A stretch of DNA of 64,000 nt from Cephalotus follicularis (taxonomy: Eukaryota; Streptophyta; Magnoliopsida; Oxalidales; Cephalotaceae), in the NCBI GenBank assembly GCA_001972305.1, contig BDDD01000048.1, positions 462,062 through 526,061 on the forward strand. Direction: 5' to 3'. The position numbers were made by a program, and so were the translations under genes. A model generated the notes under the pieces. That model made no database searches. It was not told where the DNA came from and saw only the letters and a program-made list of their open reading frames with translations. Of this stretch, positions 1-64,000 are shown one piece after another. Position 1 is the first letter of the stretch. Every line of letters begins with the position of its first letter.

Positions 1-395
1 TAGAGAGTATCTCAAACGAAGACCGTGTGGAAAGGGCTCGTAGGCAGTAGAGCAAACAGGGCCCTACTCAGTTCAGGCCAGCGGCATCACAATGGCAAGG
101 CAGTGATTCTCCGCCCAAATTATCTGAGAACCAGTCTCAGCAGACTGCCACCCAAGGAACTCCTAGTCAGGGGAGTAATGTAAAGCCCGGGGTTTGTTTC
201 CACTGTGGTCGAACCAGTCATCAAGTGAAGGATTGTCGGTAAAGAAAGGGTTGTGTATGAAGTGTGGAGCATCTGGTCACTTGGTGAGGGATTGTCCAGA
301 GATTTCTATGGCAGTAACCGCAGAACCTACTGGCGGAAGTGGCGCTGCAGCTGGGCCTTCGCAGCGAAGGGACACCGGCAAGGGCATCCTGTGAG
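1..395 (+). pseudogene. gag: gypsy Gag C-terminus with two zinc knuckles (element G1)
   Basis: This is the nucleic-acid-binding end of a Ty3/gypsy Gag, which would package element RNA in cytoplasmic particles. A polar Ser/Gln/Thr-rich linker reads from about position 100. A first CX2CX4HX4C knuckle follows (CFHCGRTSHQVKDC, about 196-237), then a stop. A second knuckle (CMKCGASGHLVRDC, about 254-295) lies in another frame, so at least one frameshift separates them. The N-terminal Gag lies outside the window. Downstream, where protease and RT should follow, there is no pol homology except a short remnant before the LTR. The family assignment is firm; the frame break means the copy cannot make normal Gag. 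Confidence 0.85.
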
Positions 396-660
396 GTAAC
401 AGTCCTTACTTTTGTTTTAAGCACGAGTTGTTTTCTTTTGCTCTTGTAAGTGACTTGTTGTTACCAATAAGAGTTGTTTTGGGTTTATGAACCGTCTGTG
501 TTGTAAGTAAGTTGTTTGGGAGGACCAACTCCTTGTAAGGGTTGTAAGTGAAAGTGAACCATATGCGGCTGTGGACGTGGACAGACGGGGGATCGTGGAA
601 GAGAAAATGCGAGAGCATTGTTCTAATTTCGAGGACGAAATTCCTGGAAGGAGGGGTGGA
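396..660 (+). other. pol-less internal remnant and polypurine tract of G1
   Basis: This stretch joins Gag directly to the 3' LTR. About 396-590 is T/G-rich and resembles nothing I recognise. About 594-660 can be read as the last pol residues: an EEKMRE stretch like the chromodomain tail of element D, then FEDEIPGRRGG. The purine tract at about 646-659 is the likely plus-strand primer. Protease, RT, RNase H, integrase and most of the chromodomain are absent. The copy is therefore a deletion derivative or a gag-only element. Confidence 0.7.
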
Positions 661-803
661 TGTAACGCCCGAGATTTTCGTTAATGTGTAATATTGCATT
701 TTTTAATGTAATTTTATATGTGGAATTAATGAGAATTGTGTTTTTCCCCTTTTGTGCGGTAAAAGTTGCAAGAAAAAGTGTGTTAGTGTGCTTTGGTGCA
801 GGG

Positions 804-960
804 GGCAGCCGACTGCCACAGGGAGGCAGCCGACTGGACTCCCCTGGTGAAGGTGGCAGCCAGCTGTTGTGAGGAGGCAGCCGGCTATTTTGAGTGTCGG
901 CAGAAACAGTCGACTGCCAAGCCATGGCAGCCGACTGCCATGCGCCAGACGGCCACGTGC
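804..960. repeat. U3 cluster of CAGYCGACTG palindromes (G1 LTR)
   Basis: About seven copies or near copies of CAGCCGACTG or CAGTCGACTG occur at irregular spacing, starting about 145 bp into the LTR and upstream of the TATA-like box. The core TCGA is self-complementary. Spacers differ, so this is not a tandem satellite. Confidence 0.8.
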
Positions 961-1037
961 TGTCAGCCTTTAAGTGAGAAAAGGGTGGGTGTTTTGGCCT
1001 TTGTGGGATTTGCCAGAGAGGGGGGCCGGGTCTCCTT

Positions 1038-1045
1038 GATAAAAA
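1038..1045 (+). promoter_or_regulatory. putative TATA box of the G1 LTR
   Basis: GATAAAAA is followed by a C/T-rich leader. The same position in LTR J has CATAAAAC (31760-31767) and in LTR L, on the minus strand, GCATAAAAATA (45253-45263). Recurrence in three LTRs supports a Pol II promoter. The transcription start is not shown directly. Confidence 0.5.
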
Positions 1046-1466
1046 CACAACTTCCTCTCCTCAATCTCCATCTTCCTCTGCGATTCAAGTGTGTTTGAAG
1101 GTGAATTTGAGAGTGAAAGTGTGTGTGTGTATTGAGGACATACGGAGCTTGGTGTTGAACCGTGGCTTGGAGGCTCGGACCAGTGGAGGAGCCGGACCCG
1201 TGGAAGGCTGCTGGACGCGTTTGGAGGTGCAAGGACCTCGGATCTAGGACTTAAAGAGGTGGATTGCAACTCCTATCTTGGGGTTCTAAGGTAGGGGAAA
1301 GCTATATTTGTGATTCAAAGTCATTTATAATGATGTTATGAGTGAAGTGCATATGTTATATTGTCATAAAAGCCTGAATGTGTGCTGTGGTGATAGTGTT
1401 TTATGGTTGGTATGGTTTAAAGTGGATTGAAGTGTGTGATTTGCTGCTGTTTTTGGGCACTGCCCG

Positions 1467-1857
1467 TAGGGCAGTCGACTGTCCAGGGAGGATAGCCGAC
1501 TGTCCAAGGATAACAGCCGACTGGCATTGGGGCCAGTCGACTGTTTGTGGCTGGAATTGCAGGTTTCTTCCTGTTGATTGTGTAGCCGACTGCCAAGGAG
1601 GGCAGCCGACTGTGGGTAGTCCAGCTGACTGCTTTGGGTAACAGCCAATTGTCCACGTGTCACCCTACTATGCCTGCTGGGACAGGTGACAGCAAGGAAT
1701 GTGTATTGTTTTGGACCAGCCGACTGCCAGGAGAGGGCAGCCGATTGCTATGTGAGGGACAGCCGACTGCCAAGGAGCGCAGCCGACTGTTGGTTAAGGG
1801 CAGCCGACTGCCAAGTGTGGGATAGCCGACTGTTTTGGGGAACAGCCGCTGCCAGTG
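1467..1857. repeat. second cluster of CAGYCGACTG palindromes (G1 LTR)
   Basis: About fifteen copies or variants of the palindrome lie downstream of the putative TATA box and splice donor, inside the predicted LTR intron. The arms are the same as in the U3 cluster of this LTR (804-960). Confidence 0.8.
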
Positions 1858-3317
1858 AGAAACAGCTCACTTGTTGGGACCGTTTTGCATTGTGAGCATA
1901 TGTATGCATATTGTATTGTATTAAATTGTATTTTGAGTTGGTTATTGAGGATTGTGAAACGTTTTACCCCTTTTTGGAAGTGCAAATGTGATCTACATAA
2001 ATCTTTACTTTATGTGAAATGTACGTTTTGAGATATATATATATTTTCGAAAGATTGTGAAGGTAGCTTCCAAAACCTTGTGAAAATGTGTTTGGTTAAT
2101 GGTTTATTAAAACCATTAGTTGTTTAGAAAATGGTTTTCAAAAGGATTGCAAGAATGGCTTTCGAGAGATTGCGAAACTGGTATACAAATATGTATTTGA
2201 GGTATTTGAATGTAGTTCAAATAACCGGGTTTTACTAAAGTGTATTGTTACAATCATTTTGATACTTGAGTTTTGGGAAAATGATCGTTATATATATTTT
2301 GGCAAATATATATGTTGCAAGTATTTATATATATAAATTACTTGAAATGTTTAAAGAGAAAATTATTGTTGCAAGTATTTTATGAAGCATAACTTACTTG
2401 GAAAATGAAGTGTTATATATATGTTTCGACAAATATATATATGTCGGAAGTATTTATACTTTAAACGTTTTGGAAACGGATTGCAATTTTTTGAACGAGA
2501 TGTTTTGATCAAGTATTTATTTTATAAATTACTTGAGTGGTATTGTGGGTGCTGTGTTTGCACCGTTATTGTGGCTATGTTGAGTGTTGGTACTTAGCCG
2601 CCGTGCTAGTATCGTTATTGTGTATTGATTGATTGTTGTTACTTAGCCGCCGTGCTAGTAACGTGGGTGTTATTGTATTGATTGTGATTGAGTGTTGCCG
2701 CTAGCGGGGTAATGTTGGTACTTAGCCGTCGTGCTTGTATCGTAGTGAGTTCCGAGTGTTGTCCACGCGGTCGTGCCTGTGCCGGGAACAATTGTTTGCT
2801 TTTGAGTGTATTGATTGTCTGCCTTGACATGCCTGATTGTTGTCCTTTGGGACGTGGCTGATCGTTATTGCGGAGTGATGGGTCCTTAGAGACATGAGAT
2901 ATTGTTGGCCGTTGTGCCGTTGTGATATTGTGAACCGTGTAGTGTGGTGATGTATTGTGACATTGTGGCCTGTGACCGTGTGGTCGTGGTATATATATAT
3001 GCATCGAGATATAGCGTGTACTGCATCATTGTGCATACATATCATGACATGTTTTACCCTTGACCCTGGATCGCTTTTATGGTTTTGCCGAGTGAGGACA
3101 AAGGCTAACCCCATACAACTTCAGTGTGTTTCAGGTTGACGCAGCCGTGAGTTGATGTTGGGCTCCGAGGAGCAATGTGGAGTTTTATGATGTTTACTTT
3201 GAGAAATGTTTATGGAATATTGTAATAAATGAATGGTTGTAATAAATGAATCGAGGTATCGATGGTTTTTGTTCAAGCTCCGTTTGAGGGCAGTTACCTG
3301 TGATGATGTTCCTGTTG

Positions 3318-3343
3318 TAGCATGTAGAATGGGATGCATGCTA
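3318..3343 (+). other. U5 stem-loop SL1 (G1 LTR)
   Basis: TAGCATGT pairs with GCATGCTA (inner pair T.G) around the ten-base loop AGAATGGGAT. The 5' arm starts 169 nt before the LTR end. Other LTRs in the window have the same loop, with one base changed in some copies, and different but complementary arms. Confidence 0.75.
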
Positions 3344-3350
3344 TGTTATG

Positions 3351-3433
3351 ATTCGGCTTATTTTATATGCTTACGCAGGTTATTAATGGATATGGAAAGT
3401 TTTAATTTTATGGTATTTTTGCATAAGCCGGAT
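3351..3433 (+). other. U5 long stem SL2 (G1 LTR)
   Basis: ATTCGGCTTAT (3351-3361) can pair with ATAAGCCGGAT (3423-3433) with one wobble. The loop contains ATGCTTACGC, matching TGCTTCCGC in the same place in LTR J and in the fragment at 13478. Confidence 0.6.
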
Positions 3434-3486
3434 TTATATGTTAATTGCCACCACTTTTTATGTTGTTTGTGAAACGGGGTGTGACA

Positions 3487-5100
3487 ATAGGCGATCACTT
3501 TTCCTTGTTGCATCAACACGCAACCAAGCCCTTTGCGAGATGCGTCACTGTAAACCACAAAACTCTCAGATTCTGTTGGTAATGCAAGTATCGGGGCATT
3601 CATCAGTCTTTCTTTTAATTCCAAGAAACTCTTCTCACATTGGTCAGACCAATCGAACTTTACATTCTTCTATCTCAACGTTGTGAGTGGGTTCGCATTA
3701 TGAGAGAAATTGTCAACAAATCTTTGGTAATAACCTGCCAATCCCAGAAAACTCCGTATCTTGGCTACTGAGGTAGGTCTCTTCCATTCTCATATTGCCT
3801 CCGTCTTGACGGGATCTACTGATATATCTTCCCTTGTGATCACGTGTCTTAAAAAGGATACCTCCTCCCTCCAAAATTGACATTTGCTGAACTTAGCATA
3901 GAGTCGTTCCTTCCGTAGTGTTTGCAACACACGGTTTAAATGTTTCTCATGTTCCTCTCGACTTGTTGAGTAAACTAGTATGTCATCGATGAAGACTATC
4001 ACAAACTGATCCCAATATTCACTGAATACTTTGTTCATCAAACTCATAAATACTGCTGAAGCATTCATCAATCCAAATGACATTACCAAAAACTATAGTG
4101 TCCATATCTTGTTCGAAAGGCAGTTTTCAGTATATCATCTTTCTTGACCTTCACTTAATGATAACCTGGTCGAAGATCAATCTTTGAGAAGTATCGAATG
4201 TTCTTGAGCTGGTCAAACAAGTCGCCAATCCTTGGTAGTGGGTACTTGTTCTTATTCGTGACTTGATTTAGCTCTCGGTAGTCTATGCAGAGACTCATTG
4301 TCCCGTCCTTCTTTTTCACAAACAATACCGGTGCACCCCAGGGTGATACACTTGGTCGGATGAAGCCTTTATCCAAAATTTCTTGTAATTGAGTCTTCAA
4401 TTCTTTCAATTCGGCTGGCACCATGCGGTACGGACTCTTTGAAATAGGAGTTGTTCCCGGCACCACAACAATGGTAAACTCCACTTCTCAATCCGGTGGA
4501 ATACCAGGTAGATCCTCAGGAAATATATCCATAAATTCTTTCACAGTATGAACATATTCGATTCTCAATTTCTCTTCGTTGGTGTCCACTACATATGCGA
4601 GGTAACCTTCGCAACCGCTTTTCAACAATCGCTTAGCTTGCATTGACGCTATGAACTTCAAAGGTTTGCTAATTCCAGTACTCTGGAAGATAAACTCAGG
4701 TTGACCCGGTATAGTAAACTTTGCTTCCTTTTTGAAACAGTCAACACTAGCATGATTCTCTGAAAGCCAATCCATGCCTAGTATGACGTCAAAGTTTAGG
4801 ATTGCTAGAGGTACTAGGTCTACTAGCATCATCCTTTCACATATTAGTAAGTCACAAGATTTATATACTGTGTCTGCCCCCAAGGTATTACCACTTGGCG
4901 TTTCAACGGCTAAACTTATTTCTAGTTCTTGTGATGGGGTATTTATACATTGTGCAAAAGATAAAGACACAAACGAATGCGTCGCCCCCGTATCAAACAA
5001 TATATAAGCAGCTTTAGAGCATACGAAAAAAGTACCTGTTACCACATCGTTAGGATTTTCCATCTCATCAGCCGTCATAGCATATGTTCTGGCTAGTGCT
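3487..5100 (-). pseudogene. pol: gypsy pol, protease-RT-partial RNase H (copy A)
   Basis: Read on the minus strand this encodes retroviral-type protease (FDTGATHSFV, about 4990-5020), RT and the start of RNase H. RT shows [17 protein letters not shown] (near 4260-4320) and the catalytic FIDDILVYS (near 3970-4000). RNase H keeps [13 protein letters not shown] and is cut at 3487 by G1. Breaks: a stop after EDLPGIPPD near 4487, a Gln-to-stop change after GYH near 4153, and further frame loss near 3790. The protease stretch (4488-5078) is open throughout. It is about as long as expected up to the cut. Copy B (8569-12431) is a close relative and shares the stop after GYH/GSH. Confidence 0.9.
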
Positions 5101-5844
5101 CTTACCAGAGGATTCTCCAGCCTTCCTCTTTCCTTGACTCTGCTCTGTCCATTTCTGTTGATACTTTTGATTATCCATTTCTATTTTCAACGCACATCTC
5201 AGTACTGCCTCATAGGTTTGTAGGTCTTGTGCTATCAATAGCCTTCGAATGTGAGGCCTTAAACCTTGGCAAAACCTGTTTGCCCTCCTCTCTTCAGTTG
5301 CTACTATATGAGTCGCATATCGAGATAATCTCGCAAAGTTTGCCTCGTACTGGCCTACAGTTCTGATTCGCCTTGTTCCAATTGCAGGAATTCTTCCTCC
5401 ATTTTATCCTTCATTGTTTGTGGAAAAATATTTATTCATGAATATTTCCTTAAACCTTTCCCACGTCATCATTTCTATTTCCTGACGTGTCTTCGTCCTT
5501 TCGATCATATCCCACCATTGATTTGCCTCTATGTCTAATTTGTATATTGAAAACTCCACTTTTTGATGATCTGTCCAATCTAGTGCTCTGAAAATATTTT
5601 CATTCCCTTGGATCCATGCTTCTGCTTCTAAAGGATCCGTCATTCCCGAAAAGGTTCTCGGATTGTGCCTTGAGAATTGTTCTAATGTTGGTCTTGCTGG
5701 CGGAGGTGCTTGATGATTATTACCATTGTTATTGGCAATAACCAGAGCCAATTGACTTAACAATGAGCTTAGCGAAATGTTTTCTACATTATCTTGTACA
5801 TTCTCATTTCTCCTATGATCGCGGTCTCTTCTTGCGTTAACCAT
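5101..5844 (-). pseudogene. gag: gypsy Gag, zinc knuckles deleted (copy A)
   Basis: A 146-residue open stretch from 5844 to 5404 starts MVNARRDRDHRRN and holds the capsid-type retrotrans_gag region (RTFSGMTDPLEAEAWI and FSIYKLDIEANQWWDM). Downstream (5404-5101) Gag homology continues in broken frames. Comparison with copy B shows that A lacks about 245 bp between the motif read as CTAGTGCTCTT and AGAGGATTCTCC near 5100. Exactly this interval holds the CCHC knuckles in B. The protein would assemble the particle core; without knuckles it should bind RNA poorly. The start was chosen as the first Met before a conserved charged N-terminus. Confidence 0.8.
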
Positions 5845-6043
5845 CTAGTTAGCATACAAAGTTAGTTCTAAATCTTTAGACAATTCTACTCGTGTTAGGC
5901 AAAACAATTAAACTCTAACACTCAAGATCTTACAAGAAACTAACACGTCTTATTTATTTCACATTTTATACATATCTTATCATCTTTTATTATTTTTATG
6001 CATATCTGACATTTCTACATATAATACATCAAGCTTTTTCTCT
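5845..6043 (-). other. spacer between ORF0 and gag (copy A)
   Basis: AT-rich leader of about 200 bp. On the minus strand it ends GCTAACTAG just before the gag ATG, which could act as a 3' splice site. I see no coding potential or repeat in it. Confidence 0.4.
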
Positions 6044-6415
6044 CTAATTTTCATCGTCAGAATCATCCATATCAGGTATCTCCTCTCTTATGCGCCTTAT
6101 CATCATTCTTAGATTTTCCCTAATTCCTCTCATGACTATTCCGTTTATTCCCCAAATATATCTCAACAGGACTTTCAAACTTGATTTTGTTTCCCCAAGG
6201 ATTTCATTTGTTCTCGTTATCTCTAAATCATACTCTTCCTTCATTTGATATAAATGCGCGTAAAACTCCTCTCTGTTATTTGCTACCATCTGTCTTAGTT
6301 CTTCTTTTTCTTCTTGTAACTCTTTGTTCTTAGCCATCAAGACTTGTATTTGCCATTTTACTGGTTCGGTTGACCCGCAGCGAGAAGATTGCGTACTATT
6401 GCTGGTTGTTGACAT
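6044..6415 (-). CDS. small intact ORF upstream of gag (ORF0, copy A)
   Basis: A 123-residue ORF lies between the primer-binding site (ATG about 80 nt downstream of it) and gag, and ends with TAG about 200 bp before the gag start. It opens with a Ser/Thr-rich segment. A heptad-rich, Lys/Glu/Leu coiled-coil-like stretch follows (roughly residues 25-80, with NKELQEEKEELRQ), then an Arg-rich part, and it ends acidic (DMDDSDDEN). I do not recognise a family. It is unbroken although the adjacent gag-pol has several stops. It occupies the place where gag begins in element D. It may be a separate leader protein, as in some plant gypsy lineages with an extra ORF before gag, or an N-terminal Gag exon. 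No second copy in the window allows a test of selection. Confidence 0.55.
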   Translation of the reverse strand: MSTTSNSTQSSRCGSTEPVKWQIQVLMAKNKELQEEKEELRQMVANNREEFYAHLYQMKEEYDLEITRTNEILGETKSSLKVLLRYIWGINGIVMRGIRENLRMMIRRIREEIPDMDDSDDEN

Positions 6416-6496
6416 CTAAAAATCAGATTAGCAAAACACAATTCATATTTTCCAAACATAACAATAAACTCTCAAATAAAATCTTTCTATCAACCT

Positions 6497-6509
6497 GTCT
6501 CTGATACCA
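6497..6509 (-). other. primer-binding site of copy A
   Basis: On the minus strand TGGTATCAGAGAC lies a few bases after the LTR end. It matches the complement of the 3' end of initiator tRNA-Met (TGGTATCAGAGC) except near its last base. It fixes A's orientation as minus. Confidence 0.85.
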
Positions 6510-8029
6510 ATCTTGTAACACCCCAAATCCGAGTTTACTATATGCTCAAAGCGAGCCTCAAGGAATCGAGGTACGTTACGTGGGGGTGTGACTATTAAAT
6601 CATTCAATCATTTATAAACTATGTCATATTTGAAGCTACACAATCTAAAATATACAAACATTTTTAAATTTTAACTTACATTTGATATTACCAAATGTCA
6701 CAGGAAATCATTTCTTCACATCGTCATGTTTGAACGTAAGTGGTTATGTTACAATTTACAGCGGAAAAACATTAACGTAACAAAATCAATTTATACAACA
6801 CATTATATTATAATACAAATTCCTTCTAAAACTCCTTTCTTAAGTTCCTTTAAAGCTTGAAACTTTTCCACGGTCAGGCATCCCCTAAAATTTAAAAAAA
6901 AAAAATTGAAAAGAGTGAGCTCAAAATAGCTCAGTAAGTATATTCGTAATAAAACATTGTTCAAACATATTTTTCTGGTAATATTTATAAAACCAACATT
7001 TTCATAAAACACATTATCACATTCCTTTTCTGTTCACATCTCATGAACCATAATTTTTCATAAATAACTGAGGGGTTGTATAAATTTAAATAACCCAATT
7101 GAACCAGTCACCGGGGCAGGGTGCACATCCCCGATCACCAACTTACATCACATGCATGTCCGCGAGCACTCTCCACTCATAACATTAATCTTTTACTAGA
7201 TTAATCCCCCCTGGATCGTAATCCAGTAGTTGTTCATCTCAGTTCATTTCATTTTCACCATTCATAAATCATTTTCTTAAATACTTTGAATGATCAGCTC
7301 AAAGAATTCATAAAATAAATTCGTACAACATTTGTAAAACTAAATTTACATATAACTACTAAAATAGTAAAATAATAAAATCATAACTTTCATGACGAAA
7401 AATAAACAACGTAAAAAAAATTAGCTCAATAACTTCAAATGATAAAATCATAACTTCCATAATAGTAAAATATAATTATATAAAATTTGGTAGAACTCCG
7501 GACTACATAAAGCGTGATAAAAACTAACGTATTAACATTTAAAGTAAATATCTCAACGAATTTAGAAAGCTAAAACTCGTAAATAAAGTTAACGTAAATA
7601 TTTTAACGAATTCGTAAATTTTAACTGGTAAATAAAACAATAACAAAATATCAGAAAATACAATAGAAAAAAAAATACTTTGACGAAAATAAGATTTTTC
7701 CTTACTAAGAAAATAGGAATCCTTACCTTGCTTTTAATTTCCTTCACTTCTTTTCTACACTGAAGTAATTTTAACAGAACTTCCTCTCTCTTTTCTCCGC
7801 TTTCTCTCTTTCTCTCCTCTTTCTCTCTTTCTCTCCTCCTCTTCCATCTGTAAATCTTCCGAAGTTACCACCCTATTTATAGGGAGAGTCTTCAGCCGCC
7901 TAACGTCATTCTTCTCCGTTAAAAAAATGACATGTGGCAATTTCCACTGGTTGCTTGCCATGCGTCCGTTTTTAATATTATTAACGCGCTAAACGACAAA
8001 AGACACCGGCATTTTCGAGGAATATTCCT

Positions 8030-8330
8030 AAAGCGTCGGAGGTTAAGCTCTAAGGGTTGCCACTTTAGCCTAAAGCGCTGTCGCTTAGACCACGAAGCGT
8101 CGCCCGTTAGATGTATTAACAAAGAAAACGGGCTCTAACTGTCGACAAAAACGTTTAAAAGCGTCGGCGATTTTAGGCTAAAACGTTTATCTTGAAATTA
8201 GTCGACACTTAAGGAATTTCACCGCATAATCTAGGCAAACTGTCGACTCTTTAAAATAGGCAGTCGACGCTTTATAAATTGTCAACGCATATTCTTGGCA
8301 GTCGACGCTTTCAACGTTCCAAGACGTGCA
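8030..8330. repeat. cluster of GTCGAC-type motifs (A/B LTR)
   Basis: Variants of AAAGCGTCGACGCTTT, such as CAGTCGACGCTTT, ACTGTCGACTC and GCGTCGGCG, recur at irregular spacing about 240-540 bp from the LTR start. Many are degraded, often by C-to-T or G-to-A changes. Confidence 0.65.
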
Positions 8331-8380
8331 CTTCAACAAATTTGCATTCCAAAACAAATAGCCAAATAAAATTTTCTTCT

Positions 8381-8472
8381 GGGGGCGCTGCCCCCGAGCC
8401 CCTGCCAGATGTCCGGGCAGCGGGACCCCCCGTCCGCTCACCGGGGAGCGGAACCCCCGAACCCCCCGAGCG
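8381..8472. repeat. GC-rich double-hairpin island (A/B LTR)
   Basis: A very GC-rich block sits in otherwise AT-rich DNA. It contains GGGGGCGCTGCCCCC and a CCGCT...AGCGG stem, each self-complementary. Solo LTR I carries the same two hairpins at 30684-30773. Confidence 0.7.
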
Positions 8473-8568
8473 TTAGGGTTATATTACGGGCCCCATAAAA
8501 TATTTTCCGATCTTAACAATTGCAATCATATATCCATATAACTTTAACAAAATTTTCCAGTCCTTACA

Positions 8569-9145
8569 TTCTACCCTCCTTATAAAACTTTTGTCCTCAA
8601 AATTTGTATACATTAGACTAAAAAAGATGAGGGTATTCCTTTCTCACCATTTCTTCCAATTCCCAGGTAGCTTCTTCAACTCCATGATTTCTCCATGACA
8701 CTTTTACTAAGGGAATTGTCTTGGTCCTTAGAATTTGCTCTTCATGATCCAGAATTTCCATTGGTTGTTCATCGTATGACAAGTCTTTATGTACTTGAAT
8801 CGGTTCAGCTCTTAGAATATAAGATGGGTTGGCCATATATTTTCGAAGTAGCGATACATGGAACACATTGTGAACGTGAGATAGACTTGGTGGCAAAGCA
8901 AGCCTATACGCAACTTCTCCTATCCTATCCAAAATATCATAGGGACCAATGTATCGAGGACTAAGCTTTCCCTTCTTACCAAACCGCATCACTCCTTTCC
9001 ATGGTGATACCTTGAGAAAAACATGATCTCCCACTTCAAAATGTAGTTCTCTCCGCCTTTTATCTCCATAGCTCTTTTGTCTACTTTGGGCTGTTAAGAG
9101 GCGTTTCCGAATCAGTTTCACTTTCTCGGTAGTTATTTGTACCAT
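8569..9145 (-). pseudogene. pol: integrase C-terminus with chromodomain (copy B)
   Basis: A 175-residue open stretch covers the integrase C-terminal domain (FEVGDHVFLKVSPWKGVMRFGKKGKL and YIGPYDILDRIGEVAYRLALP) and a chromodomain-like tail. The tail runs from ILDHEEQILRTKTIPLVKV through SWRNHGVEEATWELEEMV to YPHLF. In chromoviruses this tail guides integration to modified histones. After the stop, a GAGGACAAAAG stretch and a purine tract lead into the LTR at 8568. It is separated from the integrase core by a frame break near 9145-9172. Confidence 0.88.
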
Positions 9146-9171
9146 TTATGGTCCCAATAACTTCCGTTCTC

Positions 9172-9987
9172 CTACCTCTTCCCAACAAATAGGCGTTCGA
9201 CACCTTCGTCCGTAAAGTGCTTCGAAAGGTGCCATCTGTATGCTACTTGGAAGCTATTGTTGTAAGCAAACTCAATCAGAGAGACATGTTGTTCCCAGTT
9301 TCCTTGGAAATCTATAATACAAGCACGTAGCATGTCTTCCAATGTTTGAATGGTTCGTTCCGATTGCCCATATGTGTGCGGGTGGTACGCCGTACAAAAG
9401 TTCAACCTTGTACCCAAAGCATCTTGTAAACTCTTCCAAAAGCGTGACATGAAACGAGGGTCTCGGTCAGAAACGATCAATACTGGTACACCATGCAATC
9501 TGATGATCTCTTGTTCATATATTCTCGCCAATTGACTCAATGAATGACTGTCCTTGATTCGTAGAAAGTGAGCTTACTTTTTTAAACGATCCACAATTAC
9601 CCATATTGCATTATTACCCTTAGTTGTCCTTGGAAGTCCAGTAACAAAATCCATACTGATATGCTCCCACTTCCATTCAGGTATGGGAAGTGACTGTAGA
9701 GTGCCTTTTGGCACTAGATGCTCAGCTTTCACTTGTTGACATGCAAGACATCTTGACACAAAGTCCGAAATTTCTCTTTTCATATTATTCCACCAATATA
9801 GATATCGCAGATCCCTATACATCTTTGTACTTCCAGGGTGGACTGAGAAATTTGAACTATGTGCTTCCGTCATTAGTTCCTTTTTCAATTCTGCCTTAGC
9901 TGGAGTGCATAATCTTGTATCGAATCTCAATACACCATCGACTCCTACGTTAAAACGTGATACTTTTCCATTCCGCACTTGGTGCAC
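9172..9987 (-). pseudogene. pol: integrase zinc-binding and catalytic core (copy B)
   Basis: The HHCC zinc-binding part ([15 protein letters not shown] and RCLACQ) and the first catalytic Asp (HISMDFVTGLP) lie in 9574-9987. The second Asp (VSDRDPRF) and the catalytic Glu (ERTIQTLEDMLRAC) lie in 9172-9540. A frame break at about 9541-9573 separates the halves. A further shift after FAYNNSF scrambles the end. Integrase would insert element DNA into the nuclear genome. All catalytic positions are still visible, but not in one frame. Confidence 0.88.
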
Positions 9988-10002
9988 TATCTCCTTGAAA
10001 TC

Positions 10003-11111
10003 TCAGTCCTCCATCTGACATTGTTTTATTCTTTCCACTGGAGAAGGTTGAGCTATGACTTGAGATAAGGAAGCTCCTTCTCCTGGTCTTTTCACTTCCA
10101 AATTCATCATTTGGAAATCTCTTATCAATTCATTCAGCGAGGTGATCTTCATTGCCAAGTTCCCCATGCTCTTCCGACTCAGGGCGTCTGCCATGACATT
10201 TGCCTTTCCTGGATGGTACTGAATAGTACAATTGTAATCCTTGATAAGTTCTAACAATCTTCTTTGCCGCATGTTTAACTCCTTTTGGGTGAAAATGTAC
10301 TTGAGGCTCTTATGGTCGGTGAAGATTTCACACTTCTCTCCATATGGATAGTGCCTCAAAATCTTTAATGCAAAAATAACTGCAGCCAATTCTAAATCAT
10401 GTGTCGGATAGTTCTGCTCGTGTGCTTTAAGTTGTCTAGAAGCATAGGCGATCACTTTTCCTTGTTGCATCAGCACGCAACCAAGCCCTTTGCGAGATGC
10501 GTCACTGTAACCCACAAAACTCTCAGATTCTGTTGGTATTGCTAGTATCGGGGCATTCATCAGTCTTTCTTTTAATTCCAAGAAACCCTTCTCACATTGG
10601 TCGAACCAATCAAACTTTACATTCTTCTGTGTCAACCTTGTGAGTGGGTTCGCAATACGAGAGAAATTCTCAACAAATCTTCGGTAATAACCCGCCAATC
10701 CCAGAAAACTCCGTATCTCAGCTACTGAGGTAGGCCTTTGCCATTCTCTTATTGCTTCCGTCTTGACGGGATCTACTGATATACCTTCCCTTGTGATCAC
10801 TGTCCTAGAAAGGATACCTCCTCCATCCAAAACTGACATTTGCTGAACTTAGCATAGAGTCGTTCCTTCCGTAGTGTTTGTAACACATGGTTTAAATGTT
10901 TCTCATGTTCCTCTTGATGTTTTGAGTAAACCAATATGTCATCGATGAAGACTATCACAAACTGATCCAAATATTCACCGAATACTTTGTTCATCGAACT
11001 CATAAATACTGCTGGAGCATTCGTCAATCCAAATGACATTACCAAAAACTCATAGTGTCCATATCGTGTTCGGAAGGCAGTTTTTGGTATATCATCTTTC
11101 TTGACCTTCAC
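10003..11111 (-). pseudogene. pol: RT palm and RNase H (copy B)
   Basis: The RT part reads [21 protein letters not shown] and the catalytic [10 protein letters not shown] (10797-11111). A one-base break near 10800-10839 precedes a 278-residue stretch with the RT thumb ([15 protein letters not shown]) and RNase H ([38 protein letters not shown]). All four RNase H acidic positions are present. The N-terminal end is closed by the TAA stop after GSH that copy A also has. Confidence 0.9.
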
Positions 11112-11489
11112 TTAATGAGAACCCGATCGAAGATCAATCTTTGAGAAGTATCAAGCGTTCTTGAGCTGGTCAAACATGTCGTAAATCCTTGGTAGTGGGT
11201 ACTTGTTCTTATTCGTGACTTGATTCCGCTCTCGGTAGTCTATGCAGAGTCTCATTGTCCCATCCTTCTTTTTCACAAACAATACCGGTGCACCCCAGGG
11301 TAATACACTTGGTCGGATGAAGCCTTTATCCAAAAGTTCTTGTAACTGAGTCTTCAATTCTTTCAATTCGGTTGGCGCCATGCGGTACGGACTCTTTGAA
11401 ATAGGAGCTGTTCCCGGCACCACATCAATGGTAAACTCCACTTCTCGATCCGGTGGAATACCAGGTAGATCCTCAGGAAATATATCCAT
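11112..11489 (-). pseudogene. pol: RT fingers (copy B)
   Basis: A 112-residue stretch from [14 protein letters not shown] contains [25 protein letters not shown] split by normal spacing, and [21 protein letters not shown] (Glu-Leu changed to Glu-Arg). It continues past DMFDQLKNA and breaks. The segment upstream to the protease is frame-shifted or stopped near 11490. Confidence 0.88.
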
Positions 11490-12010
11490 AAACTATTTCA
11501 CAATATGAACATCTTCAATTCTCAATTTCTCTTCCTTGGTGTCCACTACATATGCGAGGTAACCTTCGCAACCCCTTTTCAACAATTGCTTAGCTTGCAT
11601 TGACGCTATGAACTTCAAAGGTTTGGTAATTCCAGTACTCTGGAAGATAAACTCAGGTTGACCCGGTATAGTAAACTTTACTTCCTTTTTGAAACAATCA
11701 ACACTAGCATGATTCTCCGAAAGTCAATCCATGCCTAGTATGACGTCAAAGTTTAGGATTGGTAGAGGTACTAGGTCCACTAGCATCATCCTTTCACATA
11801 TTAGTAAGTCACGAGATTTATATACTGTGTCTGCCCCCAAGGTATTACCACTTGGCGTTTCAACGGCTAAACTTATTTCTAGTTCTTGTGATGGGGTATT
11901 TATACATTATGCAAAAGATAAAGACACAAACGAATGTGTCGCCCCCGTATCAAACAATTTATAAGCAGACCATACGGAAAAAGTACCTGTTACCACATCG
12001 TTAGGATCTT
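11490..12010 (-). pseudogene. pol: protease region (copy B)
   Basis: The protease active site FDTGATHSFVSLSFA lies at about 11907-11960, at the end of the Gag-side open stretch. The rest of the domain (near 11500-11900) is recognisable by near identity to copy A's 4520-4990 but has a stop near 11730. The enzyme would cut the Gag-Pol polyprotein inside the particle. Confidence 0.8.
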
Positions 12011-12431
12011 CCATCTCATCAGCCGTCATAGCATATGTTCTGGCTGGTGCTCTTTGTTGCTGGGCTCCGTTCCCCCCTTGTCCTCGCATTCTTGGTCGGG
12101 TGCATTGGTTGGACATGTGTCCTTCCTGACAAAAATTATAACATTTGATTGGCCTTTGAATTTGGGTTCGATCCTGTCCTTGTGGGCATTCCTTTGCTTG
12201 GTGTCCTGGTTTTCTACACCTATAACAAATTCCCTTTCCTATCAGGCATTCTCCACGATGGGTATTTCGGCATTGCTGGCATGGTTTACGGTCTCCTCCT
12301 CCTCCGTTAGTCCTTCCTTTCTTATTATTATTACAAGAGGATTCTCCAGCCTTCCTCTTTCCTTGACTCTGCTCTGTCCATTTCTGTTGATACTTTTGAT
12401 TATCCATTTCTATTTTCAACGCACATCTCAG
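12011..12431 (-). pseudogene. gag: Gag zinc-knuckle region (copy B), truncated
   Basis: Open with the protease start (12419-11907). A basic linker is followed by three Cys/His clusters: CQQCRNTHRGEC, CYRCRKPGHQAKEC (perfect CX2CX4HX4C) and CYNFCQEGHMSNQC (altered to CX3CX3HX4C). Homology to copy A ends at CGCACATCTCAG and switches to copia leader sequence at 12432, so most of Gag and B's 5' LTR are missing here. Confidence 0.85.
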
Positions 12432-13216
12432 AGGGGATCAAGAAGAATGAAAAACCATCTGAAGGCCATGTATGCATGGTACAATATTGTAATAAAGTAG
12501 ATGTTTAAATGATATCACATAGGAGACCCGGTGGTCACGTTTAGCTCACGTGATCACCAAAATAGATAAGTCCCAAGTCAGGCCATTTTCTAGGTTGCAT
12601 GAGATGGATGAAATTTTAATTTTTCCAAATACGTCCAAGCATGCTAAGCCGTCCAAATGGGATTGGAAGATAATTAAATTTATCTAATAACGGTTTTGAT
12701 AAAACCTAAAATGTGAGACCTAAATTCCTCCAACTTGAGAAATAATAAGTCCATAAGCGGTGGGGCATAGTTTCTGTCCTATCGTTGGCCTTCCACAATC
12801 ATCGTTGAATGGTGTGGATATACTGAGGATAGCATAGCCCACCGTTGAGGTCCTCCATATAACCATTTCTATTCAATTTCAGTGTGAGGTCAACTGGAAG
12901 GAAATGACCACGTTTTGGTACTCTAACAAGCTCCTTGTGGGTATCAAAACGGGTTCATTTATGTGAGGTTTGTGGGTTTGACTTATACCGGGAGCTTATG
13001 GTTATTGTCATACCCACCGCTGAGAGCATAAGGGCCGGCAGGCCGAATCTAGTATCCGATCTTACACGAAGGACAAGAGGTCCTAAATGTAAATTGACAC
13101 TCGTGTCTACCTATATAGCTATTGTGGTTTGTCATGCCCACCGCTGAGGTCACAATAGTTGTGAGATAGATTTTGATCCCCACTCGGAAGTAAGAGGTTT
13201 CCCGAATTCCACATGG
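12432..13216 (+). repeat. copia leader fragment in mosaic junction
   Basis: This is a near copy of 15192-15966, part of the untranslated leader of Cop1, and more distantly of Cop2 leader sequence at about 59545-60310. It starts at AGGGGATCAAG directly after copy B's truncated Gag, with a 2-base overlap (AG), and ends after CCCGAATTCCACATGG. It has no coding potential. Confidence 0.85.
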
Positions 13217-13442
13217 GATTTGATATGGGCACGCAAGGAGACTTAAGGAGAAGACCGAATTGTTTCTCTTATTTTATGTACTGGATTAATGAATAATGAC
13301 TATGTTAATTGGATTCTTGTAGCGTGGATTTTATATCTGTCATGTATTGATGGATACCGTGGTTTATTTCATTTCTTACTGTATTATCACGCTCCGTTTA
13401 TGGACGATCGATAATGATGTTGGGTTTTATATAAACTTTTTG

Positions 13443-13470
13443 GTATCACGTAGTATGGGATGCGTGATAC
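13443..13470 (+). other. U5 stem-loop SL1 (mosaic LTR fragment)
   Basis: GTATCACGT pairs with GCGTGATAC over nine positions (inner one T.G) around the loop AGTATGGGAT. It starts about 167 nt before the LTR end. This is the longest version of the stem in the window. Confidence 0.8.
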
Positions 13471-13477
13471 ATATTTA

Positions 13478-13552
13478 AATTCAGCTTATTTCATGTTACT
13501 GCTTCCGCTATTGAAAGTTTTTGTTTATACGTAAAATTGTATAAGCTGAATT
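13478..13552 (+). other. U5 long stem SL2 (mosaic LTR fragment)
   Basis: AATTCAGCTTAT (13478-13489) pairs perfectly with ATAAGCTGAATT (13541-13552). The loop contains TGCTTCCGC. Confidence 0.7.
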
Positions 13553-13610
13553 ATGTTGGTTGATTGCTTTACTGCCTTAATGTTGTCTTCTTGGAAAACT
13601 GGGTGTGACA

Positions 13611-13733
13611 GCATGGTATCAGAGCATATTCCAAATATGCTTAGCTAGGAAATTTTCCTCGGCAATCAATAAATTGTTTTTCTAAAGTCGGGAATAACTG
13701 TCATCCTTATTATAGGAACAAATGGACCGAAGG
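13611..13733 (+). other. primer-binding site, leader and gag start of the mosaic gypsy fragment
   Basis: TGGTATCAGAGC (13614-13625) is a perfect initiator tRNA-Met primer-binding site. The following leader aligns with that of D (51616-51706) and reaches an ATGGACCGAAGGAG start like D's MDLRRG. It then breaks into B-family RT sequence at about 13734. Confidence 0.8.
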
Positions 13734-14022
13734 AGAACCCGATCGAAGATCAATCTTTCAGAAGTATCGAGCGTTCTTGAGCTGGTCAAACAAGTCATCA
13801 ATCCTTGGTAGTGGGTACTTGTTCTTAATGGTAACTTGATTCAGCTCTCGGTAGTCTATGCAGAGTCTCGTTGTCCCGTCCTTCTTTTTCACAAACAATA
13901 CCGGTGCACCCCAAGGTGATACACTTGGTTGGATGAAGCCTTTATCCAAAAGTTCTTGTAACTGAGTCTTCAATTCTTTCAATTCGGTTGGCGCCATGCG
14001 GTACGGACTCTTTGAAATAGGA
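13734..14022 (-). pseudogene. pol: gypsy RT fragment in mosaic junction (A/B family)
   Basis: On the minus strand it encodes RT fingers: [39 protein letters not shown] and [10 protein letters not shown]. It is close to B at 11118-11413. The fragment keeps neither the RT active site nor any terminus. It joins Cop1 LTR sequence with the overlap TGTT at 14022. Confidence 0.9.
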
Positions 14023-14378
14023 GCTGTTTTATATATGTGTTTTAAGTGCAGGTTAAATGTGTTTTAAAACAATTAGGGTATGGTTTTAAGTTTTGGATAC
14101 TATGGTGAATCAATTAAGGTTTATATGCACCATGATTGATTTTAGGAATGTGACAAATCCTTAGGGTTTGAGTACCCTACACAAATCCGAATCAAGCATG
14201 TTTAGAAACCTGCCAAGGCTTCATTTAAATGTCCAATTAAAGATCTAAGATGCAATTGGGGCATTTACGGGCATTGGTTAAGGGTAGTTCCTTCACCGGA
14301 ACATAAAATTTAAAATAGAGCACCCGTAACCCTAATGTCCTGAATGTTTTTCTTCCGCTACTTTCCCAATTTCTAACA
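14023..14378 (+). repeat. truncated 5' LTR of copia element Cop1
   Basis: The last 356 bp of the LTR, matching the end of the 3' LTR (22280-22634), and ending ATTTCTAACA just before the primer-binding site. The first about 2.1 kb of this LTR are missing and replaced by the mosaic fragments. Confidence 0.9.
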
Positions 14379-14380
14379 AG

Positions 14381-14392
14381 TGGTATCAAAGC
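14381..14392 (+). other. primer-binding site of Cop1
   Basis: TGGTATCAAAGC differs by one base from the initiator tRNA-Met complement TGGTATCAGAGC and lies two bases after the LTR. Confidence 0.8.
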
Positions 14393-16110
14393 TACTAATT
14401 GACATTAATTGGACCTGAATTTTATTTTTGGTGGATTTCTTGGTATGTCATTAACCTAGGACAAAATTTTGAACTCCTAACCCTAAAGTGAAATTGACAA
14501 AATGAGATCATTACGAATTTTTATTCATGTTGATTTTTTGTCAATGCATATAACTTTGGTAAATGCCTATTTACATGGATTGTTTAATGATCCAAAGGTT
14601 AATACGTTTGATGTTGATGATGCAAGGGGAATTCCAACATCCCTACGTATGATTTAGGATCTCAAACGGACCTCCAAAAGTTCATTCTAATAGTGCACTT
14701 TTTTTTTCAAAAGGAACAATAAATATTAGTTTATTCTAATATAAAATTGCATAGTTTTCACTCAATTAAATCCATGTGTAAGATTAATCTATAAATGTAG
14801 TGTTGAACTACATATATGGTGGCTAGATATTAATTTATTTAGTGGGAGTGAAATTCCCTTTTGACTGGTAGACAAATCGACAATCCATTAAATATTAAAT
14901 TCTTACGTGTTTATTCATTAAATATAGTGTGTTATATTTTTTTGAATATCTGATGCATGATGGTAGGCTTGGGACTAGACGTAGATGTTTAGGTTTCTTT
15001 TATGTATGTTATTTAAATGCTTTATTACGATGGAATTCATTTGGTTTGTAATAACGCTGCCTGCGTGCACCAATAATTTTTCTTATCCATTAAATTACTA
15101 GAGTAGAATTTTCTCCTCTCCCTTTAAATGTATTCTTATTTTTAATGCACATTTAATGTAATTTTAAAAAGGGAGTACAATGAAGATTGAAGAGGGGATC
15201 AAGAAGAATGAAAAACCATCTGAAGGCCATGTATGCATGGTACAATATTGTAATAAAGTAGATGTTTAAATGATATCACATAGGAGAACCGGTGGTCACG
15301 TTTAGCTCACGTGATCACCATTATAGATAAGTCCCAAGTCAGGCCATTTTCTAGGTTGAATGAGATGGATGAAATTTTAATTTTTCCAAACACGTCCAAG
15401 AATGCTAAGCTGTCCAAATGGGATTGGAAGATAATTAAATTTATCTAATAACGGTTTTGATAAAACCTAAAATGTGAGACCTAAATTCCTCTAACTTCAG
15501 AAATAATAAGTCGGGCATAGTCTGTGTCCTATCGTTGGCCTTCCACAATCATCGTTGAATGGTGTGGATATACTGAGGATAGCATAGCCCACCGCTGAGG
15601 TCCTCCATATAACCATTTCTATTCAATTTCAGTGTGAGGTGCACTGGAAGGACATGACCACGTTTTGGTACTCTGACAAGCTCCTTGTGGGTATCAAAAT
15701 GGCTTCATTTATGTGAGGTTTGTGGGTCTGACTTATACCGGGAGCTTATGGTTATGGTCATGCCCACCGCTGAGACCATAAGGGCCAGCAAGCCGAATCT
15801 AGTATCGGATCTTACATGAAGGACAAGAGGTCCTAAATGTAAATTGACACTCGTGTCTACCTATCTAGCTATTGTGGTTTGTCATGCCCACCGCTGAGGT
15901 CATGATAGTTGTGAGATAGATTTAGATCCCCACTAGGAAGCAAGAGATTTCCCGAATTCCACATGGAGGTGTGGGATACAATTAGAATAGTGGGAGGAGC
16001 CATATTTCTAAAGACCAAGAATTATGGTAATAACTAATAATGGAACAATTTGCTAATTTCTTTCTCATGTTTCCTCTATGTAGGTTACTAGATATATATA
16101 TTCTGCAATA
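14393..16110 (+). other. long untranslated leader of Cop1
   Basis: About 1.7 kb between primer-binding site and gag with no coding frame. The part 15192-15966 recurs at 12432-13216, and the leader as a whole resembles that of Cop2 (59028-60463). It has short repeated CCCACCGCTGAG units (for example near 15590, 15767 and 15888). Confidence 0.7.
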
Positions 16111-16960
16111 ATGTCTATAAGCACCGCAATAGCACGAATACTTGAGACAAATAAACTGGAGGGTCCAAATTTTTTGGATTGGCAGCGCAATCTACACCTT
16201 GTACTCACGAGCATGAGACTAGCTCATGTGATGACTAATACATCCCCGGTTTTGGGAGATAACCCAGCCGAATAGCATAAGGCCAAAGTGGCCAAATGGT
16301 TAGACAAGGATCAACAAGCTCTATGCTTAGCGATTGTGGGTATGGTCCCGGAATTGCAACTATAGCATGAAAAGCTTAAGACTCTTGGCGCCATACTTCT
16401 GAGACTACAAGAGTTATATGTTGCTAGATCTAGAACCCAACGGTTCAACTTATCGTGTCAACTCTTCTGGCTGAAAATGCCTGAGCGGACATCAGTTCAT
16501 GCTCATGGGCTGAAGATGATTGATCTCATTAAGCAGCTGGCTCAATTGGATCTGATCATGGATGAGGGTTATTATATTGACCATATGCTTGCGTCCCTCC
16601 CTCGGACATTCTCCCGCTTCATCACAAATTTCCGCATGAACAAGGTGGAGTGTACTTTATCTGAACTTGTGGAAATGCTTCGTATGGCAGAAGCCGACAT
16701 GGATCATGGGAAGTCCAAGTCACATGTGATGATGCTTCCATCTTCTTCTACCAGGACATCCCCCCAAAAGGGCGGATCTACTAGATCCAAGTCCAAGGGT
16801 AAAGGCAAGAGGCCGATGAAGAAGAAAGGGAAGAAACCACTGAGAGCAGTTGACGGGGATGAGATCCAAAATAGGATCCGATAGCTTTATAATTAGAAGG
16901 CCTGCTATTATTGTGGAAAGCAAGGCCACGGGAGATCAAAGTGTCCTGAACTCTGAAAGT
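16111..16960 (+). pseudogene. gag: copia Gag (Cop1)
   Basis: The start ATG at 16111 follows the leader, and the opening resembles copia Gag (KLEGPNFLDWQRNLHLVL). It is interrupted by stops (after DNPAE near 16275 and in PELQL near 16363). A 135-residue stretch (16477-16884) then carries the typical capsid part with YYIDHMLASLPRTFSRFI and LSELVEMLRMAE. A basic Ser/Lys-rich linker follows, then one CX2CX4HX4C knuckle (CYYCGKQGHGRSKC, 16903-16944). The domain order and the length to the knuckle are normal. The stops make it non-functional. Confidence 0.88.
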
Positions 16961-17360
16961 TCAATGCAGAAGGTGCCTCTGGTTCAGGTACCTCTATGAT
17001 TGAATCATTTCTAGCTTGTAATGTTAGTTCAACTTGGGTAATTGACTCTGGTTGTGGGACTAACATTTGCAACTCTTTGCAGGGGCTAAGTGAAGCTAGA
17101 AAGCTCAGTGCAGCTGAAGCATTGGACTTACGCCTAGGTGATGGGTCACGAATTCACACCAGCTATGTGGGCGTTTTTGAGTTATGTTTTGTTAATGGAC
17201 ATGTATTAAAACTCGATCCTTGTTATTTTGTAAGGAACCTTGCAAGGAATGTCGTTTCACTTTCCTATTTGTTTAAGATTTGTTGGATGATAACCTTTAC
17301 TGCATATGGTTGTAGTCTTATACATAACAACGTTCTTATATGTGAAGGGCCATAGATAAC
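16961..17360 (+). pseudogene. pol: copia protease (Cop1)
   Basis: WVIDSGCGTNIC contains the aspartic protease D-S-G triplet. RLGDGSRIHTSYVG and LARNVVSLSYL follow, in a 119-residue open stretch (16996-17355). This is a standard pre-integrase copia protease. The frame ends before the integrase zinc region. Confidence 0.85.
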
Positions 17361-18435
17361 GGGATATATGTTTTAAATACAAATGAACAAATGGAATTAA
17401 CAATACAACATGGGACTAATAAAAGACAAAGAGAGATTAAGGACATAAACTCTTCATATATGTGGCATTGTAGATTAGGTCATCCTAGTGAGGCTAGATT
17501 GACAGAGTTGGTTAGGGATGGACTTTTGGACATCCAGGGCGTGGAGTCCTTTCCAACCTGTGAGCCATGTTTGATTGGCAAGATGACCAAATCTCCCTTC
17601 TCCGGAGTAGGAGAAAGGACAGTGGACATACTGGGACTTGTCCACACTGACGTTTGTGGTCAATGTCTGTCAATGCATATGGAGGTTTTCCCTACTTTAT
17701 CACTATTACCGACGATTTATCACGGTTTGGGTACGTGTTTCTTATAAGACACAAGTCTGAATCATTTGAGAGATTTAAACAATTCAGATAAGAAGTAGAG
17801 AAACAGACAGGGAAGCCCATCAAAATACTTCGGAGTGATTGAGGGGGTGAGTACCTATCTACTAAATTCCTGGGTTATCTGAGGGATAACGGAATTCTCT
17901 CTCAGTGGACACCTCCCGGAACACCACAACATAGTGGTGTATCCAAACGGAGGAATCGGACCTTGATGAATATGGTCCGGTCCATGATATCTTTTGCTGA
18001 TCTTCTGATCTCATCCTAGGGTTATGGACTGTAGTCAGCAGAGCACGTCCTAAACCGGATTCCTTCAAAATCCGCCCCCTCCAAACCTTTAGAGGTATAT
18101 AAAGGGAGGAAACCTAGACTACGCCATTTGAGGGTTTGGGGCTGTCCAGCTTATGCGAGAAGGCATGAACCTTCTAAGCTAGAGGCGCGAGGGGATCGCT
18201 GCCAGTTTATGGGGTATCCTAAAGAATCAAGAGGATACTATTTTTACCATCCTAGCGAATGAAAGTTTTCGTTTCATGGAATGCTACATTCCTAGAGAAG
18301 GAATACCTACTTGCAGGGAGCAGTGGGAGCATGGTGGAACTAAGAGAGTTACCACCTAGTGAAAACCCATATGATGATGAGGAACTAAAACTAGAGCCCT
18401 CTAGAGACACAGTTAGGGAATGATCCCAACCTGAG
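17361..18435 (+). pseudogene. pol: copia integrase (Cop1)
   Basis: The zinc-binding part (WHCRLGHPSEARL and CEPCLIGKMTKSPF) and the first Asp (HTDVCG) are in 17391-17747. After that several frame breaks and stops occur. One changes the second-Asp motif to LRSD-stop-GGEY. The catalytic Glu appears replaced by Lys (VSKRRNRTL at 17945, where the family has VSERRNRTL). The C-terminal part (about 18100-18350) is readable only in pieces. Confidence 0.85.
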
Positions 18436-20130
18436 ATGGCATCTCAGTTAGGCGCACCTCAAGTGAGGAGATTAGGTAGGATTTCGACAGCTCCCGAGAG
18501 ATATGGTTTTCTCTTGGAAGGGACTACCGAACCCAACGACATCGATGATGTCGAGCCTGTTAGCTACGAGGAAGCAGTGAAGAGCACTGATTCCAGGGCA
18601 TGGTTAAAGGCCATGAAATCCGAGATGAACTCCATGTATGCCAACCAATAATGGAACTTGGTAGATACACCCGAAGGGGTAAACCCTATTGGATGCAAAT
18701 GGATCTTCAGGAGGAAAATCGATGTCGATGGTAAGGTAGAGACTTATAAGGCGCAATTGGTCGTGAAAGGATATAGACAACAACATGGTATTGACTAAAC
18801 TAAGACTTTCTCGCCAGTCGATATGCTTAGGTCCATTCGGATACTGCTTCCTATTGCCGCTCATTATGATTATGAGATATGGCAAATGGATTTCAAGATG
18901 GCCTTCTGGAATGCCTGTCTTGATGAGGACATTTATATGTCCCAACCCGAGGGTTTTATATCTGAGGAGCATCCGCACAGAGTGTGCAAGCTCCAAAGGT
19001 CAATCTATGGCCTTAAGTAAGCATCCCATAGCTGGAACATCCGTTTTGACAAGGCCATTAAAACATTTGGCTTCATCAAAAACGTTGATGAGCCTTGTGT
19101 CTACCAGAAATAGGGTGAACCAGGAATCACTTTCTTAGTGATTTATGTGGATGACATACTACTCATAGGGAATGATGTAGGTATGTTCAAGTGCACTAAA
19201 GTATGGTTATCCAAGAACTTCTCTATGAACGATTTGGGAGAGGCATCCTATATTTTGGGTGTAAGGATCTATAAAGACAGATCTAATAGGTTGCTCAGGC
19301 TCTCCCAAAGACGGTACATTAGCAGAGTGTTGAAACGGTATGGCCTTGAGAATTCAAAACGTGGCCTATTGCCGATTGGCTAACGAATTGACCTCTCCAA
19401 GAGGATGTCTCCACAGATGTCGGAGGAGACGACTAGTATGAGTAGGCATCCATATGCTTTAGCTGTGGGCACCAACATGTACGCCATGCTTTGTACTAGG
19501 CCTGATGTCGCATATGCCTTAGGGATGGCTAGTCGATTTCAGTCTGATCTTGGTGAGAAGCATTGGGAAATTGTCAAGGGGATTTTAAAGTACCTAACGA
19601 GGACTCAACATACTTTCTTGACATATGGAGGAGACAGTGAATTGAGATTTGAGGATTATACAGACTCTAGTTTCAACTGTGATTTGGATGATCACAAATC
19701 CGTTTCAAGATTCGTATTCGTCATGAACGGAGGTGCTGTGAGCTGGCGGAGTTCAAAGTAGGAAACTATTGCAGACTCTACCATAGAGGCAGAATATGTT
19801 GCAGCCTCAGATGTCGCAAAGGAAGCTGTTTGGGTGCGAAAGTTCATTGTTGAACTCAATGTGGTTCCATCCATCGCACGTCCAGTTGTGGTGTACTGTG
19901 ACAACGATGGGGCCATTGCACAGGCCAAGGAGCCCAGGTCTCTCCACCGCTCCACGCATATATAGCTGTGGTATCACTTGATCAGAGAGATCATCGACAG
20001 AGGAGACATCACCCTAGAGAGAGTTGCCTCAGAGGAAAATTTAGCAGACCCACTGACCAAGGCCATGAACAGCATAGTACTCGAGTGGTATCGAAGTGCT
20101 ATGGGTTTAGGCTATAGGTCATCGTGGCTT
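18436..20130 (+). pseudogene. pol: copia RT and RNase H (Cop1)
   Basis: Mostly one reading frame with about eight stops. RT shows MDFKMAFWNACLDEDIYMSQ, SIYGLK and the catalytic YVDDILLIG (about 19141-19167). RNase H shows TRPDVAYALG, the SKSVSRF-like region, STIEAEYVAASDVAKEAVW, VYCDNDGAIAQAKEP and VASEENLADPLTKAM. Many stops lie at former Gln, Trp or Lys codons. In copia the RNase H lies at the end of pol, as here. The protein would copy element RNA to DNA in cytoplasmic particles. Confidence 0.92.
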
Positions 20131-20144
20131 GCCAAGTGGGACAT
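20131..20144 (+). other. polypurine tract region of Cop1
   Basis: CCAAGTGGGACAT directly precedes the LTR start TGTTAGATAGGG. Cop3 has the matching CCAACTGGGAGAT on the minus strand before its LTR. Confidence 0.65.
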
Positions 20145-22634
20145 TGTTAGATAGGGTTGTCCCTGCATGCCATGAGTGGTGGCTGTATGCAAATGTATAG
20201 ACAATCTTTATGTAAACATTCTTAATTCCATTATTGTTTTAAGTGCATTTTTTATTTTAAGTGGCAATTTGTTATATGTATTATCCCAAACCATAACACT
20301 GGATCAATAAATCACCATGTTAACTGAATACACATATAACAACCTGTCGACAAAGGGTTGAATCTTATGCCTAGGGAGGCTATGAGAATGATATCCTTAC
20401 TCCATTCTGACCAAACGTTCCAAGCATAGGTTCACTCTCTTGGGGCAATTGATAAACCATAAAGACTTGTCGTGTCATGCTTGCTCCTGATGTTGGGGAG
20501 GATGGATCATCTCATTGCCATTTGGGTTTACCCTAAAACTAATGTGGGGTGCATGCGCGGAGGTATGACACTGAACCGACCTACCATAGGATGCCTATTT
20601 GGAATGCTCGTACCTTTGTCAATAGGATTCCTATAGTCTCAGTAGTGTATAGTTGAAGGCGACTAGTAGATCATACATGATTTACGTTGTATCCTTAGAC
20701 CTGAGCGGCTGGAATGCATTGTGTAGTAAAGCATGGATTTGGTTTTCGCCTTCCCTAGCACTAGCCACATGCCGGCAAAAGGGTTGTCTCTGGGCCTTGT
20801 GGGAGATGCATTGAGATGTATGGGCAAGTGCGCAATATGGGATCATCACACCCGTACTGAGGGGTGACTACCTCTATAGCATTTATGTCCTTTGAGACTT
20901 AAATACTGGCCAGGTGTAGGCAGACTGGAATAAGAGCTTCCTGGGATGTCTATCAATAGTCTCAGTGCCTTCATAAATATTATAGTTATCGCGGTATTAC
21001 CTGGGGTGACATTAATCCAAACTCTAGTCCACGATTGGAGCCAAGGATGACGAGGGTTACATGACACATACACCGATGACTATGAGGAGAGTACAGGTTA
21101 TCTAGCTAATGTATGATAGATGTGTTACTCTTTTCCACGGATCTGGGGGTTATTGTAGATCACACCGGGGCCATCAAGGTAGTAGAATGGCTATTGGGGT
21201 GGTTGTACCAAAACCATGGGATGTTCTGAGAAATATATCATGGTACCAGAATCCAACCTGGCTTTCGGGTCCCGCCTGATTTTTGGAATCAGTTGATATG
21301 TGAAGAGACACATATCATTTAGTGAGATGATGGCATCTAGAGAGATGTTACTTGGCCTACGAATATTTATTTTGCTTGAGTTTATCATTTCTAATGATGG
21401 AAGTTCGAGCTGCACCATAAATAGTATATTCCGGGCTAAGGGGTAATTTTGTCATTTATGAATTATTTCGTAATTCATGGAGAGAGAGACCATTTGGGCC
21501 TAACCATAGCCTAGGGTGCCATTTTGATGGGCCGTCCCAAATTGGTGCCAAAATGATAGTTAATATGTGACTAGAAAGTTACATGTTAATTGGATGATAA
21601 CTTGTTAGTTTGTTGACTAGTCATTTATGTCAACTTCTAATTAGCACATGGTTTATTTAACTTGGGCTTAAATCATCCATTTGGCCAGCCTTTAAGAGGA
21701 TGAAAGGGAAGAGAAATGTGTGCATGTTCCTAGCTTCCTATTGGTAAAAGAAAAGTGATCAGGAGATATTTATATGTTACTTGGAGAGTAAGTCATTACA
21801 AGATTTTTTAAGATAAGTGACTTTGTCTTATTCTTCAACTCTTGTTCTTCTACTTATTCTTCCCTTTTGGCCGAATCTCTCTCTCTTCTTTCTCATCTCC
21901 ATTATCACCTTTCTTTAAGCTTCAATTCATGGAGATTTAGAGTTCCGTAGCTCAAAGAGAAAGAAGCAAAATTACTTACCACTTCACCCTCCATAAATCA
22001 TATTAGGTGGAGATTGTCAAAAAATCTCTTCCTAGTGTGAACTAGTTTTAGGAACTTTAAGGCAGCCACTTTGCCTTCATTAAAGCTTCAAGTCACCACT
22101 AAGGAAGGAGATTTTTTGAAGGAAGAAATCTTGGAAACCATCTTGAGGGACACACCAAATTTGGAGTGAAGGAGTTAAAGACTTTTTGTATGTAATTCTT
22201 ACTTCTCCTTTATTTTATTTAGTTTGTGGTGTGTGGGTTGGATGCAATGGCTTTGCCAAGCGATTACCCTGGTTTTCCATGTTTTATATATGTGTTTTAA
22301 GTGCAGTTTAATTTTTTTTTACAACAATTAGGGTATGGTTTTATGGTTTGGATACTATGGTGAATCAATTAAGGTTTATATGCACCTTGATTGATTTTAG
22401 GAATGTGACAATTCCTTAGGGTTTGAGTACCCTACCCAAATCCGAATCATGCATGTTTGGAAACCTACCAAGGCTTTATTTAAATGTCCAATTAGAGATC
22501 CTAGGATGAAATTGGGGCATTTACGGGCATTGGTTAAGGGTGGTTCCTTCATCGGAACATAAATTTTAAAATAGAGCACCCGTAACCCTAATGTCTTGAA
22601 TGTTTTTCTTCCGCTGCTTTCCCAATTTCCAATA
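20145..22634 (+). repeat. 3' LTR of copia element Cop1 (2.49 kb)
   Basis: It starts TGTTAGATAGGG after the purine tract. The end is TTTCCAATA where the 5' LTR end has TTTCTAACA, so the terminal CA has decayed. The first 1.1 kb (20145-21240) resembles the Cop2 LTR start (56495-57620). It lies inside LTR E2, which resumes at 22635. No target duplication can be tested because the left flank is lost. Confidence 0.88.
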
Positions 22635-24210
22635 ATGATGTGGTCTACACCCATAATTCTTCATGAAGGAAATGAAGATTGTGAATAGGTTATCTCATTA
22701 AGTCTCAACCATAACAAACCATCAATCATAGTCGTACCATAGCCGTGGCCCATAACCATATTTAAATTTAAAGGATAGGGACCTAACCATAAAGGATAAC
22801 ATAGGATCCTTCCGTCAAAACCATTTTAAACCAGTTTCCATAACCATTTTCTTGGTCCCTATCAGAGTTGTAAAATAATGGAGAGGAAGTCCAACTAGGA
22901 TATCCGCGTCTAGATATCCCAATTGAGCTATCCTAACCATTTTTTAAAACCATTTGTATAAAACCCCTTTTGTTGAAACTTTCTTTAAAGATTTACTAAA
23001 AAGTTTATTTGAAGATTAAAGGCATTAAAAGAGGATTCACATAGGCTACAAGGCCTTAGGGAGGCTTCCTATGGAATCCATTTGAAGATAAAAGAATTTG
23101 GGGGTGAAAACAGTGTAGTTTGGCTGAAACACAGCACTAGGTGTCGACGCTTTCATGCTAAGCATCGACGGTTAGCGTCTAAGCGTCGACTCTTTTGTGT
23201 TAGGCGTCGATGGGTAAGGTGTTGTGGCTCAAGCGTCGACTCATGCACTAAGCGTCAGCCGTTTACAATGCATAAGGTGTCAACGCTTTAACCGAAAGCG
23301 TCGATGGTTTGTCCATTTTCCCCTTAAGCGTTGACAGGTTCCATGTTTCATGTCAATGTGTTGCGCTGATTAACGCACAGAACGCAACGGATCACATAAT
23401 GCGTCGACGCTCAAACTGGGCGTTGACTTGCTGGGCACTGAAGAACACGTCGACGTGTAAGATGAACACGTCGATGCCCTGGGTTTTCTCAAAGCTGTAA
23501 AAATCGATCAAAACTCATTTAAACCGTTTACAATTTGATTCAAAGGAAGCTATAAGTTCCAAACATCAATTAAAACTCAAAAAACGGTTTTTAAACCATT
23601 GAAATCTATTCCTATAACACTTGGATCGAGAGAAAGCGAAAATTGGGTAAAAATTCCCAACTCTCTAATTTCTCTCAAATCTCCCTTTCAATTCGTTATT
23701 ACCCATACCCAGAACCCTAATTCATCCATCTAACAAATAATCATCAACCCATAGCATACCATCATGCAAATCCATAACAATATGAAAATCAAAGCATATG
23801 TAGAACCTACCTCAAATTGATTGAGACCAGAGAATAAGTTGCTTGAATCCTTGTTCTGCTTCTCCCTTCAGGTTCTATACTCTATCACGATCACAACGAC
23901 TCCTTCCTTGCTCAATTTCACCCACTTTCTCTCTCTAACTCACACTCTCTCTAGAATTGGAACGAGAAATGAAAATAAGAATAGAAAGAGTTGAACCGCC
24001 TATATATAGATATATGCTCCTTTAGGCGAAAATCTCAAAAACTATGATCAAGTTCGATTGAACCCCCACTACCCATAAAAAGTCATAAAAGGGGTAAATA
24101 CCCTATATCATATACAATCCATGTCATCCATACATACAATACCGTACAATACTATATAAGTACAAACAAAATACGTACAATTCCATACATATAAAAATCT
24201 GAGGCTTACA
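22635..24210 (-). repeat. gypsy LTR E2, truncated by Cop1
   Basis: On the minus strand it starts TGTAAGCCTCAG at 24210 and is cut at 22634 by Cop1. It is the reverse-complement relative of LTR E1 (55101-56494). Shared parts include the GGAAGCCTTCCTAAGGCC segment and the final block with AATGAGATAACC. It has a GTCGAC-motif cluster (23140-23480) and a donor-like TTGAG|GTAGGTTC near 23810. Confidence 0.8.
23140..23480. repeat. cluster of GCGTCGACGCTT motifs (LTR E2)
   Basis: About fifteen variants of AAGCGTCGACGCTT at irregular spacing, such as GTGTCGACGCTT, AAGCGTCGACTC and CACGTCGACGTG. E1 has the matching cluster at 55845-55985. Confidence 0.75.
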
Positions 24211-25890
24211 ACATGAATTCCTTTAACTGTTAACCTTAGACATAGATCTCACACACTCTAAACTTCTCTCCCTCCCCTCTCCCGTACCCCCCACTCTCTT
24301 TCTCTCTTTCTCTGCACAACCTCTCACTACACATATTACCCTTCTCCTCTAGCACTGTCGCCCTACCATCAACAAAAGGGAAGAAGATTAAGCTTCCTCC
24401 TTGCACCCACACCACAAATTGATGAACCTTGAAGCATTTAGAGAACACTAGACTTGAGTCTAGCCTCCGTTTTCTTCTAATTTGATCAACCCATAAGCTT
24501 CTAAGTGTTGGGAAGGAAATCTCCACAAAAAATGCTTAAGATTATGCACATATAAATTGTATTTGAGTGGTGGTATTGATTGTTATTGATTGAATTGGAG
24601 AATTGATTGAAAATGGATTCCTAGATCTAGTGACCTTCTAGCGGTCCAAATGACTTGATATCTTGATATGTCATCCCTAAACATGTCTAGATTGTTTCCC
24701 TAAAGTTTTGTTTCAAATAGATTTAAAAAAAGGTTGTGAAAATCAAAAGTTAGACCTTTTCGGAGCATTGTCGAAACTGCAGAAAGCTGCAGCGATTAAT
24801 AGCCGACTTTTAGGAAATACACTGCAGTCAACTACAGTGTATTGTCCTACAGAACACTATAATTTTACCTCAAAAAGCCTTATTTTGTGAGTTTTACTCG
24901 TTTTCTCAAACAGTTTTCAGCAACAGTCTTATGGGGCTCATTTATCAACCTTACAAACATCTTTTGTAAAACTTCAACAACGTTATTGAAGTATTCAACC
25001 AAATGGTTTGAAAAAATTAAAGTGTGACGATTTACGAAAGTTTTCTCCGAAATAGGTCGTTTAAAACTTTTCAATTGTTTTTCTCAAACGACCTCCAACA
25101 GGAGTCTTCGAAAGCTAAAATTACAACCTTTCAAACATATTTTAACTTGTCTACCAAAGGATTTGAACAAATGATTGAAATGGTTTAAACATGACTTTAT
25201 GGAGGTTTTGAATAGCTCACTTTAGCGGTTTTTCCTAAACCTTTCAACTAACTTCTTGACCGACTTAAATCACTCAAGATCTTTTTAAAACTATTTTCTA
25301 TCTTAGTTAGGCAGGTTTGATCTTTTGGTAAATTAGTTGATTGTACAGCACTTTCGATTGATATGATGGACCGACTGAATCGTTGACCATTAGATTGATT
25401 GACTGCTTGTGGGACTAGGGTTGACCCAATGATCGATTCGTCGTCTAGATCGATTGTGTATTCGTGTTGATGATTGTTTTATTGGTTGATACCATAGGTG
25501 TCTTAGCAATCTCTAATCAGGAATGCATGATGACAGTTGTCTATCTATGCTCCTACTCCCTCTGATTAGTCATTCGCCGCCTATTTGTCGACTGAACCCT
25601 TGTATTGAACGATAGTATTGTCAATAACCTAGTGATTGATTGATCGTAACCATAGGTACCTTTGTGATCTTTAGTCAAGTAAATGTGATCTCCCCGCTGA
25701 TTAGGCATTCGTTACCTATTCACTATCGATATTGTCACCAACTGATTGACTGACCGAGTATGACAATAGGTGTCAAGCGATTCTCTAGACAGGAAGCTAG
25801 GTGATGGTTACCCCATCTTTTCCCTCTACTTAGACTCTCACCCCCTATTTGCTATTTACCACCGATTGATTGATTGACTGTGACCATAGG
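24211..25890. other. sequence H, part 1 (old host of the solo LTRs)
   Basis: A C/T-rich stretch (24240-24350) is followed by AT-rich DNA without coding signal. From about 25480 to 25890 there are three to four imperfect units of about 120-150 bp, each containing ACCATAGGTG, then a CTCTAGTCAG-like part, CACCTATTTG and GATTGATTGA. It continues after LTR K at 30378 and after LTR I at 36008. By its U5-like look it may be an old gypsy LTR; I cannot assign a family. Confidence 0.45.
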
Positions 25891-25915
25891 TGTAATAACC
25901 CCGGACGGCGGGAGT

Positions 25916-27571
25916 TAATGGGTGTCGTTAGGTCGAATCAAAATTACCCTAATCTAACAATTTAGCAAGTGGAAGTAGGGATCGTTCCCATGAAGATCTG
26001 AAAGGAGATGCTATAAAAATAAACTTAGGATGCAACTAAACAAAAATAACGAATACGAAATTAATTTAATCTAAGTTAACAATGCAAATAAAATGAATTG
26101 AAAAGAGGATTGGTTTTGAATTAAACTACTCTACTGAGAAACTAAATAATTCAGAATAAATAAATAATGTAAACTAACAAAATAAATAAATGAGAAAAGT
26201 GACATGAAACAACAATCACATAGATGTGAGAATCCCCTCATGTATATATATATATTCAAATTCATGGCACAAGTTTAAGTTTAGCACAGAAAATTTACCG
26301 AATTAACCTAGGTACAACCTATCCTGTCAAACCTCGATACTCTCAAAAGGTTGATCGGTTAAAGGGTGTCTTTGGTTAACACAGCAAACTAGTGATTTAG
26401 CCTAAGTACAACCTATCCTGTCACACCTTGATACTCTCAAAAGGTTGATTTGTTAAAGGCGGTCATTGGTTCAATCACATAAAAAGATATTGCATGATAT
26501 AGATGAAATAAAGCTACTAACAATAAATCATCAAAACATATTTTATATATTAAAAATTTTTCTCATCAATGTTGCCACTACACTAACAAGAAAAAGTGTC
26601 TTATAAACATGAAATTAAACTTGAAACCAAAACTGAAATATATATATAACATGAGTTCATCTACATCTAGGGATTAGAAAAACTTAGCCGAACATGATGA
26701 CAATGATAGCAGAAATTTTCTTCAAAAGATTTGTCATTAAAACCAGCCGCTTTCCTCTACTGCCGTCTCTCCTTTTCTCGCCTGTGTTTCTGTCTATTTG
26801 TGTTGCAGCTCCCTTTTTTTAGTTCGCTTTATGTAGTATATATATATTATCCAACTAAAGAAACCTAATTCAATTAAAAACGTGGTCTGATTCATGGACA
26901 CTGGTTGCATGGCCGCATGTGGGCTGATTGAAGAATAAAGCGCATCATGGTTGAAAAGTTGAGGGGTGTTGGATTTCTCATATGCGCATGGACGCATGGG
27001 CTTTGCATAGATGGCATGTGAGAGATGCAAGGCTGGCGGATGCATTGTGATACGCTGGACTCGGTAGATTGGTTATTGGTTGGAGATGTATGGGATGATT
27101 CCTTGCATGCATGCATGTATGGCGTGTTAGGCTGCATGGATGCTGGCTTCGTTAGTTGCATGGGCGCTGCAGTGTATTGGCTTGGCATGAGGATTTGATG
27201 ACACGTGGCGGTTGCTGGGTTGATGTCATTCAATATTTATTTTCTTGCAATATCTCTTCATCGGATTCTCAAAATGAGTCGGCCCAAGAAGTAAAAGTGC
27301 TCCAAATAATTTTATGAACAAAATGAGCCCAATATTCAATATCTTCTGAGCTTGAAATTTTGACTTCTCTCTCTTAAGTGGGTGCATTCTTTAATCGATC
27401 GTTGACTTTAAACCACTTTAACTCGAAAAGTAACGTTTTAGCTTCATTTTCTCTTATTCCGCAATAATGAGATAATACCTAAAAATCAAATAAATACAAC
27501 TACAGTAGTCTATTCTACGCATAAAAAGATAATAAATAAATCATTAAAATCACACATTTTTATGCTTATCA
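25916..27571 (-). repeat. solo LTR K1 inserted in K
   Basis: It is flanked by GGAGT on both sides (25911-25915 and 27572-27576). Removing it restores the end of LTR K. On the minus strand it starts TGATAAGCATAAAAATGTG, very like LTR C (TGTTTAGCATAAAAATGTG). Its end has decayed to ...CCATTA. The end-proximal segment AAGTGGAAGTAGGG resembles LTR C's GCAAGTGCACGG end region. It is 1656 bp long and has no coding region. Confidence 0.8.
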
Positions 27572-28977
27572 GGAGTCGTCACAGGTCATAATACAGAACC
27601 TAACATAACTTTATTAGCTAAAAACGTGGCGGTCATAACATATCTGAAAACTGATCAAAACTTAAAACTTAACATATTCGGAAAACTTAAACATGTTCCA
27701 AAAGTCAATTAAAAACATAAACTAAAAGCAACATATTGTTTAAAAACCCATCATATTAGAAAACATAGCATGATCACACTCCTAGGGGACCCTTGACATA
27801 TGGTGGACATTTCTCTCATTCACACTTTCCTCCGTTGCTCCTGATAACCTGCTGCATGGAAACAAAAATGCGGCTGAGAAAACCTCAGTACAGAATATAA
27901 AACATTAACAATAATTTAAAAGCAGTAAGATTTCAATAAAACTCTTAACAGAAATCTTAAGCAGTAAACCATTTAAACGTTCATTTCATAAAACCCAATT
28001 TCATAACTTTCGAAACATATACGAAATATTTCAAAATCACAATTTCATAATTCTTACTGAGCCACATAGCATATCACATATCAGAAACATATATGGCAAG
28101 GGAGGCACTAATTCCACATGCCCATTAGAATTGAAGTGTACGACACTACACAAGTCAATTCTAATATCATATCATATCACACATTGCATATCTTATCACA
28201 TATGCCATATACTAGAATTGATTCATACGCCTCTATCATACATAACGGATCCATAAATCCACCTCATTGGATTTATTCATAACATACACAGACGCCTTAG
28301 ACTAATCACACCGCTACGGAAGTGTCATATCCCCGTGCCAGGCCTACGACATGCCTATGGTACGCCCCATAGGTGGGTACAAATACTCAGTATTTTATCA
28401 CTTCCAAAACATTGATATATCAAAATCAATTTAGAAACACATAAAATATGTTTTTTCAAAACATATTCAAAAATCTTTATCAAACGATATGATTTACATA
28501 ACATACATTTCATAATCGGAGTATCAACTCATTTATTTCCCACCATAATGAGAGGATCATAACATATAACATATCATAACATATCATAACATAAGATTAA
28601 AGTCAGGAACATTAAATTCGTACAATGTCAAACCAACTTTATTTTCCAGAACATATTAAATTCATAAACATAACTGAGTTCATAAAACCGAAGGAACATA
28701 TCACAAAAGCAAAACTGATTTTCATTCAATAAAACCAGATGGCCAAAGAGCGATAGAAATCCGTACCTTATGCGTTCACAGAAGTACTTATGAATAGATT
28801 GTTAATTCAAACTCCCCTTTGAAGCACAACAATCTAAAAGACACAAAACATTCATATAAGGGTCTGAGAATCATTAGAGACATAAAACATATTCATTACA
28901 GTGTTTAGAAAAGACCCAGATTGATTCGAAGAGCAAACGAATCAAAACAAATGAAAATAGGAATTTCTGGGCAAAAC

Positions 28978-29205
28978 AGCTGACTGTTACAGAGCTCCAG
29001 TTTACTGTGGAAGCTTGGCAGTCGACTAATCATCAGGGCCAATCAACTACACAAACCAGACTATAGGCAGTCGACTGTGACAGAGGTCCAGCTGACTGTG
29101 CAAAGCAAGGCAGTCGACTGTTTCATAAGGCAGCCGACTACACAACCCACAACAGCCGACTGTCCATAAAAACAGCCGACTGTCCATGAAAACAGCCGAC
29201 TGTTC
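28978..29205. repeat. cluster of CAGYCGACTG palindromes (LTR K)
   Basis: About ten copies or variants, including three near-tandem CAGCCGACTGTCCAT units at 29150-29205. It lies about 1.17-1.40 kb from the LTR start, the same distance as the second cluster in J, D and L. Confidence 0.75.
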
Positions 29206-30377
29206 TGGATGACAAAACAATAGAAACTTAGCATTCCAATGCAGAGACTTGTCTAAACATGTATAACTCGATACCATAGACCTATGAACGTATACATCCG
29301 ACTTTATATGATGTTTATACAGTGTAAAAACACAGAATTGACATGAAGAAGTATATAAACAGTGATTAGCTTCAAGAGACAAGAGAGACCTCTAATCATA
29401 TGCATACATATTAGTCCAATTTTTCTATCCATTAACATTTACAGATATTAAAACCAGATTACAACATGTCTATGATGTCTAAAACATGCTGACAGTTTGA
29501 CAAACCATGACAAAATACAATTACAAGAATCAAAGCCAATAGGACACTAACAACCTATAAGCATATGAAACCGATTAACAAAGTGAAACAAACCATTACA
29601 ACAGAGATTACTAACCTGTAATGGTATTACAAACACAGAAACCGTATGAAGAAACACCACAATTTTTTGATCACTCGGCTGTACACAGAAGCAAAAGAGA
29701 AGAGAAAACAAAACAAATATACAGCCTAAAAGCTTGCCAAATGAGTGCATAACCAAGACAACACAATAAAGGGACGAAATCATAAAATACCAACCTGATT
29801 TTGATGAAACAATGTATGAAGAACACAAAGAATTTTCCAATTGTCACACACGGCAATGGCAGGCAAAAGAGAAACTGATGGCATAATACAATGAACCAAA
29901 ACAACTCTTAAACAGAAAGATGGAGGGGATTTTGGGATAGATAAGGAAAAAGAAGTACAAAAAGTGTGAGGAAGTTACGAGAGGGAGAGATTTTTGGGAG
30001 AGATAGAGATAAGAAGGAGAGAGATTCGGGTGAGAGTTAGAGAAAGAGAGAGTTACGGGAGAGGGAGGGAAAAAGAAAGAAAGGGAAAGAAAGGGAAAGA
30101 AATAAAAAAAAATTAGAAAGTAAAAAGATTTTGTTTTAATAAATTTAGAATTATCAAAGCTGATTGTTAAAATAAGATAAAATAAAGACATAAACATAAA
30201 CCACTCCAAAACATTCACATACAAACATACCCAAAGTTAAGGCTGGTATCAATCAGCCCGAAACACATAGGTCCAAACACAGGGCAAACGGACTTCATAA
30301 CAACATAAGTTAAAAAGCCCGAAAACAAACAGGTTAAAAGTCTGTAAAACATGCATACGAACAAACAGGGTATTACA

Positions 30378-30579
30378 ATAGTCGCTTTAGCGATCTCTAG
30401 TCAATAAGCTAGGCGATGGGTATGTACATGTCCATCTGTTTACTCTGGTTAGATATTCGCCACCTATTGTCTATTGATATTGTTATTGATTGATTAATTT
30501 CATCGTATTGGTCATAGTAGAGACACATCATGCTTCTATTCAGAAACCAAGCGATGTTGTATGCATCCACCAGTCTCCT
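30378..30579. other. sequence H, part 2
   Basis: It continues the 120-150 bp H units interrupted at 25890 (GCGATCTCTAGTCA, CGCCACCTATTG, GATTGATTAA). It ends in the target duplication CTCCT of LTR I. Confidence 0.5.
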
Positions 30580-30683
30580 TGTAATGACCAGAATTTTCAT
30601 TAGAGATATTATTTATGGAAATATGATTGCTATTTTTAGGTTGGAAAATGTTTCAAGGGACCCGTACTATGACCCTAACTCTC

Positions 30684-30773
30684 GACGGGGTTTGGGGGTT
30701 CCGCTCTCTGGTAAGCGGACGGGGAGTCCCGCTTCCCGGAAAGTGGGCAGGGGCTTAGGGGCAACGCCCCCGA
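30684..30773. repeat. GC-rich double-hairpin island (LTR I)
   Basis: It holds CCGCT...AGCGG and GGGGCAACGCCCC stems, in the same order and position as in the A/B LTR (8381-8472, opposite strand). Confidence 0.7.
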
Positions 30774-30778
30774 AATGT

Positions 30779-31075
30779 AGTCGAAAGTTGGCTAAAGCGC
30801 TAATGGTGTGCGATTAAGCGGCGACGATTTGGACGTCAACCGTCGATGCTTAGACCTCTTCTAACACCGGTTAAAAATAGGGGGTTTTCAAGTTGGACAA
30901 ACTTCTCCAACCAACGACGCTTCAGTGAAAGCGGCGACACTTTGAAGACAAGCGTCAGTGCTTCAAGTTCAACAACGATGCTTTAAGAACCAATGTAATG
31001 TTGACTTTGAACAAGACACGTAAGCGATGACGCTTCAATCTCAAACATCAGCGCTTTAGCCTACATGTTGTCTCT
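30779..31075. repeat. cluster of AAGCG-GTCGAC-CGCTT motifs (LTR I)
   Basis: About ten variants such as AAGCGGCGACG, ACCGTCGATGCTTAG, AAGCGGCGACACTTT and AAGCGTCAGTGCTT. They start about 200 bp from the LTR start, as in the A/B LTR. Confidence 0.65.
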
Positions 31076-33665
31076 TTGTGGAATAATTAAATGGATTAAA
31101 GGACATGTGTCAAGCAAAGGAGTGAATACTTATGATATTTTAGAGGAAAGGGACATGTGTCATCTTTTGAATGGAAGGAATTCCATCACATGGGCAACTC
31201 AATGGACAAAGCCTCTGTAACGCCCGGAAATTTCATGTATTGTAATTTCACAATGTAAATGTACTTTATTTGTGGAATTAATAAAAAGATGGATTTCACG
31301 AATTTGATGATGTTGATTTTAAATCAATTAAGTACTTAGAAGTGTGATTGCTTAGTATTACACAAAGAGCAGTCGACTGGTACAGTAGACCAGGCGACTG
31401 GTTGACTGCGTATGGGAGTAGTCAACTGGTGGGATGAACCAGTCGACTGGCCAACTGTCGAGCCACGTGGTAACGATCTGCCAGGCCAGCAGCCGGCTGT
31501 TGGGTGTGGACAGCCAACTGGATCGTGCTTTGTTTTGTTGCATGTGACAGAAATCACATGCCACAGCTGACAGATGGAAATGGGTGCCATCTGTGTTTCA
31601 TGCAGCTAAAGGAAAGGATGAGGAGGACACCTGTGTTTCATGCAAACCTCATGGGGGGAGGAGTTTAGACCTGTGAGTGTGTGCATGCATGTGGAGAAGG
31701 AAAGTGGCATTTAGTGCCATGTGAGAAGAGCTAAGGAAGAGAGGGAGAGAAACTCCCTGCATAAAACGTCTTCCCTCATCTCCTTCATCCTGGCACTGAA
31801 GAGTCTAAGAACCAAAGAGGACAGTAGAGAAAAACACAGAGAAAAGAGGGAAGGGAGTGTTTCTCCATTGTTGAATCTTGGAGCTCGGGTTGGAGCTATT
31901 GGACTATTCTTGGAGCTACTGGGCTTGGAGTTGGAACTTCTGGGGAGCCCAAAATGTCACTGTTGGGTCACAAAGAGGTGGACTTACAGATTCCTAACTT
32001 GGAATCAAAAGGTAGGGGAAGTTATGATTGTATTTTGAGTTCAATATTACTGCATGTTATGTAATTGGTTGTCTGCTAGTATAAGCCACAATGCTCAATT
32101 GACATGACCATGATTGTTGCTGGTTTTACGCATGCCATGTTTACCGTTGAGAATCTTTGAACTTATGTACATACATGTTAAGTTTTATCTTAGTATTGGA
32201 TTACTGGATAAGATGCATGCTACTGTTGTGTTCTATGAGACTGTGAAGGGCTGAATGATGATTTTCTGCCTTGAGAACATATATTGGATGCTAGTAATGA
32301 TCTGTTTAAGTGGTATATAACGGATTGCATGCAACTGTTTCCCAGAACAGTCGACTGTCGAAGGAAGACAACCGACTACTCAATCAAAACAGTTGAATGT
32401 TGAAGGATGACAGTTGACTGCCTGATGAACCAGTAGGCTGGTAGAAGGAACTAGCTGGATACTCATGTACTGAATTCCCAGAACAGCCGACTGGTGGAAA
32501 TTCCAGCCGACTGCCAAGCTGCTGTTTGGTCTCCTCTTGCTTAAAACGAAGCGCGACGATCCCGATTTCGCTTAGGATGTATTAGAGCATTTGTATGCAT
32601 TGCATATACGCTGTTTACTGCCTGTTTGGTTACTGTTTGTAAATCGTTTATGATTTATGAAGTTGTGGTCTTTAGAAATGCATATGTGAACTCGGAATGT
32701 GATATTTTGAGTATCAAAATATGTATTGGTTAATATCGTATTTTCGAACGAACTGGTAAAAGATTTACACTACTGAAACTGTTTAAAAAGTATTTTCTAC
32801 TACCGAACATGTATATTTCAGATGTTTTATGACCTTCGAAACATTTTGAAATGAACTGCCTGTTGTCGATCTAAACGATCACTACCGTACTGTTTACTAC
32901 ACTGTTGACTGTTTTGTTTCACTGCTTGCTTTGTGAAATTATTGTGTTTGTGCTTGAGCCACTAGTTGCATGGCGGAGGCTGCCAGTGCCAGCTAGTGGT
33001 AGGGTTGACCTAGGGGCCAGGAGTATGGCTGGGTGACTCACTATACTGTACTGTTGCCTCGCTCGGTTACCTGGAGCAGGGGCTGGAGTGGGAGTGTATC
33101 ATGGGGCCAGCAGTTGGCGGCGTTACATATACTGCCTGACTGTTGTGGTCCTCTTACAGACATACTGTACTGCCTGTTGGTCCTTTTCGGATATTGCTGT
33201 GATTGGGATGTGATCCTGGCCGGATCACTACTGTACTGTTCTTGCATACATATATTTTCTTATATATGTACCCACTGTTATTTTATTGTACTGTTAAAAT
33301 ATATATATTTCTCATATATATATATATAAACTGGTATTTCCTGCACTGCATCCCTTATGCATACATTACATGACATGCATCTAATGTTGATCCCGAGATA
33401 CTTTTATGACTTAGCCGAGTGAGGACAAAGGCTAACCCCCCTACTTTACAGATTGATGCAGTGGACCGTTTGGACTAGCATGGACGAACAACAAGTCGTT
33501 ATGTTGTTATTGTTCTTGGTTCTACTTTCTAAGTTGTAATAAACTGTTTTGTTAAAGGATTTCTGGTGTACCATACTTATGGTTTTGTTTAATGGTGGGA
33601 TTTAATCTTGTGTTGTGATCACGCTCCGTTTTGTTGGGCTATTAACAACGATGGACTTGTATTGG

Positions 33666-33693
33666 GTAGCGTGCAGTATGGGATGCACGTTAC
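33666..33693 (+). other. U5 stem-loop SL1 (LTR J)
   Basis: GTAGCGTGC pairs with GCACGTTAC (one G.T wobble) around AGTATGGGAT. The eight-base core arm starts 169 nt before the LTR end. Confidence 0.75.
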
Positions 33694-33698
33694 ATGTT

Positions 33699-33775
33699 TT
33701 CAGCTTATGAATCTCATGCTTCCGCAACTGATGTCCGTTTATAAGTTTAAAATTTATGTTTTTGCATGAGCTGAA
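33699..33775 (+). other. U5 long stem SL2 (LTR J)
   Basis: TTCAGCTTATG pairs with CATGAGCTGAA with one wobble. The loop contains ATGCTTCCGCA. Confidence 0.6.
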
Positions 33776-36002
33776 TTTGTATGTTAATTGCCTTTACCGC
33801 TTCAAATGTTGACTCCTTGAAACGGGGGTGTGACAGTCTCATGGGTGACATCACTTAGAGGCAAGGTGGCCTAGTGACTCACCATGCAAAGCTTGGCCTC
33901 CAAGTTTCTCTCTCTCTTTATATATGTGTGTATTCTTAGATGTTAAAGGGTTGTTTTCTACTAAGTTTGGAGAGGAGAATTCATGGGAGAGAATGGAGGA
34001 GGAGATTAAAGTAAGGTAAGGAAAATCAAACTCTTTCATTACAAGTTATTCCTATGTTTTACTTTGAAATGATGCAGCAGATTGTTTTATTCATATATTT
34101 CTCGTTTCTTAATGGATTTGTGAATTGTTGAATGTTTTGGAAGGTTTAGGATGTCCTATTTAATTGTTATGTTTTGAATGTTCCCGAATTCTATCTATTT
34201 CTGGACGAGAATCCATGTTTTAAATTTGTGCTCGGGTACTGTTTTCTTATGTTCAATTCTAGAATTATGCAGCAACTTCGTTTGTTCATAACGTATTCGT
34301 TTCTTGATGAACTTTCAAATGGTTTAATGTTTTAGAAACTTCAAGATGTCTTCTTTAACTTCTATGTTTTGTACGTTCCGGAATTCTGTCAATTTCTTGA
34401 CGAAAAACTATGTTTAAGATTACTGCTCCTGTACTGTTTTCATATGGGACACGCAACTTTGAAAATTCACTGCAGCCTGGTTTCTCAACCAAAAATTATG
34501 AACCTTACCTTTCTAGAATTGTTTAAATGTCTAATTTAACTTTTATGTTTTATATTTTCTATCGAAATGATTACGTATATACGAAAAATCAGTTTTAGAA
34601 ATGTTATGCAAGGCTGTTTTATAAATGTTCTATGAAATGATTTTATGAATACATTTGAGTTAATCACTCAAATGATGAGAAATGCTTTATGAATTGTGAA
34701 AGAAATGTTATACTATGTTGTTTATGAATGCTTTGAGATGATCACTCAAAGTATTAACAAATGTTTTATGAAATGGTTTTACGAAATGAAAAAAGGTAAC
34801 GAACTGAGATGAACAACTCTTGGATTGCGATCCAAGGAGGATTAATCTAGTAAAGATTAATGTTATGGAGCGAGATGCTCACGGACATGCATGTGATGTA
34901 AGGATAGTAATCGGGGAGTTCACAATGCCCCGGTGAAGAATGGTTCAACTCAGTTATGTATGAAATGTTTTGATTCATGAGATATGATCAGAAAAACGAA
35001 AGGAATGTGAAATGTTCTGATTCATGAGATATGATCAAAACAATAAATGAAATGTTCTTATTCATGAGATATATTCAGAAAAGAGGAATGAATGTGGAAT
35101 GTGCTTGTATTTATACCAGAAAAGGATTTTCAATGATGTTTTGATTTCAAGTATGGCCGGGCAATATAGCAGGAAATATATGAGTTTAGAAATGTTCTGA
35201 TTTTATGAAAATTATCAGAAAAACGGATTTTGATGGTGAAATGTTCTAGTTTTATAAAACTAGAAGATGATTTTCAATGATGTTTTGAAATGTATGATTT
35301 GGAAACGTTTTGGTAAAGATTATCAAAAACAATGTATTCCAATAACGTTTTATGACTATGATCTTTACTGCGCTATTCGAGCTCACTCATTTCAGTGTCT
35401 TGTTTTTAAATGAATTTTCAGGAAACGCGAACGTGGAATTGCGAGCTTTAAAGAAAGTTCGTAAACGAAGTATCAGAAAGGAAGTATGTTATGCTATGAA
35501 GTTTTGTTTTAATATCGTACGTTAATGTTTTCCGATGTGTAATGTTTATGTCGAGTAATGTGTAAATGTAAGGTGCTAGAAAAGGATTGTTATCATGAAG
35601 CCTGATGTATGGTATTGAAAGTTATGGAAAGATTGAGATTATGAGAAATATAATGATTCTAAAGCTTTGCGTTCAAAGTTATAAGTATATTTTGGTCCTG
35701 TGAAGCTAGTGAATATGATGAGATATTTCCGCTGAGTAAAGATGTTATGCTTTGAAGAGAATCTAAGCTAAAATCAATTATTGTAATAAAGTTTAGCTAT
35801 GATGAGTGTATGAAAATTTTGAGTTCTTCATTTTTTGGAATTATGAGGTTATCGAATACGATATAACATAGTGATGATTAAATGGTTAATATATCGTTAA
35901 ATGATTAAATGATTTGATGGTTAATGTTTCACCCCCACGTAAAGCACCGGATTCTCGAGGGTCGTTTTGGGCATAAAGTGGACTCGGATCTGGGGCGTTA
36001 CA

Positions 36003-36472
36003 CTCCTTCTGACTCACCATCACCTTAGGGTGACTATATTGATTGTATTGACTTACCGACAGGCAGTATTGTTAGGCTCTGGTCCATCTTATCACCGAGC
36101 CATATTGTATTGGGCCGCCGACGAGCAGAGCCATATTGGATTGAGCCACTTCCGAGCAAAGCTATTGAGCCGCATTTGGGTAGAGCTATTGTTGGCTTAA
36201 TTGATCGAATTTGACCAACTGGAGACAACTAGACCTGTCTAGTGAACTTTTTAGAAGGACTTCCTTCCGTAGATGGGCTATCGATATTGATATTGAATCA
36301 TTGATTGGAGGTCACATGCTCTGTAGGATATATTGAGTGTTTACATACGTCGCCATTGATTGTCTAATAGATGATTTATAGGGATGAATGATCAGATCCT
36401 TTTATTATATGTCGGTAGAGGATGATTGTATACGGATGGTAGATCACAACTGGCATTCATGCATTCACATAC
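36003..36472. other. sequence H, part 3
   Basis: It continues H after the CTCCT duplication. It holds two to three imperfect units with GAGCCATATTG (36075-36190) and TCGATATTGATATTGA. No coding frame. It ends where LTR F begins. Confidence 0.45.
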
Positions 36473-37239
36473 TATCACGCCCCAAACCATGAGGAGGACC
36501 CAATAGTTCGACACGTGGCACGCTGTCCATACAATCCATTTTCCATTATTCAAATATGCAATAAATTTAAAACTTAAATAAACCCAACAGTGCAAGTGGA
36601 AAAGTCAATCAATCTATATATTGCATGGATACCCATCCATATACATCAATATTTCATATCACAGCTCTACCACAAGCCAGGCAAGTCAAGCAAAATTAAT
36701 CTACAACATCCATTTCATTACGTAAGGTACGTCCTAGGAACTGTTCTGTTGAAGAAGCTCCGCTCTGCAATCTAGTCCATCTGTTGTTGCATTGCATCAC
36801 CTGGACCTGATCCATTTCATAGAATGGGTCAACAACCCTTGGTTGTGTAGGTACTACTACATTAAGAGCATGATAATGCCTGACATGCGGAATGCACAAT
36901 GCAACAATTCATATAACCATAACCTTACAATTCCGTAACCATAGCAATATAATTCCATAACAATAACAATACGATTCCATGATCATTCACCATCCATAAT
37001 GTTCCATTTCCCTCTCGGCCCATATAAGTTCTCCTCAGCCATCTCTGCCGAGGTGGCGGACTTTCGGTCATTACATAACAATCGATATCATACAAGGATA
37101 CATATAGACTCTCCTCGACCTCTTATGCAGAGGTAGAGTAGAATAGGGTGACATTCAGTAGAAGAGTAGAGAAAAGAAGACAATATATATCTATTAGTCT
37201 AGTAAGACTTCCTTTTATTTCTAGTCTGCTATGTTAGTG

Positions 37240-37450
37240 ACCTTACGGGTTCAATTTCTATTGGTGACACTTGTGGCTCATCTTGGTTGGTGATCCCTTT
37301 AGGGCTCATCTCAGTTGGTGATCCAATGGGTCATCTCGACTGGTGATCCTTTTAGGGCTTATCTCAACTGACAATCCTTATGGCTCATATCGGTCGGTGA
37401 TCCCCTTTGGGCTTATCTCGGTCGGTGATCCAATGACCATAACCACAATC
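37240..37450. repeat. GGTGATCC minisatellite in LTR F
   Basis: Six to seven imperfect units of about 30-36 bp, each with GGCTCATCTC or GGCTTATCTC and TTGGTGATCC or variants. Confidence 0.75.
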
Positions 37451-37574
37451 GGTGACTTTTTAAAATTCCTCTCTAAAAGTAAGTCCTCATAGCTATATCT
37501 CCGTCATTTAACACTATTAGCGTTGGTCTGCTCTTCTCTGCCATATAACACTATTATCTACTCTGTCATACTAA

Positions 37575-37800
37575 CATCGTATGTTAGCTCTGCAGCCTGG
37601 AGGACAGGTCTGTTATGCAACCTTATGGCACCAGTCTTCTCTACAGCCTTATGGACAAGTACGCTCTGCAGTCTTGTGGCGCAAGTCTTCTCTACAGCCT
37701 CACGGACAAGCATGCTTTGTAGTCTTGTGGCGCAGGTCTTCTTGCCGCCTCATGGATAATTCTGCTCTGCAGTCTTGTGGTGCAGGTCTTCTCTGGTACA
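37575..37800. repeat. 64-bp tandem repeat in LTR F
   Basis: Three to four units of about 64 bp with CTCTGCAGTCTTGTGG, GCAGGTCTTCTCT and ATGGACAA. Open frames across it on either strand are by-products of the repeat. Confidence 0.75.
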
Positions 37801-38663
37801 AGATGTAACAATACAATTGCTCTCATGTACGAGGTCTACCTTCTAGTACTAAGCTACACCGCTGGTAAAGTGCCAAAGCACAAATTGGAGACGTTTACGG
37901 CCTAAAGACTTAGTAGAATGATAAACTATAGCTGTTAATCAGCCTATCTATAATACAAGTCCCATTTAGGCAATCAATCATTCGATTTGATGGATTCACA
38001 AGCTCCAATCCAACCATAATCCTGATCTAATCAGTTCATAGCAGCACCACATATCAATTTATATCTATCAATTCACAATATCATACAACATATATATACA
38101 TACATACATACATCTATCTATATATATATATATATATATAAACATATATCTGCTCGAGGCATACGAGTAGAACCTACCTCAATATCAATTGATTCTTGCA
38201 GATCATGGAAAACTGCTGTCAAACCGTCGATGTGTTGTTCACTTTAGGGTCTACTCACTACTTCAAGCATGGGGACTCCTTCTTTGCACCAACCCAAGTT
38301 TTCTCTCTTCTTAATCGCTCTCTCGCTGTCTCTCTCAAAATCAGGGGGTGAAAGGATAAAATGAGAACGAAAAGAGAGAGTTTCAAACTCTCTAGACAAA
38401 GGCGTTCCTTTTTGTCTTCTCCCTCAATTATGAGACATGGGGTCTCCCATCCCACAAAATATCATCTTTATTGCAGAAGACTCTAGAACGCCTCTCACCG
38501 CCTTTCTTCACAATGGCCAACCCAAATAATATATTTTCTTCCATAGCCCAAGCTCGGCCCAAGAAGAGGAAGAGAATAATGCTAAGCCCAATCCATCCTT
38601 TCATAATATATAACATAATATCTTTTAATACCAAAACAATTTATACAATATTCGGGGCTTACG

Positions 38664-39137
38664 TCCTCCCATCCTTAAAGAAATCTCGTCCTGAGATTCT
38701 TTAAGGTTAGAACAAGTGAGGGTATAATGCTTTCATTTCCTCCTCACTCTCCCATGTAACTTATTCAAATCCATGGTATTGCCATAGCACTTTCACCAAT
38801 GGGATGGTTTTACTTCTTAACTATTTAATTCGGCGGTCAAGGATTTGGGTTGGTGCTTCTTCATAACTCATGTCCGTCCTCAACTCCAATGGCTGATACT
38901 GTAGCACGTGAGAAGGATCCGTATGGTACTTCCTTAGCATTGAGACATGAAAGACATTATGCACATCCATTAACTTGGTTTTAGGGCAATTCTATAGGCA
39001 ACTGTACCTACTTTCTCTAGGACCTCGAAAGGTCCCATGAATCGAGGGGTCATTTTCCCCTTCTTGCTGAAGCTCATGATTCCTTTGGTTGGTGAGACCT
39101 TGAGAAACACATGATCCCCCACAGTGAATTCTAACTC
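38664..39137 (-). pseudogene. pol: integrase C-terminus and chromodomain (element F)
   Basis: Broken but readable chromodomain: SYEEAPTQILDRRIK, a stop, RSKTIPLVKVLWQYHGFE, a stop, VTWESEEEMKALYPHLF. Upstream there are remnants of the integrase C-terminal domain (HVFLKVSPT and PRFMGPFEVL-like in pieces). It is followed by the purine tract and LTR. Same chromovirus type as B and D. Confidence 0.8.
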
Positions 39138-40050
39138 TCACTGGTGATGATCAGCATAACTCTTTTGTCTGCTATGGGCTGTCAGCAGCCTTTCTCTGAT
39201 AACTTTAGCCTTCTCCATTGTCTCTTGCACCAGCTTTGGTCCCAAAAGACTCTGTTCACCAACCTCAAAGCAATAAATTGGGGTTCTACATTTATGTTCG
39301 TAGAGAGCCTCAAATGGCACCATTTCAATGCTGGAATGATAACTGTTATTGTAGGAGAACATTACTAACAGTAGAAGTTCATCCCAATTGCCACCCCAAT
39401 ACATTACGCATGCTCGAAGCATTTCCTCCAGAGTCTAGATAGTCCTCTTAGACTGATCATCAGTCTGGGGATGAAAAGAGGTACTGAAACTCAGTTGGGT
39501 ATCAAAAGCTCCTTGCAGTTTCTTCCAAAACTGCGATGTGAATCGGGGGTCCCTGTCGGACACCACACTAACAAGTACACCATGGAGTCTAATCTCTTCA
39601 ATATACAATGTTGCCAACCGTTCCAGAGAATAAGTTGTTTTGATTACTAGGAAATGGGCAGATTTAGTAAAGTGATCAACAATGACCCATATAGCATCAC
39701 GGTCACTCCTGGTCCTTGGCATTCCAGTTACAAAATCCATGCTGATGTGTCCCATTTTCATTGTGCTACAAGTAACGGTTGAAGTAATCCCACTGGTCTC
39801 TGGTGTTCTGCCTTGATTGTTTGACATGTCAAGCAGGACGCAACATATTCAGCTAACTCTCTTTTCATGTTACTCCACCAATAGTTGAGCTTTAGGTCTC
39901 GGTACATCTTGGTACTCCCCGGATGCACTGAGAAGCTGGCGCGATAAGCCTATGACAAAAGCTCATCCTTCAATTCTTTATCACTGGGAACACAAATTCT
40001 GCCCCGATATCTGATCAATCCTTCTCTCTGAATGGAGAATTTAAGTTTCA
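39138..40050 (-). pseudogene. pol: integrase (element F)
   Basis: The core has HISMDFVTGMPRTRS, SDRDPRFTSQFWKKL and, after a Gln-to-stop change, TLEEMLRACVMYWGG. All three acidic residues are visible (39138-39827). The HHCC zinc-binding part lies at about 39830-39990 in broken frames. It ends QKSYADHH as in the other copies. Confidence 0.85.
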
Positions 40051-40790
40051 ATCAACCTTGACCATCCAATGCCATCTTAAGCAAGTTTCCATCCTTACCT
40101 TGGGATTCTTTGATTCTGTCCAACAATAGTGGACATGCCTGAATATGGCTGACTGTTAGGCAAGCTAATCGGCAACTTAAAGCGTTTGCAACCACATTAG
40201 CTTTTCCTGGATGATATTGTATTTCACAATTATAATCATTTAGCAATTCCATCCATCTTCGTTGCCTCATGTTCAGGTCTTTCTAGGAGAATAAATCCTT
40301 CAAACTTTTGTGATCGGTATACACATGAAACTTTGTACCATAAAGATAATGCCTCCATTTACGTAGTGCAAACACTATGGCTACCAACTCGAGGTCACGT
40401 GTTGGATAAGGCATATGCAATCACCTTTCCATTCTGCATCAGAACACATCCCAAACCATTTCCTAATGCATCACTATATACAATAAAGTCTTCATTCCCT
40501 TTTGGCAAGGCCAGGATCGGCGCAGAAATTAAATGATGTTTTAACTCTTGGAAGCTTCGTTCACATTCATCATTCCATACAAACACTACTTGTTTCTGCG
40601 TTAATCGGATCAGAGGTCTAGAAATCCGTGAAAATCCTTTGACAAAACGGTGGTAATACGCCGCCAAGCCCAAGAAACTTTGAACTTCTGTCAATTTTGT
40701 CATTCTTTTCCAGTCCCTTATTGCTTCTATCTTCGTAGGGTCAACCGATAAACCGGCACTGGAAACGACGTGACCAAGGAAAGCCACCTA
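40051..40790 (-). pseudogene. pol: RNase H and RT thumb (element F)
   Basis: RT thumb ([19 protein letters not shown]) and RNase H start ([24 protein letters not shown]) lie in 40395-40787. After breaks near 40271-40394, [22 protein letters not shown] follows. The last RNase H acidic residue appears changed: VVANALS where relatives have VVADALS, an Asp-to-Asn change. Confidence 0.85.
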
Positions 40791-41520
40791 TGACAACCAA
40801 AATACACATTTGCTAAACTTGCATTACAATTGATCCTCTCTCAGAACTTGCAACGCCAAGTGCAAATGCTCCCCATGTTCCTTCATATACTTGGAGTACA
40901 CCAAGATATCATCAATGAAGACTACAATGAATTGGTCAAGATATGGGCTAAATACCCTATTCATCAAACTCATGAATGCAGTAGGGGCATTTGTCACCCT
41001 GAACAGCATTATGACAAATTCATAATGGCCATATCGTGATCAGAAAGCTGTCTTTGGAATATCTTCTCCTATAACTTTGAGCTGATGATACCCTGATCTA
41101 AATCCAGCTTGGAGAATACTGATGATCCTCTTAGTTGATCAAACAATTCATCAATGTGTGGCAACGGATACTTATTCTTGACTGTAGCTTTGTTGAGCTG
41201 CTGATAATCAATACACATCCTCAATGATTCATCCTTCTTTTTAACAAATAAGACAGGTGCTCCACAAGGGGAAACACTCAGTCTGATCAAACCTTTATCG
41301 AGCAACTCCTACAATTAAATTTCAAAATTTTCAATTCAGGAGGGGCCATACGATAAGGAGCTCTCGATATAGGTGTTCTCCCTAGCAAGAGGTCTATAGC
41401 AAACTCCACATCTCTATGAGGAGGTAAGGATGTCAATTCTTCAGGAAATACATCCGGATACTCACATATGACTGGAACCTCTTCTAACTTAGGTATCCAT
41501 TTCCTCATTTTCACGAATTT
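40791..41520 (-). pseudogene. pol: RT fingers and palm (element F)
   Basis: [21 protein letters not shown] and [21 protein letters not shown] are in 41069-41305. The catalytic [15 protein letters not shown] is in 40824-41009. 41287-41514 covers the linker to the protease (CEYPDVFPEELTSLPPHRDVEF). Homology stops at 41520, where LTR C interrupts it; the protease and Gag must lie to the right of the window, if they exist. Confidence 0.87.
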
Positions 41521-42358
41521 TGAAAATAATTAAATTTATACCGCAAGTGCACGGTTGTGCAGTAACGGGTCAAACGCTCGAAAACAAGTTAAATTAATTT
41601 TAATCTATCCAACCTAGGCGTAGTATGCGAAATTGAGGGATATTATCAAAAACTATTCCTAAACATGCAAAAATAAACAAATTAATTAAACAGGGGGCGA
41701 AAGCGTCGACACTATGTCACAAAGCTTCGACATGAACAGACAAAGGCACTGAAAGCGTCGACGCTTACAAGAAAAGTGTCAATGGTTATGCGTACCGGAT
41801 CAACGAAAACATAAATTAAAATATGCAAATTATGAATTAACAAAATTAGAAATAAAGCTGAATAGTATATGGAAGATATAATCGGTTTTAGGATATAGAA
41901 ACTCACCATATATTATATTGAAAAACTCACTCACTTGAAACCCTGGTAACCAACAGCTGTTAAGTCGATATGGAGGGCGACTTGATGACAAATTGTATGA
42001 GAAGTCATGCTATGTCTATACAGAGTATGGCAATGGCGAAAAATCGTATGAGTAGTCATGTAGGTCTATACGGAGTGTGTTCGGTGTGACAAACCGTATG
42101 AGTAGACTTTCATTGATTTTTGGTAAACACCATTCATTCAGCAACTTTCTTCTTCACAGACAAATTGTATGTGGATTTTAATCAGACACTCAAAGTGTGG
42201 GAGATGTCAGAAAATTGAAGAACAAATCAAAAGGTCAAGGATTTTATTAATGCAGTTGAATCAATACATCTAATGTCTTTGTTCTAACCCTAAAAACCTT
42301 GAAAGTTTAGCTCGAAAACATTGTAATAAAAACTAAACAAAAGAGAAAAAGGGAGGTG
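41521..42358 (-). repeat. LTR C, 3' part
   Basis: The end of a minus-strand LTR, plus-strand start TGAAAATAATTAAATTT with the end-proximal ACCGCAAGTGCACGG. It is interrupted after AGGTG (42354-42358) by element D and resumes at 54264. A GCGTCGACGCTT cluster lies at 41700-41795. Total LTR C length without D is about 1.44 kb. Confidence 0.8.
41700..41795. repeat. second GCGTCGACGCTT cluster (LTR C)
   Basis: Four motifs (AAGCGTCGACACT, AAGCTTCGACAT, AAGCGTCGACGCTT, AAGTGTCAATGGTT) about 1.17-1.27 kb from the LTR start. Same arm type as the first cluster at 54405-54720. Confidence 0.65.
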
Positions 42359-42496
42359 TGTCACACCCCGTTATTTCATTTACATTAGACAAGCATATAT
42401 GGTGATATCAGAAAAAAGCATAATAATCCAGCATTCCCATAAACAAATCCAATACATAAGTGGAAGCAGTCATTTGGATTATACATCATAAGTTAT

Positions 42497-42522
42497 CCGC
42501 ACGCATCCCATACTACTTGCGG
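42497..42522 (-). other. U5 stem-loop SL1 (D, 3' LTR)
   Basis: On the minus strand CCGCAAGT and GCGTGCGG surround AGTATGGGAT. One pair is lost (A opposite G) compared with the 5' LTR, which has CCGCACGT. Confidence 0.7.
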
Positions 42523-43927
42523 GTACAAACCAACCCAAATATCCTTATACCTAAGGAAGTACAACAGTAACACGGGGTATGATCCGTTCAATACAAAATA
42601 CAGTACATCGACAAAATAACAACCTTAAGATGACAAAAGAAGCTCTCCAAGCTTCAGCAGCAATCTCCCAAACATCCTTGCTTCATCTGAAATTGTAGGG
42701 GTTAGCCGCTGTCCTCACTTGGCTAAGTAGGAAGATAATGCATGCTAAGGAATATATGAATGCAACATGTATGACAGTTTATATTTAAAATATCATTTAA
42801 GTATGCCAATATATAAGCAATCATGCCAAGTGGCCATAGACAATACAATGCAATCATACCTCACAAGGGTACAATCAATTCATACTGTGGTTTGGGTGTC
42901 ACAAGTCGCTAACTCCTAGCACCAACTGCGCACCACCTATCTATCACCCTACACTCCGAAGATGATAGATCAGGTAACATTTACTACCGGTGTTAGCGGG
43001 CAGTTTAACAATAAGATCTGCAATGCAGACAGTTTTGGGTGTGTACTCTAATCAACTCATGGCACATAGGACCACCTACGTTAGCCAGAGACATCTGCCA
43101 TCACTAGACTAATCGGCAATAACAAGGACAATCAATTCAATCATTTCAGTTCAATAATAATATTACATATATAAATAATATGCAATATCAAGTGTTTTCA
43201 TTAGAAACATATATCAATTCACTGATCGTACATCTCATAAGAGGAAAAAGATATGAATACAGTAGTGGTTTCCAATTTGGAAACAAAACAGTAGGTACCT
43301 CTCATAGGAGGAATATCAGTAGTTCGTTTAGCAATAATCTTTCATTTGAAATGATAGTTAATATCATAAATTGTGCATATAGCACATAGTTTGTTCAATC
43401 TGTGTAAATATGAAATCAATAGGGTTTGTAACAGTGACTAGTATATACCAATTAACAGTAGCATATACAGAGACAATATCAAAATAGTAGTAATTCAAAT
43501 GAAGGCCAAACATGTCCTATATCAGAACTTTAACCCAGGACAGTCGGATGTTCTCAAGAACAGTCGGCTGTTTTCCCTTGACAGTCGACTGGATGCATTG
43601 AGTAGTCGACTGTCATGAAGAACAGTCGACTGCTTCTGCCCAGAAATGCAGGCAGTAGCAGGTTGTATATATTTTAATGTCCATTTTCTAACCAATCCAA
43701 CACATGCAATCATACAGAAAATAAACATACATGATATGCATAAAATATCTTCCATAAACATGTCATTACCCCAACCTCAATTTGTCACACCCCGTCTTTC
43801 AAATCACATAATAGTGGTAAAGCAATCAACATATAAACCCGGCTTAAGCAATTTTACCATAAATTTAAACTTTCTGTATCCAATAATCACTTGCAGAAGC
43901 ATTTCAAATTAAACCAAATTAAAAACA

Positions 43928-43953
43928 CATCACGCATCCCATACTACGTGATG
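43928..43953 (-). other. U5 stem-loop SL1 (LTR L)
   Basis: On the minus strand CATCACGT pairs with GCGTGATG (inner T.G) around AGTATGGGAT, starting 171 nt before the LTR end. Confidence 0.75.
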
Positions 43954-44524
43954 CCCAACAAGTTATAAATATCTCCAGCATAACTGTCGATCGCCCAAAA
44001 CGGAGCGTGAGAATCATACAATAGAAGATAACAAATATCCAACGCTACAAAAATCAAAGAACATGATAAATGTTCAACAACCCAAAATAAGAGAAAATAA
44101 TAAGTGTTCTCTTTAAATCTCCGTGCATGCTCCATGTCAAGACCACTCCATCAATCTGCTACAGTAGGGGTTAGCCTTTGTCCTCACTCGGCTAAGTGAA
44201 TAAATCCATAATTACAGTTCAAGTAATAAGGCAATGAGTATCATGAATGAATGCATAATGATGAGCCATGTCATGTAATTTTCATAGTAAAAATACCTCC
44301 GTATATACATACAAAAATATATGCATGCTCACAGTATAAGTAGAACTCATATGTTATATCAACACAAGCAATAATATGTTCCCAATAAGGAACCAGACAA
44401 ACAAGTCGTCATAACCGTCGCCACCTCCTGGCCCCAACGTCACGCACTCTTACTCCGCCCCCGTTTGCGAACGGTTTTGGAGCAAGTCCTCCGTAAGTTG
44501 TTTAGCACGGTGGCTGAACCAACG

Positions 44525-44820
44525 ATGTCTTTTACAAAGGCGTCGATGTCTTTTTCATACCAGAGAGTATCAGTTGCGAGCCTTGATTCTAGAGGCTAAA
44601 ATCCAACCCTTTAATCCATTTTAACAACGAATCTCACTCCATAAACGTATAAAGTATGCTACTGGTTAACAACAACACAACCAGAACATCCAATCGAAAT
44701 CAAACAGGCGATCCCAAGTGGCTTAAATGGCCACCTGAAACGAACATCACAGTTCATGCAGTTTCCCAGAAAAGGAGTCGATGTCTTTGTAAAAGACGTC
44801 GATGTCTTTTACAACACAAA
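44525..44820. repeat. second GACGTCGATGTC cluster (LTR L)
   Basis: Four to five motifs such as AGGCGTCGATGTCTTT and AAAGACGTCGATGTCTTT lie inside the predicted LTR intron. They share the arm type of the U3 cluster at 45556-45722. Confidence 0.7.
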
Positions 44821-45555
44821 ACGTGTTTTCCACAATTTTAGCACGCCAAGCCATTTCTAAATCAGTCCTTTACAAAACCAACGTGCATGATCAAGAAATC
44901 ATACATGCATAATCAACTCAGTGTATCACAGTAACACTACAACAAGTCCAGAATCTCAATCCAATCATCAATATGCAATTCACCATGTTATACATTAACT
45001 TAAAACTCAAAATGCACATATAAATCCATCACTTTCCCCTACCTTGTTGTACCAAGTTAGGAACCGGAAAGTCCACCTCTTTAAGTATCCAAACAGGTCA
45101 CAGCAGCCTCTCTAGGTTCGTCCCGTAGCTGCACCAGTGGTTCCAAGGTCCAATCTCCAAGCTCCAAGCTCCAATGGCACACACACACCCACTGGTTTTC
45201 CCGTCTCTCTTTCTTCTGGTGTTATAAAACGAGAGAGAGAAGTGGGGAAGGGTATTTTTATGCAGATGACTCTCACCTAACACCCTTCTTTTGTCATTTA
45301 ACAGTTACCCCCGAGATCTCTCCCACTTCTAAGTTTTCTGCATTTCTTTTTGTTTTCTTTTCTTTTCTTCTGCATGTGGCATGTTAGGATGGCATAAATC
45401 CTTGCATGTTCCATGTGAGGGTAGGTTTTAGTGCTCCTGGTCAGTACACAGACATGCTCAACACGTCGAATCGCACTTGAAAAGGCATTAGGTAAAGCCC
45501 TTAAACAATCCCCTTGCATGTTATTCTGAAGACGAAGAACGTGCTGGCCATTCTA

Positions 45556-45722
45556 ACAAAGGCGACGACGTCTTCCCTTAGACGTCGATGTCTTTTCCAA
45601 TTTGGTAAGAAGGTGTCGATGCTTTCTCCCAATGTCGACGTGCATGTCCCTTCCTTCATGTGTGCCCTGGCTCCCAAAGGAGTCGACGTCTTTTCCAAAG
45701 ACGTCGATGTCTTTGTCCCAGA
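45556..45722. repeat. U3 cluster of GACGTCGATGTC motifs (LTR L)
   Basis: Six motifs, e.g. TTAGACGTCGATGTCTTTT, GTGTCGATGCTTTC and GGAGTCGACGTCTTTT, lie 160-330 bp from the LTR start and upstream of the TATA-like box. Confidence 0.75.
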
Positions 45723-47018
45723 ACGTTGCCGTTTCAAGCTTTAACATACACATTCCATTTCCAAGTCCATATGTAGGGTTTGTAAGCATCTTTTGAGTCC
45801 AAAACTCAACATTCTCATTAATCAAGTTTAACGATTACATCATGAATAGAAATATTACATTCAGAAAAATGCCGGGCGTTACACAATTGCTATCCCAAGA
45901 TTAATTGGAATTGATCTTTCTCTTTGAGTTTCCAAGCCTCTTTCACCAATCACTTCTTTAATTCCAACAGAATATAATCTATACAGTGCATGCATGTAGG
46001 TTCAGTCATTAACCAGTAGGTTTGAGTAACTATCAGTTACAATTACTACTTCAACAGTAGCCTATTATCAATTCCTTAAGTCTTACACTTCCATTTTACA
46101 ACTTCCTCTTGAACTCTTGGTCAATATATCCTTCAATTCCAGATTCCTTGTTTCTAACGTGGGGACAGAAGGTGTATATAGATACTTAAGAGAATCAATG
46201 TACATTTATCTTGACAACTAACAACATCTATAATCCAAGTTAGAGTTACCAATAATTTCCTTAGCTTCACATCCATTATTTCTTAATCCCTCTCATTATC
46301 ATTTCTAATTGTAGCATTATGGACAGAAGATATTAAATATTCCTAGTCACATTCTTGACATATTACAACATCAGTAGGGAGCTCGAATTTGATACTTACC
46401 AGGAGATATCCAAAGCTTCCAAGTCTTTCTTTGAGCTCACCGAATCCTCAAATGCAAGCTTTCCCAAATTTTCAGCAATTCTCCTCAACTTTAGTGTTTT
46501 CTAACTCACATTCAGCTTATGGACAGCTGATATAAAGCTTCGAATTCGCCAGATTCTCCTAACTCAGCCTTCTCTCCTTCTCTCTCTTACATGCACTTCT
46601 TTTCTTACCTTTTCTCTTCTATTTTTGCAGGTTGCAGGTCTGCAATTCTTCCAGAGGGAATAGAGGACATGCAAGGTATTCCCCTTGTATGTTATGGCAG
46701 GTGGTGACACGCATTCTTCATGCATGCCACGGCTAGAACACCTGTCCTCCTTGTCTCTACGCATGCCAGATGTCTGTTCTGTACCAATCCAGTCGACTGT
46801 CTTCGACAGGCAGTCGACTGTCCACTCTCGCCTCAGACAGTCGACTGTTCCCCTGTGACAGTCGGCTGTCGATGGCTGTTTTAGGTTATTTTAGGTTCCT
46901 TTGCACAAATAAAACTAGCAACCACAAATCGTATAATAATTGGACATTAAATTCAAGTAAGTGCACATTTTATTCATCAATATCACAATGTACACGAATT
47001 GAATTTGCGGTTATTACA

Positions 47019-47470
47019 TTCCCCCCATCCTTAAAGAAAATTCGTCCTCGAATTTAGCCCTTACATTACATTCCGAACAAGTGGGGAAATGTCTCCCTCA
47101 TTTCGTCCTCACGCTCCCACGTAGCTTCCTCCGCTCCGTGAAAACGCCACAGCATGTTAACCATAGGAATGGTCTTGTTCCTTAGAACCTTTTCCATTCG
47201 ATCCACTATCCTTGTCGGCCTTTCCTCATATGTCAATCTAGGACTAATGAATCTAGGGTCATAGTTCAAAATGTGAGATGGGTCGGGTACGTATTTCTGT
47301 AGCATGGAGACATGAAATACGTTATGCACGTCCGACAGACTAGGCGGTAGTGCAATCAGGTATGCTAACTCCCCCACTCTCTCCAGTATCTCGTAAGGTC
47401 CAATATACCTTGGAGCCAACTTTCCCTTGAGGCCAAAACGGTGTATCCCTTTCGAAGGCGAGATCTTCAA
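47019..47470 (-). pseudogene. pol: integrase C-terminus and chromodomain (D)
   Basis: A 134-residue stretch has KISPSKGIHRFGLKGKLAPR, IGPYEILERVGELAYLIALP and the chromodomain (RIVDRMEKVLRNKTIPMVN and WRFHGAEEATWEREDEMRE, ending FPHLFGM). Two conserved aromatic residues of the chromodomain cage are partly replaced, as in Tekay-type elements. A one-base shift near 47480-47497 separates it from the integrase core. A KFEDEFSLRMGG remnant and the purine tract follow. Confidence 0.9.
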
Positions 47471-48240
47471 GAAAACATGATCCCCCTTCTCGAATTCTAG
47501 CTTCCTCCTTTTGCTATCGGCGTAACTCTTTGCCGGCTTTGTGCAGCTAGCAGACTCTTCTTGATCATTTCCACTTTATCAGTGGTCTCCTGTACCAAGT
47601 CGGGTCCCAGTACTTGTCTCTCACCTACCTCGTCCCAGCAAATAGGTGATCTGCATTTTCTCCCATACAAAGCTTCATAGGGAGCCATTCCAATGCTGGT
47701 GTGAAAACTGTTGTTGTAGGAGAACTCAATCAGAGCTAGATGATCCTCCCAACTCCCAGCAAAATCAATCATGCAAGCCCGTAACATATCCTCCAGAGTC
47801 TGAATAGTACGCTCGGACTGTCCGTCAGTCTGTGGGTGGAATGCAGTGCTAAAGTTCAAGGTTGTTCCCATTGCTGTTTGGAATTTCTTCCAGAACCTTG
47901 AAGTAAATCTAGCATCTCGGTCGCAGACAATACTGACCGGCACTCCATGCAATCTCACTATCTCCTGGATATACAATCGAGCAAGCTTCTCGATAGAATA
48001 CGTCATGTTCATCGGAAGAAAGTCAGCAGACTTAGTAAGCCTGTCCACTACTACCCACACTGCATCATGCTGATTTCGTGACCTCGGCAATCCCGATACG
48101 AAGTCCATGGTCACATGCTCCCATTTCCATTCAACCACTGGTAGCGATTGTAGGAGTCCCGCGGGTTTCTGATTTTCGGCCTTCACCCTCTGACAGGTCA
48201 AACATCTTGCTACATATTCAACAATCTCTCATTTTAAACC
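47471..48240 (-). pseudogene. pol: integrase core (D)
   Basis: A 234-residue open stretch has the CTXC end of the zinc motif (MTCQRVKAE), the first Asp (VTMDFVSGLPRS), the second (CDRDARFTSRFW) and the catalytic Glu (ERTIQTLEDMLRAC). The GMAPYEALYGRKCRSP motif follows. The HH half lies in the upstream stretch ([15 protein letters not shown]), separated by one stop near 48229. The frame is lost just before the C-terminal domain (SRQRVTPIAKGGS). Confidence 0.92.
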
Positions 48241-49398
48241 ACTCCACCAGTAATTCTTTTTCAGGTCATGCCACATCTTGGTACTTCCTGGGTGAACACT
48301 GTATCTCGATTTGTGAGCTTGTTGCAGTAGCTCATTCTTGATGCCCTCGTCATTCGGAACACATATTCTCCCTCGGAACCTCAATATGCCATCAGTATGA
48401 ATGGAGAACTCAGAATCAGTGTCTAGGTTCTCACGAATACTCCACAATTCAGTATCACTATACTGAGCCGTCAGAATACGTTCGAGAAGTTCCGGTTGTG
48501 CTCTCAGACTTTCCACAATAACTCCTCGGGAAACCATGAAAGGATTCCATCTCTGAAATTCCTCCAATAACTTCCACTGTGAAACCATTGCTCCAGCAAT
48601 CATTGCCTTGCGGCTCAGCGCATCAGCCACTACATTCGCCTTTCTTGGGTGGTATTGAATGTTACAGTTGTAGTCATTAAAGAATTCCACCCATCGCCTC
48701 TGTCTCATGTTAAGCTCCTTCTGGGAAAACAAATACTTCAAACTCTTATGGTCAGTAAAGATCTCAAACTGCGCACCATAGAGGTAGTGCCTCCATTTCT
48801 GCAGAGCAAACACTATGGCTGCCAACTCAAGATCGTGTACGGGATAATTTTCCTCGTACGACTTTAACTTCCTTGATGCGTATGCAATCACCCTGCCATG
48901 ATGCATAAGTATGCATCCCAATCCTTTCCCATAAGCATCAGTGTAGAAAGTAAATCCCTCATTACCCTCCGGTAATGCCAATACTGGAGCCGAAATCAAC
49001 CAACTCTCCAACTCTTGGAAACTTGCCTCACAAGAATCATCCCACACAAAATTGGACTTCTTCTGAGTCAACCGTGTCAGTGGTGTAGCAAGCTTCGAAA
49101 ACCCTTTGATGAATCTCCTGTAGTAGCCAGCCAATCCAAAGAAACTACGAACCTCCGTAACATTCCTCGGTTGGGGCAAATCAAGAATACTCTCAATCCT
49201 CAAAGGATCCACTGACAATCCTTCACTCGACACAATATGACCTAGGAAAGTCACATGATCCAGCCAAAATTTGCACTTGCTGAATTTGGCGTATAGATGT
49301 TCCTTCCGTAGTGTCTGCAATACAATCCTCAAGTGCTGCATGTGTTCCTCAATGCTCTTTGAGTAGATCAGGATGTCATCTAGGAAAATAATGGCAAA
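48241..49398 (-). pseudogene. pol: RT palm, RNase H and integrase zinc region (D)
   Basis: A 370-residue open stretch. RT continues from the palm, then [14 protein letters not shown] and the thumb ([16 protein letters not shown]). RNase H keeps its acidic residues: [34 protein letters not shown] and [10 protein letters not shown]. The integrase HH motif lies at the end. The RT catalytic [10 protein letters not shown] sits at about 49360-49390, just after a stop at the LD-stop-FA position, so the active site falls between two open stretches. Confidence 0.92.
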
Positions 49399-49947
49399 CT
49401 AGTCAAGATAAGGTTGGAGCACTCTGTTCATCAGACACATAAAGGCTGCAGGAGCATTTGTCAAACCAAATGGCAGTATCAGAAATTCGTAATGCCCATA
49501 TCTGGTTCGAAATGAGATATTCTCCACATCACCATCTCTGATCCTCAACTGATGATAACCTGTTCTTAGGTCAAGTTTGGAGAATACAGTTGAGCCTTGC
49601 AACTGGTCGAACAACTCCTCAATATGTGGCAGAGGATACTTGTTCTTCACCGTCACTTGATTTAGCAGTCTGTAGTCGATGCATAGCTGCATCGATCCAT
49701 CCTTCTTCTACACAAACAGAATCGGTGCTCCCCACGGTGATACACTCGGTCTGATAAATCCCTTGTCAAGATAATCCTGCAATTGGACTTTCAACTCCTT
49801 CAGTTCGGCAGGGGCCATTCGGTTCGGTGCTCGGGATATAGGAGCAGTTCCAGGTAACAACTCAATACTGAACTCTATATCCCTCTCCGGTGGCAACGAA
49901 GTGAGTTCATCTGGAAACACATCAGGAAATTCACATACAACAGGCAC
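49399..49947 (-). pseudogene. pol: RT fingers (D)
   Basis: Two stretches split by one stop (KK-to-stop near 49705): [20 protein letters not shown] to [17 protein letters not shown], and [20 protein letters not shown] to [20 protein letters not shown]. The RT fold is complete apart from the two stops. Confidence 0.92.
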
Positions 49948-50787
49948 TCATTCAATACTGGGCGTACCTTTCGTATGATCAATCACATACGCCAAATAGC
50001 CTTCGCATCCTTGCTTGAGATACTTCTGTGCTCGAGTATATGAAATGATCAGAGCAGTAACATTCTTCTCTCCAATAAACTTGCACTCAGTCCCATCTTG
50101 AAGGTAAAATGTCATCATCTTGTTGTAGCAATCAACACAAGCATGATGAGTATACAGCCAGTCCATTCCCAAGATTACATCAAAATCCCGGATAGGTAAC
50201 ACTATCAGGTCAGCAGATAATTGAATCCCAGCTACCATGATCTCACAGTCTTTCATAATAGTATCAGATAGAAGACAAGTACCCGCAGGAGTACTCACTT
50301 CCAATACGTAAGGTAGTCTAGAAGTAATACCATGCAAATTGCGAGCAAATTCAGATGCAACGAATGAGTGTGTCGCACCAGGGTCAATCAACACATGAGC
50401 TAGTATGCCAGATATGTAAATAGTACCTCCCACAACAGTAGTAGATTCTGGCACATCATCTTTAGATAAGGTGTAGACCCTACCTTTCACGATTCCCTTC
50501 GCGGTATCCTTCCACGGTTGAGCTGCCGTAACACTACCACTAGCACCAGCACTTCCCTGTTGGCCGCATGCTTGATCCCTCATCATTGGGCAATTACTCA
50601 GCATGTGATCTTGTGAACCACACCTCAAGCACTTTCCCATCTTCTTCCAGCATTCAGTCTCATCATGGTTCTGACGACCACAAAAAGCACATCCACCTGC
50701 ATTCTGTTGACTGTTTCGGCTAGGAGTCCTTGATCGTGAATTACTGCGTCGAGAACCTCCTTGCCCACGGTTACTAGACTTTGCCAT
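49948..50787 (-). pseudogene. gag-pol: Gag zinc knuckles and protease (D)
   Basis: A 279-residue open stretch. A Ser/Arg/Asn-rich basic region is followed by two Cys/His clusters (CAFCGRQNHDETEC and CLRCGSQDHMLSNC), then the aspartic protease. The protease active site reads VLIDPGATHSFVA where relatives have D-T-G or D-S-G, so the usual hydroxyl residue is Pro. LPIRDFDVILGMDWL (flap and second-half motif) is intact. The protease end reads into the RT linker. Confidence 0.9.
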
Positions 50788-51618
50788 TCTAGAAGGATTA
50801 TTACTCCCCTACCCCTGTGACTGTACGACCCTCGGTTGATTTACATGAGTCTGTTCTGCTCTCCTTTCATTGGCATCGGCTTCTAGAACCATCGCTCTTT
50901 CCGTTGTAGCAGTAATAGTTTTGATCTAATGTCAAGTCGAAGGCCTTTGAGGAACCTTCGGATCATCCGTGATTCACCCTCCACAAGATAAGGTGTATGT
51001 CTCGCCAGTTCCACAAATCTGGTCTGGTACTGAGCTACCGTCATGTCTCCTTGACGTAACTCCATCAGTTCTGTCTCCGTCACGTTCTATCTGCGGCACA
51101 TAAGCATCAAGGAACTCAGACTGAAATCTGTCTCAAGTCCTGTCAAGTCCACGGGCTTCCCATTTTACATCAGTCCTTTCCCACCAGTAAGTAGCCTCTC
51201 CCCATAAGCGGTACACAGCAAAATTGAGTTTCTGCTCATCGGTATACTCCAAAGCAGCAAATATTTTCTCCAGGTCTTTAATCCACTGCTCGACCAAAGT
51301 AGCATTCAGTTCACCATTGAAAGTCGGAGGATTCTGTCTCATAAACCGCTCCAAATCTCGGCCAAATCCACCGGCATGGCAAGCTTCAGGTGCCTGCTGA
51401 TAAGTCTGGTTAGCCTCGTACATTTGCCAAATCTGTTCCATGTTGTCCGCGTTTGCTTGCATCTGCTGTTGAAAGAGATTAGCCATGCGGTCAAACTCGT
51501 CATAAACTGGGGGAACATTCACTCCTTCGTTCACCGTCGGGTCATTTCCAGGTACCGGCGGTGCGTTGACACCTTCATCAGCTCTACACCTTCCTCTTCT
51601 TCCTCTTCGGAGATCCAT
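50788..51618 (-). pseudogene. gag: Gag capsid region (D)
   Basis: The start at 51618 (MDLRRGRRGRCRADEG) lies about 90 nt after the primer-binding site. 51133-51618 has the N-terminal Gag with FMRQNPPTFNGELNATLVEQ and KLNFAVYRLWGEATYWWE. After a break near 51090-51132, 50883-51083 holds the second half (LRQGDMTVAQYQTRFVELAR and RMIRRFLKGLRLDIR), then a stop near 50883. Two or three breaks in about 830 bp. It forms the particle shell in the family. Confidence 0.9.
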
Positions 51619-51706
51619 TCAGTTTCCTATATGGAGTGACATAATCATTAGGAAACAATCCACTTAATTTCCGAGAAACTTATCCCAGCTAGCATATATG
51701 GAATAT

Positions 51707-51718
51707 GCTCTGATACCA
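51707..51718 (-). other. primer-binding site of D
   Basis: On the minus strand TGGTATCAGAGC, a perfect match to the complement of initiator tRNA-Met, four bases after the LTR end. Confidence 0.92.
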
Positions 51719-51721
51719 TGC

Positions 51722-54258
51722 TGTAACACCCCGTTATTTCATTTACATTAGACAAGCATATATGGTGATATCAGAAATAAGCATAATAATCCAGCATTCC
51801 CATAAACAAATCCAATACATAAGTCATCCGCACGCATGCCATACTACGTGCGGGTACAAACCAACCCAAATATCCTTATACCTAAGGAAGTACAATAGTA
51901 ACACTGGGTATGATCCGTTCAATACAAAATACAGTACATCGACAAAATAACAACCTTAAGATGACAAAAGAAGCTCTCCAATCTTCAGCAGCAATCTCCC
52001 AAACGTCCTTGCTTAATCTGAAATTGTAGGGGTTAGCCGTTGTCCTCACTTGGCTAAGTAGGAAGATAATGCATGCTAAGGAATATATGAATGCAACATG
52101 TATGATAGTTTATATTTAAAATATCATTTAAGTATGCCAATATATAAGCAATCATGCCAAGTGGCCATAGACAATACAATGAAAGCATACCGCACAAGGG
52201 TACAATCAATTCATACTGTGGTTTGGGTGTCACAAGTCACTAACTCCTAGCACCAACTGCGCACCACCTATCTATCACCCTACACTCCGAAGATCATAGA
52301 TCAGGTAACATTTACTACCGGCGTTAGCGAGCAGTTTAACAATAAGATCTGCAATGCAGACAGTTTTGGGTGTGTACTCTAGCCAACTCCTGGCACATAG
52401 GACCACCTCCTTTAGCCAGTGACATCTGCCATCAGTCGACTAATTGGCAATAACAAGGACAATCAATTCAATCATTTCAGTTCAATAATAATATTACATA
52501 TATAAATAATATGCAATATCAAGTGTTTTCTTTAGAAACATATATCAATTCAGTGATCGTACATCTCATAAGAGGAAAACGATATCAATAGTGGTTTCCA
52601 ATTTGGAAACAAAACAGTAGGTATCTCTCATCAGAGGAAAATAAGTAGTTCATTTAGCAATAATCTTTCATTTGGAAGGATAGTTAATATCATAAATTGT
52701 GCATATAGCACATAGTTTGTTCAATCTGTGTAAATATGAAATCAATAGGGTTTGTAACAGTGACTAGTATATACCAATTAACAGTAGCATATACAGAGAC
52801 AATATCAAAACAGTAGTAATTCAAATTAAGGCCAAACAGGTCCTATATCAGAACTTTAACCCAGGACAGTCGGCTGTTCTCAAGAACAGTCTTTTTTTTT
52901 TGAGCAGTCGACTGTTTTCCCTTCACAGTTGACTAGATGCATTGAGTAGTCGACTGTCATGAAGAACAGTCGACTGCTTCTGCCCAGAAATGCAGGCAGT
53001 AGCAGGTTGTATATATTTCAATGTACAATTTCTAACTAATCCAACACATGCAATCATACAGAAAATAAACATACATGATATGCATAAAATATCTTCCATA
53101 AACATGTCATTACCCCCCTACCTCAATTGCTATCCCAAGATCAATTGTAATTGATCTTTCTCTTTGAGTTTCCAAGCCTCTTTCACCAATCACTTCTTTA
53201 ATTCCAGTAGAATATAATCTATACAGTGCATGCATGTAGGTTCAGTCATTAACCAGTAGGTTTGAGTAACTATCAGTTACAATTACTACTTCAACAGTAG
53301 CCTATTATCAATTCCTTAAGTCTTAGACATCCATTTTACAACTTCCTCTTGAACTCTTGGTCAATATATCCTTCAATTCCAAATTCCTTGTTTCTAACGT
53401 GTGGACATAAGGTGTATATAGATACTTAAGAGAATCAATGTACATTTATCTTGACAACTAACAACATCTATAATCCAAGTTAGAGTTACCAACAATTTCC
53501 TTAGCTTCACATCCATTATTTCTTAATCCCTCTCAATATCATTTCTAATTGTAGCATTATGGACAGAAGATATTAAATATTCCTAGTCACATTCTTGACA
53601 GATTACAACATCAGCAGGGAGCTCCAATTTGAAACTTACCAGGAGATATCCAAAGCTTCCAAGTCTTTCTTTGAGCTCACCAAATCCTCAAATGCAAACT
53701 TTCCCAAATTTTCAGCAATTCTCCTCAACTTTAGTGTTTTCTAACTCACATTCAGCTTATGGACAGCTGATATAAAGCTTTGAATTCGCCAGATTCTCCT
53801 AACTTAGCCTTCTCTCCTTCTCTCTCTCACATGCACTTCTTTTCTTACCTTTTCTCTTCTATTTTTGTGGGTTGCAGGTCTGCAATTCTTGCAGAGGGAA
53901 TAGAGGACATGCAAGGTATTCCCCTTGCATGTTATGGCAGGTGGTGACACGCATTCTTCATGCATGCCACGACTAGCACACCTGTCCTCCTTGTCTCTAC
54001 GCATGCCAGATGTCTGTTCTGTACCAATCCAGTCGACTGTCTTCGACAGGCAGTCGACTGTCCACTCTCGCCTCAGACAGTCGATTGTTCCCCTGTGACA
54101 GTCGGCTATCGATGGCTGTTTTAGGTTATTTTAGGTTCCTTTGCACAAATAAAACTAGCAACCACAAGTCGTATAATAATTGGACATTAAATTCAAGTAA
54201 GTGCACATTTTATTCATCAATATTACAATGTACATGAATTGAATTTGCGGTTATTACA
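51722..54258 (-). repeat. 5' LTR of D (2.54 kb)
   Basis: On the minus strand it starts TGTAATAACCGC (54258) and ends GGGGTGTTACA (51722). It differs from the 3' LTR by scattered substitutions, a T-run insertion near 52890 and a 32-bp deletion near 51824. The donor-like CTCCTG|GTAAGT has its first intron base at 53639 and the acceptor ATTTCAG ends at 52018, a 1622-nt candidate intron. CAGTCGACTG clusters lie at 54025-54115 and 52860-52985. Confidence 0.93.
51828..51853 (-). other. U5 stem-loop SL1 (D, 5' LTR)
   Basis: On the minus strand CCGCACGT pairs with GCGTGCGG (inner T.G) around AGTATGGCAT. The loop has one change (GGG to GGC). Confidence 0.75.
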
Positions 54259-54263
54259 AGGTG

Positions 54264-54868
54264 GCTTTAAGAGCTTGCACACACACTACTTATGGTTGGT
54301 TGCTCTTCTTTATATATTGTTAAACATGCATAAAAACGAAAATAATTTTAACCTAATTACAATCCGTCTAAAATCTAAAACTTTCCATTTTTTTGTTGCC
54401 TGATACGTCGGAAGCGTCGACGCTTATGTTGAAAGCGTTGGCGCTTTGTGCACTTTGGTTTAGTCTTCAATCGTAACCGCTGATGCTTTGCATATGATGT
54501 TTACGGTTTGCCTAATGCACTGACACTTTCCTAGAAAGCGTCGCCGCTTTAAGTGTGTAAAAAAATTGTTATCTTCTATGTACCAAAGCGCTGATATTTT
54601 GTCTCTTAACCACTGTCGTTTAATCTTTAAGCGCTAATGCTTTCCATATGACCGTCAACGCTTTGCTCTAGTTTTCTGCATAAAATTGTCAGTTCTTCAC
54701 GCTTTGATCTTCTTGTCTTCAATTCGAGCCAATTCGACTAGTATTAATGCATTTTGATATTTTTGGCCTTGTACCTAAAAATCAAATTGAAACAATCGAA
54801 GTAGTCTGTTCCAAGCAAAAAAACATTATAAATAGATCCTTAAAAATAACACATTTTTATGCTAAACA
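54264..54868 (-). repeat. LTR C, 5' part
   Basis: On the minus strand the LTR starts TGTTTAGCATAAAAATGTG at 54868. The cluster of AAGCGTCGACGCTT motifs at 54405-54720 starts about 150 bp from that end. It continues at 42358 after removal of D and one AGGTG. Confidence 0.82.
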
Positions 54869-55100
54869 AATACCCCCATACATTAACTTTTCTTGTCCTC
54901 AAGAAAATGAAACGGAAAGCTACAACAAAAACAAATACAAATACAAGAACCATAACTTACTTTCGTAGGAATCACGATTGCATTTAGCATTTGCAAGAAG
55001 CCTTTAAACCCCTAGGTGTCGCTAGTGGACGAGTTTTGTCTCGTGAGTGTTTTCAGGCAATAAACACACAAAATTCAGTTCATTAACGCTTTGCTAATAG
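54869..55100 (-). other. internal 3' end of element C
   Basis: On the minus strand, TCTTGAGGACAAGAAAAG and the purine tract TATGGGGGTATT lead into LTR C, as at the 3' end of many plant gypsy elements. No protein homology is readable in these 230 bp. The rest of C lies beyond the E1/Cop2/Cop3 stack, outside the window. Whether C codes for proteins cannot be seen. Confidence 0.6.
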
Positions 55101-55364
55101 TGTAAGCCCCGCGATTATTTGTGAATAGTTGTAATAAATAATATTGTAAAATGGTGCTTTGAATACGTCATTCTATTGACTTATTATATTGTGTTATATA
55201 GTATAATTTTTTTTATGAATTATTGTGGCCAAGCAGCATTAAATGAGTGAAAGGAACAAATATATATTATGGCATATGGGACCCCAAGCGTTAATAATTA
55301 CTTCAAAATGCCAAAGACGGCTCAGCCATTCTCCTATTAAAATGCCTGGCTCGTCAAAAAGGGG

Positions 55365-55555
55365 CATAAAAGAAGAAAGAAGGAGAGCCAGCGGGAGAGA
55401 AGAGAAAAGAGGAAAAGAGAGCCAGCGGGAGATAAGAGAAAAGATAAGAGAAAAAGAAGAAGAAGAAGAAGGAGGAGAAAAGAAGGAAGAGAGGAAAGAA
55501 GAAAGGGAGAAAGAGAGGCAGCGGCAGAGAATAAGAAGTGAGAGAGTTTGGCAGT
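55365..55555 (+). repeat. GA-rich low-complexity tract in LTR E1
   Basis: Almost pure purine, with two copies of GAGAGCCAGCGGGAGA. It produces open frames on both strands that are composition artefacts. Confidence 0.8.
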
Positions 55556-55844
55556 GAAGCTTGAGGTGCTGGCAGTTCATCACTTTGACAGCAAATCCTC
55601 CATTTTTGTAAGCTAATCGTCATTGTTAAAGGTCGGTTATACTATTTGCCACATCCATGCATTTTTTATGAATTATTGTTGCTATTGTGTGATTTATGGT
55701 TATTCATATGATAAATAGATGATATGGGGAACTGAGCATGGGTATAAACTATTTTCCATGGATTAGAACTGATTTTTATGGATTTTTGACCTGGTTTTCA
55801 CTTATTTGAGAATTGTTTCCACTGCTGTTTCTATCACAAGCATT

Positions 55845-55985
55845 GACGCTTTCTTCTTTTAAAAGCCCAACCCGTCGACGCCTTGCATTGTGCTCCTGGG
55901 TGATGACGCTTCAACACTTAAGCGTCAACGCCCAACAACAAGCAGTCGGCGCTTAAGTGCTAAGCTTCGGCGCTTAGTGCTCTGT
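55845..55985. repeat. GCGTCGACGCTT cluster (LTR E1)
   Basis: About six variants: AGCATTGACGCTTTC, CCCGTCGACGCCTT, TGATGACGCTTC, AAGCGTCAACGCCC, CAGTCGGCGCTTAAG, AAGCTTCGGCGCTT. They lie 745-885 bp from the LTR start, as in E2. Confidence 0.7.
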
Positions 55986-56494
55986 TTTTCCAAAAATGGC
56001 TAGTTTGCACTGTTTTCAATTTTTAACGATTTCTTCCTTAAATGGATTCCATAGGAAGCCTTCCTAAGGCCTTGTAACCTATGGAAATCCTTCTTTAACA
56101 CTTGGATTCCTAAAATAAAGCTTCAAAGAAGAAGTTTTAAGAAAAGTTCCTAACAAAAGAGTTTTACACAAATGGTTTACAAAATGGTTTTCAATTCATG
56201 GCTCGGATAGCTCCATTTGCGGGGTATCTTACGTGGATATTCCCATTTGACTTCCCTTCCATTCATTACAGCTTCGATAGGGTCCAACCAAATGGGCTAT
56301 GGAAGTGGAAATGGTTTATGCATATGGAAAATGGCTTATGACTATGGAAATAGTTTTAAATGGCTTGACAGATGTGGATCCTATGAGATCCTTTATGAAA
56401 TGGTCCCTATCATTTAAATGGATATATGGTTATGGGTTACGACAATGGTATGGATTTATTAATTGTATTGTATAAGATTGAATGAGATAACCCA

Positions 56495-59013
56495 TGTTAG
56501 ATTAGGGTGTCCCTACAAGCCACGAGAAGGCTGCAGACATATGTACTTTACATATGACACACTCTTGAATAATACATTCTTAGTTCCATTTGTGTTCTAT
56601 TGTGCATTTTTAATAAAGATTGGCAATTTGCTATATGTATTATCCCATACCGTCTCTAAGGATTTGTTGATCATGATGTCAACTGAATACACATATAGCG
56701 CCCTGTCCATAAAGGGTTGGATCTCGTGCCTGAGAGGTTATGAGAATGCGATCCTTACTCCCTTGTGACAAAAGTTTCAAGTCATAGGTTCACTCTCTTA
56801 GGGTAGTTGATAAACCGCAAAGACTTGCCGTGTTATGCTTGCTCCGAATGGTAAAGGGGGATGGATTATATCATTGCCATTTGGGTTTTACCCTAAAGCT
56901 GATACGGGGTGCGTGATGCGGCACGACACTGAACCGACCCACCATAGGTTATCTATTTGGGGAATCAACACCTCTGTCAATGGAGTTACTATTGTCGCGG
57001 TAGTGCTTAGTCAAAGAGGACTAGTACATCATACGTGATTTACGTTGTATCATTAGACCTGTGCAACCGGCATATATTGTGTAGTAACTGCTTGGCTTTA
57101 ATTTCTGCCTTCCCCAGCACTAGCCACGTGCTGGCAAAAGGGTTGTCTTTGGGCCTTATGGGAGCTACATTGAGATGTATGGGCGAGTGTGCAAGATGGG
57201 ATTGTCACACCCGTGTTGAGGGTTATAGGCACTATAACATCTATGACTGTTGAAGACTTAAGGCCCCGGTCGGGCACTGGGAGATTGGGAACAAGAGGTT
57301 TTCGGGGATATCTCCCATAGTCTCAGTTCCTTCATGGTATTATAGTTATCGTAGTTTTACCTAGGGGTGACATTAATCAAAACCCTAGTCCGCGGTCAGA
57401 GCCGAGATGATGAAGGATACGCGGCACAAAAACTGATGACAGTGATAAAGCACTGGGGAACCGGCTAACGAATGATAGACGTGGTACTTTGTGATCCACG
57501 GATCCGGGGGTGATTGTAGATCACACCGGGGCTATTAGCTGGATAGTCGTACCAGAACTTGGGGATGTTCTGGAAATTTATCATCGTACCGGAAATCCTC
57601 CGGGCTTTCGAGTCCCGCCTGATTATTGGAAAAGTGACGCATGTTGCACAGATGCTCGCTTGGTGGTAAATCTAGTTTTTTAACTATTATATATTAATTT
57701 GACATTAGTGGTTTGTTTTTCAGTCCACTAATTATCATCTTGATATATAAAGAGACTTTTTAGCCGAACCGTGATTTAATTTTAATTAAATCAAATTAAA
57801 GAGAGAGTCTTTAATTTAGAAAGGGAGAAACAATTTTAATTAAAAATGTGAGAGACATTTATATCAAATTAAAAGGAGAGAAAGTCATAAAAAATTGCAA
57901 GAGATTTTAAATGATTAAAAGGAGAAATATTTGGAAATTTTTATTAATGCCTTTAACACAAAAAACGCAAGGCTACACGTTTTGGGCAAGAAAGGGACAT
58001 GCTTCAGCATCCACGTTCTCCTTCTACACGTTTCTGCGCATCCATGGTGAGTCCTCCTCTCTCTTTCCGTCCCGTTCTCCTTGTTTCTTCTCTCTGGCGG
58101 CAGTTTTCTTTTTGCCGTTTCTTGCTCCCGACGTCTCTTTCCGCCGTCGATGATCACTATAGGTGGAGCCAATCCATGGCTCTAGCTATATTGATATAGT
58201 TTAGCTTTCCCATGCGTTTTTCCACCGGATTTCAAACAGCGAGTCAACTCGTCGAGTTGACGCGTCGTCCGCTGTGACTTGGCATTTCGTTCTGAGACAC
58301 GGTGAGTCTTTGTTGCTGGTGTATAGAGTAGTAGGACTATGGCGCGAGGCTGAAGTGGCCGGCCCTAGTTTAGTCGGGCGAGTTGACTCAGTGAGTAAGA
58401 CTCGCTGATTCGCTATGACTGCCTGTTCCATGGTCAGTCGCAGCAGGTCTCCACCACAGTTGTGAAGATTAGAGCATTTGGAGACTGGATATGGTGCGGC
58501 TGGTCCATGGGGAGTCGGATCGGAACTCGCTGAGTCCAACTCAGAGAGTCACCGCCACTGCCAACTGCATCCGGGCGATTCACGGCGCTTCTCGCCGGGT
58601 CTCCACCACCAGTGGATAGATCGGCGCATCTAGAGTCCGTTGGTGTCTTGCTCGGTCCCTGGCAGGTTGGCCGAATTCTGGGCAGTGGGTTTGGTGATGG
58701 GCTGTGGGTCCGGTGAAGGGCGATGGCTACTGCAAGCGTGTAGCGGCAAAGTGGTGGGGCCTCCAATGTTGGTATGGTTGCTTCTCTTGTGCTTTTATGT
58801 TTACCGATGAGCTTTCGGTTAATGCTTGTATGCATGCTTGATATTTGTTTTTGTTCGATTGTTAATTAAACGAAGATCCTAGGCTTATTTATTTGGTACT
58901 AAGATGTTAGTGTGAACCTTGACTTGCTGTCTTAGTGTTTTTGAAAAATTAAAATTATACACACCTGCGTCCTAAGACCAAATCGGCCGAGAACCATTGC
59001 CAGGTTTCCAACA
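56495..59013 (+). repeat. 5' LTR of copia element Cop2 (2.52 kb)
   Basis: It starts TGTTAGATTAGGG and ends GTTTCCAACA directly before a primer-binding site. The first about 1.1 kb is homologous to Cop1's 3' LTR. The rest (57660-58990) is largely different, including a GC-rich part (58200-58750) with the perfect inverted repeat GTCAACTCG-T-CGAGTTGAC at 58243-58261. It interrupts LTR E1. Confidence 0.88.
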
Positions 59014-59015
59014 GG

Positions 59016-59027
59016 TGGTATCAGAGC
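59016..59027 (+). other. primer-binding site of Cop2
   Basis: TGGTATCAGAGC, a perfect initiator tRNA-Met complement, two bases after the LTR end. Confidence 0.92.
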
Positions 59028-60463
59028 AATCCGTTTTAATTTCAATTGGACTTTAATTTCAGTTTTGGTGATTATTTTGAAATAATTAAAATACATGCAA
59101 TTTTGGTTTAGTTCCCATCCCATGGTTGTTTTATAAAATAAAAAATTATTTTTCAGGAAACTTGGTTTTAAATAATCTAGTGCGAGGTTTATTGGAATGT
59201 CGGCAAACTTGTGGATTTTATTTCGATTGGTCATCGGAAATTGAAATTGCTTGTGTTTATTTAAAGTCTATAGTGGATGTAGATTTTAAATGTCTTATGC
59301 ATGTTGGCTGGTTATGGGACTGGACCTAGCTTTTGATTTCTTTTTTGGATGGTTTAATTTGCTTTATTAACTTGTGCTTTATTTGGTCTGTAATAAGGTT
59401 GCCTGCAAGCACCATTGATTCCTTATTTGTATTATTCTATCTCCCCCTCCAGTTTGTATTTTATTCTTTCTCTTTAAAAATGTATTTGAGAAATTTCATT
59501 TTGTAAACAAAGAAGAGAAGAATTACAAAGGAGCTTGCAGAGGAAGATCAAGGAAGTTACAAGACCAAGTGAAGGTCATGTATGCATGGTGCATTTTGTA
59601 ATAAAGTAGTTTTAAATAGCTCAAGTAGGAGATCGAGTGATCACATTGGCTTGTGTGATCACTCATTGCCTTGGCCAGACCATATTTATTTCTAAGTGGG
59701 AAACAGGTTGCATGAGATGGATGATTTCTTTTTTGCAAACAAATCCAAACACGTCAAGCATGTTAAGCAGTCCAAATGGATTGGAAGAAAATTAAAATTA
59801 ACTAAAACGACTTTGGTAATATTTATATAAAATTTGATGAGACCAAATTCCTCCAACTTGTGAAATAATAAGTCCATAAGCGGTGGGATTAAGGCTGTCC
59901 CGTCATTGGCCTTCCATAATTTTCATTGAATGGTGTGGACAAATTGGGGAATGCACTACTAAAGCAGAGATCCCCCGTATGACCATTTCTATTCAATTTC
60001 AGTACAATGGTTGCACTAGAAGGAAATGGCATTGTTTTGGCATAAGGACATAGACACTTGTGGGTGTTAAAAACATGTCAATTTCTTTGAGGATTGTGGG
60101 TTTGACTTATACCGGGACCATATTCTTGGCACACTGCAAGTGGGACTATATGGTCTGATAGGCCGAATCTTGTTTCGGATCTTACATTTTGAGGGAAGAC
60201 CCAGAGAATGTAAATTGGTACTCGTGCCTACCTATTTAGATATGGGACTATGATATTTTGAATAGATTCCGATCCCCACTAGGAAGCAAGAGGCTTCTCG
60301 AGTTCCACTTTGGAGGTGTGGGATCCGATTAGAATAGTGGGATGAGCCATAATTACAACAGACAAAGGATTATGGTAATAACATAAATGGAATGATCTGT
60401 TAATATCCTCTCTCTTTCCTCTTATAGGTTGCTAGTTTTTCACATACTTGATTTAATACTCAA
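59028..60463 (+). other. untranslated leader of Cop2
   Basis: About 1.4 kb without coding frame. The part from about 59545 to 60400 is homologous to Cop1's leader (15192-16030), including GTGAAGGTCATGTATGCATG and the GATCCCCACTAGGAAGCAAG block. Short ORFs here are by chance. Confidence 0.75.
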
Positions 60464-60615
60464 ATGGCCGACAGCACGACAAATTTCAAACACCTTTAAC
60501 ACTCTAAAACTTGAACAACCATTTCTCATTGAATGGAAACATGTTTAGCGTAACATTCTCACGAGCATGAGAGTTGCTCATGTCATGTCTGAGATAACCC
60601 CGAGCTAGGGAACGA
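60464..60615 (+). pseudogene. gag: start of copia Gag (Cop2), cut by Cop3
   Basis: ATGGCCGACAGC at 60464 matches the place of Cop1's gag ATG. It stops after about 11 codons, yet homology to Cop1 continues (CTCACGAGCATGAGA and the GCTCATGTCATG region) until 60615, where Cop3's LTR begins. A short, dead remnant. Confidence 0.75.
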
Positions 60616-62690
60616 TGTATCTGAAAGAATAAAACTGGCTTTATAGTCATTTTAGGCATTACTTACATGGACTGTTCGACTTTAATTTTCATTAAAGTGG
60701 CTCAAAACAAAGAACATCCATTAATTTGCACCATAAATGAATACAAACAACCTAGGATCGTTAATCAACAATTCAGCTAAACAGATAGTCATATACATAT
60801 AGACAAGGATAGAGTTTTATACCAAGCAACCAACTCCTTCCTTCAAGTATCCGTTCTGAGACTTGAAGCTTTCACTCAGGAACGAACAGTACTGGAATAA
60901 AAAACAAACCAAAACCTATATTTCTAATCCTAAACTAGGATCAATATAGGGAATGTAATGCTCAGTGAAAGTAGTACACCACCTATAGAAATCAAGCAGT
61001 GATGTGTTTTGGAATATTTTCTCTTCTCTATGTTTTTGTTCTCTAAGAAGCAAAAACACCAGACTCACACTCTCAGTAAAAAGTGTCTAGGTTCTCCTAC
61101 TTAACAACCCATCCCCTCCTCACACATTTTTAACTTCCCTCTCCTTATGCCCAGAGTTTGATAGACAATTATAGGATGCTAATAACAGCCAAACGTGTTA
61201 TCAGGATTTCATTCCATTTGAATGCAAATGCCTTTTCCATTTTGTCACCATGACATATGGAATGGATAAGAGAAGTCATATGTATTTTTAACGTGTTATA
61301 TTTACTTTGACTTCTACTTACCATATTGGTTGTCTAACAGCCAACACATTGATCACATGTAGCAGACAATGAGGAGAGAGATAAATAATAATCTAATTAT
61401 TATTTATTACTTAATAAGAGATAAGAGAATTATTAATCTAATTATTAATTAATACAAAATCATATTAGTATATTACGTCAACTAACCAGCCACGTAACAT
61501 CACAAATACACCATAACATAACATGTACAATCACACGTTATATAACTATACGATATATGTATCTGATACATATACTCGTGAGGCAGGACCCGAAAGTCCA
61601 GAATTAATCGGTAACGATGGTGTGTTACTAAGACGCCTTACTCTTAAGTAAACTTACAATAAATAGTCATTGACTACTTTTAAGACCCTAAACCTATGAC
61701 TATCATATTCCAGGTGTGTAAATTAATCCCTTGATTAATTTCCACAATCAAGTCCATTTCTGATACACCCGATACTTTATCTTGACAACGATCATCATGT
61801 ACTAAAATCCCTCATCATCCTCGGCTCTGATCATGGTTTAGGGTAAAGATACGTGTCAACCCTAGATATGCCGGTATCTATAAATCCGTATTTTACCATC
61901 ATGATTATCAACAAGTCTTTCCGAAAACCCTATGTTCCAGCTCGCCATAACCTGACCAGGTATTTCAAAGTCCACAATGAATACATATACTATAGAGCCA
62001 ATCACCCTCACATCAGGTGTGACGATTCCTTGTTGCGCACTCACTTATATTCACATAAATCCTGCATGACCCAAAAGTTACCTGTTTCCCAGTCCCGCGA
62101 AAGAACTGGGTAGGGCAGAAATCAAAGTCAGGCAGCCTCTATGCAATGCATAGTAGCCGCTCAGGTCTAAGAATCAAACAAGTCCATCAAGAACTTGCTA
62201 GACTCTAGAGTCTATACACTACTGTCTCAGATAGGAAACTCTACTGACACGGGATATGTGACAATCCAAATAGAATTCCCATGGTGGTGTACATGCTCCC
62301 AGCACGCACCCCGCATTAGCTTTATGGTTCAACCCAAGTGGCAATGAGATACTCCACCCTCCCATTCGCAAGAGCAAGCACAATACGGCAAGTCTATCCG
62401 GCTCACGAATGCCCAAAACAAGTGAACCTATGACTTGGAATAGTTTAGTCACAGGGAATAAGGAAGTCGTTCTCATATCCCTTGGCTCGACAACCAACCC
62501 TTTGATGTGACAGGGCACCATATATGTAAGAAGTGTCATGCTTCAATTATGTGATAAAACATATACGGTTATGCCAATAATAAAATACAATTTGCACAAT
62601 GTAACATGAATAGGACAAGACTATATATTTGAGAAGAGTATAAGTACATCTATCCACCTAGTGGCTTGAGGGGTCACACTCTCTCTCACA
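60616..62690 (-). repeat. 3' LTR of copia element Cop3 (2.07 kb)
   Basis: On the minus strand it starts TGTGAGAGAGAGTG at 62690 after the purine-rich AACTGGGAGAT, and ends TTTCAGATACA at 60616. The candidate target site on the left is AACGA (60611-60615); its partner is outside the window. About 61590-62690 is a diverged reverse-complement relative of the first half of the Cop1 and Cop2 LTRs, for example the CCTCGGCTCTGATCATGG segment at 61818. Confidence 0.8.
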
Positions 62691-63055
62691 ATCTCCCAGT
62701 TGGCCCTTCAAGCCACGAAGCCTTGTAGTGCAGGCCCATCATACTACTATGACACTAGACTACCAAGAGCTTTAGTGAGTGGGTTTACTAAATTTGCCTA
62801 TGAGGCAACCCTCTCTAAAACAATGTCTCCTCTGTCATAAATCTCTCACATCAATGATAACACAACAAGATATGCTTGGACTGTTGGTGAGACCTGGGCT
62901 CCTTGGCTTATGCAACAGCCCCATTATTGTCACAGTAGAGCACTACAGGACAACTAATGGTTGGAACCACTCTAAGTTCAGCTATGAACTTACGCATCCA
63001 AACACCATCTCTTGCAGCATCTAAGGTTGCTATATACTTTGCTTCCTGATAGATG
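62691..63055 (-). pseudogene. pol: copia RNase H end (Cop3)
   Basis: On the minus strand KYIATLDAARDGVWMRKFIAEL and CPVVLYCDNNGAVA (about 62910-63050) are the C-terminal RNase H motifs. Frames then break, and RVAS-stop-ANLVNPLTKAL (62750-62820) matches VASEENLADPLTKAM of Cop1. RT and the first half of RNase H are missing: this part joins directly to the integrase C-terminal side at about 63060. Confidence 0.82.
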
Positions 63056-63993
63056 GCAGGCTCATCATCCTCGATGATGTGGGTTCATCAGTGCCTTCAA
63101 CGAGAGAACCATATCTCTCTAGCGCTGTTGAAATCATGCCTGATCTCCTTACTGAAGGAGTGCCTGTGTGAGATCTAATCTCATGCTAGAACGTAATTCC
63201 AGCTGTGTCTGTAAAGGTGACAGCCTCTAATTCCTTTCTATTCTGTGGTGTTTCCCCAATGGCAACTCCTTAAGTTCCAGTTTGCTCCCACTGCTTCCTG
63301 CGAATAGGTATTCCTTCTCTAGGAAAACTGAAGTACGCGAAACAAACACCTTTTGTTCACAGGGATGGTAGAAATAATATCCAATCGTTTCTTTTGGGAT
63401 ACCCCACAAATCGGCACCGAGCTGATCGTGGCTCCAGCTTACTAGGTTCCAACCTTCTAACGTAAGCTGGACAGTCAAACCATCAAATGGTTTAGGCTGG
63501 GTTTCCTCCCTGTCCATACCTGGTATGGAGTGGAGGGAACGAATTTTGAAGCAATCGGGTTAAGGACATATGCAGCTGTTTCGAATGCATTACCCCAAAA
63601 AGAGGAAGGTAGATTTGCAAAAGACATCATGGACTGGACCATATTCATCAAGGTCCAATTCCTCCGTTCGGACACACCATTATCCTTTGGTGTTCATGGA
63701 GGTGTCAACTGTGAGAGAATGCTATTATCTATAAGATAATCCTGGAATTCAACAGACAGGCAATCGCCCCCTCGATCTAATCGAAGTGTCGTAATGGGCT
63801 TGCATGTTTGCTTTTCTACTTCATTTCTAAATTCCCTGAACTTCTCAAAGGAATCTGATTTGTGTCTCATCAGAAACACATACCCATACCATGACAAATC
63901 ATTGGTAAAAGTAATGAAGTAAAGGTATCCTCCTTGAGCGCTGACCGACATAGCTCCACAGACATCGGTGTGGATTAAACCGAGTATATCCAC
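63056..63993 (-). pseudogene. pol: copia integrase (Cop3)
   Basis: HTDVCGAMSVSAQGGYLYF carries the first Asp; TLRLDRGGDCLSVEFQDYL carries the second-Asp region (usual form RSDRGGEY). After two stops, MSERRNWTLMNMVQSMM carries the catalytic Glu. SFWGNAFETAAYVLN, YQVWTGRKPSLNHLMV and the C-terminal FLEKEYLFAGSSGSKLELKE follow. Three open stretches (63694-63993, 63475-63675, 63227-63517) overlap with small shifts. Then ARERYGSLVEGTDEPT leads to the deletion point. Upstream Gag and protease lie outside the window. Confidence 0.88.
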
Positions 63994-64000
63994 CGCCTCT

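Follow-up and report, generated by a model that had tools for sequence, protein, structure and literature searches.

A covarying U5 hairpin in Ty3/gypsy LTRs of Cephalotus follicularis and its possible role in docking the initiator tRNA-Met primer

A 64,000-nt stretch of the Cephalotus follicularis genome (hereafter the window) contains several gypsy LTRs in which a short U5 hairpin recurs with changing arms and a nearly constant loop. The question raised by this locus was whether the hairpin is maintained as an RNA structure and what the element leader might use it for. The original prediction described eight-base arms around a ten-base loop at six sites. All six hairpins were found where they had been predicted, and their arms and loops agreed with that description except for one pair. 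Namely, the arms were complementary in the copies other than the 3' LTR of element D, where CCGCAAGT and GCGTGCGG left one A.G mismatch. Both loop variants, AGAATGGGAT in G1 and AGTATGGCAT in the 5' LTR of D, had been read correctly. Since the first A and the last T of the presumed ten-base loop can pair with each other, the structure was better described as a stem of at most 10 bp that closes the 8-nt loop GUAUGGGA, and we refer to it as P3. The copies of P3 are given below, all six from window reading and folding.

3318..3343, plus strand: P3 of copy G1, loop G-AAUGGG-A with one loop change
13443..13470, plus strand: P3 of copy M (a mosaic fragment), 10 bp, loop GUAUGGGA
33666..33693, plus strand: P3 of copy J, 10 bp, loop GUAUGGGA
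43928..43953, minus strand: P3 of copy L, loop GUAUGGGA
42497..42522, minus strand: P3 of the D 3' LTR, one A.G mismatch, loop GUAUGGGA
51828..51853, minus strand: P3 of the D 5' LTR, loop GUAUGGCA; no D-arm box (see below) was found after P3 (deletion)

Five hairpins with complete 8-bp arms (G.U allowed, at most one loop mismatch) were present in the window, against none in each of 200 first-order Markov simulations. RNA folding of the six copies one by one gave z values from -2.5 to -5.5. Rfam matched no known family to the hairpin: there were 0 matches above the gathering score in the whole window, and one chance-level match (E 4.7) was located near copy M. With a covariance model of the six U5s, these six were recovered by construction, and the window search gave nothing convincing beyond them (next best E 0.19). 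The surroundings of the hairpin had been described as much less conserved, which was true for the primary sequence (mean column identity 62%), but further paired or conserved elements were present there.

The minus-strand pieces of D encoded RVP_2, RVT_1/RNase H, Integrase_H2C2 and SH3_Tf2-1 above cut-off and in the gypsy order, with rve below its cut-off. A Chromo match of 20.4 bits (cut-off 25.1) was located in the ORF 8618-9145, and the D pieces searched yielded no such match. For copies J, L, G1 and M, the grouping was based solely on the LTR ends. We tentatively call the elements Tekay-like. AATAAA was present 77 and 94 nt upstream of the hairpin in G1 and 129 nt upstream in J, which would place the hairpin in the U5 part of the leader. 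Copy L (43783-45883, minus strand) had the appearance of a solo LTR (about 2.1 kb) that had inserted into the 3' LTR of D; the D LTR matches were split at L, and the full LTR of D would therefore be about 2.5 kb. The D 5' LTR had a deletion 3' of the hairpin, at about 51815-51827 (minus strand), and no D-arm box was found there, unlike in the D 3' LTR, which kept the box with one mismatch. A second conserved LTR element, TTAGCCGAGTGAGGACAAAGGCTAACCCC(C)TAC with a possible stem TTAGCC/GGCTAA, was observed about 200-350 nt upstream of the hairpin in five of the six window copies and was absent from M. Among the 90 genome copies described below, 67 had at most four mismatches to its 24-nt core. 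This element is perhaps located in R, near the transcript start, and its window sites were as follows.

3087-3110, plus strand: second conserved LTR element
33414-33437, plus strand: second conserved LTR element
44169-44192, minus strand: second conserved LTR element
42700-42723, minus strand: second conserved LTR element
52031-52054, minus strand: second conserved LTR element

A pol piece had its protein matches, at 89-90% identity, in Cephalotus follicularis. The 1.58-Gb assembly that contains the window was searched with a pattern that left the 5' arm of P3 free, namely GTATGGGATG and the LTR end GGGTGTGACA at a distance of 125-155 nt. This pattern matched 23,859 places, compared to 15 for the reversed control. 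We read 90 copies of the 100 matches listed, leaving out 10 near neighbours; the sample came from the first contigs only rather than at random, represented a single genome, and retained one copy with an unrelated 5' arm (L070). The six window copies were excluded from the pair counts, the 8-mer counts, the covariation test of the proposed pairs and the double changes with their direction, as well as from the tRNA-complement counts, the unpaired-probability averages and the comparison of the box with a small stem. Relatives were also sought outside this genome, and the searches of viral and genome contigs provided no usable LTR. Pattern searches of the viral contigs gave 0, 0 and 2 matches, and the protein-guided scans of these contigs confirmed no relative. 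Both viral matches looked like G+C-rich, unrelated DNA that had neither the loop nor the PBS, and the single match among the genome contigs, from an uncultured bacterium (L001), was taken as chance.

Pairs 1-9 of P3 were formed in 79-88 of the 90 copies and pair 10 in 46, with different bases at the same pair. For example, pair 4 was CG in 48 copies and TA in 32, pair 7 was GC in 45, GT in 16, AT in 14 and TA in 13, and pair 9 was TA in 42 and CG in 36. When only the ten proposed P3 pairs were counted against a tree-based null that preserved the substitutions per branch, five of the ten covaried (E < 0.05, 90 copies). When the columns of the nine tested pairs were left out of the tree construction, 16 double changes kept the pair and 2 did not, and sliding the partner by 1-3 columns reduced the pair-keeping double changes to 0 or 1. 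Single changes were almost evenly divided into 31 that kept the pair and 30 that broke it. Thus, selection on an RNA structure of the leader, as originally proposed, was supported by genome copies that had been collected blind to the 5' arm, and we regard stem P3 as firmly demonstrated by the covariation in these sequences.

The claim that the pairs covary was upheld for the proposed pairs but not over all column pairs. Among 96 U5s, this time with the window copies included, no column pair was significant (best E about 2.3), and the P3 pairs were ranked 2nd, 4th, 7th, 14th and 18th. The weak covariation over all pairs can be interpreted as a consequence of two deep clades in the alignment. 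When the clades were tested separately, only 2 of 43 pairs were significant in one (both from P3) and 0 of 36 in the other, with none in the further helices P1, P2 and P4 introduced below. The second clade had 0, 1 and 1 pair-keeping double changes in P1, P3 and P4, no more than its slid controls.

Complementary arms could also be mimicked by a palindromic DNA site, such as a cruciform or the site of a dimeric protein, or by symmetric CpG decay. The arms did hold CACG/CGTG and CATG cores, and six of the 16 double changes were of the CG to TA type, which is possible by decay of methylated CpG, although the direction of the changes depends on the midpoint root. However, the other ten were AT to GC, TA to CG, or included a transversion. 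Moreover, pair 2 was U.G in 81 of the 90 copies, which in DNA is a T.G mismatch; conserved G.U pairs of this kind, in P3 as well as in P1, would be mismatches in a DNA cruciform and therefore favoured RNA over DNA. The larger fold up to the LTR end was also shared by both clades, and we consider the DNA explanation extremely improbable. Simple turnover of a palindrome was weakened as well, since the stem pairs varied while the loop stayed nearly fixed, and this was also the case in a sample collected blind to the loop (see below).

P3 was apparently a part of a U5 fold of roughly 220 nt that is closed at its base by the stem P1, in which the LTR end pairs with a motif further inside. After separate alignment and folding of the two clades (52 and 43 sequences, D5 left out), P1, P3 and P4 were recovered in both. 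The 5' strand of P1 was TCACGCTCCGTTT in one clade and TCATACC(C/T)CGTT in the other, and its 3' strand was formed by the last bases before the LTR end, AAACGGGGTGTGA. P4 consisted of ATTCAGCTTAT with ATAAGCTGGAT and variants in both clades, and P2, present in one clade only, of GGGCAATTAAC with GTTGATTGCC. In the clade with P2, both P2 and P4 had five pair-keeping double changes, compared to 0-2 and 0-3 in the respective slid controls, and in the other clade P4 had one against 0-1. P1 had 1 and 0 double changes in the two clades, and its single changes kept or broke the pair in 49 and 34 cases in one clade and in 29 and 18 in the other. The scarcity of double changes was likely due to the 3' strand of P1 being the conserved LTR terminus. 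The clade folds of P1 also contained conserved U.G and G.U pairs. Thus, P4 and P2 were fairly supported by comparison, P1 is proposed less firmly from conservation, thermodynamics and its recurrence in both clades, and the full U5 fold can be considered a supported model. In retroviruses, the U5 sequence at the LTR end is held in a stem beside the PBS. P1 would similarly place LTR-end U5 sequence in a stem adjoining the PBS, but this stem would be made from the conserved LTR terminus itself, with another two or three helices inside it. The strands in the window are listed below, with the P4 helices taken from the clade folds.

3273..3285, plus strand: P1 5' strand of G1 (TCAAGCTCCGTTT), from window reading and fold
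3351..3361, plus strand: P4 5' strand of G1 (ATTCGGCTTAT)
3423..3433, plus strand: P4 3' strand of G1 (ATAAGCCGGAT)
3473..3484, plus strand: P1 3' strand of G1 (AACGGGGTGTGA), two bases before the LTR end at 3486
13387..13399, plus strand: P1 5' strand of M (TCACGCTCCGTTT)
13597..13608, plus strand: P1 3' strand of M, one mismatch; LTR end at 13610
33619..33631, plus strand: P1 5' strand of J (TCACGCTCCGTTT)
33699..33708, plus strand: P4 5' strand of J (TTCAGCTTAT)
33766..33775, plus strand: P4 3' strand of J (ATGAGCTGAA)
33822..33833, plus strand: P1 3' strand of J (ACGGGGGTGTGA)
43998..44010, minus strand: P1 5' strand of L
43785..43796, minus strand: P1 3' strand of L; LTR end at 43783
42571..42582, minus strand: P1 5' strand of the D 3' LTR, in the form of the other clade (TCATACCCCGTG)
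42361..42372, minus strand: P1 3' strand of the D 3' LTR; LTR end at 42359

Judging by the PBS sequence, the primer of these elements is the initiator tRNA-Met (iMet). Of the 90 copies, 21 had the PBS TGGTATCAGAGC at +3 or +4 relative to the LTR end, 17 of these as an exact match, and the other 69 had no TGGTATCAGAGC within two mismatches. A 30-position piece of iMet had six matches in the genome, where the genes end with GCTCTGATA, and ARAGORN annotated four of these six loci as tRNA-Met with the anticodon CAT. Two PBSs were read in the window.

13614..13626, plus strand: PBS for initiator tRNA-Met of M (TGGTATCAGAGCA), 3 nt after the LTR end at 13610
51706..51718, minus strand: PBS for initiator tRNA-Met of D (TGGTATCAGAGCA), 3 nt after the 5' LTR end at 51722

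At 13624-13640 (plus strand), GCATATTCCAAATATGC at the PBS end could form a hairpin that overlaps the end of the PBS.

The same tRNA was matched at a second place in U5. Outside the parts used for selection, the most frequent 8-mers of the 90 copies, a sample blind to this box, were TGCTTCCG (65 copies) and GCTTCCGC (62 copies), and GCTTCCGC exactly complements the D arm of iMet. The nine bases UGCUUCCGC complement GCGGAAGCG (tRNA positions 15-23) through eight Watson-Crick pairs and one U.G. Each base of UGCUUCCGC was conserved in 80-90 of the 90 copies, and conservation dropped to 63 copies on the 5' flank and to 74, then 56, on the 3' flank; the copies had been aligned by their best match to GCTTCCGC, a procedure that inflates the values for its eight bases and leaves the 8-mer counts unaffected. 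The leading U of UGCUUCCGC, which is outside the aligned match, was present in 88 copies. At least seven contiguous pairs to the tRNA (G.U allowed) were possible in 88 of the 90 copies, compared to a mean of 12.6 (maximum 23) for shuffled sequence and 15 of 90 for a different segment of these U5s. Exact complementarity to iMet over 8 nt was present in 63 of the 90 copies, a number reached by 2 of 500 shuffled tRNAs. The corresponding values were 74 copies and 7 of 500 for 7-nt words, and the match was weak for 9-nt words (11 copies, equalled by 27 of 500). No 8-nt complement to the T-arm positions was found in the U5 part examined in the 90 copies; Ty1 has its site 3' of the PBS. The box was not predicted to be open, with an unpaired probability of 0.40 vs 0.39 on average in these copies. 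Its window sites were the following.

3368..3376, plus strand: D-arm box of G1, one mismatch (TGCTTACGC)
13500..13508, plus strand: D-arm box of M (TGCTTCCGC), exact
33717..33725, plus strand: D-arm box of J (TGCTTCCGC), exact
43893..43901, minus strand: D-arm box of L (TGCTTCTGC), one change that gives a G.U wobble to the tRNA
42460..42468, minus strand: D-arm box of the D 3' LTR, one mismatch (TGCTTCCAC)

Conservation of the box TGCTTCCGCA might have reflected a short hairpin of its own, in which UGC/GCA encloses UUCC, rather than a tRNA complement. RNAalifold did pair UGC with GCA in one clade, and an A followed the box in 74 of the 90 copies. However, 23 copies broke the small stem and yet kept at least seven contiguous tRNA pairs, and the reverse was observed in one, where the box had been located by its likeness to TGCTTCCGC, a procedure that favours the tRNA match. 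The local hairpin was thus an unlikely reason for the conservation of the box.

A third complement was found in the loop of P3. Its core UAUGGG is the exact complement of CCCAUA (iMet 31-36), that is, of six of the seven anticodon-loop bases CCCAUAA, and its predicted unpaired probability was 0.85 in the 90 copies. Additionally, eight of the 90 had an exact 8-nt complement of iMet 30-37 outside the hairpin loop (TTATGGGC). In copy L039, for example, the exact complement of iMet 30-37, from the anticodon stem-loop, was located upstream of the hairpin. A loop-blind sample was obtained with the box pattern TGCTTCCGCA at 75-105 nt before the LTR end. Blind to the hairpin, this pattern matched 20,877 places in the genome, compared to 21 for the control; hence, the hairpin loop and the box each preceded an LTR end more than 20,000 times in this genome. 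Of the first 30 places in the list, 28 had a best hairpin with at least 8 of 9 pairs. The loop counts of this sample include three hairpins in the wrong register (L120, L123, L126), and in the right-register hairpins the loop changes fell in the G run. Loop conservation was expected to be confined to UAUGGG, but in these 30 copies, collected blind to the loop, the flanking G and A were equally constant. This would be accounted for if G and A formed a closing pair around a loop of six bases, which is a post hoc idea.

The conserved first G of the loop would also be used if the loop paired intramolecularly with CCC(C)UAC beside the upstream TTAGCC/GGCTAA hairpin (GUA-U-GGG/CCC-UAC, with one base bulged or mismatched). 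Among 40 copies inspected, most did have CCC(C)TAC after the upstream motif. This pairing requires the bulge or mismatch, however, and leaves the box unexplained, and both of its sides hardly vary, which makes covariation uninformative; we consider it very unlikely. The domain could otherwise be a conserved packaging or dimerisation fold with the loop as a Gag/nucleocapsid site and a coincidental match to the tRNA. Near-invariance of the whole 8-nt loop, beyond the six tRNA-complementary bases, was in line with such a function, and the Ty1 Gag is reported to bind a leader pseudoknot as well as sites near the tRNA-annealing sequences (PMC4974528). On the other hand, it would remain unexplained why the commonest U5 8-mers complement the same tRNA. 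The loop GUAUGGGA was not self-complementary, and a kissing dimer of the retroviral type through it was therefore improbable. Taken as a whole, we regard a packaging or dimerisation fold as unlikely.

Both the P3 loop and the commonest U5 8-mer complement the primer tRNA, and among the roles listed in the original prediction (packaging, dimerisation, priming or translation) priming is therefore favoured; we infer this role, as well as the place of the hairpin in the transcript. Our main reading, with a probability of about 0.62, is that the U5 domain docks its primer, the initiator tRNA, through contacts with the D arm and the anticodon loop, in addition to forming the covarying hairpin and fold. 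Given the complementarity alone, such docking is probable. In this model, the genomic RNA of a large group of Ty3/gypsy (Tekay-like) elements primed by initiator tRNA-Met would fold its U5 into a domain of about 220 nt, with P3 as one of the arms. P1 would form between the inner motif and a stretch of 11-13 bases that stops two bases short of the LTR end, and the domain would sit in the leader beside the PBS. The loop G-UAUGGG-A might form a kissing interaction of 6 bp with CCCAUA in the anticodon loop CCCAUAA, the box UGCUUCCGC, located between the P4 strands, would pair with the D loop and the 3' strand of the D stem (GCGGAAGCG), and the PBS would pair with the 3' end of the tRNA. Docking could then ensure that the right tRNA is chosen or packaged, and could position the start of minus-strand synthesis beside P1. 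That the primer is read at all three places, namely at its 3' end by the PBS, at its D arm by the box and at its anticodon loop by a kissing-loop hairpin, has in our opinion slightly less than an even chance. If this is true, the anticodon of the tRNA itself would serve to check the identity of the primer before DNA synthesis.

To our knowledge, the way in which LTR elements select one tRNA from the whole pool is understood for just a handful of elements from yeast and animals. The best reading of the U5 domain, from the sequence comparison, was a plant version of the primer-tRNA contacts of Ty1, Ty3 and HIV-1. In Ty1 and Ty3, RNA outside the PBS is described as contacting the T and D arms of tRNAi-Met, which aids packaging and initiation, and for Ty1 the D-arm-complementary sequence was reported to promote both packaging of the primer and initiation of reverse transcription (PMC5371799, PMC4974528). 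The elements studied here are similar in using the same primer tRNA and in having a sequence outside the PBS that is complementary to its D arm (PMC5371799, PMC4974528). The sites of Ty1 are 3' of the PBS and those of Ty3 are in the 3' UTR, whereas the present box was in U5, upstream of the PBS and between the strands of a helix. The passages cited mention no anticodon-loop contact for Ty1 and Ty3 (PMC5371799, PMC4974528), while a loop complement was present here; unlike in Ty1/Ty3, no T-arm complement stood out in the U5 part examined. The A-rich loop of HIV-1 is another leader loop upstream of the PBS that complements the anticodon loop of the primer, in this case tRNA-Lys3 (PMC7793103). In contrast to what is described there, the present hairpin had a perfect stem, a 6-nt complement rich in G and U, covarying arms and a different tRNA. 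In a paper on conserved LTR structures, the chromovirus model is described as having been trained mostly with LTRs from zebrafish, and the six Metaviridae models listed in the same passages include no plant clade (PMC3601003). No plant precedent was found in the open-licence literature by title and the start of the abstract.

Natural copies, 90 of which were read from some 24,000 places, thus provided a hairpin backed by covariation and a model of a plant leader. Two exact tRNA complements were found outside the PBS, and the question of tRNA selection can now be tested with short RNA fragments. The fold also offers a structural signature by which LTR ends might be located and classified. Finally, and against the docking reading, three other iMet-PBS-like sites in the window had no TATGGG in roughly 500 nt upstream. 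In two of these upstream stretches, D-arm complements were found by eye: the 8-nt CTTCCGCT at 14352-14359 (plus strand), 21 nt before the PBS-like site at 14381 (plus strand), and the 7-nt TTCCGCT at 6760-6766 (minus strand), about 250 nt before the PBS-like site at 6497 (minus strand). D-arm boxes may therefore be more widely spread than the hairpin.
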